Source: Solidesulfovibrio fructosivorans JJ] (GTDB lineage Bacteria; Desulfobacterota; Desulfovibrionia; Desulfovibrionales; Desulfovibrionaceae). Taken from it: DNA of 64,000 nucleotides. Position numbers and translations under genes: made by a program. The notes below the pieces were generated by a model. That model was given only the letters and a program-made list of their open reading frames with translations, was not told the origin of the DNA and did not search any database. This document shows, in pieces, positions 1 to 64,000 of this stretch (positions within the stretch are counted from its first letter, which is position 1; every line of letters starts with the position of its first letter). The stretch spans positions 1 to 64,000 of the forward strand of contig NZ_AECZ01000005.1 of assembly GCF_000179555.1 (NCBI RefSeq), read 5' to 3'.

Positions 1-27
1 GGGTAACCAGGAAAGTCTTTGGAAGGG

Positions 28-71
28 GGCCTAGGGGGAAACTTTTCTACAGAAAAGTTTCCCCCTAGGCC
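28..71. terminator. Perfect 21-bp hairpin after the lon-like gene
   Basis: A 21-bp perfect inverted repeat (28-48 and 51-71) with a 2-nt gap lies 3 bases past the stop of the minus-strand protease gene. The core is GGGGGAAACTTTTCT. A T-rich run follows on the plus strand (72-80), so it may also stop plus-strand transcription arriving from outside the window. It belongs to a hairpin family repeated in this window after other stop codons. Confidence 0.75.
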
Positions 72-74
72 TTT

Positions 75-2102
75 TTATTTGCGGAGCAACACCTCGGCAG
101 CGGCGGTGGCGTCGGCGGCCAGGACGATGTCGAGGCCTTCGAGCACGTCGGCGGGCAGGGTCTCGACCACGGGGGCGTTGGCCTGGGGCAGGACAACGGT
201 GGTGATGCCGGCGCGTTTGGCGGCCAGGCATTTTTCCCGGATGCCGGCCACGGGGAGCAGGCGTCCGGCCAGGGTCATCTCGCCGGTCGCGGCCGCGTCG
301 CAGCGGGCGGGGCGGCCGGTCAGCAGGGAGAGCAGGGCGCAGAAGATGGTGACCCCGGCCGAGGGGCCGTCCTTGGTGATGGCCGCGGCCGGGAAGTGGA
401 CGTGGATGTCGGTTTTTTCGAAAAAGTCCGGATCGACGCCGAGTTCGACGGCACGACTGCGGATGTTGCTGAGCGCCGCCTGGGCCGATTCGCGCAGCAC
501 GTCGCCGAGGGAGCCGGTGAGGAGAAGCTGCCCGGAGCCCGGCATGCGGGCGGTCTCGACGAACACGATTTCGCCGCCGTGCTCGCCGACGACCAGACCC
601 GTCACCACGCCCACGCGGTCGCCGGCTTCGGCCGCCTCGCGGGTGAAGCGGCGCGGCCCGAGGAGCTTGGGGATGTCCGGGGCGTCGATGGCGGTCGGGG
701 CCGTGCCCTTGTCCTCGAAGGTGAGCCGGGCCAAGCGGCGGCAGGCCGCGCCGACTTCGCGGGAGAGTCCGCGCAGGCCGGATTCGCGGGTGTAGTCGTC
801 GACGATGCGGCCAAGGGCCTGATCGGTGAAGGTGATGGAATCCGGGGACAGGCCGTTTTCGCGCAGGTGCCGGGGCAGGAGGAAATCCTTGGCGATGCCG
901 AGCTTTTCCCGGTCGGTGTAGCCGGGGAAGGCCAGGTTTTCCAGGCGGTCGAGCAGGGGGCCGGGCAGGCGCGAGACGTCGTTGGCCGTGGCGATGAACA
1001 TGATGCGCGAGAGGTCGAAGGGGATTTCCAGGTAGTTGTCGGAAAAGCGGGCGTTTTGTTCGGGGTCGAGGATTTCGAGCAGGGCCGAGGCGGCGTCGCC
1101 GCGAAAGTCCGCGCCGATCTTGTCGATCTCGTCGAGCATGAAGACCGGGTTGGACACGCCGATCCGGGCCAGTTCCTTGAGGATGCGCCCGGGCATGGCC
1201 CCGACGTAGGTGCGCCGGTGGCCGCGCAGTTCGGCCTCGTCGCGAAGTCCGGCCAGAGACAACCGCACGAATTCGCGCCCGAGCGCCTCGGCCACGGCCT
1301 GGCCCACGGACGTCTTGCCGACTCCGGGAGGGCCGGAAAAGCACAGCACCGGCCCGCGCCCCGGCGAGGCGGCCAGCTTGGCGTCGAGGACCTCGCGCAC
1401 GGTCTTTTTGAGCTCGTCGAGATTGACCGGCTTGCCGAGGTAGTGGGCGGCCCCGGCGCGAAGCGCCTCCACGGCCGTGCCCACGGTGGCGAACCCGGTG
1501 ACCATGACGACCGCGGCGTCCGGAGCGGTGCGCCGCAGCCGCCGCAAAAGCTCCATGCCGTCCAGGCGTTCCATTTTGAGATCCGTCACCACCACATCGG
1601 CCGCGAATCCGGCCGTCAGGACATCGAGCGCCTCCAGGCCGTCCCCGGCCGTGCGCACCTCGTAGCCTTCCTTCCCCAGAACATGGGCCATGTTCATGCG
1701 TGCGATCTCCTCGTCGTCCACCACGAGGAGCTTCGGCTTGGCCGCGCCGCGAAGCGCCCGGGCGGCCAGGAATTCCAGGATGCGCTCCTTGACCGCCGTG
1801 AGCCCGTGGTGCCGCGCGTCCAGCACTTCCCTGGCCCGGGTGAGGTCGAGGGTGTCGCGGGTGCAGTTGTTCCAGGGAAGTTTCAATAAAAATTCAAGGT
1901 AGTTGATGCCGACAGCGTATTCGGCCACGGACGGGTCGGTCTTTTCCAGGCGTTCCAATTCGCGACCGGCGGCATCGGCGGCCTGAGCCGGCAAATTGGC
2001 GTCTTCCACGGAGCGGCGGAGGGTTTCGAGCACGCCGGTATCGGCTTCCGCGGCGTTCGGGGCGGCGGGCTCGGCCTGGCGGGGCTTGTTGCGGAAAAAC
2101 AT
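75..2102 (-). CDS. Lon-type ATP-dependent protease with inserted response-regulator receiver domain
   Basis: A 675-residue cytoplasmic AAA+ serine protease of the Lon family. Residues 1-120 resemble only the end of the Lon N-terminal region and its linker (EYAVGINYLEFLLKLPW, GLTAVKERILEFLAAR); most of the usual substrate-binding N domain is absent. A complete receiver domain follows at about 122-240, with acidic pair D129/D130, phospho-acceptor D174, T202 and K224. The Lon ATPase then resumes with Walker A GPPGVGKT (257-264) and Walker B FMLDEID (321-327). The protease domain keeps the Ser-Lys dyad, S581 in DGPSAG and K624. The receiver therefore sits inside the Lon fold, between linker and ATPase. 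No partner kinase is adjacent. Inference: phosphorylation could gate ATPase or proteolysis. All key residues are present, so it is probably active. The start ATG at 2102 is preceded by AAGGAGAACGCC. Confidence 0.93.
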   Translation of the reverse strand: MFFRNKPRQAEPAAPNAAEADTGVLETLRRSVEDANLPAQAADAAGRELERLEKTDPSVAEYAVGINYLEFLLKLPWNNCTRDTLDLTRAREVLDARHHGLTAVKERILEFLAARALRGAAKPKLLVVDDEEIARMNMAHVLGKEGYEVRTAGDGLEALDVLTAGFAADVVVTDLKMERLDGMELLRRLRRTAPDAAVVMVTGFATVGTAVEALRAGAAHYLGKPVNLDELKKTVREVLDAKLAASPGRGPVLCFSGPPGVGKTSVGQAVAEALGREFVRLSLAGLRDEAELRGHRRTYVGAMPGRILKELARIGVSNPVFMLDEIDKIGADFRGDAASALLEILDPEQNARFSDNYLEIPFDLSRIMFIATANDVSRLPGPLLDRLENLAFPGYTDREKLGIAKDFLLPRHLRENGLSPDSITFTDQALGRIVDDYTRESGLRGLSREVGAACRRLARLTFEDKGTAPTAIDAPDIPKLLGPRRFTREAAEAGDRVGVVTGLVVGEHGGEIVFVETARMPGSGQLLLTGSLGDVLRESAQAALSNIRSRAVELGVDPDFFEKTDIHVHFPAAAITKDGPSAGVTIFCALLSLLTGRPARCDAAATGEMTLAGRLLPVAGIREKCLAAKRAGITTVVLPQANAPVVETLPADVLEGLDIVLAADATAAAEVLLRK

Positions 2103-2190
2103 GGCGTTCTCCTTGCGGACGGATGGGGCAATCTAGCGTCAAACCGGGCGGCCGGGCAAATATCCCGGTTTGGCCGCAAGCGGGTTGCCT

Positions 2191-2313
2191 GTTGCGCATT
2201 GTTACGACTGGGAGGTGGTGTTGCAGATTGCAACGCGAAACGAAGAACGGCCGGAGAGGGCGCGGTTATGGGGTTTTTTGTTCGCAAGGCCTTTTTGCGT
2301 TGCAGATGGCAAC
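2191..2313. promoter_or_regulatory. Three GTTGC-N-GCAAC dyads upstream of the stress/sulfite operon
   Basis: Three related 15-bp imperfect palindromes occur in the divergent intergenic region: GTTGCGCATTGTTAC (2191-2205), GTTGCAGATTGCAAC (2220-2234) and GTTGCAGATGGCAAC (2299-2313). The second is a perfect dyad with arms GTTGCA/TGCAAC, and the third matches it at all but one base. The same motif is repeated at 31095-31206 upstream of the hydrogenase operon. I read these as binding sites for one regulator, which I cannot name. They lie about 90-200 bp upstream of the sigma-54-like promoter at 2393. Confidence 0.55.
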
Positions 2314-2335
2314 ACTGACTGAGTGGTCAGTCAGT
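2314..2335. promoter_or_regulatory. 22-bp inverted repeat, TetR-operator-like
   Basis: ACTGACTGA and TCAGTCAGT form perfect 9-bp arms around a 4-bp centre (GTGG). Size and symmetry resemble TetR-family operators, but it could equally be an activator site for the sigma-54-like promoter about 70 bp downstream. The bound protein is unknown. Confidence 0.55.
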
Positions 2336-2392
2336 TTTTAAGAAATCAAGTTTTATCAAATAAAAACAAATTATTAGAAGAATGTTTCAAAA

Positions 2393-2408
2393 TGGCACGC
2401 ATCTTGTT
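2393..2408 (+). promoter_or_regulatory. Sigma-54-type promoter of the USP/TauE operon
   Basis: TGGCACGCATCTTGTT matches the -24/-12 consensus TGGCACG-N4-TTGC except for T instead of C at the last core position (GG-N10-GT). It lies 46 bp before the ATG at 2454, which argues against a start further upstream at 2382. An activator would be required; the dyads at 2191-2335 are candidate binding sites. Confidence 0.6.
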
Positions 2409-2453
2409 CTTAAAAGCGCAATCCGGGCGCGAAGCCCACAACGAGAGGACAGG

Positions 2454-3260
2454 ATGCACGACGCCGCGACCATGACGCAGGAAACCCAGATGCCGGCCGG
2501 ACGGCCCCACCAGGTGCTGGTGGTGGTCCGGGGCGGCCAGGCGGCCGCCGCCTTGACCGAATACGCCCTGGGCGTGGCCGAGCGGCTGGGGCTCGGGATC
2601 CTGGCGGCCTACGTCGATACCCTGCCCCGGTTCGGCGACAGGCTTTTACGGCGGGAGCGCTTCGCCGCCGGCGCCGCCCACGACGCGGCCGTGTTCGCGG
2701 AAAAGGCGCAACAATCAAACATTGGCTTCGAGCATGTCACGGCTTCGGGCAAGGCGTCCGAGGCGGTGCTGGCCCTGGTGCACGGTGGCCGGCGCATTGA
2801 TTTCGTGGTGCTCGATCCGGCGATTCGACTTGAGGATGTGGCCCGGCGTTCGCCCGTGCCGGTCTTCGGCCTGGATGTGGCCGAAGCGGACGGCAAGGGG
2901 CGCGATCGCGGCCGCAAGATGCTGCAACACCGAAATCCTGGGAGGTTGTCCATGTCCGAGAGAACGCGCAAGCGCAACGGGGTTCGTTCCGTCATCTTCG
3001 GCATCGCTTCGGTGGCTCTGTATGCCGCGGTTTTCACCCACAGCGATTGGGTCGCCAACCTGTCGGCCAAGGGCGGCCTGTACGCCGTGGTGCCGGTCAT
3101 CACCGTCTTTTTGTTCTCCTATATTCACGGCAGCTTCACCGGCGCCTTCTGGTCGGCGCTCGGCATCGAGGCCTCCAAGGGCGCGGCGGCCAAGAAGCAG
3201 CCCGCCGTTTCGACCGAGAAGCGCAAGGACGGCCGCGCTGCCGCCCAGATCAACGCGTAG
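2454..3260 (+). CDS. Universal stress protein-like domain in frame with a small membrane protein
   Basis: From ATG 2454 the frame codes for 268 residues. The first part (to about residue 150) looks like a divergent UspA fold: HQVLVVVRGGQAAAALTEYA at its first strand and RIDFVVLD further in. The ATP-binding G-X2-G-X9-G signature of USP is not evident. The second part, from the internal ATG at 2952, has two hydrophobic segments (SVIFGIASVALYAAVF and YAVVPVITVFLFSYI) and a basic, alanine-rich tail. A GGGAGG site 7 bases before the 2952 ATG suggests the two halves can be made separately. First gene of an operon with the sulfite exporter and a tandem USP. Could be one fusion protein or two overlapping products. 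Confidence 0.7.
   Translation: MHDAATMTQETQMPAGRPHQVLVVVRGGQAAAALTEYALGVAERLGLGILAAYVDTLPRFGDRLLRRERFAAGAAHDAAVFAEKAQQSNIGFEHVTASGKASEAVLALVHGGRRIDFVVLDPAIRLEDVARRSPVPVFGLDVAEADGKGRDRGRKMLQHRNPGRLSMSERTRKRNGVRSVIFGIASVALYAAVFTHSDWVANLSAKGGLYAVVPVITVFLFSYIHGSFTGAFWSALGIEASKGAAAKKQPAVSTEKRKDGRAAAQINA
2952..3260 (+). CDS. Small two-helix membrane protein (internal start within the preceding frame)
   Basis: Starting at ATG 2952, behind a good ribosome binding site (GGGAGG), this 102-residue product begins MSERTRKRNG, then has a hydrophobic helix, the loop FTHSDWVANLSAKGG, a second helix and the conserved-looking stretch IHGSFTGAFWSALGIEASKG. It lies immediately upstream of the TauE-type exporter and may be an accessory subunit; that is inference from position. 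No stop codon separates it from the USP-like sequence upstream, so it may instead be the C-terminal half of a fusion. Confidence 0.5.
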   Translation: MSERTRKRNGVRSVIFGIASVALYAAVFTHSDWVANLSAKGGLYAVVPVITVFLFSYIHGSFTGAFWSALGIEASKGAAAKKQPAVSTEKRKDGRAAAQINA

Positions 3261-3347
3261 GCATTTTATGGCGGCCCGGGACAGTCGCGGCCGCATCTTA
3301 AGGGTTTCAAGGGTTACGAGCACCGCAAGGGTACGGGAGGAGAGGAC

Positions 3348-4391
3348 ATGCACGGCGCTGGCGAAATGATTACCTTCATCGACCTCAATGTCTATTCGGT
3401 CATATTTCTTTTCCTGGTCGGCTTCATCGGCGGGCTGGTCAGCGGCTTTATCGGCTCCGGCGGCGCGTTCGTGCTCACCCCGGGCATGATGAGCCTCGGC
3501 GTGCCCGGCCCGGTGGCCGTGGCCAGCAACATGTGCCACAAGTTCCCCAAGGCCCTGGTCGGGTCCATCAAGCGTTACCGCTACGGGCAAGTGGACATCA
3601 AACTGGGCGTCATCATGGGGCTTTTCGCCGAGATCGGCGTCCAGCTCGGCATCAAGGTCCAGACCACCATCCTGGAGCGCTGGGGGCAGGCCGGCTCCAA
3701 CCTCTACGTCAGCCTGGCCTTCGTCGTGGTGCTCTTGACCGTCGGCAGCTTCGTCATGCGCGACGCCATGCGCCTGGCCCGCAACGGCGGCGCGGGGGGA
3801 TCGTCCAACCGGCTGGCCCAGCGCCTGCAGGCCATCGAACTGTGGCCCATGATCACCTTCAAGCGGGCCGGCGTGCGCATCTCCATGTGGTTTCTGATCC
3901 CCGTCGCCCTGGCCACCGGCATGCTGGCCGCCACTATCGCCGTGGGCGGGTTCATCGGCGTGCCGGGCCTCATGTACGTCATCGGTGTCACGAGCATCGT
4001 GGCCTCGGCTTCCGAACTGGTCATCGCCTTCGTCATGGGCCTTGGCGGCACGCTGATCTGGGCCTACTACGGCATGGTCGATATCCGCCTTACGCTGATC
4101 ATCCTCGGCGGCTCGCTCTTCGGCGTGCAGCTCGGCGCCATCGGCACCACTTACGTCAAGGAGTACATGATCAAGATGGTCATGGCGATCATCATGCTGA
4201 TCGTGGCCGTGAGCCGCTTTTTGGCCATGCCCAAGTACCTCAACAAGCTTTCCCTGACCAATTTCGCCGACACGACCGTGTCGCTGCTCTCCCAGACGAG
4301 CTTCGGCATCATGGTGGTGGCTCTGCTGATCGGCGCGGGCATCATCCTGGCCTCCATGTTCAAGGCCAGAAGGCTCGAAAGCGGGGCCTAG
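3348..4391 (+). CDS. TauE/SafE-family sulfite/sulfonate exporter
   Basis: A 347-residue inner-membrane protein of the TauE/SafE (DUF81) family, which moves sulfite, organosulfonates or related anions. It shows the duplicated layout: an N-terminal half with the glycine-rich helix FVGFIGGLVSGFIGSGGAF-like start (residues about 20-45), a cytoplasmic linker near 130-165, and a second half with LATGMLAATIAVGGFIGVPG. About eight hydrophobic segments are visible. The start at 3348 follows GGGAGGAGAGG. It sits between USP genes, a plausible arrangement for a sulfate reducer that must export toxic sulfite, though the substrate is not proven by sequence. The next gene starts 4 bases after its stop, so they are co-transcribed. 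Confidence 0.85.
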   Translation: MHGAGEMITFIDLNVYSVIFLFLVGFIGGLVSGFIGSGGAFVLTPGMMSLGVPGPVAVASNMCHKFPKALVGSIKRYRYGQVDIKLGVIMGLFAEIGVQLGIKVQTTILERWGQAGSNLYVSLAFVVVLLTVGSFVMRDAMRLARNGGAGGSSNRLAQRLQAIELWPMITFKRAGVRISMWFLIPVALATGMLAATIAVGGFIGVPGLMYVIGVTSIVASASELVIAFVMGLGGTLIWAYYGMVDIRLTLIILGGSLFGVQLGAIGTTYVKEYMIKMVMAIIMLIVAVSRFLAMPKYLNKLSLTNFADTTVSLLSQTSFGIMVVALLIGAGIILASMFKARRLESGA

Positions 4392-4395
4392 CCCG

Positions 4396-5292
4396 ATGCA
4401 CGTGCACCGACCCAAGACCATTGTCGTCGGGCTCGACGGCTCCCCGGCCTCCCGGGGAGCCTTCGAGCAGGCCATGATCCTGGCCGCCTCCTTACGGGGG
4501 CGGCTTGTCGCCGTTGCGGTGGCTCCCGCTTTGGGCGGGCTCGAACGCATCGGCCGGGAGCGGGAGCGCCGGGAACTGTTGCGTCCCTTCGAGGAGGCCC
4601 TCGAAGCGGCGGGGGAGGCCGCGTCCAAGGCCGGGTTGCCGCTTAAAAAGGTGCTCGAGGCCGGCGAGGCCTTCGAACGGCTGGTGGACGCGGCCGAGGG
4701 CGAGGAGGCCAGCCTGGTCGTTTTGGGGGACGCCCGCCGGGCCTATATGGAACGGATATTGCTTGGGAGAAACGTGGCCAAGGTCATCGGCTACAGTCCG
4801 TGCGACGTGCTGCTTGTTCCAGAACGAACCAAGCTGGACTTCACCAAGGTGGTCACGGCGGTCGACGGCTCGAAGCAGAGCATGGCCGCCGCCGGGCGCG
4901 CCATCGGGCTGTGCGCCGCCTACGCCGGCTCCCTGGATGTGGTGGCGGTCCTCGATGTGCCCGTGGACAGGCATCTGATCTACGGCATCTTCGAGGACAT
5001 CAAGCGCCGGGCGCTCGTCGCCACGGGAGCGGTGGCCAAGGCGGCCAAGGAGCGCGATGTGCCCTGCGAGGTGACCATCTTGGAGGGCTCCCCGGACCGC
5101 GCCATCGCGGCCCATGCCGCCAAGGTCGGGGCCGGCTGCCTGGTGCTCGGATCGTACGGCAAGAGCGGATTGCGGCGGTTGCTGCTCGGCAGCGTGGCCG
5201 AGCGGGTGCTGGCCCTTTCCTCCTGCCCGGTCCTGGTGGTCAAAGCCGCGCCGGGAGATGCGGACGCCGTGCCTCTGGACGAAGAAACGTAA
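4396..5292 (+). CDS. Tandem universal stress protein (two UspA domains)
   Basis: A 298-residue cytoplasmic protein with two UspA domains. Domain 1 (about 5-145) starts KTIVVGLDGSPASRGAF and ends near the ILLGRNVAKVIGYSPCDVLLV segment. Domain 2 (about 150-285) starts KVVTAVDGSKQSMAAA and contains VLGSYGKSGLRRLLLGSVAE, the glycine-rich ATP-binding signature of nucleotide-binding USPs (G-X2-G-X9-G-S). Domain 1 keeps a similar but weaker version. Function is presumed stress survival or energy sensing. It is the third or fourth gene of the sulfite-exporter operon and is tightly linked to tauE (4-base gap). Confidence 0.9.
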   Translation: MHVHRPKTIVVGLDGSPASRGAFEQAMILAASLRGRLVAVAVAPALGGLERIGRERERRELLRPFEEALEAAGEAASKAGLPLKKVLEAGEAFERLVDAAEGEEASLVVLGDARRAYMERILLGRNVAKVIGYSPCDVLLVPERTKLDFTKVVTAVDGSKQSMAAAGRAIGLCAAYAGSLDVVAVLDVPVDRHLIYGIFEDIKRRALVATGAVAKAAKERDVPCEVTILEGSPDRAIAAHAAKVGAGCLVLGSYGKSGLRRLLLGSVAERVLALSSCPVLVVKAAPGDADAVPLDEET

Positions 5293-5316
5293 AACCTTTC
5301 CCCCAAGGAGGACTCT

Positions 5317-5601
5317 ATGGAACTGCGACTGGCGTTTACCGAATTCCTGTTTGCGTTTTGCGCTGTGGTGCTGGCCGATCGCGTCTATGGGTTCTCCGAC
5401 CGTCTTTTGGGGCGTTTCGCCCACAAGACGGACAAACCCCAGTTGCGGGCCGCAAGCGCCAACGACTGGTACGTGTATTTCCACCGCAGCGACCTGACCG
5501 GCGAAAAGGAGCCCGCCCGGCCCGCCGCCCCGGCCGCCCGCGTGATCCCGGCCGCCGCCCGCCAGCCCCGCCGCGACTCCCGCCCCAGGCTTCGCGCCTG
5601 A
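5317..5601 (+). CDS. Small protein of unknown function, last gene of the TauE operon
   Basis: A 94-residue product behind a strong AAGGAGG site. The N-terminal 25 residues (LAFTEFLFAFCAVVLADRVY) are moderately hydrophobic and could be a membrane anchor. The middle holds ASANDWYVYFHRSDLTGEK, and the tail is rich in alanine, proline and arginine. I recognise no family. It lies 24 bases after the tandem USP gene and is followed by a hairpin terminator, so it belongs to the same transcript. Confidence 0.6.
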   Translation: MELRLAFTEFLFAFCAVVLADRVYGFSDRLLGRFAHKTDKPQLRAASANDWYVYFHRSDLTGEKEPARPAAPAARVIPAAARQPRRDSRPRLRA

Positions 5602-5611
5602 GGCAGGCTGC

Positions 5612-5651
5612 CTTGGGGGAACCCTTGCCTGCCGAAAGGGGTTCCCCCAAG
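5612..5651 (+). terminator. Hairpin terminator of the TauE operon
   Basis: CTTGGGGGAACCC (5612-5624) pairs with GGGTTCCCCCAAG (5639-5651), followed by CCCCCCCTTCCAAAGCCTT. This is the plus-strand version of the window's recurrent hairpin plus C-rich tail module. Confidence 0.75.
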
Positions 5652-5798
5652 CCCCCCCTTCCAAAGCCTTCCCAGGTGATCCGCTCGTTTCGTGCGAGCC
5701 TGAAATTTTTGAAAAGCGCCCCTGGCCAAGGAACGGCCGGACGGGGCTCCTCTTGCCGTCTTCCTCCCGCCCAAAACCCAATCGGGATACGCACGACG

Positions 5799-8585
5799 TT
5801 ATTTCGCGACGAACCTGATTTCCATTGTGGCCCGAAGGGTATTGATCCTCTCCGTTATTGCCCGTGCCTCCGCCGCATCCTGGTTTTTGGCCGCATGCTC
5901 CAACCCGCGATACAGTTCGGAAAGCGCCTGCAATTCATAGTTGCCGGCCGCGCCCTTCAATCCGTGGCCCAGACGGCGCAGCTCCTCGAAGTCCCCGTGC
6001 CGTATCGATCTGGCGATGGAGTCCATTTCCTGGTCGATCTCATCCAGGAATGCCGGCATCAGCTCCCGCAGGTCCGCATCGACTTCAATGCGTTCCGCGA
6101 TGACGGCGGCGGGCGGCGGGGGCGCGCACCGCGCGTTCTTCTGGCGTGTCCCAGGCCCTGACCGGGCGAGGTTGGGCGGGACGGTCCGTTCGATGGCCTG
6201 CACCAAGTCGCTTTTCCTGACCGGCTTGGACAAAAAGGCGTCGCAACCGGCCTGTAGGCTTTCTTCCTTGTGCTGGACAAAGGCATGGGCCGTCAGCGCG
6301 ATGATAGGCGTGCGGGGCAGCCCTCGGCCGCGCTCGAAGGCGCGGATCTCCCGGGTGGCGGCGAGTCCGTCCATCACCGGCATTTCCCTGTCCATGAGCA
6401 CGATATCGAATTGCCCGCCCGCCCGGGCATAGGTGTCGACGGCGACTTTCCCGTTGACCGCCTCGTCGATGTCTATCCCGGTTGTTTTGAGATAATGCTG
6501 AATGATCATGCGGTTGGCGGCGATGTCCTCGACAAGAAGCAGGCGCATGCCGTCCAGGTTTCCGGTCGGATTCCGCGCGCCCGCCAAATCCGCATGCCGC
6601 TCGGTCCGGCCCAGGATTTTTGAAAAGAGCGACCGCAAATCCGATCGTCTGATTGGCTTCGGCAACAAGCCGTCCAGATGCAGCTTTTTGGATTTGAGCC
6701 GGTTTTCGAAGGTATCGCTCGAGGTGTTGAGGATGATGTGCGGCGGCGCCTGGGGATGCAGCCGCCTGAGTTTCTCGGCCACCTCCATGCCGTCCATGCC
6801 GGGCATAAGCATATCCAGAAAGATGACGTCATAGGGCGTTCCTGATCCCTCGGCCTCATATGCGGCGGCCAGGGCCGCGGGTCCGTCTTCCGCCCAGGCC
6901 ACGGTAGCTCCCCACCGGTTCAGGTGGTCATGGAGCAACAACCGGTTCGTTTCGTTGTGATCCACGACCAATACCTTCACACCGGACAGCATGTTGGCGA
7001 CATGGGTGTCGGACGGGTCGTATGCCGGGGGCTCGTTCGTATGCTTGAGCCTGACGGTGAGGAGGAAGGTGGTGCCCGCACCCTCGTTGGATTCTATCCG
7101 GATTCCTCCGTCCATAAGTTCGATCAGCTTTTTGGATATGGCCAATCCAAGGCCGGTGCCGCCGAATTTACGCGTCGTCGACGTGTCGGCCTGGGAAAAG
7201 CTCTCGAACACCGACTCCTGCTTGTCCTTTGGAATGCCTATTCCGGTATCGCTGACGGTCACCAGGATCGTTTCCTTGTCCGCGGGCAGCGGGCCGGGAA
7301 GAATATGGAGTGTGACTTCGCCGTGCTCGGTGAATTTGATGGCATTGCTTAGCAAATTGATGAGAATTTGTTGCAGCCGGGTCGGATCGCCGAGGACATG
7401 TCGGTGTACTTCAGGAGCCACCCAGCAGGTCAATTTCAGTCCTTTTTCCTGGGCCTTGAGGCCAAGAATGCGGCCGATCCCCTCCACAAGGTCGATGAGG
7501 TCGAACGGAACGCACTCAAGATCCACTTGCCCGGCTTCGATCTTGGAAAAATCGAGGATGTCGTTGATAATGGCAAGAAGCATTTCACCGGAAGAATGCA
7601 ATGTTTGAACATAGTTTTTCTGGTCGAAATCCAACGATGTCTCTTCGAGAAGTTCGCTCATACCGAGTATGGAATTCATTGGTGTCCGTATTTCGTGGCT
7701 CATACGGGCAAGAAATTCTGATTTTGCTCTCGTTGCGGCTTCCGCGGCAAGCTTTGCCCTGTGCAGCTCCTGTTCGACCATCTTGCGTTCCGTAACATTG
7801 CGCATGCACTCGACGGCGCCGACGATATTTCCGGAACTGTCTTTGAGTGGCGCGGCCACACCCCAAAGGTAGGCCCCTTTCCCGCCGAATGCATTTGGTG
7901 TATAAATTTCACCAAAAAGCATTTCTCCCTTTCGTTGCACAAACGTATATTGCTCTATAGGGACCCGGTCGTCCAAGACCCAGTCGATAAGAATTGGCCT
8001 TCTTTCATTGTAGAACGGTAGCGCATATTCGTAATTCCCTTTTCCAACGATAGCTTCCTTTTTCACCTCCGTAACGTCTTCAATGGCTTTATTCCAAACG
8101 ACGATGATGCCGTCCTTGTCCACGATCATGGTCGGTTCTGGTAAAAATTCAATGATGTCGGTCAATTGTCGAATGGAGTCCTGCAAATACCTTTCCCGCT
8201 GCCGTGTTGCGGTCACATCGCGAAAAATCCAAAGGCGGCCGTCTTGCCCGGCTCCCGGAAAAAGAGCGGCGGTGCGGATCTCGATGACCCTGCCGTCCTT
8301 TAACGACAACACAACGGGGGCGGCCTTTTCGCCGTCACCCGTGTTGGGTGCGAAGTCCTCGGGATAGACCTTTCCCGATGCGCAACCGTCAAGCTGGGCG
8401 GTGATGCTATCGAAAAATGCAGCCGTGTCACTGCCAAGGAGGGCGGGATCGTCCAGATTCCACATGGCGCGAAACCTGTCGTTGCAGACCATTATCCGCC
8501 CGAACTTGTCCGCGGCAAGAATGCTGTCTTCCAATGCCTCTACAAGGGCTTTCAAGAACTCGGCTGAACAATGAATATCAGGCAT
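5799..8585 (-). CDS. Hybrid sensor histidine kinase (PAS-PAS-HisKA-HATPase-REC-REC-Hpt)
   Basis: About 928 residues and no membrane segment, so a cytoplasmic sensor. Two PAS domains (about 8-130 and 138-270) precede the dimerisation domain with MSHEIRTP (phospho-His H297) and the ATPase domain (DTGIGIP, FGGTGLGLAISKKL). Two receivers follow: the first (about 536-658) has D591 but reads VVDHNE, so one of the usual two acidic residues is His; the second (about 681-800) is canonical with VLMDREMP (D732). The C-terminal Hpt domain has GHGLKGAAGN with H874. This is a complete phosphorelay in one chain. ATG 8585 is preferred because AAGG lies 7 bases upstream; ATG 8615 would add 10 residues. A diguanylate-cyclase regulator lies immediately upstream on the same strand and is a possible output. 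Confidence 0.92.
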   Translation of the reverse strand: MPDIHCSAEFLKALVEALEDSILAADKFGRIMVCNDRFRAMWNLDDPALLGSDTAAFFDSITAQLDGCASGKVYPEDFAPNTGDGEKAAPVVLSLKDGRVIEIRTAALFPGAGQDGRLWIFRDVTATRQRERYLQDSIRQLTDIIEFLPEPTMIVDKDGIIVVWNKAIEDVTEVKKEAIVGKGNYEYALPFYNERRPILIDWVLDDRVPIEQYTFVQRKGEMLFGEIYTPNAFGGKGAYLWGVAAPLKDSSGNIVGAVECMRNVTERKMVEQELHRAKLAAEAATRAKSEFLARMSHEIRTPMNSILGMSELLEETSLDFDQKNYVQTLHSSGEMLLAIINDILDFSKIEAGQVDLECVPFDLIDLVEGIGRILGLKAQEKGLKLTCWVAPEVHRHVLGDPTRLQQILINLLSNAIKFTEHGEVTLHILPGPLPADKETILVTVSDTGIGIPKDKQESVFESFSQADTSTTRKFGGTGLGLAISKKLIELMDGGIRIESNEGAGTTFLLTVRLKHTNEPPAYDPSDTHVANMLSGVKVLVVDHNETNRLLLHDHLNRWGATVAWAEDGPAALAAAYEAEGSGTPYDVIFLDMLMPGMDGMEVAEKLRRLHPQAPPHIILNTSSDTFENRLKSKKLHLDGLLPKPIRRSDLRSLFSKILGRTERHADLAGARNPTGNLDGMRLLLVEDIAANRMIIQHYLKTTGIDIDEAVNGKVAVDTYARAGGQFDIVLMDREMPVMDGLAATREIRAFERGRGLPRTPIIALTAHAFVQHKEESLQAGCDAFLSKPVRKSDLVQAIERTVPPNLARSGPGTRQKNARCAPPPPAAVIAERIEVDADLRELMPAFLDEIDQEMDSIARSIRHGDFEELRRLGHGLKGAAGNYELQALSELYRGLEHAAKNQDAAEARAITERINTLRATMEIRFVAK

Positions 8586-8651
8586 CACTCCGCCTTTGTC
8601 TGTTGCAGCGGGCATGGTCTCGATCAGGAGCGGGACGTCTTCCCAAAAAAG

Positions 8652-9554
8652 TTACCCAGCGGTTTTGACGGTATTTCGTCCCTCTTCCTTGGCTCGGTAC
8701 AAGGCCTGATCGGCCGCGTCGATGATCTCGCCCGGTCCGTGATTCCTTTCGGGGTAGGATGTCGCGACTCCCAGGCTGACCGTCACATGGGGAGCCACGC
8801 TGGAATGCTCGTGGGGGATTGCCAAAGAGGAAATACGCAAGCGTATCGTGTCGGACGCGTCCAATGCGCCTTGGGTATCGGTGCCGGGGAGTATGACCGC
8901 GAACTCTTCCCCGCCGTAACGGGCGACGAAATCGGCGGCGCGCCGCACGCTCTCCTTCAAAGACCAACCCACCCGGCGCAGGCAGTCGTCGCCTTGTTGA
9001 TGTCCGTAGTTGTCATTGTATTTCTTGAAGAAATCTATATCCAGGAGGATCAGGGACAAAGGCGCTCCATTGCGTTGCGCCCGACGCCATTCCTTGTCCA
9101 GGACCGCATCGAATCTGCGGCGGTTCGGAATGGCGGTCAAACTGTCGATGAAAGCCTGTTCCTCCAAAAGGTCGCGGGCACGTTTTAATTCGATGTGGTT
9201 TCGAATGCGGGCTTTGACGATGGGCATACGGAATGGTTTGCGGATATAATCCACGGCGCCGAGGTCCAGTCCCTTGGCCTCGTCCTCGTCTTCGTCCAGG
9301 CTGGTAATGAAGATGACTGGAATCTTGCGACTGCGTTCATCATCCTTGAGCTGGCGACAGGTTTCGAAACCATCCATTCCCGGCATGAGTATATCCAATA
9401 AAATCAGATCGGGTTGCTGTGCATGCACGACCTCCAAGGCCTCCATGCCGCTTGTTGCGGTCAGGCATTCGTATTCACCCGACAACTTCTTCGCAAGCAG
9501 ACGCGTGTTGGCCCTCATGTCATCGACGATCAGGATTTTCTTAGGAGGCAGCAC
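8652..9554 (-). CDS. Response regulator with GGDEF (diguanylate cyclase) output
   Basis: About 300 residues: a receiver domain (about 5-122; KKILIVDDM at the start, phospho-acceptor D54 in LILLDILMPG), a helical linker, then a GGDEF domain with active-site GGEEF (about 214-218). The product inhibition site RAAD lies five residues before it (RxxD), so feedback control by c-di-GMP is expected. The enzyme makes c-di-GMP from two GTP. I chose the GTG at 9554 because AAAGGAG precedes it by 7 bases; the longer reading to 9599 would need a TTG start without a site. It is 66 bases upstream of the hybrid kinase gene on the same strand, so the kinase may phosphorylate it (inference). Confidence 0.9.
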   Translation of the reverse strand: MLPPKKILIVDDMRANTRLLAKKLSGEYECLTATSGMEALEVVHAQQPDLILLDILMPGMDGFETCRQLKDDERSRKIPVIFITSLDEDEDEAKGLDLGAVDYIRKPFRMPIVKARIRNHIELKRARDLLEEQAFIDSLTAIPNRRRFDAVLDKEWRRAQRNGAPLSLILLDIDFFKKYNDNYGHQQGDDCLRRVGWSLKESVRRAADFVARYGGEEFAVILPGTDTQGALDASDTIRLRISSLAIPHEHSSVAPHVTVSLGVATSYPERNHGPGEIIDAADQALYRAKEEGRNTVKTAG

Positions 9555-9962
9555 AGGGATACTCCTTTGCGATGGTCCGGAATATACGAGGTGCGGCAAA
9601 CATGCCTTTGCTCCTTCTTCCTTCGGATTCCCGTGTCGTTATTTTGAAAATATCATGGAGTCCAGTATCGCTTGCGCGTGAGTCGTCTGATTGGCGGCCA
9701 TAGTGTTCATATGTCCGAAAGCCGAGGAGCGTCAAAAGTCGGAGGCCTCCGTTTTTCCCTTCCCCCGTATTCCTCCTCTTGCCCGGGCGTTGCGCGGCGG
9801 ACGTCCAAACGATAAGAACGCGCATTACATGCGCGCCCGGTGGACCGGGCGGGAACGGGGGGACATGGGTGGCGTGCGCCATGAATACCCGGTGTCAGGA
9901 CGCGTCCCGTCGACGCGGACCGAAGCCGGGCCTTGACGTTGCGGCAGGGGAAGGTTGCGGTC
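9555..9962. other. Divergent intergenic region
   Basis: About 400 bases between the GGDEF regulator (-) and the glycosyltransferase (+). I see no convincing gene. It contains a short CGGAGGCCTCCG palindrome followed by TTTTT near 9745, a weak terminator candidate at best, and a good Shine-Dalgarno stretch (AGGGGAAGG) just before 9963. Promoters must lie here but I cannot place them with confidence. Confidence 0.5.
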
Positions 9963-12900
9963 ATGCGGGTTGACCGGCGTCGGCTTATCACGGCCCTGGT
10001 TGTTCTGGCCTTGCTGGCCGGGCTTTTCGCCACCCGGCTCTGGCGCATCGACGCAGCTTCCCTATGGGAGGACGACTACCTCAATCTGGACCGGGCGCTT
10101 ATGCCCCTGGCCGGCATGGCCGCCGTCCAGAAGTGGCAGGGCCCGGCGGACACCATTTTCGATTTCCAGCCACCGCTTGTCTACGCCGCGCAGCATCTGG
10201 CCCTGGCCATCCATCAAAGCTCGCTGGCCGCGCGCTTGCCGAGCCTTTTGGCCTCGCTGCTGACGCCGCTCGGGCTGTGGCTGCTCGGCCGACGCCTGTT
10301 CGGTCCGGCCGTCGGGCTCGTCGCCACGGTCCTGTGCACCTTCCTGCTCTATCCGCTCAATTACGCCCAGGCCATCAAAACTTACGCGCTGCTGCTTTGT
10401 CTGGCCGTGTATTCCCTGTGGCTCATTGCCCGGGCCGTGGCGGTGGGGGATCGGAAATCATGGATCGCCTACGGTGGCTGTGCGCTTGCGCTGCTTTATA
10501 CCGGCTACCAGGGCCTACCCGTTTTCGCCGCCGAGAGCCTTTGGGCCGGGGTGATGCTGTGGCGACGACGGCCGGCCGAGGGACATGCCGGCCTCTTGCG
10601 CCGGTTGTCGCCGCTTCTGGTCACGGGGGCGGTGGTCACCGCGGCCTATCTGCCGTGGTTGCAGGCGGTCTTTTTTGTCAGGGATTTCTTGTACGATCCG
10701 GCCATCCGGCCCTGGGCCGGGCTTGATTTCACCTTTGCCGGCAAAATCCTGCGCGGATTTATCGGCCCCGATACGGACGTGCCGACGGCCTTTGTCGTTG
10801 CCTGGTGCATCGCCCTGATCCTTGGCCTCGGGGACGGCCTGCGCCGACGCCAATGGGCGGAAACGGGGCTGTTGGCCCTGACGGCCGGGACAACAAGTCT
10901 GGCCCTGGTCAGCTCCCATGGGCTGTTGCGCCAGATCCTCGAGGCCCGCCATGGCGTCACGGTTTTTCCGTCCCTGGTCCTTTGGGCGTCTTGCGGCGTG
11001 GTCGTTTGCGGCCAAATCGCCATCCGGGCCTTGTCCCGCTTTCGCTTTGGTCGTCAGGCCGGGATAACCGCCGGGGCTTTGGCCTGTCTGGTCCTTTTGT
11101 GGCCGAGTCTGGTCGGGTATCGGGATTTCTACCACCGCTCCATGAGCCTCGACCGGGAATTTTTCCACTGGCTGGACGATGTGCGCGGCGATGCCGACGC
11201 CTTGGAGTTTCAGGGCTATAAGCGCAATACCCGCCGCTTTGCCGCCGGCTGGTATCTGCCCGGGCGCTTCGGCGAGGCCGGGACCTTCGCCGCCCCGGGC
11301 TATCGCCGCATTCTCGTCAGCGACACCTTCTACACCGACGCCGCCGCCAGGCGGCCACGTCCCGTCGGCGTGCCGCTCGGAGAATTCGGCGCGCTTTTTA
11401 CCACCACTCGCGTCGCCCTTGTCCCGGCAGCCAGCCGCGCCCCCCTGGTCATGGACCCGGGGCCGGACGGCATCTGGTGCTATAAGGACGATTTTCGGGA
11501 CAGGCGATTTTACGCCGACGCCCTAAGCGCCGCCAACACGACCCTCGATACCGAACTCGGCATGCTGCGCCCGGCGCGATATTCCAGGCCCGCATCCGCC
11601 ACCTGGGCCTTCGAGGTCCCGCCCGGCACGACGCTTTCCAAACTGCGTCTGACGGTCACGGCCGCGCTTTTCAAGCAGCATCCGACCGTGGCGTCCGATT
11701 CCGAATTGATCGTCGCCGCCGGAGCGAACCGGGACCACATGACCGATCTCGGCGTCATTGGTCAGGAGGCATTTCCCGTGAAGGACGGCCGGCCGGTCAC
11801 GACGTCGAGCCCCTTTTTCGATGAGATGGGCTTTTACCATGGCCGATGCCGGAAGGTGGCGGTGGATTATGCCGTGCCGGCGGACCTTGCCGCCTCGGGC
11901 CGGGTGTATGTGCGCGTGTCCTATCAGCCCGGGCACAAGGAAGGATTTCTCAATCTCGCCGGCCTGGCGGTGACCGCCGACCTGTCGGGAAAAGCCGCCG
12001 CACTGGGCGCGGAAAGTCCCCTGGCCATCCAGGCCAGGCATTTGTTGCGCAATGTCCGGGCCGTGCCCTGGCGCGAAGTGGATGACGGCACGGATGTCGG
12101 GCTGTTCGCCTTTGCCGCGCCGGAATTCGACGGGCTGGCCGGCCTCGGCCTGCCCGTGGGCACCTCGGAGGAGGGCGAAGCCTTTCGCGCGGCCCATCCC
12201 GGGCTCTCTCCGGTGGCCGTCCTGCACGATCGGGCGGGGACGATTGCCCTTTCCGTCTACGATTCGACCCTGACCTCCCCGGGCATCGGGCTTTCGGCCA
12301 AAACGCCCGAGCGCCGTATTCGCGGGCTGCCGGATTTCGGCAAGGAGCCGGCCTCGCTACGCCTGACCGGGACCATTTCCATCCCGACCCTGCGTCTTGG
12401 CGCAACCAGCCTGACCATTCCGGTTCTGGCCCCGGCCGGAAGCACCCTGACCCTGACTCCGGGCGGCAAAGGACGCATCACCTTCGTTCCGGATTGGACC
12501 GGTCCCGCCTCCCGCCTGACCGCGCCCATGAGCTACGCGCGCGACGTGACGCCCTCGAAGCTGGAGCGGGGGGCGCTGACCTGCAAGGTGGGTTGCAACT
12601 GCGCCTTCGCCTACACCTTCGCCTCGGCTCTGCCCATAACCGAACTGCGCCTGCGCGCCTTTCCCCTCGTCTACGCCAACCCCTGCCGCAAGTGCGAACC
12701 CAACCGGGCCACCGTGGCCGTGTCCACGGATGGCGGTAAGACCTACCGGCCCCTGGTCGAGGAGACGGGCGGCGAGGAGTGCACCTGGACGCCGGCCGGC
12801 GCCTACTCCTACCGGCGGCTGCGCCTCGATCCGCCGGCCAAAACCGTGATCGTCGCCTTCAAGTTGCAGCAGGGGGAACAGGCCGGGTTTCTCTCTCCGT

Positions 12901-13082
12901 CCTGGAACGTGGACGACATGTATATCGAGGCCGATCTCGACGCGCGGGCGCTGCCGCCGCTGCACCTCTCCGGCCCGGACCTCCACGTGTCGCTGACCAA
13001 TCCCGAAAGGAACGACTTCGCGCTCTTCCTGCGCCCCGGCCCCTGGCCGTTCTCGTCGCGTACGGCGCAGCCGGAGTTTTAG
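9963..13082 (+). CDS. GT-C-type membrane glycosyltransferase (GT39/PMT-like) with large exported domain
   Basis: About 1039 residues. Residues 1-390 form a polytopic membrane part like the ArnT/PMT_2 glycosyltransferases: a first helix (LITALVVLALLAGLF), then the periplasmic loop with LWEDDYLNL carrying the acidic pair expected of the catalytic site (E36-D38), and roughly nine further hydrophobic segments. Such enzymes use a polyprenyl-phosphate sugar. The remaining 650 residues have no obvious membrane helix, look beta-rich, and contain two cysteine clusters (CKVGCNC and NPCRKC near 875-905) plus VAVSTDGGKTY. The acceptor is unknown. The gene stands alone, followed by a hairpin terminator. 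ATG 9963 has AGGGGAAGG upstream; the frame extends to a TTG at 9933. Confidence 0.8.
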   Translation: MRVDRRRLITALVVLALLAGLFATRLWRIDAASLWEDDYLNLDRALMPLAGMAAVQKWQGPADTIFDFQPPLVYAAQHLALAIHQSSLAARLPSLLASLLTPLGLWLLGRRLFGPAVGLVATVLCTFLLYPLNYAQAIKTYALLLCLAVYSLWLIARAVAVGDRKSWIAYGGCALALLYTGYQGLPVFAAESLWAGVMLWRRRPAEGHAGLLRRLSPLLVTGAVVTAAYLPWLQAVFFVRDFLYDPAIRPWAGLDFTFAGKILRGFIGPDTDVPTAFVVAWCIALILGLGDGLRRRQWAETGLLALTAGTTSLALVSSHGLLRQILEARHGVTVFPSLVLWASCGVVVCGQIAIRALSRFRFGRQAGITAGALACLVLLWPSLVGYRDFYHRSMSLDREFFHWLDDVRGDADALEFQGYKRNTRRFAAGWYLPGRFGEAGTFAAPGYRRILVSDTFYTDAAARRPRPVGVPLGEFGALFTTTRVALVPAASRAPLVMDPGPDGIWCYKDDFRDRRFYADALSAANTTLDTELGMLRPARYSRPASATWAFEVPPGTTLSKLRLTVTAALFKQHPTVASDSELIVAAGANRDHMTDLGVIGQEAFPVKDGRPVTTSSPFFDEMGFYHGRCRKVAVDYAVPADLAASGRVYVRVSYQPGHKEGFLNLAGLAVTADLSGKAAALGAESPLAIQARHLLRNVRAVPWREVDDGTDVGLFAFAAPEFDGLAGLGLPVGTSEEGEAFRAAHPGLSPVAVLHDRAGTIALSVYDSTLTSPGIGLSAKTPERRIRGLPDFGKEPASLRLTGTISIPTLRLGATSLTIPVLAPAGSTLTLTPGGKGRITFVPDWTGPASRLTAPMSYARDVTPSKLERGALTCKVGCNCAFAYTFASALPITELRLRAFPLVYANPCRKCEPNRATVAVSTDGGKTYRPLVEETGGEECTWTPAGAYSYRRLRLDPPAKTVIVAFKLQQGEQAGFLSPSWNVDDMYIEADLDARALPPLHLSGPDLHVSLTNPERNDFALFLRPGPWPFSSRTAQPEF

Positions 13083-13103
13083 GAGGGGGAAGAGAATGCG
13101 AGA

Positions 13104-13133
13104 GGGGAACCCTTTTTGAAAAAAGGGTTCCCC
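13104..13133 (+). terminator. Terminator of the glycosyltransferase gene
   Basis: GGGGAACCCTTTTT (13104-13117) pairs perfectly with AAAAAGGGTTCCCC (13120-13133), 21 bases after the stop codon, followed by a C-rich tail ending CCCCAAAACGTTT. Confidence 0.8.
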
Positions 13134-13226
13134 GCTCGCGCTCTCCCCTCCCCAAAACGTTTAACGGTTACAGGTGGGATACTGCTAACAATTTGTAACT
13201 GTTAGAAGTCTTTGGAAGGGGGGCCT

Positions 13227-13260
13227 GGGGGGAAACTTTTCTTCAGAAAAGTTTCCCCCC
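13227..13260 (-). terminator. Terminator of the frd-fum-nfn-mae operon
   Basis: GGGGGGAAACTTTTCT (13227-13242) pairs with AGAAAAGTTTCCCCCC (13245-13260), 17 bases past the malic enzyme stop codon. On the minus strand the tail reads CCCCCCTTCCAAAGACTTC, the same module as at position 28. Confidence 0.8.
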
Positions 13261-13277
13261 AGTTCCTTTCGGCTTTT

Positions 13278-14597
<1,320 letters not shown>

Positions 14598-14624
14598 GTG
14601 TGGACTCCTTGGATGGTTTGGTGC

Positions 14625-16103
14625 TTAAGCGTCGGCGGGATCATCCGCCGCGCGGGCCTGTGGCGGATCGGCCGCGGCCGCCCCGAGCAGGCGTTCGGCA
14701 ATGGCTTTGGCCGCCCGGCGGCCGGCGCCCATGGCCGAAATGACCGTGGCCGCGCCGGTGACGATGTCGCCGCCGGCGAAGACGTTGCGTATGGAGGTTT
14801 CGCCGGTTTCCGGGTCCGCCGTGATGTAGCCCCGGCGGTACGTGGAAAGGCCCGGCGTGGACTGGCTGATCAGCGGGTTGGCTCCGGTGCCGACGGCCAC
14901 GATGGCCATGTCGGCCTCCAGCGTACAGGTGTCGCCCTGGCAGGCGACCGGCGCGCAGCGGCCCGAATCGTCGGGCTCGCCGAGCATCATCTTCTGCATG
15001 GCGATGGCCGTCAGCCGTCCCTTGTCGTCCCCGATGAATTCCAGCGGGGCGTTGAGGCACAGGATTTCCAGCCCTTCTTCCTTGGCGTGGTGGAGTTCCT
15101 CGCGCCGGCAGGGCATTTCGTGCTCGGTGCGGCGGTAGGCCAGTGACACCTTTTCGGCCCCGAGGCGCATGGCCGTGCGGGCCGAGTCCATGGCCACGTT
15201 GCCGCCGCCGAAGACCACGACGTGCTTGCCGGGGAAGGTCGGGGTGTCCGTGGCCGGGAACTTGTAGGCCCGGCCGAGGTTGACGCGGGTCAGGTACTCG
15301 TTGGCCGAGAACACGCCGATCAGGTTTTCGCCCGGGATGCCGAGAAAGCGCGGCAGTCCCGCCCCGACGCCGATGAAGACGGCATCGTAGCCGGATTCGA
15401 GCAACTCGGGCACGGTGATGGTCTTGCCGCCGACCCAGTTGGTGCGAAACTCCACCCCGAGGGCCTTCATGGCCTGGACTTCCTGGCGCACCACGCCCTT
15501 TGGCAGCCGGAATTCCGGGATGCCGTAGACGAGCACGCCGCCGACCTCGTGCAGGGCCTCGAAGACCGTGACCGGAATGCCCCGGGCGGCCAGATAGCCG
15601 GCGCAGGTGAGGCTACTTGGCCCCGACCCGATGCAGGCGACCTTGAGATCGTCGCGGGCCATGGAGCAGGCCGGGGTGCCGGTCACCGTTTCGCAGGCCG
15701 ACCTGGCCAGGTACGAATCGGCCACGAACCGCTCGAGGCGGCCGATGGCCACGGGTTCGCCCTTTTTGCCCAGGATGCACGAACCTTCGCACTGGGTTTC
15801 CTGGGGACAGACACGGCCGCACACGGCCGGCAGGGAGTTGGTTTCGCGGATGACGCCGTAGGCGGCGTCGAGGTCGCCGGCCGCGACCTGTTTGATGAAT
15901 GCCGGGATGTCGATTTCCACCGGACAGCCTTTGCGGCAAGCCGGCTTCTTGCATTGGAGACAACGCGCGGCCTCGGCGGCGGCCATTTCGGGCGTGTAGC
16001 CGAGGGCGACTTCCTCGAAGTTGCGGGCCCGGACCTTGGGGTCCTGCTCGGGCATGGCGGTGCGGGGGGCCTTGGCCTTCTTACTTGGAGCAGTGGCATT
16101 CAT
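14625..16103 (-). CDS. nfnB: NfnB-type subunit of NADH-dependent ferredoxin:NADP oxidoreductase (GltD-like)
   Basis: A 492-residue flavoprotein of the glutamate synthase small chain family. Near the N terminus it carries cysteines for two [4Fe-4S] clusters (CLQCKKPACRKGCP and CGRVCPQETQCEGSC). It has an FAD motif (IGSGPSSLTCAGYLAARG) and an NADPH motif (VVFGGGNVAMDSARTAMRLG). With NfnA it forms the electron-bifurcating NADH-dependent reduced ferredoxin:NADP oxidoreductase, long known in this group as sulfide dehydrogenase SudA. No glutamate synthase large subunit gene is nearby, and the operon position argues for the Nfn role. Its start overlaps the end of nfnA by 23 bases. Confidence 0.9.
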   Translation of the reverse strand: MNATAPSKKAKAPRTAMPEQDPKVRARNFEEVALGYTPEMAAAEAARCLQCKKPACRKGCPVEIDIPAFIKQVAAGDLDAAYGVIRETNSLPAVCGRVCPQETQCEGSCILGKKGEPVAIGRLERFVADSYLARSACETVTGTPACSMARDDLKVACIGSGPSSLTCAGYLAARGIPVTVFEALHEVGGVLVYGIPEFRLPKGVVRQEVQAMKALGVEFRTNWVGGKTITVPELLESGYDAVFIGVGAGLPRFLGIPGENLIGVFSANEYLTRVNLGRAYKFPATDTPTFPGKHVVVFGGGNVAMDSARTAMRLGAEKVSLAYRRTEHEMPCRREELHHAKEEGLEILCLNAPLEFIGDDKGRLTAIAMQKMMLGEPDDSGRCAPVACQGDTCTLEADMAIVAVGTGANPLISQSTPGLSTYRRGYITADPETGETSIRNVFAGGDIVTGAATVISAMGAGRRAAKAIAERLLGAAAADPPQARAADDPADA

Positions 16104-16935
16104 GGCTTTTCCTGAACTCCTCGTAAGAAATGCGTTCTTGTTCCTTGAAGGACGTCAGACGGGCGGCGAGCCCGTCGAAATCCACCTTGTGGCCGTCGAA
16201 TTCCGGGCCGTCGACGCAGGCGAACTTGGTCTCGCCGCCGACGCTGACCCGGCACGCGCCGCACATGCCGATGCCGTCGACCATGATCGAGTTGAGGCTG
16301 ACCGTGGTCTTGACCCCAAAGGGCCGGGTGGCCTCGGCCACGGCCCGCATCATGGGCACGGGGCCGATGGCCACCACTTCGGCCACGGTCTTGTCTTCGG
16401 TAAGGCGCTCGACCAGCAGGTCCGTGACGAACCCCTGCCGGCCGCAGCTGCCGTCGTTGGTGCTGATAAGGACCTCGGGGCAAAAGGAGCACAGCTCGTC
16501 CCGAAAGAGCAGCAAGTCTTCGCAACGCGCGCCGATGATGGTGACCACGTGGTTGCCGGCCATGTGATGGCCCTTGGCGATGTGGTGCATGGCGGCGATT
16601 CCGGTGCCGCCGCCGACGCAGATGACCGGTCCGCCGAGCTTGTGGATCTCGGTCGGCTTGCCGAGCGGTCCGCAGACGTCGAGAAGGAAGTCCCCGGCGT
16701 CCAGGGTGTCCAGATGGGCTGTGGTCTTGCCCATGATGAGGTAGACCAGGGTGATGGTCCCGGCGGTCGGGTCGGCATCGGCGATGGTGAGCGGAATACG
16801 CTCGCCGTCTTCCCAGACCCGCAGGATCACGAAGTTCCCGGGTCTGGCTTTGGCCGCGATGTGTGGGGCTTCGAGGACCAGTTCGCTGGTCTGCCCCGGG
16901 ATCAGCTTGCGCTTGCGCAGGATTCGGGTTGGCAT
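16081..16935 (-). CDS. nfnA: NfnA-type subunit (ferredoxin-NADP reductase-like, FAD and [2Fe-2S])
   Basis: A 284-residue protein of the DHODH electron-transfer/ferredoxin-NADP reductase family, partner of NfnB. It shows the FAD-binding barrel (about 1-100, IPLTIADADPTAGTITLVY), the NAD-binding fold with VICVGGGTGIAAMHHIAKG, and a C-terminal cysteine set GMCGACRVSVGG plus FACVDGPEFDGH for a [2Fe-2S] cluster. In characterised Nfn enzymes this subunit takes NADH and hosts the confurcation path. I chose ATG 16935 (GGAG 8 bases upstream) over 16956. Its end overlaps nfnB, showing translational coupling. Confidence 0.9.
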   Translation of the reverse strand: MPTRILRKRKLIPGQTSELVLEAPHIAAKARPGNFVILRVWEDGERIPLTIADADPTAGTITLVYLIMGKTTAHLDTLDAGDFLLDVCGPLGKPTEIHKLGGPVICVGGGTGIAAMHHIAKGHHMAGNHVVTIIGARCEDLLLFRDELCSFCPEVLISTNDGSCGRQGFVTDLLVERLTEDKTVAEVVAIGPVPMMRAVAEATRPFGVKTTVSLNSIMVDGIGMCGACRVSVGGETKFACVDGPEFDGHKVDFDGLAARLTSFKEQERISYEEFRKSHECHCSK

Positions 16936-16966
16936 GGGTGCTCCGCAACGCGCCAAAAGGCGCGGC

Positions 16967-17509
16967 TTAGCCGAGGTTCGGCTTCACGTACAGCTCCCCG
17001 CCGTGGCAATCGTTTATGACCAGGAGCGGGAAGTCCTTGACCGTCAACTCCCGTATGGCCTCCGGACCGAGGTCCTCGTAGGCGATGACCTTGGCGTCCT
17101 CGATGCGCTGCGACAAAAGCGCGCCGGCGCCGCCGGTGGCTCCCAGATACACCGCCTTGTACTTGCGCAACGCGTCCTTGACGGCGTCGTTGCGCTTGCC
17201 CTTGCCGATGGAACCCTTGAGCCCCAGGGAATGGAGCCTGGGGGCAAAGGAATCCATGCGGTAGCTGGTGGTGGGTCCGGCCGCGCCGATGGGTCGTCCC
17301 GGAGGCGCGGGGGAGGGACCGACATAGTAGATGAGCGCGCCTTTCAGGTCAAAGGGGAGCGGCTCTCCTGCGTCAAGTGTCTCGACGAGGCGCTTGTGGG
17401 CGGCGTCGCGCGCGGTGTAGATGTGGCCGCTTATAAAAACCACATCGCCGGTTTGCAGTTTCTCCACGTCAGCGTCGGAAAGCGGCGTGGTCAGATGGTG
17501 TTCGGCCAT
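16967..17509 (-). CDS. Class I fumarate hydratase, beta subunit
   Basis: A 180-residue protein matching the C-terminal (beta) domain of iron-sulfur class I fumarases: LSDADVEKLQTGDVVFISG at the start, PIGAAGPTTSYRMD and GKGKRNDAVKDALRKY in the middle. Together with the alpha subunit it reversibly hydrates fumarate to malate. The start codon overlaps the alpha-subunit stop (TAATG, one shared base), so the two are translationally coupled. The tartrate dehydratase beta subunit is the main alternative family assignment, but neighbouring fumarate reductase and malic enzyme favour fumarase. Confidence 0.92.
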   Translation of the reverse strand: MAEHHLTTPLSDADVEKLQTGDVVFISGHIYTARDAAHKRLVETLDAGEPLPFDLKGALIYYVGPSPAPPGRPIGAAGPTTSYRMDSFAPRLHSLGLKGSIGKGKRNDAVKDALRKYKAVYLGATGGAGALLSQRIEDAKVIAYEDLGPEAIRELTVKDFPLLVINDCHGGELYVKPNLG

Positions 17510-18348
17510 TAGAAAACGACCTCCTTGTGGCGGGCGCTGTGACACTGGATGTTGACGGCGAGGGGCAGGCTCGCCAGGTGGCACGGCGCGACTTTGATCT
17601 TGACGCCAAGGCTCGTGGTTTTGCCGCCAAGGCCCATGGGGCCGATGCCGAGGTTGTTTATCGCTTCGAGCAGCTCGTCCTCGAGCCCCGCGATCTCGGG
17701 ATCGGGATGGCGGTCGTCCAGGGCGCGCATCAGCGCCTTTTTGGAGTTGATGGCCGCCAGCTCGAAGTTGCCGCCGATGCCGACGCCGACGATGGTCGGG
17801 GGGCAGGGGTTGGGACCGGCCTCGGCCACGCGGTTCACCACGAATTCCTTGATGCCCTTCCAGCCCTGGGCCGGGGCCAGCATGGTGACCCGCGACATGT
17901 TCTCCGAACCGCCGCCCTTGGCCATCATGCAGATTTTGAGCGCATCGCCCGGCACGATGTCGAAGTGGATGATGGCCGGGGCGTTGTCGCCGGTATTCTT
18001 GCGGCTGAAGGGATCGCAGGAGGACTTGCGCAGGTAGCCGTCCTTGTAGCCCTTGACCATGCCGTCGTTTATGGCCGCGCGCAGGCTGCCGCCCTCGATT
18101 TTGACGTCCTCGCCGACCTCGACGAAAAAGACGCCGAGCCCGGTGTCCTGGCAAAGCGGCAGGTTGGTGGTGCGGGACAGCTCGGAATTTTCGAGCAGTT
18201 GCCGGAAGATCTCCTTGGCCGCCGGGGCCTCCTCCGCGGCGTGACAGGCCTCGAAAGCGGCCTGGACGTCGTCGGGAAGCGCGTGGTTGGCCGTGGCGCA
18301 CATTTTGGCCACGGCTTCGGTGATGTCGGATGCCTTGATCGTCTTCAT
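17509..18348 (-). CDS. Class I fumarate hydratase, alpha subunit
   Basis: A 279-residue [4Fe-4S] subunit of class I (oxygen-sensitive) fumarase. Three cysteines expected to bind the catalytic cluster are visible in LCQDTGLGVFF, SSCDPFSRKN and GPNPCPPTIVGVGIGG. In E. coli FumA/FumB the two halves are one chain; here they are split, as is common in anaerobes. The reaction is fumarate plus water to malate. Only one base separates it from frdB. Confidence 0.93.
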   Translation of the reverse strand: MKTIKASDITEAVAKMCATANHALPDDVQAAFEACHAAEEAPAAKEIFRQLLENSELSRTTNLPLCQDTGLGVFFVEVGEDVKIEGGSLRAAINDGMVKGYKDGYLRKSSCDPFSRKNTGDNAPAIIHFDIVPGDALKICMMAKGGGSENMSRVTMLAPAQGWKGIKEFVVNRVAEAGPNPCPPTIVGVGIGGNFELAAINSKKALMRALDDRHPDPEIAGLEDELLEAINNLGIGPMGLGGKTTSLGVKIKVAPCHLASLPLAVNIQCHSARHKEVVF

Positions 18349-18349
18349 G

Positions 18350-19105
18350 CTAAAAGTCCTTTTTGAGGAACTTGGGCAGGAGGTTTTTCACGGCGGCCAG
18401 GGCCATCTTGCGGCGCAGGTGCCCAAGCTGCTCCTGGAGCGGAATCTCCTTGGGGCAGACGTCCTCGCAGCCAAGTAAACCCATGCAGCCGAAGATGCCC
18501 TCGTCGGTGCCGACGATTTCGAAGTACTGCTTCTCGGTACGCTTATCGCGGGGGTCGAGGATGAAGCGGGCGACGCGGTTTAAGGCCACCGCGCCGAGGA
18601 AGTCCTCGCGCATGAGCGCCGTGCCGCAGGCGGCCACGCAGCAGCCGCACTCGATGCAGCGGTCGAGCTCGTAGATCCGCTCGGCCAGCCCGTTGTCCAT
18701 GCGTTCTTCCTGGGCGGCGGGGTCGAAGACCTTGTCCGTGTGCACCCAGGATTCGACCTTCTGGTACATGCCGCGAAACCATGTGCCGGTGTCGACCGAG
18801 AGGTCGCCGACCAACTTGAAGACCGGCAGCGGCATGAGGGTGATTTCGTCGGGCAGGTCCTTGGTCTTGGTGTGGCAGGCCAGGCCCGGCCGGCCGTTGA
18901 TGACCATGGCGCAGGCCCCGCAGATGCCGGCCCGGCAGCAGAAGTCGAACATGAGCGTCGGGTCGAGTTCTTCGCGGATTCTATTGAGCGCGATGAAAAG
19001 GGTCATGCGCTCGGTTTCGTCGAGCTGGAATTTGTCCATGTGGGGCGAGGAGGCCTCGTCCGTCGGGTTGTAGCGGAATATGTTGAAGGTCAGCGTTCTG
19101 CCCAT
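18350..19105 (-). CDS. frdB: Fumarate reductase/succinate dehydrogenase iron-sulfur subunit
   Basis: About 251 residues. The N-terminal domain has [2Fe-2S] ligands in CRAGICGACAM plus a cysteine in LACHT; the C-terminal domain has CIECGCCVAAC and CMGLLGCEDVCPKEIP, fitting the [4Fe-4S] and [3Fe-4S] clusters. It carries electrons between the membrane cytochrome and the flavin of FrdA. I prefer ATG 19105, because GGAG lies 9 bases before it; ATG 19120 has no ribosome site and lies directly against the tail of a hairpin element. Direction (fumarate reduction or succinate oxidation) cannot be decided from sequence. Confidence 0.92.
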   Translation of the reverse strand: MGRTLTFNIFRYNPTDEASSPHMDKFQLDETERMTLFIALNRIREELDPTLMFDFCCRAGICGACAMVINGRPGLACHTKTKDLPDEITLMPLPVFKLVGDLSVDTGTWFRGMYQKVESWVHTDKVFDPAAQEERMDNGLAERIYELDRCIECGCCVAACGTALMREDFLGAVALNRVARFILDPRDKRTEKQYFEIVGTDEGIFGCMGLLGCEDVCPKEIPLQEQLGHLRRKMALAAVKNLLPKFLKKDF

Positions 19106-19143
19106 TTCGTGTTTCTCCATTGAAAGTTTTTGAAGGGGGGCCC

Positions 19144-19176
19144 GGGGGGAAACTTTTTCCTAAAAAGTTTCCCCCC
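19144..19176 (-). terminator. Hairpin module inside the operon, between frdA and frdB
   Basis: GGGGGGAAACTTTTT (19144-19158) pairs with AAAAAGTTTCCCCCC (19162-19176), followed on the minus strand by CCCCCCTTCAAAAACTTTC. It has the same structure as the end-of-operon terminators at 28 and 13227, yet it lies within the 95-base frdA-frdB gap. It may be a partial terminator or RNA-processing site that lowers expression of the downstream genes. Confidence 0.65.
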
Positions 19177-19200
19177 GGCCGCCGGAGGCTCCCACGCTTC

Positions 19201-21033
19201 CTACTCCTTGGGCGCATCCATGGGGATGATCTGGCCGCCGCCGTAGCCGCGGTCGCCCGGAGGCATCTCGAAGACCTGGGTGGCCGGTTCGTAGTTGAGG
19301 GTGGGCAGGTCCGCGCCGGGGGCCCAGGTGGCCAGGGTGCGCTTGAGCCAGTCGCGGTCGTTGCGCGCGGGGTAGTCCTCGCGGGTGTGGGCGCCGCGCG
19401 ATTCGGTGCGTTCCAGGGCGCCGTAGGCCACGCACAGGGCGAGTTTGACCATGCCTTCGATCTTGAGCGCCATGGTCAGTTCGGGGTTGGCCCCCTTGCC
19501 GTTGCTGCGCAGCCCGACCTTGCGGGCCCGGCCGAGGATTTCCTGCAACTCGTTGACGCAGGTTTGCAGGTCCTTGCCGTTTCTAAAGATGCCGGCTCCC
19601 TTCATGATGGAGTCGTACATGGCGTTGCGCACGGTGTAGGGGTTCTCGTGACCGTTCTTGCAGTCGACGAGATCGGCGATGCGGGCTTTCTGCCGCTCCA
19701 TGGCGTCGCGCACGGCGGCGGTGGAGAAGGTGGTCTCCGTGCCTTGCAAGTATTCGACGATCTTGCCGCCGATGATCATGCCGGAGACCACGGTCTCGGC
19801 CAGGGAGTTGCCGCCGAGGCGGTTGAAGCCGTGCATGTCCCAACAGCAGGCCTCGCCGGCGGCGAACAGGCCTTTCAGGCCATAGGCCGCGCCGTCTTTG
19901 TTGGTGCGCACGCCGCCCATGGAATAGTGCTGGGTGGGGCGCACCGGGATGAGCTGGTGCACCGGGTCGATGCCGAGGAAGGATTGGCAGATCTCGTCGA
20001 CCTCGCGCAGTTTGGTGCGGATGTGGTGCTCGCCGAGGTGGCGGATGTCGAGCCAGAGGTGGTCGCCGTAGGGGGAGGAGACGCCGAGGCCCTTGCGCAT
20101 GTGCTCGGTCATGCGGCGACTGACCACGTCGCGGGAGGCGAGCTCCGCCTTTTCCGGCTCGTAGTCCGGCATGAAGCGGTATTCGTTCTTGTCGAGGAGG
20201 GTGCCGCCGTCGCCGCGGCAGCCTTCGGTGACCAGGATGTCGGTGGGAACGATGCCGGTCGGGTGGAACTGCACGGCCTCCATGTTGCCAAGCGGCACCA
20301 CGCCGGTATCGAGCGCGGTGATGAGCCCGCCGCCGTCGCAGATGACGGCGTTGGTGGACTCACGGTAGATGCGGCCGAATCCGCCGGTGGCGATCAGGGT
20401 CGCCCGGGCCAGATAGGCGGTCAGCTCGCCGGTCTTAAGCGATCTCGCGATGGCCCCCATGCAGGTCGCGCCGTCGTGGATCAGCGCGATGGCCTCGACC
20501 TTGTCCTTGACGTTGACGCCCATCTGGGCGGCGCGGTTGTCGAGGGTGTAGAGCACGCAGTGGCCGGTGCCGTCGGAGGTGTAGCAGGTGCGCCACTTGG
20601 CCGTGCCGCCGAAGTTGCGGGAGTGGATGAGCCCCTCGTTTTCCGGCTTTTCAAAGGCGGTGAAGGGCTTGCCGCCCTTGTAGTAGGTCTGTTCGCCCGG
20701 CACCACGCGGTTCCAGGGCACGCCCCAAAACGCCATCTGGCGCATGGCGATGGGCGCGGCGTTGACGAAAAGGCGCGCCACTTCCTGGTCGCAGCCCCAG
20801 TCCGAGCCCTTGACGGTGTCGGCGAAGTGGACGTCCGGGGAGTCGCCCTCGCCCATGGCCGAGTTGCCGAGCGCCGCCTGCATGCCGCCCTGGGCGGCCG
20901 AGGAGTGGGAACGGCGGGCGGGGACGATGGACAGGCAGATGGCGGAGAAGCCGCCCTCGGCGGCCTCGATGGCCACACGCTCGCCGGCCAGCCCCGCGCC
21001 GATGCACAACAGATCGGTCTGTATGATATTCAT
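19201..21033 (-). CDS. frdA: Fumarate reductase/succinate dehydrogenase flavoprotein subunit
   Basis: A 610-residue catalytic subunit. The FAD-binding start reads DLLCIGAGLAGERVAIEAAE, and H43 in RSHSSAAQGG is positioned for covalent FAD attachment. Other signatures are MEAVQFHPTGIVP, LASRDVVSRRM and GGNSLAETVVSG. Start ATG 21033 has AAGGA 8 bases upstream; the open frame continues further upstream but overlaps frdC. It interconverts fumarate and succinate on the cytoplasmic face. It follows frdC by 11 bases. Confidence 0.94.
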   Translation of the reverse strand: MNIIQTDLLCIGAGLAGERVAIEAAEGGFSAICLSIVPARRSHSSAAQGGMQAALGNSAMGEGDSPDVHFADTVKGSDWGCDQEVARLFVNAAPIAMRQMAFWGVPWNRVVPGEQTYYKGGKPFTAFEKPENEGLIHSRNFGGTAKWRTCYTSDGTGHCVLYTLDNRAAQMGVNVKDKVEAIALIHDGATCMGAIARSLKTGELTAYLARATLIATGGFGRIYRESTNAVICDGGGLITALDTGVVPLGNMEAVQFHPTGIVPTDILVTEGCRGDGGTLLDKNEYRFMPDYEPEKAELASRDVVSRRMTEHMRKGLGVSSPYGDHLWLDIRHLGEHHIRTKLREVDEICQSFLGIDPVHQLIPVRPTQHYSMGGVRTNKDGAAYGLKGLFAAGEACCWDMHGFNRLGGNSLAETVVSGMIIGGKIVEYLQGTETTFSTAAVRDAMERQKARIADLVDCKNGHENPYTVRNAMYDSIMKGAGIFRNGKDLQTCVNELQEILGRARKVGLRSNGKGANPELTMALKIEGMVKLALCVAYGALERTESRGAHTREDYPARNDRDWLKRTLATWAPGADLPTLNYEPATQVFEMPPGDRGYGGGQIIPMDAPKE

Positions 21034-21044
21034 GGGTCGCGTCC

Positions 21045-21704
21045 TTATTTGAGCGGCAGGAAGTAGTAGCGCAGAAGCGAGAGCACGCCGACGACGATGA
21101 AGATGGCGGTGAGCATGTTCTCCTTCTTCTTGATCGACCAGCGTCCCTGACGGTCGAGGAAGCCCCATTTGACCAGGATGCGGTAGAAGCCGATGCCCAC
21201 GTGCAACTCCACCATGGGGAGCAGGAAAAGATAGAAGACGAACCAGAATCCGGTCTGGATGCGGGCGGCGGACTTTTCGGCGGTGATCGGCAGGTTGGTC
21301 AGCACCACCCACATGTGGATGCCGCCCATGATGAGGATGCCCATGGCCGTCGTGGCCTGGACCACCCACAGCCAGGTATCGGTGTGGCGCATGCGCTTGG
21401 CGTTGGCCAGCATGATGCGCTGTTCCCTGGTGGCAAAGGGAATCTTGCGCGCGGCCAGGACGAAATGCAGGAGAAAAGCCAGGAAGATCAGCGGGCCGCC
21501 GACCTGGGCCATGTAGGTGGCCTCAAAAAACCAGGCCAGGGCGTTCATGGTGCCGGGGCCGATCAGGATGCTCGACACGAGGATCAGGTGCGCCCACATG
21601 AACAGGATGAGCGCCGCGCCCGTGAGCATCTGCAGCCAGTCGAGGTAGGCCGAAAGCCTGCCGACGGGCAGGCCCTCGTGGGTCGCCGTAGTGGGTACGG
21701 ACAT
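21045..21704 (-). CDS. frdC: Fumarate reductase/succinate dehydrogenase cytochrome b subunit
   Basis: A 219-residue integral membrane subunit with five hydrophobic segments, of the Wolinella FrdC type (single large diheme cytochrome b anchor). Histidines suited to heme ligation occur in FMWAHLILVSS, LLHFVLAAR, GIHMWVVL and MVELHVGIGFYR. It links the FrdAB dimer to menaquinone. It is the first gene of the operon; ATG 21704 is preceded by GGAGGGGAAACG. A sigma-54-type promoter lies about 245 bases upstream. Confidence 0.92.
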   Translation of the reverse strand: MSVPTTATHEGLPVGRLSAYLDWLQMLTGAALILFMWAHLILVSSILIGPGTMNALAWFFEATYMAQVGGPLIFLAFLLHFVLAARKIPFATREQRIMLANAKRMRHTDTWLWVVQATTAMGILIMGGIHMWVVLTNLPITAEKSAARIQTGFWFVFYLFLLPMVELHVGIGFYRILVKWGFLDRQGRWSIKKKENMLTAIFIVVGVLSLLRYYFLPLK

Positions 21705-21947
21705 CGTTTCCCCTCCGTCCAGGTTAAGGATTTGGTGGTTGCGACAGCAGTAACATTTTCGGCCGAGCCTTCAAGGCTGTACGGTCCTTGCACGCGTCGG
21801 CGCGTGGCGCGGCGGCGGGAATTCCGGATTCGCCTGGCCGGATGCCGGCTTGTTCCCGCGCCGTCCCGGCGGCCCGAACCGGCGCTTGCGGGCGGGCGCG
21901 TTTTTTCGGCTCCACGATGGAATGGCAGTTCCACCGTGTTCCTTTCC

Positions 21948-21963
21948 GGCAAAGTCCATGCCA
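21948..21963 (-). promoter_or_regulatory. Sigma-54-type promoter of the frd operon
   Basis: On the minus strand the sequence reads TGGCATGGACTTTGCC, a match to TGGCACG-N4-TTGC with the obligatory GG-N10-GC spacing. Transcription would run into frdC, 244 bases away, leaving a long leader. The gene immediately upstream encodes a sigma-54-dependent activator. Confidence 0.7.
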
Positions 21964-21966
21964 GAA

Positions 21967-21995
21967 TGCGTATTTCAAATTTCTCAAAATACGCA
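21967..21995. promoter_or_regulatory. Inverted repeat adjoining the frd promoter
   Basis: TGCGTATTT and AAATACGCA form perfect 9-bp arms with an 11-base gap, starting 4 bases upstream of the -24 element. This is closer than usual for an activator site, so a repressor or other regulator could bind here. Confidence 0.5.
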
Positions 21996-22058
21996 AAATA
22001 TTACGGTATGTTATTTTGTAGGAGGGAAAGGATTGCCAAAGCGGGTGGGGCGTAATTA

Positions 22059-22104
22059 TGTGGCATTGCGCCCCATGTGAGGCATAAGTGAGGCGTTTGC
22101 CACA
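22059..22104. promoter_or_regulatory. Imperfect inverted repeat, activator site or terminator
   Basis: TGTGGCATTGCGCC (22059-22072) and GGCGTTTGCCACA (22092-22104) pair with one internal mismatch region around a 19-base centre. It lies about 100-140 bp upstream of the frd promoter, the normal distance for a sigma-54 activator site, but also 16 bases after the stop of the activator gene, so it may be that gene's terminator. Confidence 0.4.
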
Positions 22105-22119
22105 CTCTTGACCGGGCGC

Positions 22120-24897
<2,778 letters not shown>

Positions 24898-24909
24898 GGA
24901 CGGGGCGGC

Positions 24910-25368
24910 CTAGCGGATGACGACGGTGGAGATGGAATTTTTCGGCGAGCCGGAGACGATCTTGCGGCTGACGGCCAGGTAGATGAGCGCCTTGCGCTTT
25001 TCGTCATAAAAGCGCGTGACCTGGGTGTCCTTGAAGAAGACCGAGGTGCCTTCGGAAAACACCTTCTTTTTTTTGGGGAACTTTTGCGGCAGGTCGATGG
25101 CGCAGGTCTGCCGGCAGTCCAGGGAGAATTCGGACGGGTCCTCGGCCAGCCCCACGGCCCCGGAGATGCCGCCGGTGCGGGCCTGGCTCATGTAGCAGGT
25201 GACGCAGGGCAGGTCCGGGTCGTCGAAGGCGTTGACGCAGACTTTATGGTTGGCTCCGAGCAGTTTCCATTCGGTGGTGACGCAGCCGACTTCCTCGGCA
25301 ACGGCCGGCCGGACGGCGGCGGCCAGGGTCAGGACGGCGAAACAGGCGAAAACTAAGGTGCGGCGCAT
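24910..25368 (-). CDS. creA: CreA-family exported protein
   Basis: A 152-residue protein with a clear signal peptide (RRTLVFACFAVLTLAAAVRPAVAEE). The mature part matches CreA: VGCVTTEWKLLGANHKV, followed by AFDDPDLPCVTCYMSQARTG and GLAEDPSEFSLDCRQTC. Several cysteines suggest disulfides in the periplasm. Function of CreA proteins is not established. It begins about 470 bases upstream of the sigma-54 activator gene's start and ends 12 bases before it, so the two may be co-transcribed. ATG 25368 has GAGG 6 bases upstream. Confidence 0.9.
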   Translation of the reverse strand: MRRTLVFACFAVLTLAAAVRPAVAEEVGCVTTEWKLLGANHKVCVNAFDDPDLPCVTCYMSQARTGGISGAVGLAEDPSEFSLDCRQTCAIDLPQKFPKKKKVFSEGTSVFFKDTQVTRFYDEKRKALIYLAVSRKIVSGSPKNSISTVVIR

Positions 25369-25453
25369 GCGATCCTCGTTGTTGCGGTGAGACGGATTCG
25401 TTTGCCGGGCATAAGCCAAAAACGCCCGGCGCGCTAGCCGGGCGGGGGGCGTC

Positions 25454-25996
25454 TCACCGGGGCCGGCTCTCCTTGGCGCGGGCCAGGATGGCAAAAAGGA
25501 CCAGCATGGCCACGGGACCCAGGATGTCGGTGTAAAAGATCACGCCGGCGTTGTTGGGCGCGAAATTGCCGGCCCGCATGGAGGCGATATGGCCGGCCGC
25601 CGCGCCGAGCATGAAGACGCACTGGCCAACGGCCGCCCCGAACCAGTAGCCCGGCCGGAAGAAGGGGACCAGTATGCCGGCCAGGCCGAAGCCGAAATTG
25701 GCCATGCCCACCTCGAACTGGAAGGGGCTCGGGGCCCAGCCGATGGAGGCGGCGATCTTGTCGGCGAAAAAGACGTGGCCGACCCCGCCCCAGATGCCGC
25801 CCACGCCGACGAAGAAAAAGACCAGATACTTGAGCGCGTAGGCCAGACGTTCATGGCCGCGCAGGCCTTTTCTCGCGGCCACGAGCAGGCCGAAGAGCGG
25901 TCCGAGGACAAGCAACAGGCCGCTGCCGTAATCGGGCAGGGCCGAAGCGGCGAAAAAGGCGACAAGCGCGGTCAAAAAGGCGGCAAGCAGTTCCAT
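25454..25996 (-). CDS. DUF6790-like integral membrane protein
   Basis: A 180-residue protein with about five hydrophobic segments; the central region reads YLVFFFVGVGGIWGGVGHVFF and SPFQFEVGMANFGFGLAGI, resembling the small DUF6790 membrane family. No catalytic motif is visible and its role is unknown. ATG 25996 follows a strong AAGGAG site, and the frame continues upstream without a better start. It is probably monocistronic or co-transcribed with creA (85-base gap). Confidence 0.75.
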   Translation of the reverse strand: MELLAAFLTALVAFFAASALPDYGSGLLLVLGPLFGLLVAARKGLRGHERLAYALKYLVFFFVGVGGIWGGVGHVFFADKIAASIGWAPSPFQFEVGMANFGFGLAGILVPFFRPGYWFGAAVGQCVFMLGAAAGHIASMRAGNFAPNNAGVIFYTDILGPVAMLVLFAILARAKESRPR

Positions 25997-26158
25997 GGCG
26001 GGCTCCTTGTCGGGGATTAGCGACCTGGATCGCTCTTCCCCTTGTGCCCTGATTAGGCTTCGGCGCGCAAGCAATCTCCCCCTTCATCCCCCAAAACAAG
26101 AAACGGGTCCCGCGCTGCCACGCGAAACCCGCTTCCATCCGTACCCCTTGTGGGGGGA

Positions 26159-26208
26159 CCGGGGGGCCCTCGGCCCCCCGGTGGGGGTGCGGGGGCAACG
26201 CCCCCGCA
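26159..26208 (-). terminator. Two tandem GC hairpins after the hydrogenase operon
   Basis: CCGGGGGGCC (26159-26168) pairs with GGCCCCCCGG (26172-26181), and TGCGGGGGC (26188-26196) pairs with GCCCCCGCA (26200-26208). Both have 3-base loops and lie 25-75 bases beyond the hydA stop. There is no long T run, so they may act with Rho or protect the mRNA end. Confidence 0.65.
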
Positions 26209-26232
26209 TCTCTTCTCTTGTATTCCCTATCC

Positions 26233-28299
26233 TTACCCCTTGCCGCAGGCGCAGCCCGTGCCGGCGCTCGCGCCGGCCGTGGGCGGCAGGGGATTTTGCA
26301 GGTGCGCGTCCAGGGCGGCGATGACCGACTCCAGAGTACAGTGGGTCATGACGTCGCCGTTGATCTGGACGGTGGGGCCGTCGGCGCACTTCTCGTGGCA
26401 AAACGACGCCCGCACGTCCACGGCGTTGGTGAGGCCCTGTTCGGCGATATGCCCGAGCAGGCCGGTCAGGATGTCCTGGGCCCCGCGCAGGTGGCAGCTC
26501 GTGCCGAGGCACACCTGGACGCGCAGGCGCGGCTCGCCCGCGCCGTCGAGGATCACGAGGGTCTCGTCGGCGATGCGCCGCCGGCTCTGGTAGCCGGTGT
26601 GCAGCAGCTCGTGGGCCTTGTGCCCGCCGACATCGCCCAGGAACTTGGCGTAGCACTGGTTGACGAAGACGTTGTCCTGGGCCTTGTGGAGCTGGCGGCC
26701 CTTGTCGGATCTGTAGAGCCCCTGGGCCCGGCGCTTGCGGGCGGCCAGGTCCAGGTTGACCGGCTGGCCCGCGCCGCCGACGCAGCCGCCGGGGCAGGCC
26801 ATGACCTCGATGAGGTCGTAGTCGCAGGTCCCGGCCTTGATTTTCTCGCAGACCACCCGGGCGTTGGCCAGGCCGTAGACCACGGCCAGATGCAGGGTGT
26901 TGCCGCCCACTTCCACATTGACCTCGCGCAGGCCCGATTCGCCGCGCACGTCGTTGAAGTCGGTGTCGTAGAGGGTCTGGCCGGTGACCTTTTCGGCGGC
27001 ATAGCGCAGCACCGCCTCGGTGACGCCGCCGGTGGTGCCGAAGATCACGCCCGCGCCCGTGCCGAAGCCGTAGGGCATGTCGCGGGACTGGGGCTCGAGG
27101 TCGTTGAAGCGCAGCCCGGCCTGCTCGATCATGCGGGCCATCTCCTGGGTGGTCAGCACGTTGTCCACGTCCGGGGAGCCGTCCTTGGCGAATTCCGGCC
27201 GGCGCGCCTCGAACTTCTTGGCCGTGCAGGGCATGACCGAGACGATGGCCAGTTTCTTGCGCGGGATGCCGAGCTGTTCGGGCAGCATTTCCTTGACCAG
27301 GGAGCCGAACATCTGCTGGGGCGAACGGCAGGAGGAGAGGTTCGGCAGCAGTTCCGGGTAGTACTGCTCGGCGAACTGGACCCAGCCGGGGCAGCAGGAG
27401 GTGAACTGGGGCAGCTTTTCGCCGGCGGCCTTTCTGGCCAGGAATTCCTCGGCCTCCTCGATGACGGTGAGGTCGGCGGCGAAGGTGGTGTCGTAGACCT
27501 GGTCGAAGCCGATGGTCTTCATGGCCGCGACCAGCCGGCCCATGATCGGGTCGCCGGGGGCGGCGCCGAAGCACTCGCCGAGGCCCACGCGCACGGCCGG
27601 GGCGATTTGCGCCACCACCGTAACTTCGGGATTGGCCAGTAGGTTCCAGACGTCCTCGATCTCGGATTTGGGGGTCAGCGCCCCGGTCGGGCACACGCTC
27701 GAGCACTGGCCGCAGTTGACGCACTCCACATTGGCCAGCCCCTTGCCGAAGGCCGGCAGCACGGCGGTCTTATGCCCTCGGAAGGCGAAGCCGATGGCGC
27801 CGATGCCCTGGATTTCCGAGCACATGCGCACGCAGTCGCCGCACAGCACGCACTTGTTGGGGTCGCGCACCAGCGACGGCGAGGAGACGTCCACGGGCAC
27901 GGGCTCCTGCACGGGCTTGAAGCGGACCTGGGACACGCCGAGCTTGCGGGCGATTTCCTGGAGCTTGCAGGCCCCGTTGCGAAAGCAGGTGGGGCAACTC
28001 TGGTTGTGGTTGGCCAGAAGCAGCTCCACGGCGATCTTGCGGATCTCGCGCAGCTCCTTGGTGTGGATGCGGATCTCCATGCCCGGTTCCGGCGGGGTGG
28101 AGCAGGCGCCCATGATGCCCCGGTTTTTCACCTCCACCAGGCACAGGCGGCAGGCGCCGTAGACCGAGAGTTCGGAGTGGTAGCAAAAGGTCGGCAGGTC
28201 GATCCTCACCTTGCGGATCAGCTCGAGCAGGTTGCGTTCCCCTTCGATGGGGACGACCTTGCCGTCAATGGTGACAGTTGGTGCAACAGACTTGGTCAT
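26233..28299 (-). CDS. hydA: [FeFe]-hydrogenase catalytic subunit (HydA/HndD type) with extra C-terminal [2Fe-2S] domain
   Basis: A 688-residue catalytic subunit of an NAD(P)-linked [FeFe]-hydrogenase. Cluster ligands in order: [2Fe-2S] C39, C50, C53, C66; His-ligated [4Fe-4S] H98, C102, C105, C111; two [4Fe-4S] from CVLCGDCVRMC and CVNCGQCSSVC; H-cluster motifs TSCCPGW (C303), MPCTAKK (C358) and MACPGGCVGG (C502, C506). After the H-cluster domain, residues about 590-665 form a thioredoxin-like [2Fe-2S] domain (C597, C602, C634, C638). This extension resembles Thermotoga HydA more than the shorter HndD of Desulfovibrio fructosivorans. With HydB and HydC it probably bifurcates or confurcates electrons between H2, ferredoxin and NAD(H). 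No export signal, so cytoplasmic. It starts 2 bases after hydB. Confidence 0.95.
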   Translation of the reverse strand: MTKSVAPTVTIDGKVVPIEGERNLLELIRKVRIDLPTFCYHSELSVYGACRLCLVEVKNRGIMGACSTPPEPGMEIRIHTKELREIRKIAVELLLANHNQSCPTCFRNGACKLQEIARKLGVSQVRFKPVQEPVPVDVSSPSLVRDPNKCVLCGDCVRMCSEIQGIGAIGFAFRGHKTAVLPAFGKGLANVECVNCGQCSSVCPTGALTPKSEIEDVWNLLANPEVTVVAQIAPAVRVGLGECFGAAPGDPIMGRLVAAMKTIGFDQVYDTTFAADLTVIEEAEEFLARKAAGEKLPQFTSCCPGWVQFAEQYYPELLPNLSSCRSPQQMFGSLVKEMLPEQLGIPRKKLAIVSVMPCTAKKFEARRPEFAKDGSPDVDNVLTTQEMARMIEQAGLRFNDLEPQSRDMPYGFGTGAGVIFGTTGGVTEAVLRYAAEKVTGQTLYDTDFNDVRGESGLREVNVEVGGNTLHLAVVYGLANARVVCEKIKAGTCDYDLIEVMACPGGCVGGAGQPVNLDLAARKRRAQGLYRSDKGRQLHKAQDNVFVNQCYAKFLGDVGGHKAHELLHTGYQSRRRIADETLVILDGAGEPRLRVQVCLGTSCHLRGAQDILTGLLGHIAEQGLTNAVDVRASFCHEKCADGPTVQINGDVMTHCTLESVIAALDAHLQNPLPPTAGASAGTGCACGKG

Positions 28300-28301
28300 G
28301 G

Positions 28302-30200
28302 CTAGATTCCCTCCACCGCGCCGAACTTGCAGGCCGCCGCGCACGCGCCGCACTTGACGCAAAGCCCCTCGTCGATGCGGTGGGGCTGTTTTTTCTCGCC
28401 CATGATGGCACCGACCGGGCAGGCCTTGACGCACAACCGGCAGCCCTTGCACAGGGCCGGGTTGATGGTCGGCCGGGCCAGGGCCTTGCAGCGCCCGGCC
28501 CGGCAGCGCTTCTCGAAGACGTGCTCCTCGTATTCCTTGCGGAAGTGCTTGAGGGTGGAGAGCACCGGGTTCGGCGCGGTCTTGCCCAGGCCGCAAAGGG
28601 AGCCGATCTGCACGGCGTGGCCGAGGGTTTCGAGCAGTTCCAGGGTTTCGGCCGTGCCCCGGCCCTCGATGACGTCGTCGAGCAGGGCCAGCAGCTGCTT
28701 CGTGCCCTCGCGGCAAAGCACGCACTTGCCGCAGGACTCGCGCTGGGTGAATTCCATGAAGAAGCGGGCGACCGAGACCATGCAGGTCTTCTGGTTCATG
28801 ACGACCAGCCCGCCCGAGCCGACCATGGCCCCGACCGAGCGCAGGGAATCGAAATCAAGCGGCAGGTCGAGCAGGTCCGGGGTCAGGCAGCCGCCCGAGG
28901 GGCCGCCGATCTGCACGGCCTTGAACCCGGTCTTGTCGATATTGCCCCGGTCGTCGGTGACGCCGCCGCCGATGTTTATAACGACCTCGCGCAGGGTCGC
29001 GCCGAAGGGGACCTCGATGAGCCCGGTGTTGCAGACGTGGCCGGTCAGGGCGAAGGTCTTGGTGCCCGGGGATTTCTCGGTGCCGAGCGACCGGTAGGCC
29101 TCGGCCCCCTTGCCGATGATGCGGGGCACCTGGGCCAGGGTCTCGACGTTGTTGATGATGGTGGGCTTGCGCCACAGTCCCTTCTGGGCCGGGAAGGGCG
29201 GTTTGGGGGCGGGCATGCCGCGCCGGCCCTCGATGGAGGCCATAAGCGCGGTTTCCTCGCCGCACACGAAGGCGCCGGCCCCTTCCATGACTTCCAGGCG
29301 GAAGGACTGGCCCGAGCCGAAGACGTCGTCGCCGAGGTACCCGGCGGCCTCGGCCTCGGCCACGGCGTGGCGCATGCGCTTGACGGCCAGCGGATATTCG
29401 GCGCGCACGTAGATGTAGCCCTCGTCGGCCCCGATGCCCCGGGCGGCGATCATCATGCCCTCGATGATGCAGTGGGGGTTGCCCTCCATGACGGACCGGT
29501 CCATGAACGCGCCCGGGTCGCCCTCGTCGCCGTTGCAGATGACGTACTTTTTCGGGTTGTCCTGGATGCGGGCGGCCTCCCACTTGCGGCCGGTGGGGAA
29601 ACCGCCGCCGCCCCGGCCGCGAAGCCCGGAGGCGCTTATGACGTCGCAAACGGCCTTGCCGTCCATCTCGGTAAACGCTTTGCGGGCCGCGTCGTAGCCG
29701 CCGTGGGCCACGTATTCGCGGATCTCGTCGGGGTCGATGAAGCCGCATTCTTTCAGCACATAGCGGGACTGGCGCTGGTAGAAGGGAATCTGCTCCGGGC
29801 CGAGGCAACGCTTTTTGGTGCGGGGCTCGACATAGAGCAGGCGCTCGACGGGCTCGCCCTTTTTGAGCGTCAGGTCCACGATGTCCGGCACGTCCTCCAC
29901 GGCGACCTTGGTGTAGAGGGTGTTCTCGGGCAGGATGGTGACCAGCGGTCCCATCTGGCAAAAGCCCTGGCAGCCGCTGTGGGACAGGCGCACGCCGTCG
30001 CCGTGGCCTTCGGGCTTAAATTCCAGCACCACGTCGAGGCCGGCTTCGGCCATTTGGGTTTCCAGGGCGGCGAGGACCTTTTTGGAGCCGTTGGCCACGC
30101 AGCCGGTGCCGGCGCAGACGATGACGCGGCGCTGACCGGCGACGGCGGGAGAGAGGGCGGCCGGCGCGACGCTGGTGGATTCCTGGTTCGGGCCTTCCAT
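28302..30200 (-). CDS. hydB: NAD(P)-linked [FeFe]-hydrogenase flavoprotein subunit (HydB, NuoF-like)
   Basis: A 632-residue subunit. An N-terminal thioredoxin-like [2Fe-2S] domain (C29, C34, C77, C81) is followed by the NuoF core: glycine-rich NADH/FMN site GRGGGGFPTGRKWEAA, NGDEGDPGAFMDR and the N3-type cluster ESCGKCVLCREG. A C-terminal ferredoxin domain holds two [4Fe-4S] motifs (CKGCRLCVKACP and CVKCGACAAACK). In D. fructosivorans the first module is a separate protein (HndB); here it is fused, as in Thermotoga HydB. Start ATG 30200 overlaps the hydC stop (TAATG). The frame is open upstream to 30653 but that is hydC read in another frame. Confidence 0.94.
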   Translation of the reverse strand: MEGPNQESTSVAPAALSPAVAGQRRVIVCAGTGCVANGSKKVLAALETQMAEAGLDVVLEFKPEGHGDGVRLSHSGCQGFCQMGPLVTILPENTLYTKVAVEDVPDIVDLTLKKGEPVERLLYVEPRTKKRCLGPEQIPFYQRQSRYVLKECGFIDPDEIREYVAHGGYDAARKAFTEMDGKAVCDVISASGLRGRGGGGFPTGRKWEAARIQDNPKKYVICNGDEGDPGAFMDRSVMEGNPHCIIEGMMIAARGIGADEGYIYVRAEYPLAVKRMRHAVAEAEAAGYLGDDVFGSGQSFRLEVMEGAGAFVCGEETALMASIEGRRGMPAPKPPFPAQKGLWRKPTIINNVETLAQVPRIIGKGAEAYRSLGTEKSPGTKTFALTGHVCNTGLIEVPFGATLREVVINIGGGVTDDRGNIDKTGFKAVQIGGPSGGCLTPDLLDLPLDFDSLRSVGAMVGSGGLVVMNQKTCMVSVARFFMEFTQRESCGKCVLCREGTKQLLALLDDVIEGRGTAETLELLETLGHAVQIGSLCGLGKTAPNPVLSTLKHFRKEYEEHVFEKRCRAGRCKALARPTINPALCKGCRLCVKACPVGAIMGEKKQPHRIDEGLCVKCGACAAACKFGAVEGI

Positions 30201-30706
30201 TATTGCAACTCCTTGGCGCGGATGGAATCGATGAGCGAAACGGCCCGTTGCGGGGTCATCTGGCCGTAGACGTCCTCGTTTATGACCATGACCGGGGCCA
30301 GGCCGCAGGCGCCGAGACAGGCCACGGTCTCCACGGTGAAAAGCATGTCCGGCGTGGTGGTCTTTTCCTCGGAAAGGGAAAGGCGCCCGCGCAGGGCCTC
30401 GAGGATGGGGATGGAATGCTTGACGTGGCAGGCCGTTCCGTCGCACAGCCGCACGATGTACTTGCCCTTGGGCGTGAGCGCGAAGTGGGCGTAAAAGGTG
30501 GCCACGCCAAAGACGTTGGCCTCGGGAATGCGCAGCGAGGTCGCGACGTACGAGAGGACTTCCTCGGGGAGGTAGCGGTACTCTTCCTGCAGCGCCTGCA
30601 AAATGGGAACGAGTCGGGCCGGGTGGCGTCCGTAATGGTCGAGGATGCCGCACAGCTTCTGGAATTTGGCGGTTTCCGCCAGTGACGCGGCCAACTTGGG
30701 CTCCAT
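30200..30706 (-). CDS. hydC: NAD(P)-linked [FeFe]-hydrogenase small subunit (HydC, NuoE-like)
   Basis: A 168-residue thioredoxin-like [2Fe-2S] protein of the NuoE family. Cluster ligands are C88 and C93 (LCDGTACHV) and C130 and C134 (ACLGACGLAP). It passes electrons in the HydABC complex and corresponds to HndA. It is the first gene of the operon; ATG 30706 has AGGAGAG upstream. The 580-base region before it holds repeated dyad sequences that may control the operon. Confidence 0.93.
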   Translation of the reverse strand: MEPKLAASLAETAKFQKLCGILDHYGRHPARLVPILQALQEEYRYLPEEVLSYVATSLRIPEANVFGVATFYAHFALTPKGKYIVRLCDGTACHVKHSIPILEALRGRLSLSEEKTTTPDMLFTVETVACLGACGLAPVMVINEDVYGQMTPQRAVSLIDSIRAKELQ

Positions 30707-31094
30707 CTGATGCTCTCCTTTACGACTGCAAGCGTGGATGGGAGGTTTCGTGCCGGGGTTCGCCACGTCGGCCGGCGTCCGGGCGACCGCGCGGGCCGGG
30801 AGGGAGAGCCGGGTGGGGCGGTCGGCGGCACCCCCGAACCTGCGCCGTCGCCCGCCGTATCGCCATGCCGGCCGGGGCGTGGTGGCCCTTGGCCGGCGAT
30901 GCATCGTGCGATCGATCTCGATCCTGGGATCGCTTTTTCGGTGCATGTCGCCGGGTGGATGCGGCTTCGGAGCAAGATGCATGCTACGCGGGGCGAAAGC
31001 GTCAGATGAATTTGACAATACTCTTATAATATTGGATAAAATAGGAAGTCGGCGAGGAGGGCGGAACGGGGCGCTGCGTTGAAAGCGTGACCGA
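30707..31094. other. Long leader/intergenic region before hydC
   Basis: No credible gene. Near 31012 the plus strand reads TTGACA, with GATAAA 17 bases later, a passable sigma-70 promoter facing the Dabb gene. I could not place a promoter for hydC: no GG-N10-GC match was found on the minus strand here. Confidence 0.4.
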
Positions 31095-31206
31095 GTTGCA
31101 TATTTGCAACTATTATGTTGCAATATGAAACGATCTGGATGAATCTGCCTGCGGCGATTTTGCCACTAATGTTGCGTTATTGCATCGTGCGTTGCGATTT
31201 TGCATC
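31095..31206. promoter_or_regulatory. Four GTTGC-type dyads upstream of the hydrogenase operon
   Basis: Four related elements: GTTGCATATTTGCAAC (31095-31110), GTTGCAATATGAAAC (31117-31131), GTTGCGTTATTGCATC (31171-31186) and GTTGCGATTTTGCATC (31191-31206). Start-to-start distances are 22, 54 and 20 bases, close to multiples of two helical turns apart for the pairs. The same dyad occurs three times at 2191-2313. They lie between hydC (-) and the Dabb gene (+) and could serve either. Confidence 0.55.
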
Positions 31207-31285
31207 AAGTCCCCGCACCTTACGTCCCTGGCTCCCCGGCCCCGTTTGCGCTACAAGGCCGCAACCCAATTCTCAGGAGCCCGCC

Positions 31286-31594
31286 ATGATCAAGCACATC
31301 GTCATGTGGACCCTCAAGGACCAGGCCGAAGGCCGCGACAAGGCCGCCAACGCAGCCGAAATGCAGTCCCGCCTGCTCGCCCTCAAAGGAAAACTGCCCC
31401 AGGCCGTGGAGCTGGAAGTCGCCGTCGGCGGGGAAATCTTCGCCGCCGTGCCCGAGACGGACGTGGTGCTCTCTTCCTCCTTCCGTACCAAGGAGGATCT
31501 GCAAACCTACGCCGTGCACCCGCTGCACCTCGAGGTCGTGGAGTTCATCAAGAAGGTCGTGTCCGAGCGCCGCGTCGTCGATTACGAGGTGTAG
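31286..31594 (+). CDS. Dabb (stress-responsive alpha/beta barrel) domain protein
   Basis: A 102-residue protein of the Dabb family: IKHIVMWTLKDQAEGRDK at the start, helix AAEMQSRLLALKGKLPQ, strand SSFRTKEDLQTYAVHP and end HLEVVEFIKKVVSERRVVDY. These small ferredoxin-like-fold dimers have varied or unknown functions. ATG 31286 follows CAGGAG. It is a single gene with its own hairpin terminator. Confidence 0.9.
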   Translation: MIKHIVMWTLKDQAEGRDKAANAAEMQSRLLALKGKLPQAVELEVAVGGEIFAAVPETDVVLSSSFRTKEDLQTYAVHPLHLEVVEFIKKVVSERRVVDYEV

Positions 31595-31620
31595 GAAGGA
31601 GAAGAGGGGAAAGAGGATGC

Positions 31621-31657
31621 GAGAGGGGAAACCCTTTAAAAAGGGTTCTCCCCTCTC
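31621..31657 (+). terminator. Terminator of the Dabb gene
   Basis: GAGAGGGGAAACCCTTT (31621-31637) pairs with AAAGGGTTCTCCCCTCTC (31640-31657) with one mismatch, followed by CCCCTTCCTAAACTTTTTTT. It is the best example of the recurrent module with a genuine T run. Confidence 0.85.
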
Positions 31658-31760
31658 GCGCTCTCCCCTTCCTAAACTTTTTTTAATGGGGAAGATTCTC
31701 TTTTATAACGAATAGTTGGAGTCTGCGAAAGGCAGGACCCCAAGCGCACTGGAAACAACG

Positions 31761-32252
31761 ATGACCGATCCCTGTCCCTGCGGGTCCGGCCTCTCCTTCG
31801 AGGCCTGCTGCGGCCCCTATCTCGACGGCAAGCCGGCGCCCACGGCCGAGGCGCTCATGCGCTCGCGCTACACCGCCTATGCCCGAAACGACATGGCCCA
31901 TCTCGAGCGCACCCTGGCCCCGCGCCAGCGGGCGGCCTTTCGCCCGGCCGAGACCCTGGCCTGGAGCGCCGATGTGGTCTGGACCGGACTGACCGTCCTC
32001 GCTGTTACGGACGGCGGCCCGGACGACGACACCGGCGTGGTGGAATTTCGCGCCGCCTTCGAAAAGGCCGGCGAGCCCATGACGCTGCACGAACGCAGCC
32101 GGTTCAAGAAAAAGGACGGCTGCTGGGTCTACGTCGACGGCCGCCCCGGAAGCACGGAGCCGGCTCCCGCTCCGGCCGCGCCCAAGGCCGGACGCAACGA
32201 TCCCTGTCCCTGCGGCAGCGGCAAGAAGTATAAGCGCTGCTGCGGCCGCTGA
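31761..32252 (+). CDS. YchJ-like SEC-C metal-binding motif protein
   Basis: A 163-residue protein of the YchJ/UPF0225 family. A cysteine motif ([19 protein letters not shown]) opens the protein and a SEC-C motif ([17 protein letters not shown]) closes it, both suited to zinc binding. Between them is the YchJ core ([20 protein letters not shown], and [18 protein letters not shown]). Its biological role is not established. The open frame continues 15 codons upstream, but the family alignment starts at MTDPCPCG (31761). The methyltransferase gene starts 7 bases after its stop. Confidence 0.9.
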
Positions 32253-32259
32253 CGCGATT

Positions 32260-32841
32260 GTGCGCACCACCGCCGCCCTGACATTCGCCCACAAGCTCCT
32301 GGCCCGGACCCTTGGCCCGGGCCGCGTGGCCGTGGACGCCACGGCCGGCAACGGCAACGACGCCCTGGCCCTGGCCGGGCTGGTCGCCCCGGATGGGGTG
32401 GTGCACTGCTTCGACATCCAGGCCGAGGCCCTGGAAAAGACCCGCAAGCGTCTCGAAGCGGCCGGGCTCGGCCACCTCGCCCGCTATCACGCCGCCGGAC
32501 ACGAGGCCATGCTTTCGCGTCTGCCCCGGGCGCACCACGGCCGGGTGGCGGCGGCGGTCTTCAACCTCGGCTTTTTGCCCGGCGGCGACGAAGCCGTCAT
32601 CACGCGGCCAAAGACGACCCTGGCCGCCCTTGACGCCGCAAGCGCCGTCCTGGCTCCGGACGGTGGCATCGCCGTGGTCTGCTACACCGGACATCCCGGC
32701 GGCGCGGACGAGACTGAGGCGGTCGCCGCTTGGTGCGTGAACCTTCCGTTTCATGCCTGGCGCGCCGCCCGCTACGAACTGGTCAACAAGCCGGGCTGCC
32801 CCATTATCGCCTTTTTCGTCGAGCGTCGCTCGGAGACGTAG
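32260..32841 (+). CDS. Class I SAM-dependent methyltransferase, MnmM/YtqB-like
   Basis: A 193-residue methyltransferase of the YtqB/rRNA_methylase family. The SAM-binding motif is VAVDATAGNGNDALALA (residues about 23-39), followed by an acidic end of strand 2 (VHCFDIQAEAL). The conserved stretch VFNLGFLPGGD and the late motif VVCYTGHPGG match the family. In Bacillus subtilis this family (MnmM) methylates the wobble uridine side chain of certain tRNAs; whether this one does is inference. The start is GTG 32260, with YchJ just upstream; the pair is probably co-transcribed. Confidence 0.88.
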   Translation: MRTTAALTFAHKLLARTLGPGRVAVDATAGNGNDALALAGLVAPDGVVHCFDIQAEALEKTRKRLEAAGLGHLARYHAAGHEAMLSRLPRAHHGRVAAAVFNLGFLPGGDEAVITRPKTTLAALDAASAVLAPDGGIAVVCYTGHPGGADETEAVAAWCVNLPFHAWRAARYELVNKPGCPIIAFFVERRSET

Positions 32842-33180
32842 GCCCGTTGCGCGTCCGCGGGCAACCGACGCGGCATTCCCCTTCTTGCAGGATTGCGGTT
32901 TCTTGCGGCTTGACGCGATGCGTCGAGTCGACTTGTGTGGCTTTTATGTCGCATCTGACGTAAACGCCGGCCCTCAGCGAGGTTGGTATTGCGAAAGGCG
33001 CTGGCCGGTGGTATGTTTTATTATCCAGTCTCATCGTCTCACGATTGTACTGTCACGAAGAGGGGAAAAGCGGCGAGAGTTCTGCCGTGGGTGGAAGCTT
33101 CCCCCTCGTGTCGGAATCGGCTTTGGCGGCGTATTTCTTTTGAAATTGATGGAGATGGTTACGGGCAAGAGAGGAATGGT
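32842..33180. other. Intergenic region upstream of the chemoreceptor gene
   Basis: No gene or strong repeat recognised. A purine-rich Shine-Dalgarno region (AAGAGAGGAATGGT) precedes ATG 33181. I looked for sigma-28 and sigma-54 promoters and saw only weak partial matches. Confidence 0.4.
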
Positions 33181-35451
33181 ATGCAACTGAAGTCGATCCA
33201 AGCAAAAATATTGCTGCTGGCAGGGGGATGCTTGCTGGCGACCGCCGCGGCGCTTGTCGGCTACAATCTGTATTCCGCGGGAAAGACACAGGCCTTGGTG
33301 TCCAAACGCGTAAGCGATCTGTTGGAATCGGAGGCGAAACGCAATCTGACCATGTTGGCCGCCAACCAGGCGTCCGTCATCCAAAGCACCCTGGAGAACA
33401 ACCTTGTCACCGCCAGGACCATGGCCAAGGTGTTCGAGGTGCTGCGGGAGGATGTGGGCAAGCTGGCGGCCAGGGACGGCATCCAAAACCCGGTGCGCAA
33501 TATTCTCAACGACATTTTGCACCGGGTTCTCGAGAATAATCCCACTTTTCTGGGTGCCTACTCGGCCTGGGAGCCGAACGCACTGGACGGTCGGGACAAG
33601 GAATTCGTCGGCAAGGCCGATGAAGGCTACGACGCGACCGGCCGGTTCATTCCCTACTGGAACCGCGGCGTCGACGGGAAGATCGCCCGTCAGGCGCTGG
33701 CCGATTACGAAAGCCGCGAAGTCAACGACAACGGCGTGGGCAAGGGCGCCTGGTACCAGCAGTCACGCGAGAGGAAGAAGGAAATCGTCCTCGACCCGCT
33801 GCCCTATATCGTCCAGGGCAAGAAGGACTGGCTGGCCACCGTCAATGCGCCCATCCTGGAAAACGGCAAGTATCTCGGCCTGGCCGGCACGGATCTGCGG
33901 CTCAACTTCATGCAGGACCTGGTCGAAAAGGTCGACGCCAGCCTCTATGAGGGCCGGGGCGACGTGACCATCGTCAGCCATGCCGGGCTGGTGGCCGCCA
34001 GCAGTGATCACCCCGGGGCCATCGGCAAGCCGCTCAAGACCATTTTCAAGGAATGGAAAGGCCTCGTCGAGGCGGTCAAGGCCGGCAAAGCCCAGCTCGA
34101 CGTGAGCCCGAACTCGGGCATGTACCGGGCCCTGGCCCCCATCAGCCTGGGCCGCACCGACCACCCCTGGGCCGTGCTCATCCGCGTCCATCCGGATATC
34201 GTCCTGGCCCAAAGCCGGGAACTCGACGCCACCATGGCCGCTTTGAACCATGACAGCGCCTTGTGGCAGGTGGGCGTGGCCCTCGGCGTCACGGTCCTGG
34301 CCCTGGGCGTGCTGTGGGCGTTTGCCGCCGGGCTCGTCCGGCCCCTGCGGCAGGCGGCGGCCTTTGCCGGCAAGGTGGCCGAAGGGGATTTCTCCCAGTC
34401 CCTGGCCATCAATCAGGCCGACGAAACGGGGGTTTTGGCCAAGGCGCTGACGCGCATGGTCGACAACCTCAAGGGCATGATCGCCCAGGCCGAGGAGAAA
34501 AGCCGCGAGGCCGCGGCCGAAGCCGAACGGGCCCGGCAGGCGGTGGCCGAGGCCGACGAGGCGAGAAAGCATGCCGCCCAGGCCGAACGGCAGGGCAAGC
34601 TCAATGCCGCGTCCCTGGTCGAGGAGGTCTCCGGCGCGGTGGCCCAGGCCTCGGCGGAACTCTCCGCCCAGATCGAGCAATCCAAGGAAGGGGCGGACCT
34701 GCAACGCCGCCATACCGGCGAGACCGCCACGGCCATGGAGGAAATGAACGCCACCGTGCTCGAGGTGGCCAGAAACGCCTCCGAGGCCGCCCAGGGCTCG
34801 GGGCAGGCCCGGGACAAGGCCAAGGCCGGGGCCGATGTGGTGCAGCAGGTGATCGCGGCCATAAACGGCGTCCAGGAGCAGGCTTCCTCCCTGCGCTCCA
34901 ATATGGATGAACTCGGCAAGCAGGCCGAGGGCATCGGCAACATCATCAGCGTGATTTCCGACATCGCCGACCAGACCAACCTGCTCGCCCTGAACGCGGC
35001 CATCGAAGCGGCCCGGGCCGGCGAGGCCGGGCGCGGTTTCGCCGTGGTGGCCGACGAAGTCCGCAAGCTGGCCGAAAAGACCATGACCGCGACCAGCGAG
35101 GTGGGCGACGCCATCCGCGCCATTCAGATCGGGGCGCGCTCCAGCGTCGAAGGCGTGGAAGGCGCGGCCCGGGCCGTGGATCAGGCCACGGATCTGGCCG
35201 GCCGGTCCGGCGGCATGCTCGAGGAGATCGTGTCCATCGTCGAGGCCTCGGCCGACCAGGTACGTTCCATCGCCACGGCCTCCGAACAGCAGTCGGCGGC
35301 CAGCGAGCAGATCAACCGGGCCGTGGAGGACATCAACAAGATCTCCGAGGATACGGCCGACGCCATGGCCAAGGCCGCCGTTTCCGTGGAAGAGCTCTCC
35401 AACCAGGCCGAAAACCTGACCCGCCTCGTGGAGACGCTCAAGGCGGAGTAG
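33181..35451 (+). CDS. Methyl-accepting chemotaxis protein with periplasmic Cache sensor
   Basis: A 756-residue transmembrane chemoreceptor. TM1 is at about 8-30 and TM2 at about 360-382; between them is a large periplasmic double-Cache-type sensor with the typical segments [23 protein letters not shown] and [21 protein letters not shown] domain (about 383-436) and a coiled coil lead to the MCP signalling domain, whose hairpin tip reads [20 protein letters not shown]. No CheR-docking pentapeptide is present at the C terminus (ends LVETLKAE). The ligand is unknown, but Cache domains commonly bind small acids or amines. ATG 33181 was chosen because TM1 follows directly. A monocistronic gene with a terminator. 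Confidence 0.93.
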
Positions 35452-35538
35452 GGCGCTCGGCGACACCGGCAGGGGGACCCGCAACCAGGGTCGCCCCTCC
35501 CGCCGCCTCCGGTCCCATAGAAGTCTCTTAGGCAACGG

Positions 35539-35575
35539 AAAACGGCCCGTCCCCGGTCTGGGGGCGGGCCGTTTT
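35539..35575. terminator. Bidirectional terminator between chemoreceptor and Tad genes
   Basis: AAAACGGCCCGTCCCC (35539-35554) pairs with GGGGCGGGCCGTTTT (35561-35575) with one bulged base. A-tract and T-tract on the two sides suit both converging transcripts. Confidence 0.85.
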
Positions 35576-35623
35576 GATTGCGGCTCCCGTCTCTCCGGCG
35601 TCTTTCGCCGCCGGGAAAGCGCG

Positions 35624-36772
35624 TCAGTGGGTCAGGGACGCGCCGTAAAGCGCATAGGTGTCGGCCGGGTCGCAGCCTGTCTGGCGGACGGGATCGACGG
35701 CCATGGACTTCACGAAACGTCCGGTCACGTTGCCGTTGCCGTCGATCTGTTCGATGAACACGGCCCCGAGCTGGTAGACGCGCAGGGTGTTGCGTCCGCT
35801 GGTCTGCGGATAGCGCGGGTCGTAAAAGGGAACGAGCGCGACGCGCGGGCTGCTGAGCGGATCGCTGTAGGCGCTGTCGACGATGGAATTCGTGGCGCTG
35901 TCCCACGACGCGCCCGGGTCCTGGTCCAGGAGTTCCTTGAGGCCTTGCTTGGTCGGGCCGACCATGTCGCCGGGTTCGACCTGCAACTCGTCGCCCGTGT
36001 TGACGATGCCGTCGTTCGATCCCGTGCACCCGGCGATATTGTCGCGATAGGCGTCGCCGCCGGTCATCGGGGTGCCGCTGCTGGCGGGGGGGTAGTCCAC
36101 GGGCTGGTAATGCCCCGGAGTCACGGTGCCACTCGGGTCGCCGAATTTGAGGATGATCGGCGTGCCGACGTCGTTGTTGTCGTAGCCCTGCACCTCGACC
36201 GAATTCATCTCGCAGACGCTGCCGGCGTCGAGCTGGTTGTTGTTGTAATACTTCTTGTCGGCGTCGCAATCGTCTTTCCAGGTGAACTTGGCCGGCGGCG
36301 ACCAGGGCTTGAGGCATTTGCTGCTTTTGGAACAAAAAAGCGCGGCAACGCCCGTGGCCGCTATGTCCTGGGTGTTCCAGCCGAGGATCCGGCCCAGAAA
36401 CATTTCCACCGGATTGCCCCGCTCCTGGGTGCGGCCGACCGTGGCCCGCACCGACACGGCATCGGGATAGGTCACGTCGGAATTGCGGATGGCCATTTCC
36501 TTCGAATCGGAGTCGTTGAGGTTCGCCTGGCCGTAGAGCACCGCGGTGTCGGTCACCGCTTCCTGATTGGCGCCGTATTGGACGAGGACGCTCGCGCCGG
36601 CCAGGGCGGCCGCGTCGGCGGCGTTTTGCAGCTGGCTGCGCTTGTATTCCAGAAAGCCGTAATCCACGGCCAATGTGGCGAAGCCGGCCAGAACGATCAT
36701 GGACAGGGCCACGATGACGGCGACCGATCCCGCTTGCGCCGGGGGCCGCCTTGTTTCGGTGAATCGGATCAT
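35624..36772 (-). CDS. TadG-like pilus assembly protein
   Basis: A 382-residue envelope protein. The N-terminal region (AGSVAVIVALSMIVLAGFAT, then LAVDYGFLEYKRSQLQNAAD) is the typical TadG/Flp-pilus-associated anchor: one hydrophobic segment followed by a helix ending AADAAALAGAS. The remaining 320 residues are exported and contain several cysteines (CSKSSKC, CDADKKYY, CTGSNDG). A von Willebrand A domain, often present in TadG, is not evident. It is the third of three consecutive minus-strand genes with TadE-type anchors. The secretion ATPase and the rest of the Tad machinery are not in this window. GGGAG lies 7 bases before ATG 36772. Confidence 0.85.
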   Translation of the reverse strand: MIRFTETRRPPAQAGSVAVIVALSMIVLAGFATLAVDYGFLEYKRSQLQNAADAAALAGASVLVQYGANQEAVTDTAVLYGQANLNDSDSKEMAIRNSDVTYPDAVSVRATVGRTQERGNPVEMFLGRILGWNTQDIAATGVAALFCSKSSKCLKPWSPPAKFTWKDDCDADKKYYNNNQLDAGSVCEMNSVEVQGYDNNDVGTPIILKFGDPSGTVTPGHYQPVDYPPASSGTPMTGGDAYRDNIAGCTGSNDGIVNTGDELQVEPGDMVGPTKQGLKELLDQDPGASWDSATNSIVDSAYSDPLSSPRVALVPFYDPRYPQTSGRNTLRVYQLGAVFIEQIDGNGNVTGRFVKSMAVDPVRQTGCDPADTYALYGASLTH

Positions 36773-36790
36773 GCTGCGTCTCCCATGCGG

Positions 36791-37192
36791 TCACATTTGT
36801 CGTTCCGTGGCCGAGCCCACCACCTGGGCCAGGTTCGCGCTGATGTTTTGCCAGGGGATGATCACCATCCGCGTGGTGTCGTAGCCCACCCGCACCGTCA
36901 CCGGCGTGCCGGACGTCCTGTCCCCGAGGGTGGCCACCGTGGTGTGGGCGGGATCGTAGCCGGCGTTTTGCATGTACAAGGCCACGATCTGGTCCACGTC
37001 CTGGTTGCGCGAGGCGGCCATGGCGCCTTCGCGGGCGGCGCGGGTCACCACGGCCTGGGCCAGGAGCATCTGCCCGAAATCCACCACGCCGGCCAGAAGC
37101 GGCATGAGGACAAAGGCCAAAAGCAGGGCCAGCTCCACGCTCAGGGAACCCTGTTGGCGCGAGGCCTTGTCGTGTCGGTGGCGCGTATTCAT
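36791..37192 (-). CDS. TadE-like pseudopilin
   Basis: A 133-residue protein with a short basic N terminus, then QQGSLSVELALLLAFVLMPL, containing the glutamate expected after a prepilin cleavage site, and GVVDFGQMLLAQAVVTRAAR. This is the TadE pattern. The exported remainder is short and mixed alpha/beta. Its ATG overlaps the stop of the preceding pseudopilin gene by 4 bases (ATGA), showing translational coupling; tadG follows 18 bases after its stop. Confidence 0.87.
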   Translation of the reverse strand: MNTRHRHDKASRQQGSLSVELALLLAFVLMPLLAGVVDFGQMLLAQAVVTRAAREGAMAASRNQDVDQIVALYMQNAGYDPAHTTVATLGDRTSGTPVTVRVGYDTTRMVIIPWQNISANLAQVVGSATERQM

Positions 37193-37617
37193 GGTTCCAC
37201 CACGGCGCTCGCCCCGGCGGTGATGCTGGCCGGGAAAAGCGCGCTGCCGACGAGTCGCGGCAGGATAAGCGGTTCGAAGGGGTAGCTGAAGGAGACGGTG
37301 ACCGGCTGTCCGGGGACGCGCTCGGCGGGCGTTATGGAGACGGAGGGCGCGACGCCGAGGCCGAAACCGGGCGGCGTCGCGTCGGAGGTGTTGTTGAGCT
37401 TGGCGAGCAGCTCGGCGGTGACGGCCGCGTCCGTGGCGTCCGGCAGGCTGGCCGTCCGGGCGACCTCGGAGGCCACCGAGGCCGCCATGGATTGGAGGTA
37501 GAAGAAACGGCCGTAGTCGATGATGGCGAAAAGGACCAGAAGCAGCACGGGCAAGAGCAGGGCCATTTCCACGACCGAGGCCCCACGCTGGTCCCGATGT
37601 GTTTTTCCGTGTCGCAT
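37189..37617 (-). CDS. TadE-like pseudopilin
   Basis: A 142-residue protein with the TadE signature QRGASVVEMALLLPVLLLVL and AIIDYGRFFYLQSMAASVAS. The glutamate five residues into the hydrophobic segment fits processing by a TadV-type prepilin peptidase. It is the first of the three-gene Tad cluster. ATG 37617 has GAGG 8 bases upstream. The exported C-terminal part ends ITAGASAVVEP. Confidence 0.87.
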   Translation of the reverse strand: MRHGKTHRDQRGASVVEMALLLPVLLLVLFAIIDYGRFFYLQSMAASVASEVARTASLPDATDAAVTAELLAKLNNTSDATPPGFGLGVAPSVSITPAERVPGQPVTVSFSYPFEPLILPRLVGSALFPASITAGASAVVEP

Positions 37618-37747
37618 GCTCGCCACCTCACGTCTCGTCCGCCCTTTTGCAGGGCTACGATTGTGAGATAGCCACCACGGGCCGCCGCGTCGATGGACAC
37701 GATTGCCCAGCCCCTCGGGGAAAACCCCCATACGGGCACGGGGAGGA

Positions 37748-38404
37748 TCAGTCGATCAGGCCGAGCCGGGAGGCGTAACGCACCAATTCCACGGAATTTT
37801 GCAGACCGAGTTTCCGCATGAGGTTGCAGCGGTGGTGTTCGGCGGTTTTGACGCTTATGGCCAGGGCCTCGGCCACTTCCTTGGTGGTGAGGCCCTCGAC
37901 CACCATGCGCATGACCTCGCGCTCGCGGGCGGTCAGGTTGTCATAGGCGTTGGCCGGGGCGGCCTGGGCCTTCGGGGAGCCGACGAGCAGTTCCCGGGAC
38001 ACCTCCTGGGAAATGGTGGGGTCGAGGTAGAACGCGCCCCGTCCCACCTGGCGCAAGGCCTCGAGCAGTTGGTCGGCCGCGGCGTCCTTGGTCACGTAGC
38101 CGTTCGCCCCGGCTTTGACCGCCTCGATGATGTAGTCAACCTTGGTGTGCATGCTGACCATGAGGATGCCGAGGTCGGGGAGCAGGGCCCGCAGCTCCCG
38201 CACGAGCTGCATGCCGGAGCGGTCGGGCAGGGAAATGTCGAGCAAGGCCACATCGGGCGCGCAGGCGCGGGCCCGCCGCACGGCCTCGGTCGCGCTGCCC
38301 GCCTCGCCCGCGATCACGATGCCGGCATCGCGGCGCAAAATGGTCTTGAGTCCTTCCCGAAACAGGGGATGGTCGTCAACGATCAGTATCCGCTTCGTTC
38401 CCAT
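37748..38404 (-). CDS. NarL/LuxR-type response regulator
   Basis: A 218-residue regulator: receiver domain (KRILIVDDHPLFREGL, phospho-acceptor D56 in ALLDISLP, late lysine in GYVTKDAAA) and a C-terminal LuxR-type helix-turn-helix (LTAREREVMRMVVEGLTTKE, then EVAEALAISVKTAEHHRCNL). The start overlaps the kinase gene by 29 bases, so the pair is one two-component system. ATG 38404 has GAGGAGC 8 bases upstream. It is 131 bases upstream of the first pseudopilin gene, in the same direction, so that cluster is a likely target (inference). Confidence 0.92.
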   Translation of the reverse strand: MGTKRILIVDDHPLFREGLKTILRRDAGIVIAGEAGSATEAVRRARACAPDVALLDISLPDRSGMQLVRELRALLPDLGILMVSMHTKVDYIIEAVKAGANGYVTKDAAADQLLEALRQVGRGAFYLDPTISQEVSRELLVGSPKAQAAPANAYDNLTAREREVMRMVVEGLTTKEVAEALAISVKTAEHHRCNLMRKLGLQNSVELVRYASRLGLID

Positions 38405-40493
38405 GCTGTCGCTCCTCGACATAGACGACCTCGGCAACCACGAGACATCCCTGTCCCGGTTGCGACGCGATGCGCAGCGTGCCGCCGAAAAGCCCCACCC
38501 GCTCCCGCATGCCGGCCAGCCCCATGCGCCGGTCCCGGCCGGCCCGGTCGAGGCCTTCGGCCACATTGAAGCCCTTGCCGTCGTCTTTGACGCGCAAAAT
38601 GAGCCTGGGGTAGGATTCCACCAGCCGCACCGACACGTGCCGCGCCCCGGCATGGCGACGGACATTGGCCAGGGCCTCCTGGGCGACCCGGTAGAGGTTG
38701 ATGGCCACGTCCTGGGGGACGCTGACGCCTTCCAGGCCGGAGCTGACGAAATCGACCCCCATTGCCGCCTGTCTGGAAAAATCGTCGCACAGCCGTTCCA
38801 GCGCCTGGACGAGCCCGAGGTATTCCAGGTCCGGCGGGCGCAGGCCGTAGGAGAGTTCCCGCACCGACCGGATGGCTCGCGACAACAGGGCCGTGAATCC
38901 GGTCAACCGGTCCCGCACGGCGGGAGAGGGGAGGGCCGTGCCGTCGAGCAGGGTCTGGCAGGCGATCTTGGCGGCGGAGAGGTCCTGGGCCACATTGTCG
39001 TGGAGGTCCCGGGCGATGCGGGCCCGCTCGATTTCCTGGGCCTTCAAGAGCGCGCCCGTCAGTTTCCGGATATTCTCCTCGGCCTGTTTGAGTTCGGTCA
39101 CGTCGGTGTTGGTGCCGACGAAGCGGGTGGCCCGGCCCGACGCGTCGCGAACGGCCCGGCCGCGCACCAGAATCCAGTGCACGGTTCCGTCGCGCGCCGA
39201 CATGCGCTGTTCGCCGACGTATTCGTCGACATCCCCCTTGGTCCAGGCCGCCAGCTCCTCGCGCACCCGTTCCCGGTCCTCGGGATGGACATGGGCCAGC
39301 CAGGCGTCGAGTTCCGGCCGCATGCCCTCCGCGTTGTAGTCGAGCAGGGCCAGGAAGTGCGGGTCGATATAGAACGCGCCGCTTTCCTTCCACAATTCCC
39401 ACACGCCGACCTTGGCCGCCCGGGTGGCCATCGCATAGCGGCCATGGGCCTGGTCAAGGGCGGCCAGCATGGCGTTTATGGCCTTGGACAGATCGGCGAT
39501 CTCGTCGTTTCCGGCAACGAAGGTCCGGCCCTCCCCGGCGGTATCCTCGCCGAGGTGCTTGATCTGGCCGCGCAGGCTCGACACGCGGGACAGGATGCGC
39601 CGCTCCACCAGCAACATCATGGCCAGTCCGAAGGCCAGCCCGATGGTCAGCAGGAACATGACGTTGTTGCGCTGGACGATGCGTTCCTGGGCGAAGATGC
39701 GGCGCGGCATGGCGACGGAGAGCAGGATGCCCGGCCGGCCGGCCAAATCGCGCAACAGGGCGAAGCCCTGAATGCTTTTTTCGCCGTCGGGAACGACGGC
39801 GTGCCGCCCTGTGCGGCCGATGGAGGCGGCGATGTCGCCGAACCGGGGCGAGAGTCCCGGTTGCTGCAGGTCGACCACGCCAAGGCGCAGCATGATCAGC
39901 TCCGACAATCCGGCGATGTTGTCGGCGTCGAGCCGCCGCCCCATGACCAGCACGCCATGGGGCGGACCCTCGCGCGTGCTCGTGAGGATGGGGCAGGCGG
40001 CCAAAAGCCAGACGGTGCCGCCTTCTATGAGCATGCCCGAAACCACGTTGCCGTTTTTCCCCGGCCGGGCGACGAGCCGCGTGGCGGCCACCTTGTCCGA
40101 CAAGGCCCGGGAAACGGGCAGGAGCTTCTGGTCCGCCGCCTGGACCGTTCGTCCGAGCACAAGGCTCCCCGCGGCGTCGTAGATCAGGATCAGGTCCGCG
40201 TGGATGGTGCTCAGGCTCTGGAAGTTGATGTTCCCGCGCAGGTAGTCCGCATCGCGGTCCCGGGCGAACCGGTACGTGTCGTCCCACATGGCCCAGTCGG
40301 CCACGGTCGCCTCGAGGGCTTCGGTTTCGCCGTGCAGCACCCGGCCGGCCCGGGTGATTTCCTCCTCGACTTCTTCCCGCTCCAGGGTGCTGAAGCCGGC
40401 CCGGAGGTTGCTGCTGGAAATGGCGTAGAGCACGGCGAAAAGCCCGGAGAAGGTGAGGCAGATGATGAGGGCGGCGGTTCGGCGGAGGCTCAT
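38376..40493 (-). CDS. Membrane sensor histidine kinase (CHASE4-HAMP-PAS-HisKA_3)
   Basis: A 705-residue NarX/DegS-class kinase. TM1 is at about 5-25 and TM2 at about 275-295; the periplasmic part carries the CHASE4 signature ADWAMWDDTYRFARDRDADY. HAMP (about 296-350) and a PAS domain (about 352-470) follow. The HisKA_3 box reads RARIARDLHDNVAQDLS with phospho-His H498, and the ATPase part has GLAGMRERVGLFGG. It signals to the overlapping NarL-type regulator. The ligand of CHASE4 domains is unknown. Confidence 0.93.
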   Translation of the reverse strand: MSLRRTAALIICLTFSGLFAVLYAISSSNLRAGFSTLEREEVEEEITRAGRVLHGETEALEATVADWAMWDDTYRFARDRDADYLRGNINFQSLSTIHADLILIYDAAGSLVLGRTVQAADQKLLPVSRALSDKVAATRLVARPGKNGNVVSGMLIEGGTVWLLAACPILTSTREGPPHGVLVMGRRLDADNIAGLSELIMLRLGVVDLQQPGLSPRFGDIAASIGRTGRHAVVPDGEKSIQGFALLRDLAGRPGILLSVAMPRRIFAQERIVQRNNVMFLLTIGLAFGLAMMLLVERRILSRVSSLRGQIKHLGEDTAGEGRTFVAGNDEIADLSKAINAMLAALDQAHGRYAMATRAAKVGVWELWKESGAFYIDPHFLALLDYNAEGMRPELDAWLAHVHPEDRERVREELAAWTKGDVDEYVGEQRMSARDGTVHWILVRGRAVRDASGRATRFVGTNTDVTELKQAEENIRKLTGALLKAQEIERARIARDLHDNVAQDLSAAKIACQTLLDGTALPSPAVRDRLTGFTALLSRAIRSVRELSYGLRPPDLEYLGLVQALERLCDDFSRQAAMGVDFVSSGLEGVSVPQDVAINLYRVAQEALANVRRHAGARHVSVRLVESYPRLILRVKDDGKGFNVAEGLDRAGRDRRMGLAGMRERVGLFGGTLRIASQPGQGCLVVAEVVYVEERQHGNEADTDR

Positions 40494-40704
40494 GTCTTCT
40501 TATGCCCATGGCCGGTCGGGCTGTAAACCGCGCGCGCCTGCCGAAATTCGTCGCCGGTGGTCTCAAGGCGTTGTTCGCGCGGGGCTCTCGTGGAGTCGGC
40601 CGGACCGAAGTCGCCGCGTGGAGGGAATCCCGCAATGGACCTAATTTTTGCCTCCCGCCCGTCCGAAAAGAAAAGAGAAGGATAAGACTGCGGGAGGGGC
40701 GGAA

Positions 40705-41532
40705 ATGTCGCTTACTGATACCGATAGAAGCCTTATCTATGATATGTCGTTGCAATTATTGCAACAAGATATATTGACGCGTACGCTCTTTCAAGGCGGA
40801 ATCGTAGGGCAGATGCTGCGCAATATGATGGTGGAGCAATCGTCATCGTATCAGCGCACCAATCCTTATGATGAAGCCATTACCGGCACCTTGCGATCCG
40901 ATGCGGCGGCGGTCAAGCAAAATTCACGCAATGTATCGGAAGCTTCAAGTATGATGGGCGTGGCCAAGGAAGGTGTGGCGGGGATCCAGACATCCTTGGC
41001 GGATATGAAGCAGATCCTTGATGATATCAATAGCGGCTTGTTAAGTGGGTCGGATCCCATTGTTCAACAGAATTATTTGAATTTAAAAAATCAAATTCTA
41101 GGATATGTTTCAAATACTGAATACAATGGTATTTATATGCTTGATAGTTCAAAATGGGGGACGGAGCAAATTGACTCTGGCGGCAACGTGTATATCCAAG
41201 CCTTCAAAAATGGAGGGTTCGATGTTAATTTTTATGATGCAAGCAGTCTTGATTTCGCTTCGCTCGACGAAACAGCTCTTGGAAACCAATCTGGGCGAGA
41301 TGCCCAAAACGCCTTGCTTGATAGCCTGTCGTCCAGTATCGATTCCATGCATGATATGTACGACAAGAGAGAAACAAGTTATGCAACCCAAGCGACACAG
41401 CTGGACGCACAGTCAAGTTTGTTGACGCAAGCCGCTGAAACAAGACGGCAGAAGCCCGCGCAGTCGCTGGAATCTCTTCTTTTGGATTGGGTTGCCCAGA
41501 CAACGGGAAGTCTGTTGAATACCTCAAGTTAG
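40705..41532 (+). CDS. Flagellin-like protein, AT-rich relative to neighbours
   Basis: A 275-residue protein. The segment KQNSRNVSEASSMMGVAKEG, followed by VAGIQTSLADMKQILDDINS and later SNTEYNGIYMLDSS, resembles the conserved helical N-terminal domain of flagellins. The C-terminal 70 residues (SSIDSMHDMYDKRETSYATQ onward) could be the partner helix, but the usual flagellin C-terminal ending is missing and the N terminus (MSLTDTDRSLIYDMSLQLLQ) is atypical. It is clearly more AT-rich than the surrounding DNA, suggesting acquisition. It could be a hook-associated or orphan flagellin. ATG 40705 follows GGGAGGGG. No flagellar genes are near. Confidence 0.65.
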   Translation: MSLTDTDRSLIYDMSLQLLQQDILTRTLFQGGIVGQMLRNMMVEQSSSYQRTNPYDEAITGTLRSDAAAVKQNSRNVSEASSMMGVAKEGVAGIQTSLADMKQILDDINSGLLSGSDPIVQQNYLNLKNQILGYVSNTEYNGIYMLDSSKWGTEQIDSGGNVYIQAFKNGGFDVNFYDASSLDFASLDETALGNQSGRDAQNALLDSLSSSIDSMHDMYDKRETSYATQATQLDAQSSLLTQAAETRRQKPAQSLESLLLDWVAQTTGSLLNTSS

Positions 41533-41657
41533 ATTGCAGTGTCCGGGGCCTGTGATGGACCTGTGTGCCCTGCCAGGCTCCTTACAGGCCACATGCCGCC
41601 TTGGAGGTCGCATGGCTTCGGCATACATGCACCGGGCGACGAAACGCGCGGCGGCGT

Positions 41658-42373
41658 TTATTTTGTGGAAAAGGCGAGGGATTTTATAATGGGAGGAACG
41701 AATTTTCCTCCCTCCAGCGGCTTGCCGAGGTCCAGGTAGTCGCCCTCGCGCAGGCTGACCTCGTCGATCACGATCAGTTCCCGCCCGGGAAGACGGGCGC
41801 GCAGTCCCATGCCCAAGGCTTTGCCGATGTCTTCGGCCAGGGAGACGATGACCGTGGCCCGGACCGTCGTGGCCGTGGCCAGGAAAAAGGGCTGGCCCAC
41901 GCTGTGGCCGCAACCCGCCAGTCCCTTGCCAGGGGCGGGAGGATCTCGTCGTAATTGCCGAGCACGGCGTCGCCGCTTAGGCCGTTGGAGACCACAATCT
42001 GCACTTGGGCGGGCGTCGGGGAGCGCTTCTTGAGCGCCGCCACCCCCTCGGACGGAATGATCCGGCCAAGGTCCGGCCGGGTCAGGTAGGTATCCTTGTC
42101 GGCGGCCGCCGTCCGCAGGCTCCACAACCCCTTGCTTTGGAGCCACTCTTCGGAAATTTCCCGGAAAACCGATCCGTTGGATCTGGCATGGTCGGCTAAA
42201 AAGCGCAGCAGGGCGGCGGTCTTCGGCCGGGGGCCAGCCTTGCCGCAACAGACGCGCGCTTCGGTCGCGGCGTTGAGTTCGGCCAGGGCGTCCGGCTTGT
42301 GCGGCCGGTCGGCCCCGAGGAGATAGACTTCCTCCTGGCGCGGGCCGCAGAGACCCCCCGGCAGCGTTGCCGC
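41658..42373 (-). pseudogene. Remnant of ethanolamine utilisation genes: eutC fragment joined to eutA 3' end
   Basis: On the minus strand, frame 1 (from about 42373) encodes an ethanolamine ammonia-lyase small-subunit-like stretch: LAELNAATEARVCCGKAGPR, KTAALLRFLADHARS, ADKDTYLTRPDLGR and QIVVSNGLSGDAVLGNYDEI. No start codon is available, as the frame begins after an in-frame stop at 42374. Near 41900-41920 the homology passes to another frame (SVGQPFFLATATT) and continues as AEDIGKALGMGLRARLPG and GDYLDLGKPLEGGKFVPPII, which resembles the C-terminal end of EutA, the lyase reactivase. So there is a frameshift plus a join between two different eut genes. EutB and the rest are absent. I regard it as non-functional. 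The EutA assignment is from memory of the family and less certain than EutC. Confidence 0.75.
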
Positions 42374-42474
42374 TTATGCGCCCATCCGGATGCGCGCGGG
42401 GATGGGCGCCGCGTCGGCCGCTGACGGATTTCAAGCGAGCAAGGCCGCCTTTATGGATTTGCCCAGGCGACAAT

Positions 42475-42585
42475 CTAGTGTGGCGTTCTCTAAAAAATAT
42501 GACAGTATTTTTTAGAGAAAAAATAATTATTTAAATATATTATTCTCAAAATTCGTATGCACGAATTTCGAGAACGCGACACTAG
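42475..42585. mobile_element. 111-bp AT-rich element with 16-bp terminal inverted repeats (MITE-like)
   Basis: The ends CTAGTGTGGCGTTCTC (42475-42490) and GAGAACGCGACACTAG (42570-42585) are inverted copies with one mismatch. Inside are two perfect hairpins: CTCTAAAAAATA paired with TATTTTTTAGAG, and AAATTCGT paired with ACGAATTT. AGGCGAC occurs on both outer sides (42465-42471 and 42584-42590, the second overlapping the terminal bases), a possible target duplication. It is far more AT-rich than its surroundings and carries no gene. It separates the eut remnant from the oxidoreductase operon. Confidence 0.7.
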
Positions 42586-43028
42586 GCGACGGAACGATCC
42601 GCGGGCCTGGGCGGAGCCGGCTGCGCGGTTCGGTGCGGCGGCAGGACCTCGTCGAGCAGGAAGACGTCCGTAAGAAGCGTGCGCACGTGCAAGGACGCGT
42701 TGAGGTTGTCGACGAGCTGGGAGGAGATGCGGGGCTGGGCGAGCACGAGCCGCATGGCGGCCAGCGCCTTGCCCGTATCCGCATCCAGGACGTCGAGAAA
42801 ATCCTTGTAGCGCTGTTCCGGCGTCAGATGCAGGGCCACGACCGTGGCGGCATAGGCCGCCGACAGCCCGGCGGCGGCATCCACGGCCCGGGAGAGCAGT
42901 TCGCGCAACTGCGAGCCGCTAGGGCTCTCCCTGTCGTCGGCAATGCCCTGGGCGGCATAGGCCAGCATGAATTCGTAACACGCTTCGATGGCGTCGCAAC
43001 GGGCGGCGATGTCGGCGAACTGCGTCAT
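42582..43028 (-). CDS. Helical protein of unknown function, last gene of the aldehyde oxidoreductase operon
   Basis: A 148-residue, predominantly helical soluble protein (TQFADIAARCDAIEACYEFM, then AAGLSAAYAATVVALHLTPE). No motif I recognise. Its stop codon TAG lies inside the terminal repeat of the 111-bp element, so the original C terminus may have been altered; the final residues (HRTAQPAPPRPADRSVA) look like unstructured tail. It starts 21 bases after the cytochrome b gene. A role as assembly factor for the molybdoenzyme is possible from position only. Confidence 0.6.
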   Translation of the reverse strand: MTQFADIAARCDAIEACYEFMLAYAAQGIADDRESPSGSQLRELLSRAVDAAAGLSAAYAATVVALHLTPEQRYKDFLDVLDADTGKALAAMRLVLAQPRISSQLVDNLNASLHVRTLLTDVFLLDEVLPPHRTAQPAPPRPADRSVA

Positions 43029-43049
43029 GGTTTCAGTCTCCGTCAGGTC

Positions 43050-43856
43050 TTATTTCGCGGCTTTGGGCCCGGCGTTCCACCGGGCGGGATCGTGGTGGGA
43101 AAGGTAGAAGGCGCGGTCCATGCGTCCGGTGATCATGGCCCGGGTGATGGGCCGTTTCTCAGGGCGCGCCGCGAAATAGACGTGGATGATGACCAGGGCG
43201 ATAAGCGACAGCCCGGCCAGGCCGTGCAGGGCGTAGACCACGCCCCAGCCGCCGTCGCTGAAATAGCGGTAGGGATCGCGGGTCATGAAGTCCGTGCGCA
43301 CCCGGGTCAGCATGCACGCGCCGGTTATGGCCATGGTCAGTCCGACGACCACGATGGCCAGGTGGTAGAGCTTGTTGCCGAGCGGATATTTCCCCGGCCG
43401 CGCCGGGGCGCGTATGCCCGACAGGTCGCGCAGTTCGGCCAGGTCGGCCGGCTCGGGCCAGATGGCCCGGAAGTCCAGGCAGCACACGGCGTGGACGATA
43501 TGAAAGACGATGGCCGCGACAAGGATGCTGCCGGCCAGGACGTGCGCGCCCAGCCAGTCGAAGGACCAGCCGATTTTTGGCAAAAAGGCCGTTGCCAAAA
43601 GCGTCAGCATGCAGGCGGCCATCACCCAGTGGAAAAGCCGCGCCGGGAGCGTGTGGCGCACAATGCCCGCCGGATACCGGGCCGCGTCCCCGGGCGATGC
43701 GGCCGGCTCCGGGGCATGCGGACGCAGGTGGGCCCATACGGCATGGGCCAGGACGAAAAGGACGCCGGCGGCAAGCGAGTACCACAGCAGATACCAGGCC
43801 GCATGCAGGATGATGGGCTGTCCCCACGGGGACGCGCCCCAGGTGACGAGGTTCAT
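43050..43856 (-). CDS. Cytochrome b561-type membrane subunit of the aldehyde oxidoreductase
   Basis: A 268-residue membrane protein with five hydrophobic segments, like formate dehydrogenase gamma or other b-type cytochromes. Histidines for two hemes are visible in LPARLFHWVMAACML, HIVHAVCCLDF, KLYHLAIVVVG and GLSLIALVIIHVYF. It probably takes electrons from the periplasmic molybdoenzyme and passes them to menaquinone. Its ATG overlaps the FAD-subunit stop (ATGA). E. coli PaoABC lacks such a subunit, so this version appears membrane-coupled. Confidence 0.85.
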   Translation of the reverse strand: MNLVTWGASPWGQPIILHAAWYLLWYSLAAGVLFVLAHAVWAHLRPHAPEPAASPGDAARYPAGIVRHTLPARLFHWVMAACMLTLLATAFLPKIGWSFDWLGAHVLAGSILVAAIVFHIVHAVCCLDFRAIWPEPADLAELRDLSGIRAPARPGKYPLGNKLYHLAIVVVGLTMAITGACMLTRVRTDFMTRDPYRYFSDGGWGVVYALHGLAGLSLIALVIIHVYFAARPEKRPITRAMITGRMDRAFYLSHHDPARWNAGPKAAK

Positions 43857-44857
43857 GACGCCTCCTTGCCGAGGATGGCGCGTTTGACCAGGTTGCGGAC
43901 AAGCGCCACCTTGTAGGCGTTGTGGGTAAGGGGCACGGCGCCATCGGCGGCGAGGGCCTGGGCCGCGACGACGGCTTCGCGCGCGGTTTTGCCGGCCACG
44001 GCCGCCTCCACGCGCGGCAAGCGCCAGGGTGTGGCCGCCGCCGCGCCAAGCACGAACCGGGCCCGCTCGATTTTTTCCCCCCGCTTGTCCATGACCGCCG
44101 CGATGTTCACCAGCGGGAAATCCCAGACCGGCCGGTCCCGGACCTTCTCGAAATAAAATGCCTTTCCTGTCCATGTCCGGGGCAGGCGGATCTCCGTCAG
44201 GATATCGCCCGGGCCCAGGGCGTTGAGTCGGGTGATGTCCTCATCCGGGCCGATGAAGTAGTCCCCGGCCGCGACCGTGCGGGAGCCCGAGGCGTTTTGG
44301 ATGGTGAGCTTCGCCTCCAGGGCGACCAGGGCCGGGGCGGTGTCCGAGGGAGAAACGGCGGCGCAGCGGCTGACTCCGAAAATGGCGTGTTCCCGGTTCA
44401 TACCCTCCGGGGCGGCGGCGTAGCAGATGTTGCCTCCGGCCCGGTAGCAGTCGAAGCCGCCGCGATAATACCAGCAGCGGGTGTCCTGGGAGACGTTGCC
44501 GCCGATGGTCCCCTGGTTGCGGATCTGGGGCGAGGCCACCTCGCCCGCGGCCGCGGCCAGCAGGCCGAAACGCTCACGCAGGAGCGGATGGCCGGCCACC
44601 TCGGTCAGCGTGGTCATGGGGCCGATGACGCAGTCCCCGCCCTCCGTCCGGGAAACGCCGCGCAGGGCCGCGATTCCGCCGAGGTCGATGACCGCCTTGG
44701 GCCGCTTGATGCGGTCCTTGAACCGCTCCAGGCTGTCGAGGCCGCCGGCCAGCAGCCAGGCCCCGGGGCCAAGCCGGTCGGCCAGGGCCAGGGCATCCTC
44801 GATCCCGGTCGGCTGGTAGAGCGCGAAGGGCGGCATGCCGTCACGTACGATCGCCAT
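43853..44857 (-). CDS. FAD-binding subunit of PaoB-type aldehyde oxidoreductase with extra [4Fe-4S] site
   Basis: A 334-residue flavoprotein of the molybdenum hydroxylase FAD family, with LLAGGLDSLERFKDR and RNQGTIGGNVSQDTR. Four cysteines (C128, C137, C145, C165) lie in an insert after the FAD loop, at the place where E. coli PaoB and the 4-hydroxybenzoyl-CoA reductase beta subunit bind a [4Fe-4S] cluster; MNREHAIFG follows, as in PaoB. It has no export signal and probably travels with the Tat-carrying [2Fe-2S] subunit. The gene is 17 bases after the molybdenum subunit gene. Confidence 0.88.
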   Translation of the reverse strand: MAIVRDGMPPFALYQPTGIEDALALADRLGPGAWLLAGGLDSLERFKDRIKRPKAVIDLGGIAALRGVSRTEGGDCVIGPMTTLTEVAGHPLLRERFGLLAAAAGEVASPQIRNQGTIGGNVSQDTRCWYYRGGFDCYRAGGNICYAAAPEGMNREHAIFGVSRCAAVSPSDTAPALVALEAKLTIQNASGSRTVAAGDYFIGPDEDITRLNALGPGDILTEIRLPRTWTGKAFYFEKVRDRPVWDFPLVNIAAVMDKRGEKIERARFVLGAAAATPWRLPRVEAAVAGKTAREAVVAAQALAADGAVPLTHNAYKVALVRNLVKRAILGKEAS

Positions 44858-44874
44858 GGTGTTCTCCTGCGGGT

Positions 44875-47367
44875 TCAGGCATTGGCCGCGAGGCCGCCGA
44901 CGGGGAGTTCGGCTCCGGGGGCCAGGGCGGCAAGCACCGTGTCGGCCATGATCGGGGCGCGCACAAACGCGTCCTCGCCCAAGGCGTCGGCCAGGGCGCA
45001 CAGCACTGCCGCGCAGGCCGCGCCTGTCGGCGGTTCGCCGATGCCGCGCGCGCCGACCGGCGTTTGCGGGTCGGGCCGGCCGACCGCGCCCCAGCTGAAC
45101 TTTTCCGGCGCGCTCAGGATGGTCGGCGGCCGGGTCTGGTAGAAGCGCTTGGCCACGGGCAGGCCGTAGTGCGTGTCGTAGAACCATTTCTGGCTCGTGG
45201 CGTGGCCGATGCCGAGCATGGACCGGCCGAACACCTGGCCGCCAAAGGCCTGGGGATGGACGATCCGGCCGGCGTCGGCCTGGGCGTGGAAGTCCGTGAT
45301 CCGGTACATGCCGGTTTCTGTATCCACAGCCACTTCGGCGAAGGCGGCCACGTAGGAATAGGTCTGGCCGTCGCGTCCGAAGGCGTCCTTGGCCACGGCC
45401 ACGAGGCCTTGCCCGGCCAGGGCGGCCACCGACACCTTGGTCAGCTTGTGCACGTCGTCCGGACACTCGTGGCCGTCGTAGGCCCCGCCCAGGGCGATGG
45501 CCCGCTTGGCCGCCTCGGCAAAGGACAGGCCCTGGCCGGTCGCGGCCCGAAAGACCCGGCCGCCCCCGACCGCGTACTCCTCGGGGCCGCCGCCCAGCGT
45601 CCTGGCCGCGATTTCCCGCAGTTTGCGCTTGGCGTCGAGGCTGGCGGCGAGCCCGGCTCGGGACATGGCGTGGACGGTCTGGCTGCCGCCGGAAACGCAG
45701 CTCCAGCCCAGATGTTTGCCGGTATCGCCCCAGAGGATTTCGCAGGCCTCCCAGGGCACGTCCATGGCGTCGGCCACCACGCGTTGCACGTCGCTAAACG
45801 ACTCCGTGCCCAGGTTGCCCACGCCGGTATGGATGCGCAGCCGGCCTTCCGGGGTGATGACGAACAGACCGTCGAAGCCGATGGTGCCGGCCACGAAACA
45901 GCCCGTGGCCACGCCCAGGCCGCGCCGCACGGGACCGTTGTCCGGGGCGGGGCGGTCGCGCCGCCTTTGCCAGCCGAAGGCCTCGGCCCCCTGGTCCAGC
46001 GCCTCCTTGACGAAGGCGCTTGTCGCGGCGTGGAGCGTGCCGTCGGGCTTGGGCGGGCCGACCGGGGCCCGGCCTTCGGGGGAATTGATGCGGCACACGG
46101 CCAGCGGGTCGAGCTTCAAGCGCTTGGCCGCCTTGGCCAGCACCGGGCCCATGAAGGCCTGGGCCTGCAAACCGCCGGGCGAGGTCTGGGCGGCCCGGGT
46201 CGGGGTGTTGGTCAGCACCGTCACCCCGCGCCAGCGCATGGCCCGGGGCTGGTAGAGCAGCGAGGCCATGCGCCCGGAAATAAAGGCGTCGTACTGCTCC
46301 TCGTAAGGGCCGTTGTCCATGACCACGAACATGTCCAGGGCGGTGAGGCGTCCTTCCTTGGAAAACCCCGCCCGCATGCGGCCGATCAGGCTCGGCCGGG
46401 CTCGGCCGATATATTGCTCTTCCTCGCGGGTGACGCGCATCATGACCGGGGCATTGGTTTTCCTGGCCAGAAGGGCCGGGATGACCACGGGGATCGAGGC
46501 CGTGATCTTGCCGCCGAATCCGCCGCCCGTGTACTGGCTGACAAAGACGATGTCGGCCGGGTCCATGTTCATCCAGCGGGCGAGGGCCGGCACGGTCTGG
46601 ATGGTGCTCTGGGTGCCGGCGGCGAGGTGGAGTTTGCCGTTTTCCCACCAGGCCAGGGTCGAACGGGTTTCCAGTGCCTGGTGGCTGACGTTGGGGGTGA
46701 CGAAGGTTTCGTCGAGCACGAGGTCGGCCTTTTGGAGCCCGGCCTCGACGTCGCCGAAGGACCACTCGCCGGTCGCCTTGCCCAGGGGGAGCCGGTCCGG
46801 CCCGGCGGCCGCGAAATCGCTCCGCGTCCATTTGAAGAGGCCGACCCTGGCCCGCGTTTCGCCCTGGCCGGGCGGCAGCCAGACGTTGCCCGCGCCACGG
46901 GCGTTGGGGCCGTCCGGGCGCAGGCTGTCCAGGGGATTGATCACGAAGGGCAGCGGTTCGTATTCGATGTCGATGGCCTCGATGGCGGCGACGGCCGCCG
47001 CCTCGTCCGTGGCCGCCACGGCCAGGATGGGCTCGCCCTGGTAGAGCGGCTCCATGGTGAGCGCCCGCTCGGCAAAGGGGCTGGCTTTTATGACCTCGCC
47101 CCGGTCGGTCACGCTGTCGGCCGGGGGCGGCAGATCGTCGGCGGTGAGGATGGCCCTCACTCCGGGGATGGCCAGGGCGGCTTTGGTGTCCAGGCGTTTG
47201 ACCTTGGCGTGGGGCATGGGGCTTGTGAGCAGCTTGCACACGAGCATGCCCTCGGCCCGGAAGTCGTCGGCGTAACGGGCCGTTCCCGTCAGCTTGGCGC
47301 GCAGGTCGGGCGTGGTGTAATTCCGTCCGGTCAGCTTGGGCGTGAAAAGGGTCTCGTTTGTCGCCAT
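44875..47367 (-). CDS. Molybdopterin-binding catalytic subunit of xanthine dehydrogenase-family aldehyde oxidoreductase
   Basis: An 830-residue catalytic subunit. The N-terminal domain (residues 12-140) begins GRNYTTPDLRAKLTGTARYA. The molybdopterin-binding loop GGGFGGK lies at 281-287, and the catalytic glutamate is expected at E778 in VGARGIGEPP. The enzyme family hydroxylates aldehydes or N-heterocycles using water; the PaoB-like partner suggests aldehydes. No signal peptide is visible, so export would depend on the [2Fe-2S] subunit. It starts 3 bases after that subunit's stop. Confidence 0.9.
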   Translation of the reverse strand: MATNETLFTPKLTGRNYTTPDLRAKLTGTARYADDFRAEGMLVCKLLTSPMPHAKVKRLDTKAALAIPGVRAILTADDLPPPADSVTDRGEVIKASPFAERALTMEPLYQGEPILAVAATDEAAAVAAIEAIDIEYEPLPFVINPLDSLRPDGPNARGAGNVWLPPGQGETRARVGLFKWTRSDFAAAGPDRLPLGKATGEWSFGDVEAGLQKADLVLDETFVTPNVSHQALETRSTLAWWENGKLHLAAGTQSTIQTVPALARWMNMDPADIVFVSQYTGGGFGGKITASIPVVIPALLARKTNAPVMMRVTREEEQYIGRARPSLIGRMRAGFSKEGRLTALDMFVVMDNGPYEEQYDAFISGRMASLLYQPRAMRWRGVTVLTNTPTRAAQTSPGGLQAQAFMGPVLAKAAKRLKLDPLAVCRINSPEGRAPVGPPKPDGTLHAATSAFVKEALDQGAEAFGWQRRRDRPAPDNGPVRRGLGVATGCFVAGTIGFDGLFVITPEGRLRIHTGVGNLGTESFSDVQRVVADAMDVPWEACEILWGDTGKHLGWSCVSGGSQTVHAMSRAGLAASLDAKRKLREIAARTLGGGPEEYAVGGGRVFRAATGQGLSFAEAAKRAIALGGAYDGHECPDDVHKLTKVSVAALAGQGLVAVAKDAFGRDGQTYSYVAAFAEVAVDTETGMYRITDFHAQADAGRIVHPQAFGGQVFGRSMLGIGHATSQKWFYDTHYGLPVAKRFYQTRPPTILSAPEKFSWGAVGRPDPQTPVGARGIGEPPTGAACAAVLCALADALGEDAFVRAPIMADTVLAALAPGAELPVGGLAANA

Positions 47368-47370
47368 TTC

Positions 47371-47997
47371 CTACCCCTTCCTCATGTATTCGGCCCCGCG
47401 CAGAAGGCCCGTGAGGATCTTGTCGTAATCCTGGCAGCGGCAGAGGTTGCCGGAAATGCCGTGGGCCAGCTCCTGCCGCGTGGGCGCGGGGTTGGTTTTG
47501 AGATAGCCGAGCGTGGCCATGACGAATCCGGGCGCGCAGTAGCCGCACTGGAAGGCCTGCGAATCGAGCGCCCCTTGTTGCAGGGGATGCAGGCCGCCGT
47601 CCGGGCGGGCCAGCCCCTCGATGGTCAGGATGTTCTTGCCCCGGACGCTGTGGGTCAGGATCGAGCAGGAGTAGCGGGGCACGTCGTCGATCAGGACGGT
47701 GCAGGCCCCGCATTCGGCGCGGTCGCAGCCGATCTTGAGTCCGGTCAGGCCGAGCTTGTCGCGAAGCGTCTGGGCCAGCGTCTCCTGGGGCATGACGTCC
47801 ACCGGGCGTTTTTGGCCGTTGACGCGCAACGTGATGAGGCGCTCCACGGAGCCGGGCGTGGCCTTGGGCCCGGCTCCGGCCGGCCGGGCGAACAGGGGGC
47901 CGGAAAAGGAGACGACGCCCGTGGCGATCACGCTCTTGATGAACTGGCGTCGGGTCATACCCCCTGGCCTGCTCTTTCCGGTTTCACAATCGCACAT
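47371..47997 (-). CDS. Tat-exported [2Fe-2S] subunit of aldehyde oxidoreductase (PaoA-like)
   Basis: A 208-residue protein with two [2Fe-2S] clusters. A twin-arginine signal (MTRRQFIKSVIATGVVSFSG, R16-R17) shows export of the folded complex to the periplasm. Plant-type cluster ligands are C91, C96, C99 and C111 (IGCDRAECGACTV); the second cluster has C151, C154, C186 and C188 (FQCGYCAPGF and NLCRCQDYDK). It begins the operon. ATG 47997 has GAGG 6 bases upstream; ATG 48012 is the alternative. Confidence 0.92.
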   Translation of the reverse strand: MCDCETGKSRPGGMTRRQFIKSVIATGVVSFSGPLFARPAGAGPKATPGSVERLITLRVNGQKRPVDVMPQETLAQTLRDKLGLTGLKIGCDRAECGACTVLIDDVPRYSCSILTHSVRGKNILTIEGLARPDGGLHPLQQGALDSQAFQCGYCAPGFVMATLGYLKTNPAPTRQELAHGISGNLCRCQDYDKILTGLLRGAEYMRKG

Positions 47998-48329
47998 GGC
48001 AACCTCGCGCAATATTTATGCGTTCCATCGCTGTTTCAAGGCGGGGATCGGGCCGCCCGCCTGGGGCGGGGCAGGGTAAAATCACCCTACTTTCTTTTTA
48101 CGTGATTTTTGGGAAAAAAGGGTAGCCTGATCCTGCAGGAAACTTGCACGATTCTTTCAAAGCAAGGCCGGGCACAGCGGGGACAGCTCTCGGCGACGGT
48201 TGGAACGACAAAGCCTCTTTCATTCTTGTCGAGTAGGCCCGCCGTGCCTTGAGCCACCCCGGGTTGCCTGGGTGTTTTTTTTGATTGCCTCACGGCGAAG
48301 AGCATTCGTGGGATTTACAGGGGGAATCC
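47998..48329. other. Divergent intergenic region between oxidoreductase operon and envelope-protein gene
   Basis: No gene recognised. AAAATCAC (48078-48085) and GTGATTTT (48102-48109) form an 8-bp inverted repeat with a 16-base T-rich gap, a candidate operator. A strong Shine-Dalgarno AGGGGGA precedes GTG 48330. Confidence 0.45.
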
Positions 48330-48917
48330 GTGAAAAAGAGCAGGCGGGGAGCGGCATATCTGTTTTCCTTGCATCCGATCCTGACGGTTTCCGTCCTGGG
48401 CCTCTCCCTGCTTGTCGCCGCGCGGAGCGTCCCGGCAAGGCAGGCGCGCCAGGGCGACGGCGCAGGCGTCGCTTCCGTTTGCGGCCGGACCGATACGTAC
48501 GGCTGCTATACGAACCAGAAGTATGGATACGTGATCGCTTGGCCCAAGAAGCTCTTGACCGGCCAGGGAGAGGCGGACGCCGGCGACGGGCAGGTCTTTC
48601 GCGCCCCGGACGGACAGGCGGAACTGCGCTGCTGGGCGCGGTGGAACAGCCTGGAACCGGACTCCATGAAAACGCTTTTCGAGCGGGCGCAACGGGAGGA
48701 AGGGCTCCACGTGACGTACAAGCGCCTGGGGAAAAAGTTCTTCGTTGTTTCCGGAACGAAGGGGGATGTCATCGTTTACCAAAAGACGATCAAAAGCGGC
48801 CAGATCACCGCGACATTCGTCATGACCTACGCCACGTCGCGAAGCGGCGTGTTCAACCCGATCGTCGGCGATATCGCGAAATCGTTCGTGGCGAATCCGG
48901 AATCAATGGCCCGATAA
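48330..48917 (+). CDS. Exported or membrane-anchored protein of unknown function
   Basis: A 195-residue protein starting at GTG 48330 behind AGGGGGA. Basic residues (KKSRRG) and a hydrophobic stretch (ILTVSVLGLSLLVAARS) form a signal peptide or anchor. The mature part has two cysteines near its start (CGRTDTYGCY) and a compact domain with KYGYVIAWPKKLL, VFRAPDGQAELRCWARW and GDIAKSFVAN, which resembles small periplasmic proteins of the DUF1795/PsbP-like shape. I do not recognise a specific family. Confidence 0.7.
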   Translation: MKKSRRGAAYLFSLHPILTVSVLGLSLLVAARSVPARQARQGDGAGVASVCGRTDTYGCYTNQKYGYVIAWPKKLLTGQGEADAGDGQVFRAPDGQAELRCWARWNSLEPDSMKTLFERAQREEGLHVTYKRLGKKFFVVSGTKGDVIVYQKTIKSGQITATFVMTYATSRSGVFNPIVGDIAKSFVANPESMAR

Positions 48918-48971
48918 CACGCTGGCCTCGGCCCCTCCCGCCAGCGCAATGCGTTCATCACAAAAGGAGCG

Positions 48972-49367
48972 ATGGCATTCAAGCGTTCCCGCCTGTTCCG
49001 CCTCCTGGCGATATGCGCCCTGCCGGCCGTCATGGTTCTGTGCCTCGCGACCGCCTCTCCCCCCACGGACAAACCCCAGATCAAATTCGCGCCCGGGGCG
49101 GACAGCGCGAGCCTCAAAGGCGAGATCCAGGGGATGGACCGGGACGTATATCCCATAACGGCCAAGGCCGGACAGACCATGCAGGTGAAGGTGTCCAACA
49201 AGCAAAACCTTGTGCTGTTTCGCATCCAGAAGCCCGGCGCGGGGGCGTGTTCCCGCGCCACCGGACGAGACGCTTTGCGGGCCGCGCCGTCCGGGCGGCA
49301 GGCCTTGACCCCATATCGTCTGTTTGATAGCCGGTGCCATCTGCATCCTGGAAGCCTGATGGCTTGA
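48972..49367 (+). pseudogene. Exported protein with start of a PPC-like domain, probably truncated
   Basis: The 131-residue frame has a signal peptide (LFRLLAICALPAVMVLCLAT) and then GMDRDVYPITAKAGQTMQVK with NKQNLVLFRIQKPG, the opening strands of a bacterial pre-peptidase (PPC-like) beta domain. After about residue 90 the sequence becomes arginine-rich and loses the pattern; an 8-bp hairpin GGCGCGGG/CCCGCGCC lies there (about 49237-49260). I think the 3' part was lost or frameshifted. A short intact protein is possible. Confidence 0.5.
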
Positions 49368-49514
49368 TGAGGGCGTATGTTGGAGATTGCGATAATCCGA
49401 TAACCGAACCCCGTTTGATCCGGGCCTTTGGTTGTCAGCTTGTGCGAAAGGACGGCGGCATCGACGATGCCCGCCGGTTTTGTGCATTGGATTATCGCAG
49501 TGAGCTTCTCCGAC

Positions 49515-49772
49515 ATGAACATTTCCAAGCTTGAGCAGAGGACCCTTCACGTTTTGGCCAAGGGCGGCCGTATCGTACATTACCGCGACGCGGTCGGCCG
49601 CATCGAGGCGGTCGAATGCTACACCCGCGACGGCCTCGTGCTTTCCGACTGCACTTTGGCAGTTTTCACCAAACTCAAGAGCAAGCGGCTCATCGCCTCC
49701 CAGGGCGGAAAGCCATACCGGATCAGCTCGACGGGGCTGCGCGCCGTCCGCTCCCAGCCGGATAACCGTTAA
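49515..49772 (+). CDS. YjhX-family protein (UPF0386)
   Basis: An 85-residue protein matching YjhX along its length: [20 protein letters not shown], then [20 protein letters not shown] and [21 protein letters not shown]. coli YjhX has been listed as the toxin of the YjhX-YjhQ pair. No YjhQ-like acetyltransferase gene adjoins it here, so it is either an orphan or not acting as a toxin. ATG 49515 begins the family alignment; upstream codons in the same frame do not resemble it. Confidence 0.88.
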
Positions 49773-49777
49773 ACGGG

Positions 49778-49823
49778 ATCGCCGGCCCAAACGCCCCGTT
49801 TTCGCGCCGTTTGGGCCGGCGAT
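49778..49823 (+). repeat. 15-bp perfect hairpin between yjhX and the SUI1 gene
   Basis: ATCGCCGGCCCAAAC (49778-49792) pairs with GTTTGGGCCGGCGAT (49809-49823) around a 16-base loop. It lies 5 bases after the YjhX stop and 22 bases before the SUI1 start. No T run follows, so it may be a leader structure for the SUI1 gene rather than a terminator. Confidence 0.7.
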
Positions 49824-49845
49824 GTCCTGGAAGGCGTCTTTCGCC

Positions 49846-50205
49846 ATGCAAAACAGCAAAAATTCGAGCCTCGTCTATTCCACCGACGCGGGCAAGATGT
49901 GTCCCGACTGCGGCCGGCCCGTGGCGCGGTGCGCCTGCTCCAAGAAACAAGGCGCGCCCCGGGGCGACGGCATCGTGCGCGTCTCCCGCCAGACCAAGGG
50001 CCGCAAAGGCAAGGGCGTGTCCTGCGTGACCGGCGTTCCCCTGCCGCCGGAGGCGCTCGAAGACCTGGCCAAAAAGCTCAAGCAACGTTGCGGGGCCGGT
50101 GGGACCGTCAAGGACGGCGTCATCGAAATCCAGGGTGATCACCGCGACGCCTTGGCCCTGGAGCTTCGAAAGCTCGGCTATACCGTGAAGCTTGCCGGCG
50201 GATAG
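49846..50205 (+). CDS. SUI1/YciH-family translation initiation factor-like protein
   Basis: A 119-residue protein. A short N-terminal cysteine set (CPDCGRPVARCAC; C18, C21, C28, C30) may bind zinc. The SUI1 domain includes IVRVSRQTKGRKGKGVSCVT and GAGGTVKDGVIEIQGDHRDA, the conserved glycine-rich strand of eIF1/YciH proteins. Bacterial YciH is thought to act on initiation fidelity or stress translation. ATG 49846 is preferred; ATG 49822 in the same frame lies within the hairpin arm. Confidence 0.9.
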   Translation: MQNSKNSSLVYSTDAGKMCPDCGRPVARCACSKKQGAPRGDGIVRVSRQTKGRKGKGVSCVTGVPLPPEALEDLAKKLKQRCGAGGTVKDGVIEIQGDHRDALALELRKLGYTVKLAGG

Positions 50206-50348
50206 GCGTTGCGCGCCTGTTGCGCGCGGCAACGGGGCGGGCGCTTGTCCCGCCTCTTTATGCGTTGTTGCAGAGCGGGGCGGCCGGCATTGCCTGCCGG
50301 CCAAGCGGCGTTGCTTGCGTCGTGGCACGGTGGATGACGAATCTCCCT

Positions 50349-50385
50349 TGACAAAGCCCCGGAAAGGGTTCTTAAACGATCGTTC
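50349..50385 (+). promoter_or_regulatory. Promoter and operator-like palindrome of the tetR gene
   Basis: TTGACA (50349-50354) with a weak -10 (CTTAAA, 50372-50377). The palindrome AACGATCGTT (50376-50385) overlaps the -10/start region, the usual place for TetR-family autorepression. It lies 31 bases before ATG 50416. Confidence 0.55.
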
Positions 50386-50415
50386 AGTAATCACATGTTC
50401 ACATCATGAGGTGCC

Positions 50416-51027
50416 ATGCCTGCTCCGAATATGCGTGAGAAAATCCTGGAGGCCGCATCCCGGCTGTTTGCTTTCGAGGGGTACAGCGCGGTATCCATGC
50501 GCCGCATCGCCACGGCGGTCGGCATGACGCAGGCAAATTTATATTACTATTTCAAAGATAAAGAGGAACTTATCCGGTCCGCCCTGGCCGCTGTGTTCAA
50601 CGGCAGGAGCCATTCCCTGGCCGCCGCCCTGGCAAGCGGCGAGAGTCCGGAAGAGCGCCTGGAACGGGCCATCTCATGGTTCGTGACGTTGCTTTTCGAT
50701 GATGAGGTTGTATCGAAGCTCTTTTTTAGGGAGTTGCTGACGGGCGACAAAGATCGTTTGAAGTTCCTGACGCAGAATATATTTCAAGAATCATTCAATA
50801 CGATCATAGAAATAATTGATGCATGTATAGACACGCCTGATCCGACACTGGCGGCGATTTATTTGGCCAGCACTATTATCGGATATTGCCAGTATTCCAC
50901 CGTCGCCGTGTATTTGCAGGGGGCGAAGCCGGAATATTTCGAGCCGGTGGCAGTGGCGCGGCATCTTATGGACCAGGTGCGGCGATTTGCCAAGGCGCCT
51001 TGCTTGGCGAAAGAAGTTTTAGCGTAG
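50416..51027 (+). CDS. TetR/AcrR-family transcriptional regulator
   Basis: A 203-residue repressor. The helix-turn-helix is at about 10-55 (REKILEAASRLFAFEGYSAV, then RIATAVGMTQANLYYYFKDK). The helical C-terminal domain binds an unknown ligand. The gene precedes a co-oriented RND efflux pair by 184 bases, so it probably controls the pump and itself. The 3' half is somewhat AT-richer than the surrounding genes. Confidence 0.92.
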   Translation: MPAPNMREKILEAASRLFAFEGYSAVSMRRIATAVGMTQANLYYYFKDKEELIRSALAAVFNGRSHSLAAALASGESPEERLERAISWFVTLLFDDEVVSKLFFRELLTGDKDRLKFLTQNIFQESFNTIIEIIDACIDTPDPTLAAIYLASTIIGYCQYSTVAVYLQGAKPEYFEPVAVARHLMDQVRRFAKAPCLAKEVLA

Positions 51028-51100
51028 CCGTTTGAAAGTAGAGCGATATTTATTTAAAAATATAGTTAATATTTTAATAATTCTGATGTGTTCGCGAGCC

Positions 51101-51154
51101 ATGACCAGACGATAGCCCCGCGTATTCGACTGTATGGTCGGATCGTCTGGCCAT
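51101..51154. promoter_or_regulatory. 13-bp inverted repeat between tetR and the RND operon
   Basis: ATGACCAGACGAT (51101-51113) and ATCGTCTGGCCAT (51142-51154) are inverted copies with one mismatch and a 28-base gap. It may be a pair of repressor half-sites or the tetR terminator. Confidence 0.45.
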
Positions 51155-51210
51155 GGGTAGTGGTATTTTCGTTATAGCTTAATAGATGGAGCAGCAGTCG
51201 GAGGTTCCTG

Positions 51211-52431
51211 ATGCAGCGCCCTGATCGTTTTTCCGCATGCCCAATGGTGCTCGTGGCTTGTCTTTCTTTTTTTCTGCTTTTCGGATGCAGCAACGATAAG
51301 GCGGCAATGCCGCAGCAGCGTCCCATGCGCGCCGTGTCCACCGTGACGATGAAAACGCAGGCGGTGACGCTTTCCACGGAACTGTCGGGGCGCACCTCCG
51401 CCTTCCGGGTGGCCGAGATCCGGCCGCGCGTGAACGGGCTCATCGAAAAGCGCCTGTTTACGGAGGGCAGCAACGTCAAGGAAGGGCAGGTCCTCTACCA
51501 GATCGACCCCGCCCCCTTCCAGGCCGAGCTCGACAACGCCCAGGCCGCCCTGGCCGAGGCCAAGGCCAAGCTGCCCACGACGAGGCTGCGGGCCGAGCGC
51601 TACAAATCCCTGGTTTCCCACAGCGCGCTCAGCCAACAGGACTACGACGACGCGGCCTCCAAGCTCGACCAGGTGAGGGCCAGCATCACCTCCCTGGAAG
51701 CCCGGGTGCAGACGGCCCGCATCAACCTGGGCTACACCAAGGTCACCGCGCCCATTTCCGGCCGCATCGGCAAGTCGAGCGTGACCGACGGGGCCATCGT
51801 CACGGCCTACCAGGCTACGGCCCTGGCCACCATCCAGCAGTTGGACCCCATCTACGTGGATGTCCCGCAATCCACGGCCGAGATGTTGCGCATGAAGGCC
51901 CTGTTCAAGGAGGGGGTCGTCAACCCGAAGGAGAAGGACCACAAGAAGGTGCGTCTCATCCTGGAGGACGGGACGCCCTATCCTTTGGACGGCACACTGC
52001 AATTCAGCGACGTGACGGTCGATCCCACCACCGGCTCGGTCATCCTGCGCCTGATCTTCCCCAACCCCAAGGGCGAAATCCTGCCGGGCATGTTCGTGCG
52101 GGCGGTGATCACCGAAGGCGTCAATCCCCAGGCCATTCTCGTGCCCCAGCAGGGGGTGTCCCGGAACCCCAAGGGCCAGCCCTATGCCCTGATCGTCGAC
52201 AAGGAGAACAAGGTCGAACTGCGCATGCTGACCCTGGATCGGGCCATCGGCGGCGACTGGCTCGTGGCCAAGGGCCTGGCTCCGGGCGACAGGGTGATCG
52301 TCGAGGGCGCGCAGATGCTGCGCCCGGGAACCGTGGTCAATGCCACGGCGCTTGACCAGAAGCCCAAGGGGGACTCCCCGGCGGCCAAGGCCGCCGCCAA
52401 ACCTGCGAAAAAGGATGCGGGGGGCAAGTAA
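51211..52431 (+). CDS. acrA: RND efflux periplasmic adaptor (AcrA-like lipoprotein)
   Basis: A 406-residue membrane fusion protein. The signal peptide ends in a lipobox (FFLLFGCSN), so it is anchored by a lipid. The lipoyl/barrel halves are visible in SGRTSAFRVAEIRPRVNGLI and INLGYTKVTAPISGRIGKSS, flanking a helical hairpin (about 95-160). The membrane-proximal part includes GMFVRAVITEGVNPQAILVP. It couples the inner-membrane pump to an outer-membrane channel. Its stop overlaps the pump start (TAATG). No TolC/OprM gene follows. The C terminus is alanine/lysine-rich. Confidence 0.93.
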   Translation: MQRPDRFSACPMVLVACLSFFLLFGCSNDKAAMPQQRPMRAVSTVTMKTQAVTLSTELSGRTSAFRVAEIRPRVNGLIEKRLFTEGSNVKEGQVLYQIDPAPFQAELDNAQAALAEAKAKLPTTRLRAERYKSLVSHSALSQQDYDDAASKLDQVRASITSLEARVQTARINLGYTKVTAPISGRIGKSSVTDGAIVTAYQATALATIQQLDPIYVDVPQSTAEMLRMKALFKEGVVNPKEKDHKKVRLILEDGTPYPLDGTLQFSDVTVDPTTGSVILRLIFPNPKGEILPGMFVRAVITEGVNPQAILVPQQGVSRNPKGQPYALIVDKENKVELRMLTLDRAIGGDWLVAKGLAPGDRVIVEGAQMLRPGTVVNATALDQKPKGDSPAAKAAAKPAKKDAGGK

Positions 52432-55400
52432 TGCTCTCGAAATTCTTTCTGGATAGACCCGTTTTCGCCTGGGTCATCGCCATCATTTTGCTCTCTCTGG
52501 GCGGGCTTTCCATCTACAGCATGCCCATCGCCCAGTATCCGCCCATCGCGCCGCCGTCGATTTCGATCACGGCCTATTATCCCGGCGCGTCGGCCGAGAC
52601 GGTGGAAAATACCGTCACCCAGATCATCGAGCAGAAGATGACCGGCCTCGACGGCATGTTGTACCTGTCCGGTTCCAGTTCATCCTCGGGCGAGGCCCGG
52701 GTGGAGATGACCTTCACCCCGGGCACCGACCCGGACATCGCCTGGTCCAAGGTGCAAAACAAGCTGCAGCTCGCCATGGCCAGCCTGCCCGAGACGGTGC
52801 AGCAGTCGGGCGTCAAGGTCAGCAAATCCACCCGCAACTACCTCATCGTCGTCGGGCTCATCTCCGAGGACGGCAGCATGGGCGGCGAGGACCTGCGCGA
52901 CTACGCCCAGTCCACCCTGGAAAAGGTGCTGTCCCGGGTGCCCGGGGTCGGCGAGGTGGAAAACTTCGGCACCCAGTACGCCATGCGCGTCTGGCTCGAC
53001 CCGGACAAGCTCCACAGCTTCAACCTGACCATGGGGGACGTCATCTCGGCGCTCAAAGCCTACAACGTCGAGGTCTCCGCCGGCCAGTTCGGCGGGGCGC
53101 CGGCCGTGCCGGGCCAGCACCTCAATTCCCCCATCATCGTGCAGCACCTGCTCCAGACGCCCCAGCAGTTCGCCGACATTCCGCTGCGGATCAACCAGGA
53201 CGGCTCCATGGTGCGCATCAAGGACGTGGGCCGCACGGAACTGGGCTCCGAGCGCTCCGACGTGGTGGCCTATCACAACGGCAGGCCCGCGGCCGCCATG
53301 GCCATCCGGCAGGCGTCCGGGGCCAACGCCTTGTCCACGGCCCAGGCCATCAAGGACAAGATGGAGGAAATGAGCCGCTATTTCCCCCACGGCATGAAGG
53401 TGGTCTATCCCTACGACACCACGCCGTTCACGAAAGTGGCCATCCACGAGGTGGTCAAGACGCTGTTCGAGGCCGTGGTGCTGGTGTTTCTGATCATGTT
53501 CCTTTTCATGGGCAACATCCGGGCCACGCTCATCCCGACCATCGCCGTACCGGTGGTGCTCATGGGCACCTTCGCGGTGCTCAACTTCTGCGGCTACTCC
53601 ATCAACATGCTGACCATGTTCGCCATGGTCCTGGCCATCGGCCTGCTCGTGGACGACGCCATCGTGGTCGTGGAAAACGTGGAGCGCATCATGTCCGAGG
53701 AGGGGATTTCCCCTCGGGAGGCCACGGCCAAGTCCATGGACGAGATCACCAGCGCGCTTATCGGCATCGGCCTGGTGCTCTCGGCGGTCTTTGGCCCCAT
53801 GGCCTTTTTCCAGGGCTCCACGGGCGTGCTCTACCGCCAGTTCTCCATCACCATCATCGCCTCCATGCTGCTGTCGGTGCTGGTGGCCTTGATCCTGACG
53901 CCGGTCCTTTGCGCGACCTTTCTCAAACCCGTGGCCAAGGGACATGAATCGTCGGAGACCGTGGTCTTTTTCCTGCGACCCTTTTTCCGCTGGTTCGACG
54001 CGGTGTTCTTCAAGGTCCGGGCCGCCTATGTCAGCCTGGTGGGCCATTCCTTCGCCAAGGCCACACGCTACCTCGTCCTTTACTGCGCCATCGTGGTCCT
54101 GGTCGGCTATTTGTTCCACCGCATGCCCACCTCGTACATTCCGGACGAGGACCAGGGCATTTTGACCGTCCAGGCCACGCTGCCCCCGGGCACCAGCACC
54201 CTGGAGCAGACCCAGGCCGTCATGCAGAAGGTCAGGAACTATTTCCTGGAAAAGGAAAAGGACGCCGTGGAATCCTTCATGGACATCTCGGGCGTCAGTT
54301 TCGGCGGCCAGGGCCAGAACATGGCCCTGGGGTTCGTCAAGCTCAAGGATTGGGACAAGCGGCCGGGGGACAATCTCAAGGTCAAGGCCATCGCCGCCCG
54401 GGCCATGCGGGAGTTCTCCCAGATCAAGGGAGCCCAGGTCTTTGCGTTTCCGCCGCCGCCGGTGGTGGAACTCGGCATGGCCACCGGCTTCGACTTCGAA
54501 TTGCAGGATCGCGGGGGGCTCGGCCACGACAAGCTCATGGCCGCGCGCAACCAGCTCCTGGGCATGGCCCGGCATGATCCGCGTCTGGTGCGCGTGCGCC
54601 CGAACGGCATGGAGGATGTGCCGGAATACTACCTGGACGTGGATTGGGACAAGGCCGGGGCGCTCGGCGTGCCCATCGACTCCATCCACACGACCATCGC
54701 CGCGGCTTTCGGCAGCTCCTACGTCAACAACTTCATCCAGGGCGGCCGGGTCAAGCAGGTCTACGTCCAGGCCGACGCGCCGTTTCGCATGCTGCCCAGG
54801 GACCTCAACAAGCTCTACGTGCGCAACACCGCCGGCAAGATGGTCCCGGTCTCGGCCTTCGCCAAGGGCCGCTGGGCCATCGGTTCGCCCAAGCTCGAAC
54901 GCTACAACGCCTTCCCGTCCATCAACCTCTGGGGCGAGCCCGCCCCCGGGCACAGCACCGGCGAGGCCATGGCCCTCATGGAGTCCTTCGCCTCCAAGCT
55001 GCCCCAGGGCATCGGTTTCGACTGGACCGGGCTGTCCTATCAGGAACGCATGGCCACGGCCCAGGGCCCCATTCTCTACGCCTTTTCCATCTTCGTGATC
55101 TTCCTGTGCGTGGCCGCCCTCTACGAGAGCTGGACCATCCCCATCGTCAACATGCTCATGCTGCCGCTCGGCGTCCTCGGCGCCATCGTGGCCACGTCGA
55201 TGCGGGGCCTCCCCAACGACGTGTATTTCCAGATCGGCTTTCTCACCACCCTGGGCCTGTCCACCAAGAACGCCATCCTCATCATCCAGTTCATCAAGGA
55301 ACGCATGGGGCACGGCGAAGGGCTCGTCCGGGCGACACTCGGCGCGGTCAAGGTGCGGTTTCGCCCGGTGATGATGACCTCCCTGGCCTTCTTCTTCGGC

Positions 55401-55577
55401 GTGTTGCCCCTGGCGCTGGCCAACGGGGCCGGAGCCGGGGCCATGAACGCCATCGGCACCGCGGTGTGCGGCGGCATGATTTCCGCCACGTTCATCGACC
55501 TCGTTTTTATCCCGCTGTTCTTTGTGGTCATCTCCAACCTCTTCGCGGGCAGGAAATCCACGTCGATAACCAGTTAG
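52431..55577 (+). CDS. acrB: RND multidrug efflux transporter (HAE1 family, AcrB-like)
   Basis: A 1048-residue inner-membrane proton/drug antiporter, full length for AcrB. The N terminus (FFLDRPVFAWVIAIILLSLG) is typical. Proton-relay residues are present: the aspartate pair in AIGLLVDDAIVVVENV and the lysine in TLGLSTKNAILIIQFIKE. Two large periplasmic loops lie after TM1 and TM7. Substrates cannot be inferred. Followed by a strong terminator, so the operon is two genes, perhaps three with tetR. Confidence 0.95.
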   Translation: MLSKFFLDRPVFAWVIAIILLSLGGLSIYSMPIAQYPPIAPPSISITAYYPGASAETVENTVTQIIEQKMTGLDGMLYLSGSSSSSGEARVEMTFTPGTDPDIAWSKVQNKLQLAMASLPETVQQSGVKVSKSTRNYLIVVGLISEDGSMGGEDLRDYAQSTLEKVLSRVPGVGEVENFGTQYAMRVWLDPDKLHSFNLTMGDVISALKAYNVEVSAGQFGGAPAVPGQHLNSPIIVQHLLQTPQQFADIPLRINQDGSMVRIKDVGRTELGSERSDVVAYHNGRPAAAMAIRQASGANALSTAQAIKDKMEEMSRYFPHGMKVVYPYDTTPFTKVAIHEVVKTLFEAVVLVFLIMFLFMGNIRATLIPTIAVPVVLMGTFAVLNFCGYSINMLTMFAMVLAIGLLVDDAIVVVENVERIMSEEGISPREATAKSMDEITSALIGIGLVLSAVFGPMAFFQGSTGVLYRQFSITIIASMLLSVLVALILTPVLCATFLKPVAKGHESSETVVFFLRPFFRWFDAVFFKVRAAYVSLVGHSFAKATRYLVLYCAIVVLVGYLFHRMPTSYIPDEDQGILTVQATLPPGTSTLEQTQAVMQKVRNYFLEKEKDAVESFMDISGVSFGGQGQNMALGFVKLKDWDKRPGDNLKVKAIAARAMREFSQIKGAQVFAFPPPPVVELGMATGFDFELQDRGGLGHDKLMAARNQLLGMARHDPRLVRVRPNGMEDVPEYYLDVDWDKAGALGVPIDSIHTTIAAAFGSSYVNNFIQGGRVKQVYVQADAPFRMLPRDLNKLYVRNTAGKMVPVSAFAKGRWAIGSPKLERYNAFPSINLWGEPAPGHSTGEAMALMESFASKLPQGIGFDWTGLSYQERMATAQGPILYAFSIFVIFLCVAALYESWTIPIVNMLMLPLGVLGAIVATSMRGLPNDVYFQIGFLTTLGLSTKNAILIIQFIKERMGHGEGLVRATLGAVKVRFRPVMMTSLAFFFGVLPLALANGAGAGAMNAIGTAVCGGMISATFIDLVFIPLFFVVISNLFAGRKSTSITS

Positions 55578-55602
55578 GCGCGAGGCCCGCCGGGCTGTCG
55601 CG

Positions 55603-55637
55603 AAAAGGCCGGGAGGACATGGTCCTCCCGGCCTTTT
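55603..55637 (+). terminator. Rho-independent terminator of the RND operon
   Basis: A 16-bp perfect stem, AAAAGGCCGGGAGGAC (55603-55618) with GTCCTCCCGGCCTTTT (55622-55637), has a 3-base loop and ends in TTTTGTTTT, 25 bases after the stop. Confidence 0.92.
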
Positions 55638-55860
55638 GTTTTGGCGGGGGATGGGGCGTATGCGGGGGAGGGAGGGGCATGCTCCGGACAAAGGGCCCGT
55701 CCGGGTTCTGGCAAGAATCTCCCCTTGGTTGGCGCCATGGCGGTCCGCTGCCTGCCGCTTTGACGGACCCTTTGTCGAAAGCATGGCCGGAAAGCCGGCC
55801 ATTGCGGTGGCCGGCGGATTCCGGGCGTTGGGCCGCCGGAATCCGCCGGAAAGGAGGCTT

Positions 55861-57042
55861 TTACAGCGCGCCGGTGTAAATGGCGGCCACGTCCTTGTCC
55901 GTGGCGCAACGCGGATTGGTGAACTTGCAGATGTCCTTCTGGGCATTGGCGGTCATGGTCGGGATGTCGCTGGCCTTGACGTCCTTGCCGTAGCGCTTGC
56001 CGAGATCGACCAGGGTGGCCGGGATGCCGACGTCGGTCGACAGCTGGCGGATGGCCTTGAGGCACAGTTCGGCCGCGTCGCGCGGGGACATGCCGTCGGT
56101 GTTCTCGCCCATGATGCGCGCCATCTCGGCGAACTTCTCGACCTTGGCGATCAGGTTGAACTGCTCCACATGGGGCAGGAGCAGCGCGTTGCATTCGCCG
56201 TGGGGCAGGTTGTAGAAGCCGCCGAGCTGGTGGGCCATGGCGTGGACGTAGCCGAGGCTCGCGTTGTTAAACGCCATGCCGCCGAGGTACTGGGCGAAGC
56301 ACATGCCTTCGCGGGCTTCCAGGTCCTGGCCGTTGGCCACGGCCTTGCGCAGGTACTTGAAGACCAGCTTGATCGACTCCACGGCGCAGGCGTCGGTCAT
56401 GGGATTGGCGATGGTGGAGACATAGGCTTCCACCGAGTGGGTCAGGGCGTCCATGCCCGTGGCGGCTGTCAGGGCCGGGGGCATGCCCACCATGAGCACC
56501 GGGTCGTCGATGGCGATGCCGGCGGTGATGCGCCAATCGGCGATGGCCATCTTCACGTGGCGCGACGTGTCGGTGATGACCGCGAACCGGGTCATTTCCG
56601 ACCCCGTGCCGGCGGTGGTGTTGACGGCCAGGTAGGGCATCAGCGGCTTGGTGGCCTTGTCGATGCCCTCGTAGTCGTGGATCTTGCCGCCGTTGGAGAT
56701 GAGAAGCCCAATGCCCTTGCCGCAGTCGTGGGACGAGCCGCCGCCCAGGGTGATGAGGCTGTCGCAGCCGTTTTTCTTGTAGATGTCGACGCCGTCGGCG
56801 ACGTTTTTATCCGTGGGGTTGGGCACGGTCTCGTCATAAATGACGTAGGGCATGGACGCGGCGTCGAGAAGGTCGGTCACCTGCTTGCAGATGCCGGCGG
56901 CCACGACGCCCTTGTCCGTGACCAGAAGCGGCTTACTGCCGCCGAGGGCCTTGATCTTGTCGGGAATCTGCTTGGCTGCGCCAATGCCGATCAACGTCAC
57001 GCTGGGGATGAAGAAACCGTAGACTTGTTCCTGAACTGCCAT
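55861..57042 (-). CDS. adh: Iron-dependent alcohol dehydrogenase
   Basis: A 393-residue group III (iron-containing) alcohol dehydrogenase. The NAD-binding region holds LITLGGGSSHDCGKGIGL; the substrate loop reads NTTAGTGSEMTRFAVI. Metal ligands are expected in MDALTHSVEAYVS and in HAMAHQLGGFYNLPHGECNA. It interconverts primary alcohols and aldehydes, probably ethanol and acetaldehyde. A sigma-54 promoter and a palindromic activator site lie upstream, and an AcoR-like activator gene precedes it in the same direction. Cytoplasmic. Confidence 0.95.
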   Translation of the reverse strand: MAVQEQVYGFFIPSVTLIGIGAAKQIPDKIKALGGSKPLLVTDKGVVAAGICKQVTDLLDAASMPYVIYDETVPNPTDKNVADGVDIYKKNGCDSLITLGGGSSHDCGKGIGLLISNGGKIHDYEGIDKATKPLMPYLAVNTTAGTGSEMTRFAVITDTSRHVKMAIADWRITAGIAIDDPVLMVGMPPALTAATGMDALTHSVEAYVSTIANPMTDACAVESIKLVFKYLRKAVANGQDLEAREGMCFAQYLGGMAFNNASLGYVHAMAHQLGGFYNLPHGECNALLLPHVEQFNLIAKVEKFAEMARIMGENTDGMSPRDAAELCLKAIRQLSTDVGIPATLVDLGKRYGKDVKASDIPTMTANAQKDICKFTNPRCATDKDVAAIYTGAL

Positions 57043-57288
57043 GACGTCCTCCGAAGTTGGTGGTTATCAGTTTCGTTGCTGCAAGGCCGCGTTCGTCTCC
57101 GTCGTGATGACCCCTTTCCCCAGAGACGAAGCGTTTGTATACGGCTGTCACGTTCCGGCGGCACCGGCGCTTTTCAGTTGTGATGCTCGCGTTTACCCAT
57201 CCGCTTACGTCGCAACGGAGAGTGCATCGCAGCGAAAAGCCGCGTCAGGCGCGTGCGCGACATCCTTCCTTCCAGTCACGCTTTGACA

Positions 57289-57303
57289 GCAAAAGGCGGA
57301 CCA
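57289..57303 (-). promoter_or_regulatory. Sigma-54-type promoter of the alcohol dehydrogenase gene
   Basis: The minus strand reads TGGTCCGCCTTTTGC, with the GG-N10-GC core and T-rich -12 block. It lies 247 bases before the dehydrogenase start. The preceding gene on this strand is a sigma-54 activator. Confidence 0.6.
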
Positions 57304-57401
57304 GCTTCGGTCGCAAGACTGCGCTCCAGGTTTTTCTTTATATTTCACTTAGATCTCTTTTCATGGAGAGCTCCGGAGCGTAGCGTCATGTTCGAAAACT
57401 G

Positions 57402-57422
57402 GACATGTCAGCTTGACATGTC
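57402..57422. promoter_or_regulatory. 21-bp palindrome, probable activator-binding site
   Basis: GACATGTCA and TGACATGTC form perfect 9-bp arms around GCT. The centre is about 110 bp upstream of the -24 element, the classic distance for an enhancer-binding protein. It probably binds the AcoR-like activator encoded next door. Confidence 0.65.
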
Positions 57423-57507
57423 TTTGCGCTGGACACCGGACGGGCTGATCAAAGGATTGGATGCCTGGAGAGGTGTTGGAGTTGATCCGGCGAGGAGGAG
57501 GTAGAAA

Positions 57508-57587
57508 GGCCGGCGGGGGGCGAAGCGGGCGCGAAGGCGTATTCTTCAAATATGCGCCGCACGCGGCCGCTTCGCCCCCCGCCGGCC
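57508..57587. repeat. 80-bp inverted repeat with 21-bp perfect arms
   Basis: Arms at 57508-57528 and 57567-57587 are perfect inverted copies; the outer half of each is a GGCCGGCGGGGGGCG-type run. The match extends to 26 bp with one mismatch, around a central loop containing AT-rich CTTCAAATATG. It lies in a gene-free stretch between the activator gene and the palindrome. Function is unknown. Confidence 0.75.
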
Positions 57588-57802
57588 CAGGTCATACGCC
57601 TCATGCCCGGGAACACTCTTTGTGGTGCGGGCTCGCCCCACCTTTGCTTCTTGCCTGGGGAGCAATCCCGTCACTGGTTCAGGACGAACTCGGCCGCCAC
57701 GCTCCAAAGAGACAAGAACCGGCTTCTTGCATTCCTGATGAAAAAGCCTTCCACGCCATATCGGCTTCCCCCTATTGAAAGTTTTTGAAGGGGGTGGCCA
57801 CC
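57588..57802. other. Gene-free stretch downstream of the activator gene
   Basis: About 215 bases without a supportable gene; small frames here have no ribosome site or recognisable protein. It separates the 80-bp inverted repeat from the activator gene's terminator. Confidence 0.4.
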
Positions 57803-57828
57803 GGGAAACGTTTTTCAAAAAGTTTCCC
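57803..57828 (-). terminator. Terminator of the AcoR-like activator gene
   Basis: GGGAAACGTTTTT (57803-57815) pairs with AAAAAGTTTCCC (57817-57828) with one bulge, 34 bases past the stop codon. The minus-strand tail reads CCCCCTTCAAAAACTTTC, nearly the same as at 19144. Confidence 0.7.
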
Positions 57829-57861
57829 TCTGGCCGCCGGAGGCATTCCTCTTCCCCTCCC

Positions 57862-59826
57862 TTAGGACGCCCGAAAGGTGTCCGCCGCGATGCCGTACTG
57901 CTTGAGCTTGGTGTAGAGCGTGGTGCGGGAGATGTTGAGGATGGAGGAGGTGCGGCGGAAGTTGCCTCCGGTTTCGCGCAGGGTCTCGAGGATCAGGGCC
58001 TTTTGCATGCGCTTCAAGGACATGGAGGCTTCGCCGGATTTGCCGCGCGGCCCGCGGGCCATGTCGGCCCAGATGTTCTGGGGCAGGTCGGCGATGTCGA
58101 TGCAGTCGCTTGGGGCGATATTGACCAGCCGCTCGATGCAGTTTTCGAGCTCCCGGACATTGCCCGGCCAGGGGTAGGCTTCCAGGGCGTCCAGGGCTTC
58201 CCGGGAAATCCGGATGTGGTTTTTGCCCAGCGTCGCGGCGAATTTTTCCAGAAACACCCGGGTCAGAAGCGCCGCGTCTCCCGGGCGCTGGCGCAGCGGG
58301 GGGATGCTTATGGTCAGCACGTTGAGGCGGTAATAGAGGTCGCCGCGAAAGGCCTTGTCGCGCACGGCCGTGGGCAGGTCCTTGTTGGTGGCGGCGATGA
58401 TGCGCACGTCGATGCGCTTGGCCTGCTTGCCGCCAAGGCGGGTGACCTCGCTTTCCTGGAGCAGGCGCAAGAGGCTCACCTGGGCTTCGAGCGGCATTTC
58501 CCCGATCTCGTCGAGAAAGAGCGTGCCGCCGTCGGCCAGCTCGAACTTGCCGGGGCTGCCTTCCTTGAGCGCCCCGGAAAACGCCCCGGCCACGTAGCCG
58601 AACAGCTCGCTTTGCACCAGGTTTCGCGGCAGCGCGCCGCAGTTGACCACCACGAAGGGACCTTTGCGCCGGCTGCTGGCGTTGTGGATGGCCTGGGCGA
58701 AGAGTTCCTTGCCGGTGCCGGATTCGCCGAGCAAAAGCGTCGTGGCCTCGCTCTGGGACGCGACCCTGGCCAGGCGTAGGGCCTCGTGCAGGGGCGCGGC
58801 GTTGCCCACGATGTTTTCGAACGTATAGACCGCCTTGGCCCCGGCCACCCGGGCGGCATATTTGCGCATGCGCCGGGCCTCGCGCAGGGTCAGGATCACG
58901 CCGAAATCGCCGAAGGGGGCGCAGGAAAGGGCGCAGGACAGCCGGCCTTCCTTGAGTTGGAAGGTGATTTCCCGGTCGTAGAAGGGCGTGCGGCAGGTCA
59001 GGATGGAGTCCAGGACCGCGCCGTCGGCCAGATAGTCGCGGATGTTGCCGCCGGCCGCCCGGCTGTCGTCCAGGCCGAGCATGTCGCAGGCCTGCCGGTT
59101 GACGCTGGCGATGGTCCCGTCGCTGCCGAGCACGATGACGCCGTCGTCGAGCAGCTCCAGGATGACCTTCTGGTTGCGCACCAGGCTTCGCAGCCGCAGG
59201 TGCTCCTCAATGGCGTGGGCGGCGGCTTCCACCAGCCCCAGGGTGTGCTGGTGGAAGTTCTCGGTGTTGATGGCCAGGTTCAGCGCGCCGACAAGCTCCC
59301 CGGCAACGCCCCGGATGGGCGCGGCGGCGCAGCTCAGGTAATGCAGCGAGGCGTTGTAATGCTCCGAGGCGATGACGTGGACGGGGCGTTTTTCGATGAT
59401 GCAAAGGCCCATGCCGTTGGTGCCGATGGTTTCCTCGTCGCAGCGCCGTCCCGGCACGCCGTAAGGCACGTTCTCCAGGTCCTGGCTCGTGGCCGAGGCG
59501 TGCAGCACCAGCCCCTCGGTGTCGACCAGGGTCACCACGCTTTTGGACATGTGGATGGACAGCACGAGCTTGTCCATGAGGTGTTTGGCGCTTTCCACCA
59601 GGTCGCGGTTTCGGGCCGAGGCAAGCGTCAGGGACATGGCGTCGATGGGGCAAAGCGGCATGTCCCCGGCCGGAAGACGCCGGTCCCGGCAGCGTCGCCA
59701 CGAGGCGTGGATCATGGGCCGCACCATTTTCGCGTCGACCGGATCGCCGGCCTGGAAGCGCCGCCATTGCGACGTGATGCTGTCCATGTGGTTTTGGGAC
59801 AGGGGGGGATAGACGGTGCGTTCCAT
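57862..59826 (-). CDS. Sigma-54-dependent activator, AcoR-like (GAF-PAS-AAA+-HTH)
   Basis: A 654-residue cytoplasmic activator. The N-terminal SWRRC segment ([13 protein letters not shown]) and GAF domain (about 75-215; [20 protein letters not shown]) are those of AcoR-type proteins. A PAS domain (about 222-315) follows. The AAA+ domain has Walker A GESGTGKE (367-374), the sigma-54 loop in the variant GAFSGA (414-419) and [11 protein letters not shown]. The Fis-type helix-turn-helix ends the protein ([20 protein letters not shown]). Likely target: the alcohol dehydrogenase gene downstream. ATG 59826 has AGGA 9 bases upstream; ATG 59832 is two codons earlier. Confidence 0.93.
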
Positions 59827-60025
59827 AGGCATGTTCCTGGCGATTCGCTCCGGCCTGTCCGGCGCATTTTCTGTCCGCTCCCAAACGGGAGCCGCCCGAC
59901 GCCGGAGAAATCCGTAAGGCAGCCTACCAAAAAAGCGGTGGAAAGGTAAGGTCGGCGGGCTTGCCGCTTCGCCCCCGCGTCCGCCCGCATGTATCGTCCG
60001 TGATGGGCTGGCGCCGCTTCCCGTA

Positions 60026-60051
60026 CCGTGGCCGTGGCCGTGGCCGTGGCC
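60026..60051. repeat. Hexanucleotide tandem repeat, CCGTGG x 4.3
   Basis: Four perfect copies of CCGTGG followed by CC lie in the divergent region between the AcoR-like activator (-) and the hybrid kinase (+). Copy-number change would alter promoter spacing without affecting a reading frame. Confidence 0.8.
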
Positions 60052-60092
60052 TGGGGGGCGCGTGATTTCCGGAATGTGTTGTGGGTTGGTTA

Positions 60093-60109
60093 CAAATATC
60101 CTATATTTG
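60093..60109. promoter_or_regulatory. 17-bp inverted repeat upstream of the hybrid kinase
   Basis: CAAATAT and ATATTTG are perfect 7-bp arms around CCT, about 100 bases before ATG 60208. Operator-like, binding protein unknown. The remaining 59827-60207 region shows no gene. Confidence 0.45.
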
Positions 60110-60207
60110 AAAAATGGGTATTTCCTCCGGTGCGGAGCATCGGACATGCCGCGGGCCGGGAAGCGTGCGTTTCCGGCCGCCGGATCCCGTCGAGCCAGGG
60201 GGACCGC

Positions 60208-63897
<3,690 letters not shown>

Positions 63898-64000
63898 CGT
63901 TGCGCAATTCGAAAACCGGTGTATGGTTGTGAGCAAAAAAATGAAGCATAGTATCTGTTGGTCGTAGCCCGTCGGCGCGGGTGCGTCGTGGATATCCCGT
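63898..64000. other. Window end, no feature
   Basis: About 100 bases after the hybrid kinase stop. No terminator or complete gene is visible before the window ends. Confidence 0.4.

Follow-up and report, generated by a model that had tools for sequence, protein, structure and literature searches.

The window, a stretch of 64,000 nucleotides from Solidesulfovibrio fructosivorans JJ, begins at base 1 of contig C5 and carries close to this end the gene of a Lon protease with an inserted receiver domain (hereafter named REC-Lon). The gene is a single intact open reading frame on the reverse strand (75..2102, stop codon included), has an ATG start and encodes 675 amino acids. Since it ends 75 bp from the contig end, its downstream neighbour lies outside the visible sequence. 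Between the gene and this contig end (1-75) lies a hairpin-like repeat, GGGGGAAACTTTTCT...AGAAAAGTTTCCCCC, which recurs behind REC-Lon in genome G004 (L035, about 9390-9425). This repeat is likely a terminator, and perhaps the same repeat broke the assembly. On the forward strand, a divergent operon starts with a gene at 2382..3260 (start uncertain), whose product gave no Pfam match and partly resembles a small protein that relatives encode at this position. It is followed by a TSUP/TauE permease gene (3348..4391) and by the gene of a tandem universal stress protein with two Usp stretches (4396..5292). Further along, at 5799-9599 on the reverse strand, a hybrid kinase that has two receivers and ends in an Hpt domain adjoins a receiver protein with a GGEEF motif (diguanylate-cyclase type); as neither is present at this place in G004, they are probably a separate, recently placed signalling unit.

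Pfam detected in the REC-Lon protein a Response_reg domain (residues 126-235, E 1.7e-27) followed by AAA (253-390), Lon_lid (415-465) and Lon_C (472-670), and the protein scored 660.8 bits against the NCBIfam 'lon' model TIGR00763 (cut-off 608.05). Read from its start, and always on the reverse strand, the gene encodes the short motif MFFRNK (2085..2102), a neck three-helix region plus box-II helix defined by alignment to 3m6a and 6u5z (residues 20-118, 1749..2045), the receiver as delimited by Pfam, homologue conservation and an AlphaFold2 model (residues 122-241, 1380..1739) with the predicted phospho-acceptor D174 (1581-1583), the AAA+ core that follows the insertion (Pfam and conservation, 933..1346), the AAA+ lid (Pfam, 708..860) and the protease domain (Pfam and conservation, 93..689) with S581 (360-362) and K624 (231-233). 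From Lon motifs, we take K263 to be the Walker A lysine, D324/E325 Walker B, N374 the sensor and R386 the Arg finger. The Ser-Lys dyad, Walker A and B, the Arg finger and Lon_C thus occur in one chain, as in a LonA (S16) protease, and the acidic pair, phospho-Asp, Thr/Ser, Lys and (beta-alpha)5 fold are those of a two-component receiver (PF00072). A previous examination of the letters and open reading frames alone (hereafter the sequence-only reading) had reported a complete receiver with D129, D130, D174, T202 and K224 inside a Lon that retained its Walker motifs and dyad; these residues were found at the positions it gave, as were Walker A, S581 and K624. Its remark that the N domain is nearly gone also held, with no match to the Lon N domain (PF02190, as we take the accession to be) listed for the protein of the window or for any of the 38 family members scanned. 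REC-Lon is hence better described as an N-domain-less Lon than as a full LonA. The source genome (4.67 Mb in 75 contigs) keeps two more Lons, both ordinary, so that REC-Lon is an additional Lon and no replacement. A weak Lon_C match (38.9 bits) within an 853-residue frame on contig C8 (G000:C8:32464-32778) is possibly a further Lon-like protein.

The N-terminal motif conforms to a pattern shared by the family (hydrophobic-F/W-x-K/R), although the start of the protein is otherwise disordered; residues 1-18 were modelled with pLDDT below 50. Other REC-Lons begin with, for example, MIFFRK, MLFFQK or MFFRKK. The motif may serve in docking, at the membrane or at the pore. The pattern, which was defined after the sequences had been inspected and on protein starts picked by script, occurred within the first 12 residues in 63 of 65 homologues (frameshifted L131 and L099, whose start is missing, being left aside) versus 14 of 1340 random 12-mers.

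The alignment of REC-Lon with the B. subtilis Lon (3m6a) breaks at query residue 118 and resumes at 249, which correspond to residues 103 and 107 of that chain, and the alignment with the E. coli Lon (6u5z) breaks at 116 and resumes at 249 (chain residues 342 and 348). Because both alignments break and restart cleanly, about 130 residues of REC-Lon replace 3-5 residues of these enzymes. The receiver sits after the helix that carries H98-x-G-L and before the strand leading to Walker A. Ordinary Lons (24 sequences, of which 23 are distinct since L033 and L151 are the same gene) pass from the same helix to a GPILC-type strand in about 10 residues. This helix is presumably box II of the AAA+ nucleotide pocket, and as the insertion follows it, the receiver splits the ATPase module instead of only preceding it. 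The sequence-only reading, which had put the receiver between linker and ATPase, was right about the anatomy, to which the junction after the box-II helix is a refinement. An AlphaFold2 model obtained with 38 sequences (mean pLDDT 85.4, pTM 0.75) contained all five beta-alpha units of the receiver, and the misfolded domain named beforehand as grounds for abandoning the idea was not seen. In this model alpha5 of the receiver (22 residues, 228-249) runs into the AAA+ strand 252-256. In Foldseek alignments that spanned the insertion, the model matched whole Lons, with a TMt of 0.93 (rmsd 3.0) to 7yuh_A, 0.90 to 3m6a_A and 0.88 to 6u5z.

Homologues were collected from related genomes and from a wider scan. 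A full-length REC-Lon match was present in 28 of the 59 genomes of the relatives set. The wider scan returned at least 78 loci; of these 78, 39 were taken as REC-Lon, 37 were not REC-Lon by the criteria used, and two were excluded from the count, namely L091, which a contig end truncates, and L097. The latter, from a Nitrospirae MAG (L097:5956-7101, forward strand), has a neck, a receiver and an AAA-like part with an altered Walker A, lacks the protease domain in frame, and is a degenerate REC-Lon relative or a pseudogene. Among the matches listed, the titles were mostly of Desulfobacterota or Deltaproteobacteria, with four of Nitrospirae/Nitrospirota. In an even sample of the phylum, 15 of 118 genomes matched REC-Lon, the source genome counted; one of them matched partially because 94 N separate its two pieces. 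A plasmid search returned 2172 matching records, all below 60% identity.

The 67 homologues assembled include near-duplicates from two genome sources, so that they are not independent members. D129, D130, D174 and K224 were kept in all 67 and T202 in 66, with S once. The regular loss of the receiver aspartate, which the sequence-only reading had set as a second reason to drop its proposal, was thus observed in 0/67, and a degenerate receiver is ruled out by this conservation. The Walker A Lys and the Arg finger were likewise invariant (67/67), the Walker B Glu was kept in 66/67 and the Ser-Lys dyad in all 66 homologues that extend that far; L032 has D at the position of the Walker B Glu and S at that of the sensor Asn. 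H98 and D129 lay 31 residues apart in 66/67, the sole exception being frameshifted L131, which is represented by its piece after the break, and K224 and the Walker A K263 lay 39 residues apart in 65/67 (38 in L026 and L093), whereas Walker B and S581 were separated by nine different lengths, truncated L096 set aside. Near-fixed junctions next to a variable Walker B-Ser distance point to a receiver grafted rigidly. In a tree of the Lon part, built without L085 and L090 (no match to the Walker A pattern) and L096 (short), 64 REC-Lons formed one clade with support 1.0 versus the 24 ordinary Lon sequences, which were drawn from order-level genomes only. Several independent receiver-Lon fusions are not supported by this single clade, as judged against ordinary Lons of that origin. 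REC-Lon is a real, unusual and functional-looking enzyme, and it belongs to a conserved, maintained and little-studied family; it is no one-off. A phospho-responsive Lon is supported indirectly, as predicted from sequence and model, by the retained aspartate, the well-modelled receiver and the near-fixed junctions.

The absence of a cognate kinase next door, remarked on in the sequence-only reading, agrees with what was found in the source genome, where the orthologous pair is not adjacent to REC-Lon and lies on contig C29. It comprises a kinase with HAMP, HisKA and HATPase domains (39956-41398) and a sigma54 regulator with REC, sigma54 and Fis-type domains (38610-39956), which are 80% and 83% identical to the pair adjoining REC-Lon in G003. 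In 41 of 67 loci, orthologues of both were located in the neighbourhood of REC-Lon, with orientations that varied; a TSUP gene was nearby in 42 of 67. Among loci with full flanks (5 kb or more upstream of REC-Lon and 4 kb or more downstream), 30/38 had kinase and regulator nearby and 8/38 lacked the full pair there. In G001 and G010, REC-Lon and the kinase/regulator pair both lie near contig ends, so that the two may be adjacent there. A contig edge as the explanation for the absent kinase is ruled out by G004, a single contig with a REC-Lon 97% identical to ours: the 9.6 kb downstream of its REC-Lon contained no kinase match, and its kinase/regulator pair lies 1.96 Mb away.

The kinase also tends to accompany REC-Lon across genomes. 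In the set of relatives, the kinase was matched at E <= 1e-72 in 28/28 genomes with REC-Lon versus 1/31 others; the lone match without REC-Lon was in G002, a 69% complete genome, and its score (248.5 bits) is below the paralogue level of REC-Lon genomes (up to 266.9 bits). At the same cut, the phylum sample (all 14 other REC-Lon genomes and 19 of the 103 genomes without a REC-Lon match were checked) showed the kinase in 13/14 versus 4/19, with a Fisher p of 6e-5 that ignores kinship. G096, with REC-Lon and no kinase match, is a true exception at that cut, and the four matches in genomes without REC-Lon, which are 37-40% identical, may be paralogues. When the receivers of the source genome were compared (150 of 172 candidates scored; 87 matches besides REC-Lon itself at E <= 1e-8), the nearest to that of REC-Lon was the receiver of the C29 sigma54 regulator, with 103.8 bits versus 78.7 for the next. 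The comparison of alpha1 among 29 receivers gave this regulator a narrow lead (7/13 identical, runner-up 6/13), and a receiver tree joined the receivers of REC-Lon and of the partner regulators weakly: the support was 0.855, 10 outsiders were included, and 13 of 67 REC-Lon receivers fell outside the main clade. Judging from these sequence comparisons, the kinase of REC-Lon is likely that of the C29 pair and not one of the two hybrid kinases at 5.8 and 60.2 kb that the sequence-only reading had put forward.

The region between REC-Lon and the divergent TSUP/Usp operon contains two palindromes of the form GTTGC-N5-GCAAC, GTTGCAGATTGCAAC (2220..2234) and GTTGCAGATGGCAAC (2299..2313), neither assigned to a strand, as first and second candidate upstream activating sites of the partner sigma54 regulator. 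A promoter scan also gave a weak candidate sigma54 promoter of REC-Lon on the reverse strand, AGGCAACCCGCTTGCG (2175..2190, GG-N10-GC), which is tentative, since similar scores were obtained on either strand at other loci. In the 400 bp ahead of REC-Lon, 42 of 65 loci carried the core TTGC-N5-GCAA, at 73 sites (L085 and L099, without 400 bp upstream, are not counted); the other 23 had no match to it, and the full palindrome was found in 34/65. Chance palindromes are ruled out by the specificity for spacer 5 (spacers 0-4 and 6-11 gave 0-5 loci), by in-gene windows (0/325) and by mononucleotide shuffles (0.31 loci on average, largest 3). The exact pattern is not rare genome-wide, with 8 occurrences in the source genome versus 3 for the backward control, and 1, 7 and 14 in three genomes without REC-Lon; the evidence therefore lies in position and not in rarity. 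No palindrome was found in the stretches checked ahead of the kinase/regulator pair (C29 and G004). The distribution upstream of REC-Lon suggests that the palindromes may be the sites of the partner regulator and that REC-Lon and the divergent operon may form one regulon. A variant of the palindrome, GTTGCAAAGCGCAAC, is shared by two genomes (G000:C39:33200-33214 and G004:C1:3203256-3203270); in each it is separated by about 2.3 kb from a match to an ordinary Lon, possibly as a link between the regulon and ordinary Lon, or by chance.

A protein of this kind is already published. Excerpts of PMC3333781 describe DVU3303 of Desulfovibrio vulgaris Hildenborough as a Lon-containing response regulator and propose its activation by phosphorylation. 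As architecture and activation idea are in print, novelty is below that implied by the sequence-only reading. The kinase DVU3304 and the sigma54 regulator DVU3305 are given as its partners in the sections consulted of PMC3333781, PMC10102598 and PMC4641369, and the targets listed for DVU3305 in the last of these are DVU3302-3298 and DVU3303-3305. In the fitness data excerpted from PMC10102598, disruption of DVU3303-DVU3305 gave positive fitness in 6.25 mM chlorate, and Lon, kinase and regulator mutants showed pairwise cofitness above 0.9 in all combinations. According to the same excerpts, the target DVU3299 is important under chlorate and its mutants lose fitness; the signs conflict, as the three-component mutants gain, and simple activation of DVU3299 does not fit. 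Because the relevant parts of PMC3333781 and PMC4641369 handle DVU3303-DVU3305 as a single operon, insertions in the Lon gene could have polar effects on the kinase and regulator genes; the word 'polar' is absent from PMC10102598. No biochemical study of DVU3303 was found among open-access papers.

With moderate confidence, we regard REC-Lon as the protease branch of a conserved stress system with three components, licensed by a kinase that it shares with the sigma54 activator. The HAMP-HisKA kinase of contig C29 would phosphorylate two similar receivers, that of the sigma54 activator and that of Lon. Phosphorylation of D174 would shift the alpha4-beta5-alpha5 face of the receiver, and since alpha5 (228-249) leads into the first AAA+ strand, beside Walker A, the signal could travel through it to the ATPase ring. 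Phosphorylated REC-Lon would then most likely be licensed for ATP-driven unfolding and degradation of its substrate, and the sigma54 activator would turn on REC-Lon and the divergent TSUP/Usp operon through the GTTGC-N5-GCAAC sites. In this account we infer that phosphate is transferred, that phosphorylation turns the switch on, that coupling takes this route and that the palindromes are sites of the regulator.

By analogy with known adaptors, the receiver might instead be an adaptor within the chain that stands in for the lost Lon N domain, so that phosphorylation would govern substrate docking and not the ATPase rate. No match to the Lon N domain is listed among the members scanned, and the conserved N-terminal motif could also bind a partner; two near-fixed junctions and an alpha5 that enters an ATPase strand, however, exceed what a tethered adaptor would need. 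Because of these junctions we lean towards a phosphate that acts on the ATPase, and consider control of docking unlikely. A further possibility is that the receiver serves mainly as a phosphate sink, competing with the sigma54 regulator for the shared kinase while the protease is constitutive. The closeness of the REC-Lon receiver to that of the partner regulator, among those scored, would fit; with a sink, the phenotype would nevertheless be expected to oppose that of regulator loss, whereas the mutants are co-fit (with the caveat of polarity), and conservation of the dyad in 66/66 would be left unexplained. This makes a sink improbable. We are equally doubtful of a feedback on the system itself, in which the protease would degrade its sigma54 regulator or a repressor acting on that regulator. 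Such a loop would fit the linkage of the genes and their apparently common regulation, and degradation of a repressor is conceivable and compatible with the three-component explanation, but degrading the activator predicts a sign opposite to that of activator loss and the reported signs agree, again with the polarity caveat. Destruction of the activator by Lon and a mere phosphate sink are thus both disfavoured by the common sign, if this is not due to polarity. Finally, phosphorylation of the receiver by the Hpt-ended hybrid kinases at 5.8 and 60.2 kb can hardly be credited, as their listed receivers score 37.8-41.9 bits against that of REC-Lon versus 103.8 for the C29 regulator, and the 5.8 kb protein, despite its kinase, two receivers and Hpt domain, clustered with no predicted gene in 14 related regions (blastp E 1e-8, 60% length) and is absent at this place in G004.

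The shared kinase licensing REC-Lon together with the sigma54 activator may be put in a stronger form, which we offer tentatively and with less than even confidence: one kinase would drive two AAA+ rings, one for promoter opening and one for protein destruction, through sister receivers; that of Lon would be wedged rigidly into the AAA+ module, with the adenine-pocket helix on one side and the Walker A strand on the other, and its aspartyl phosphate would directly gate ATP-driven proteolysis, adaptor-free, in Desulfobacterota and Nitrospirota. If the switch is real, bacteria wire regulated proteolysis directly to two-component signalling without an adaptor, and Lon activity is directly testable with acetyl phosphate and point mutants. 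What is new here is the family-wide conservation of the phospho-site, the near-fixed junctions inside the ATPase, the single clade, the co-occurrence of the kinase, the shared palindromes, the conserved N-terminal motif and, for the source genome, a specific kinase candidate in place of the two hybrid kinases.

REC-Lon resembles the canonical LonA enzymes of E. coli (6u5z) and B. subtilis (3m6a) in its collinear neck, AAA+ module, lid and Ser-Lys protease, and differs from them in having no match to the Lon N domain and in the receiver of about 130 residues ahead of the Walker A strand. NtrC-type sigma54 response regulators also carry a receiver on an AAA+ ring, and the REC-Lon receiver scores well against that type; in these regulators, however, the receiver precedes the complete AAA+ domain and controls transcription, whereas in REC-Lon it comes behind the box-II helix and presumably controls proteolysis. 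RssB and CpdR are receiver adaptors of ClpXP, in which receiver phosphorylation controls an AAA+ protease; they are separate proteins acting on another protease, whereas in REC-Lon the receiver is part of the enzyme. The Lon of Xanthomonas citri is likewise tied to phosphorylation; according to the excerpted text of PMC5784255 it is regulated via Ser654, whose phosphorylation inactivates it, and a serine is thus used there in contrast to the predicted receiver aspartate of REC-Lon. The closest counterpart is DVU3303, likened to REC-Lon by description, synteny and partners, the position of the receiver included, and not by sequence comparison. Both combine response regulator and Lon in one protein and have a kinase and a sigma54 regulator as partners, which in the source genome are present on contig C29, apart from REC-Lon, unlike in the D. 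vulgaris system. A neighbouring operon with Usp-type and anion transporter genes is also common to both: the Usp/TSUP operon lies beside REC-Lon, with the palindromes between them as candidate regulator sites, and the permease encoded at 3348..4391 is likely the counterpart of the anion transporter DVU3299, as judged by type and place and not by sequence comparison.
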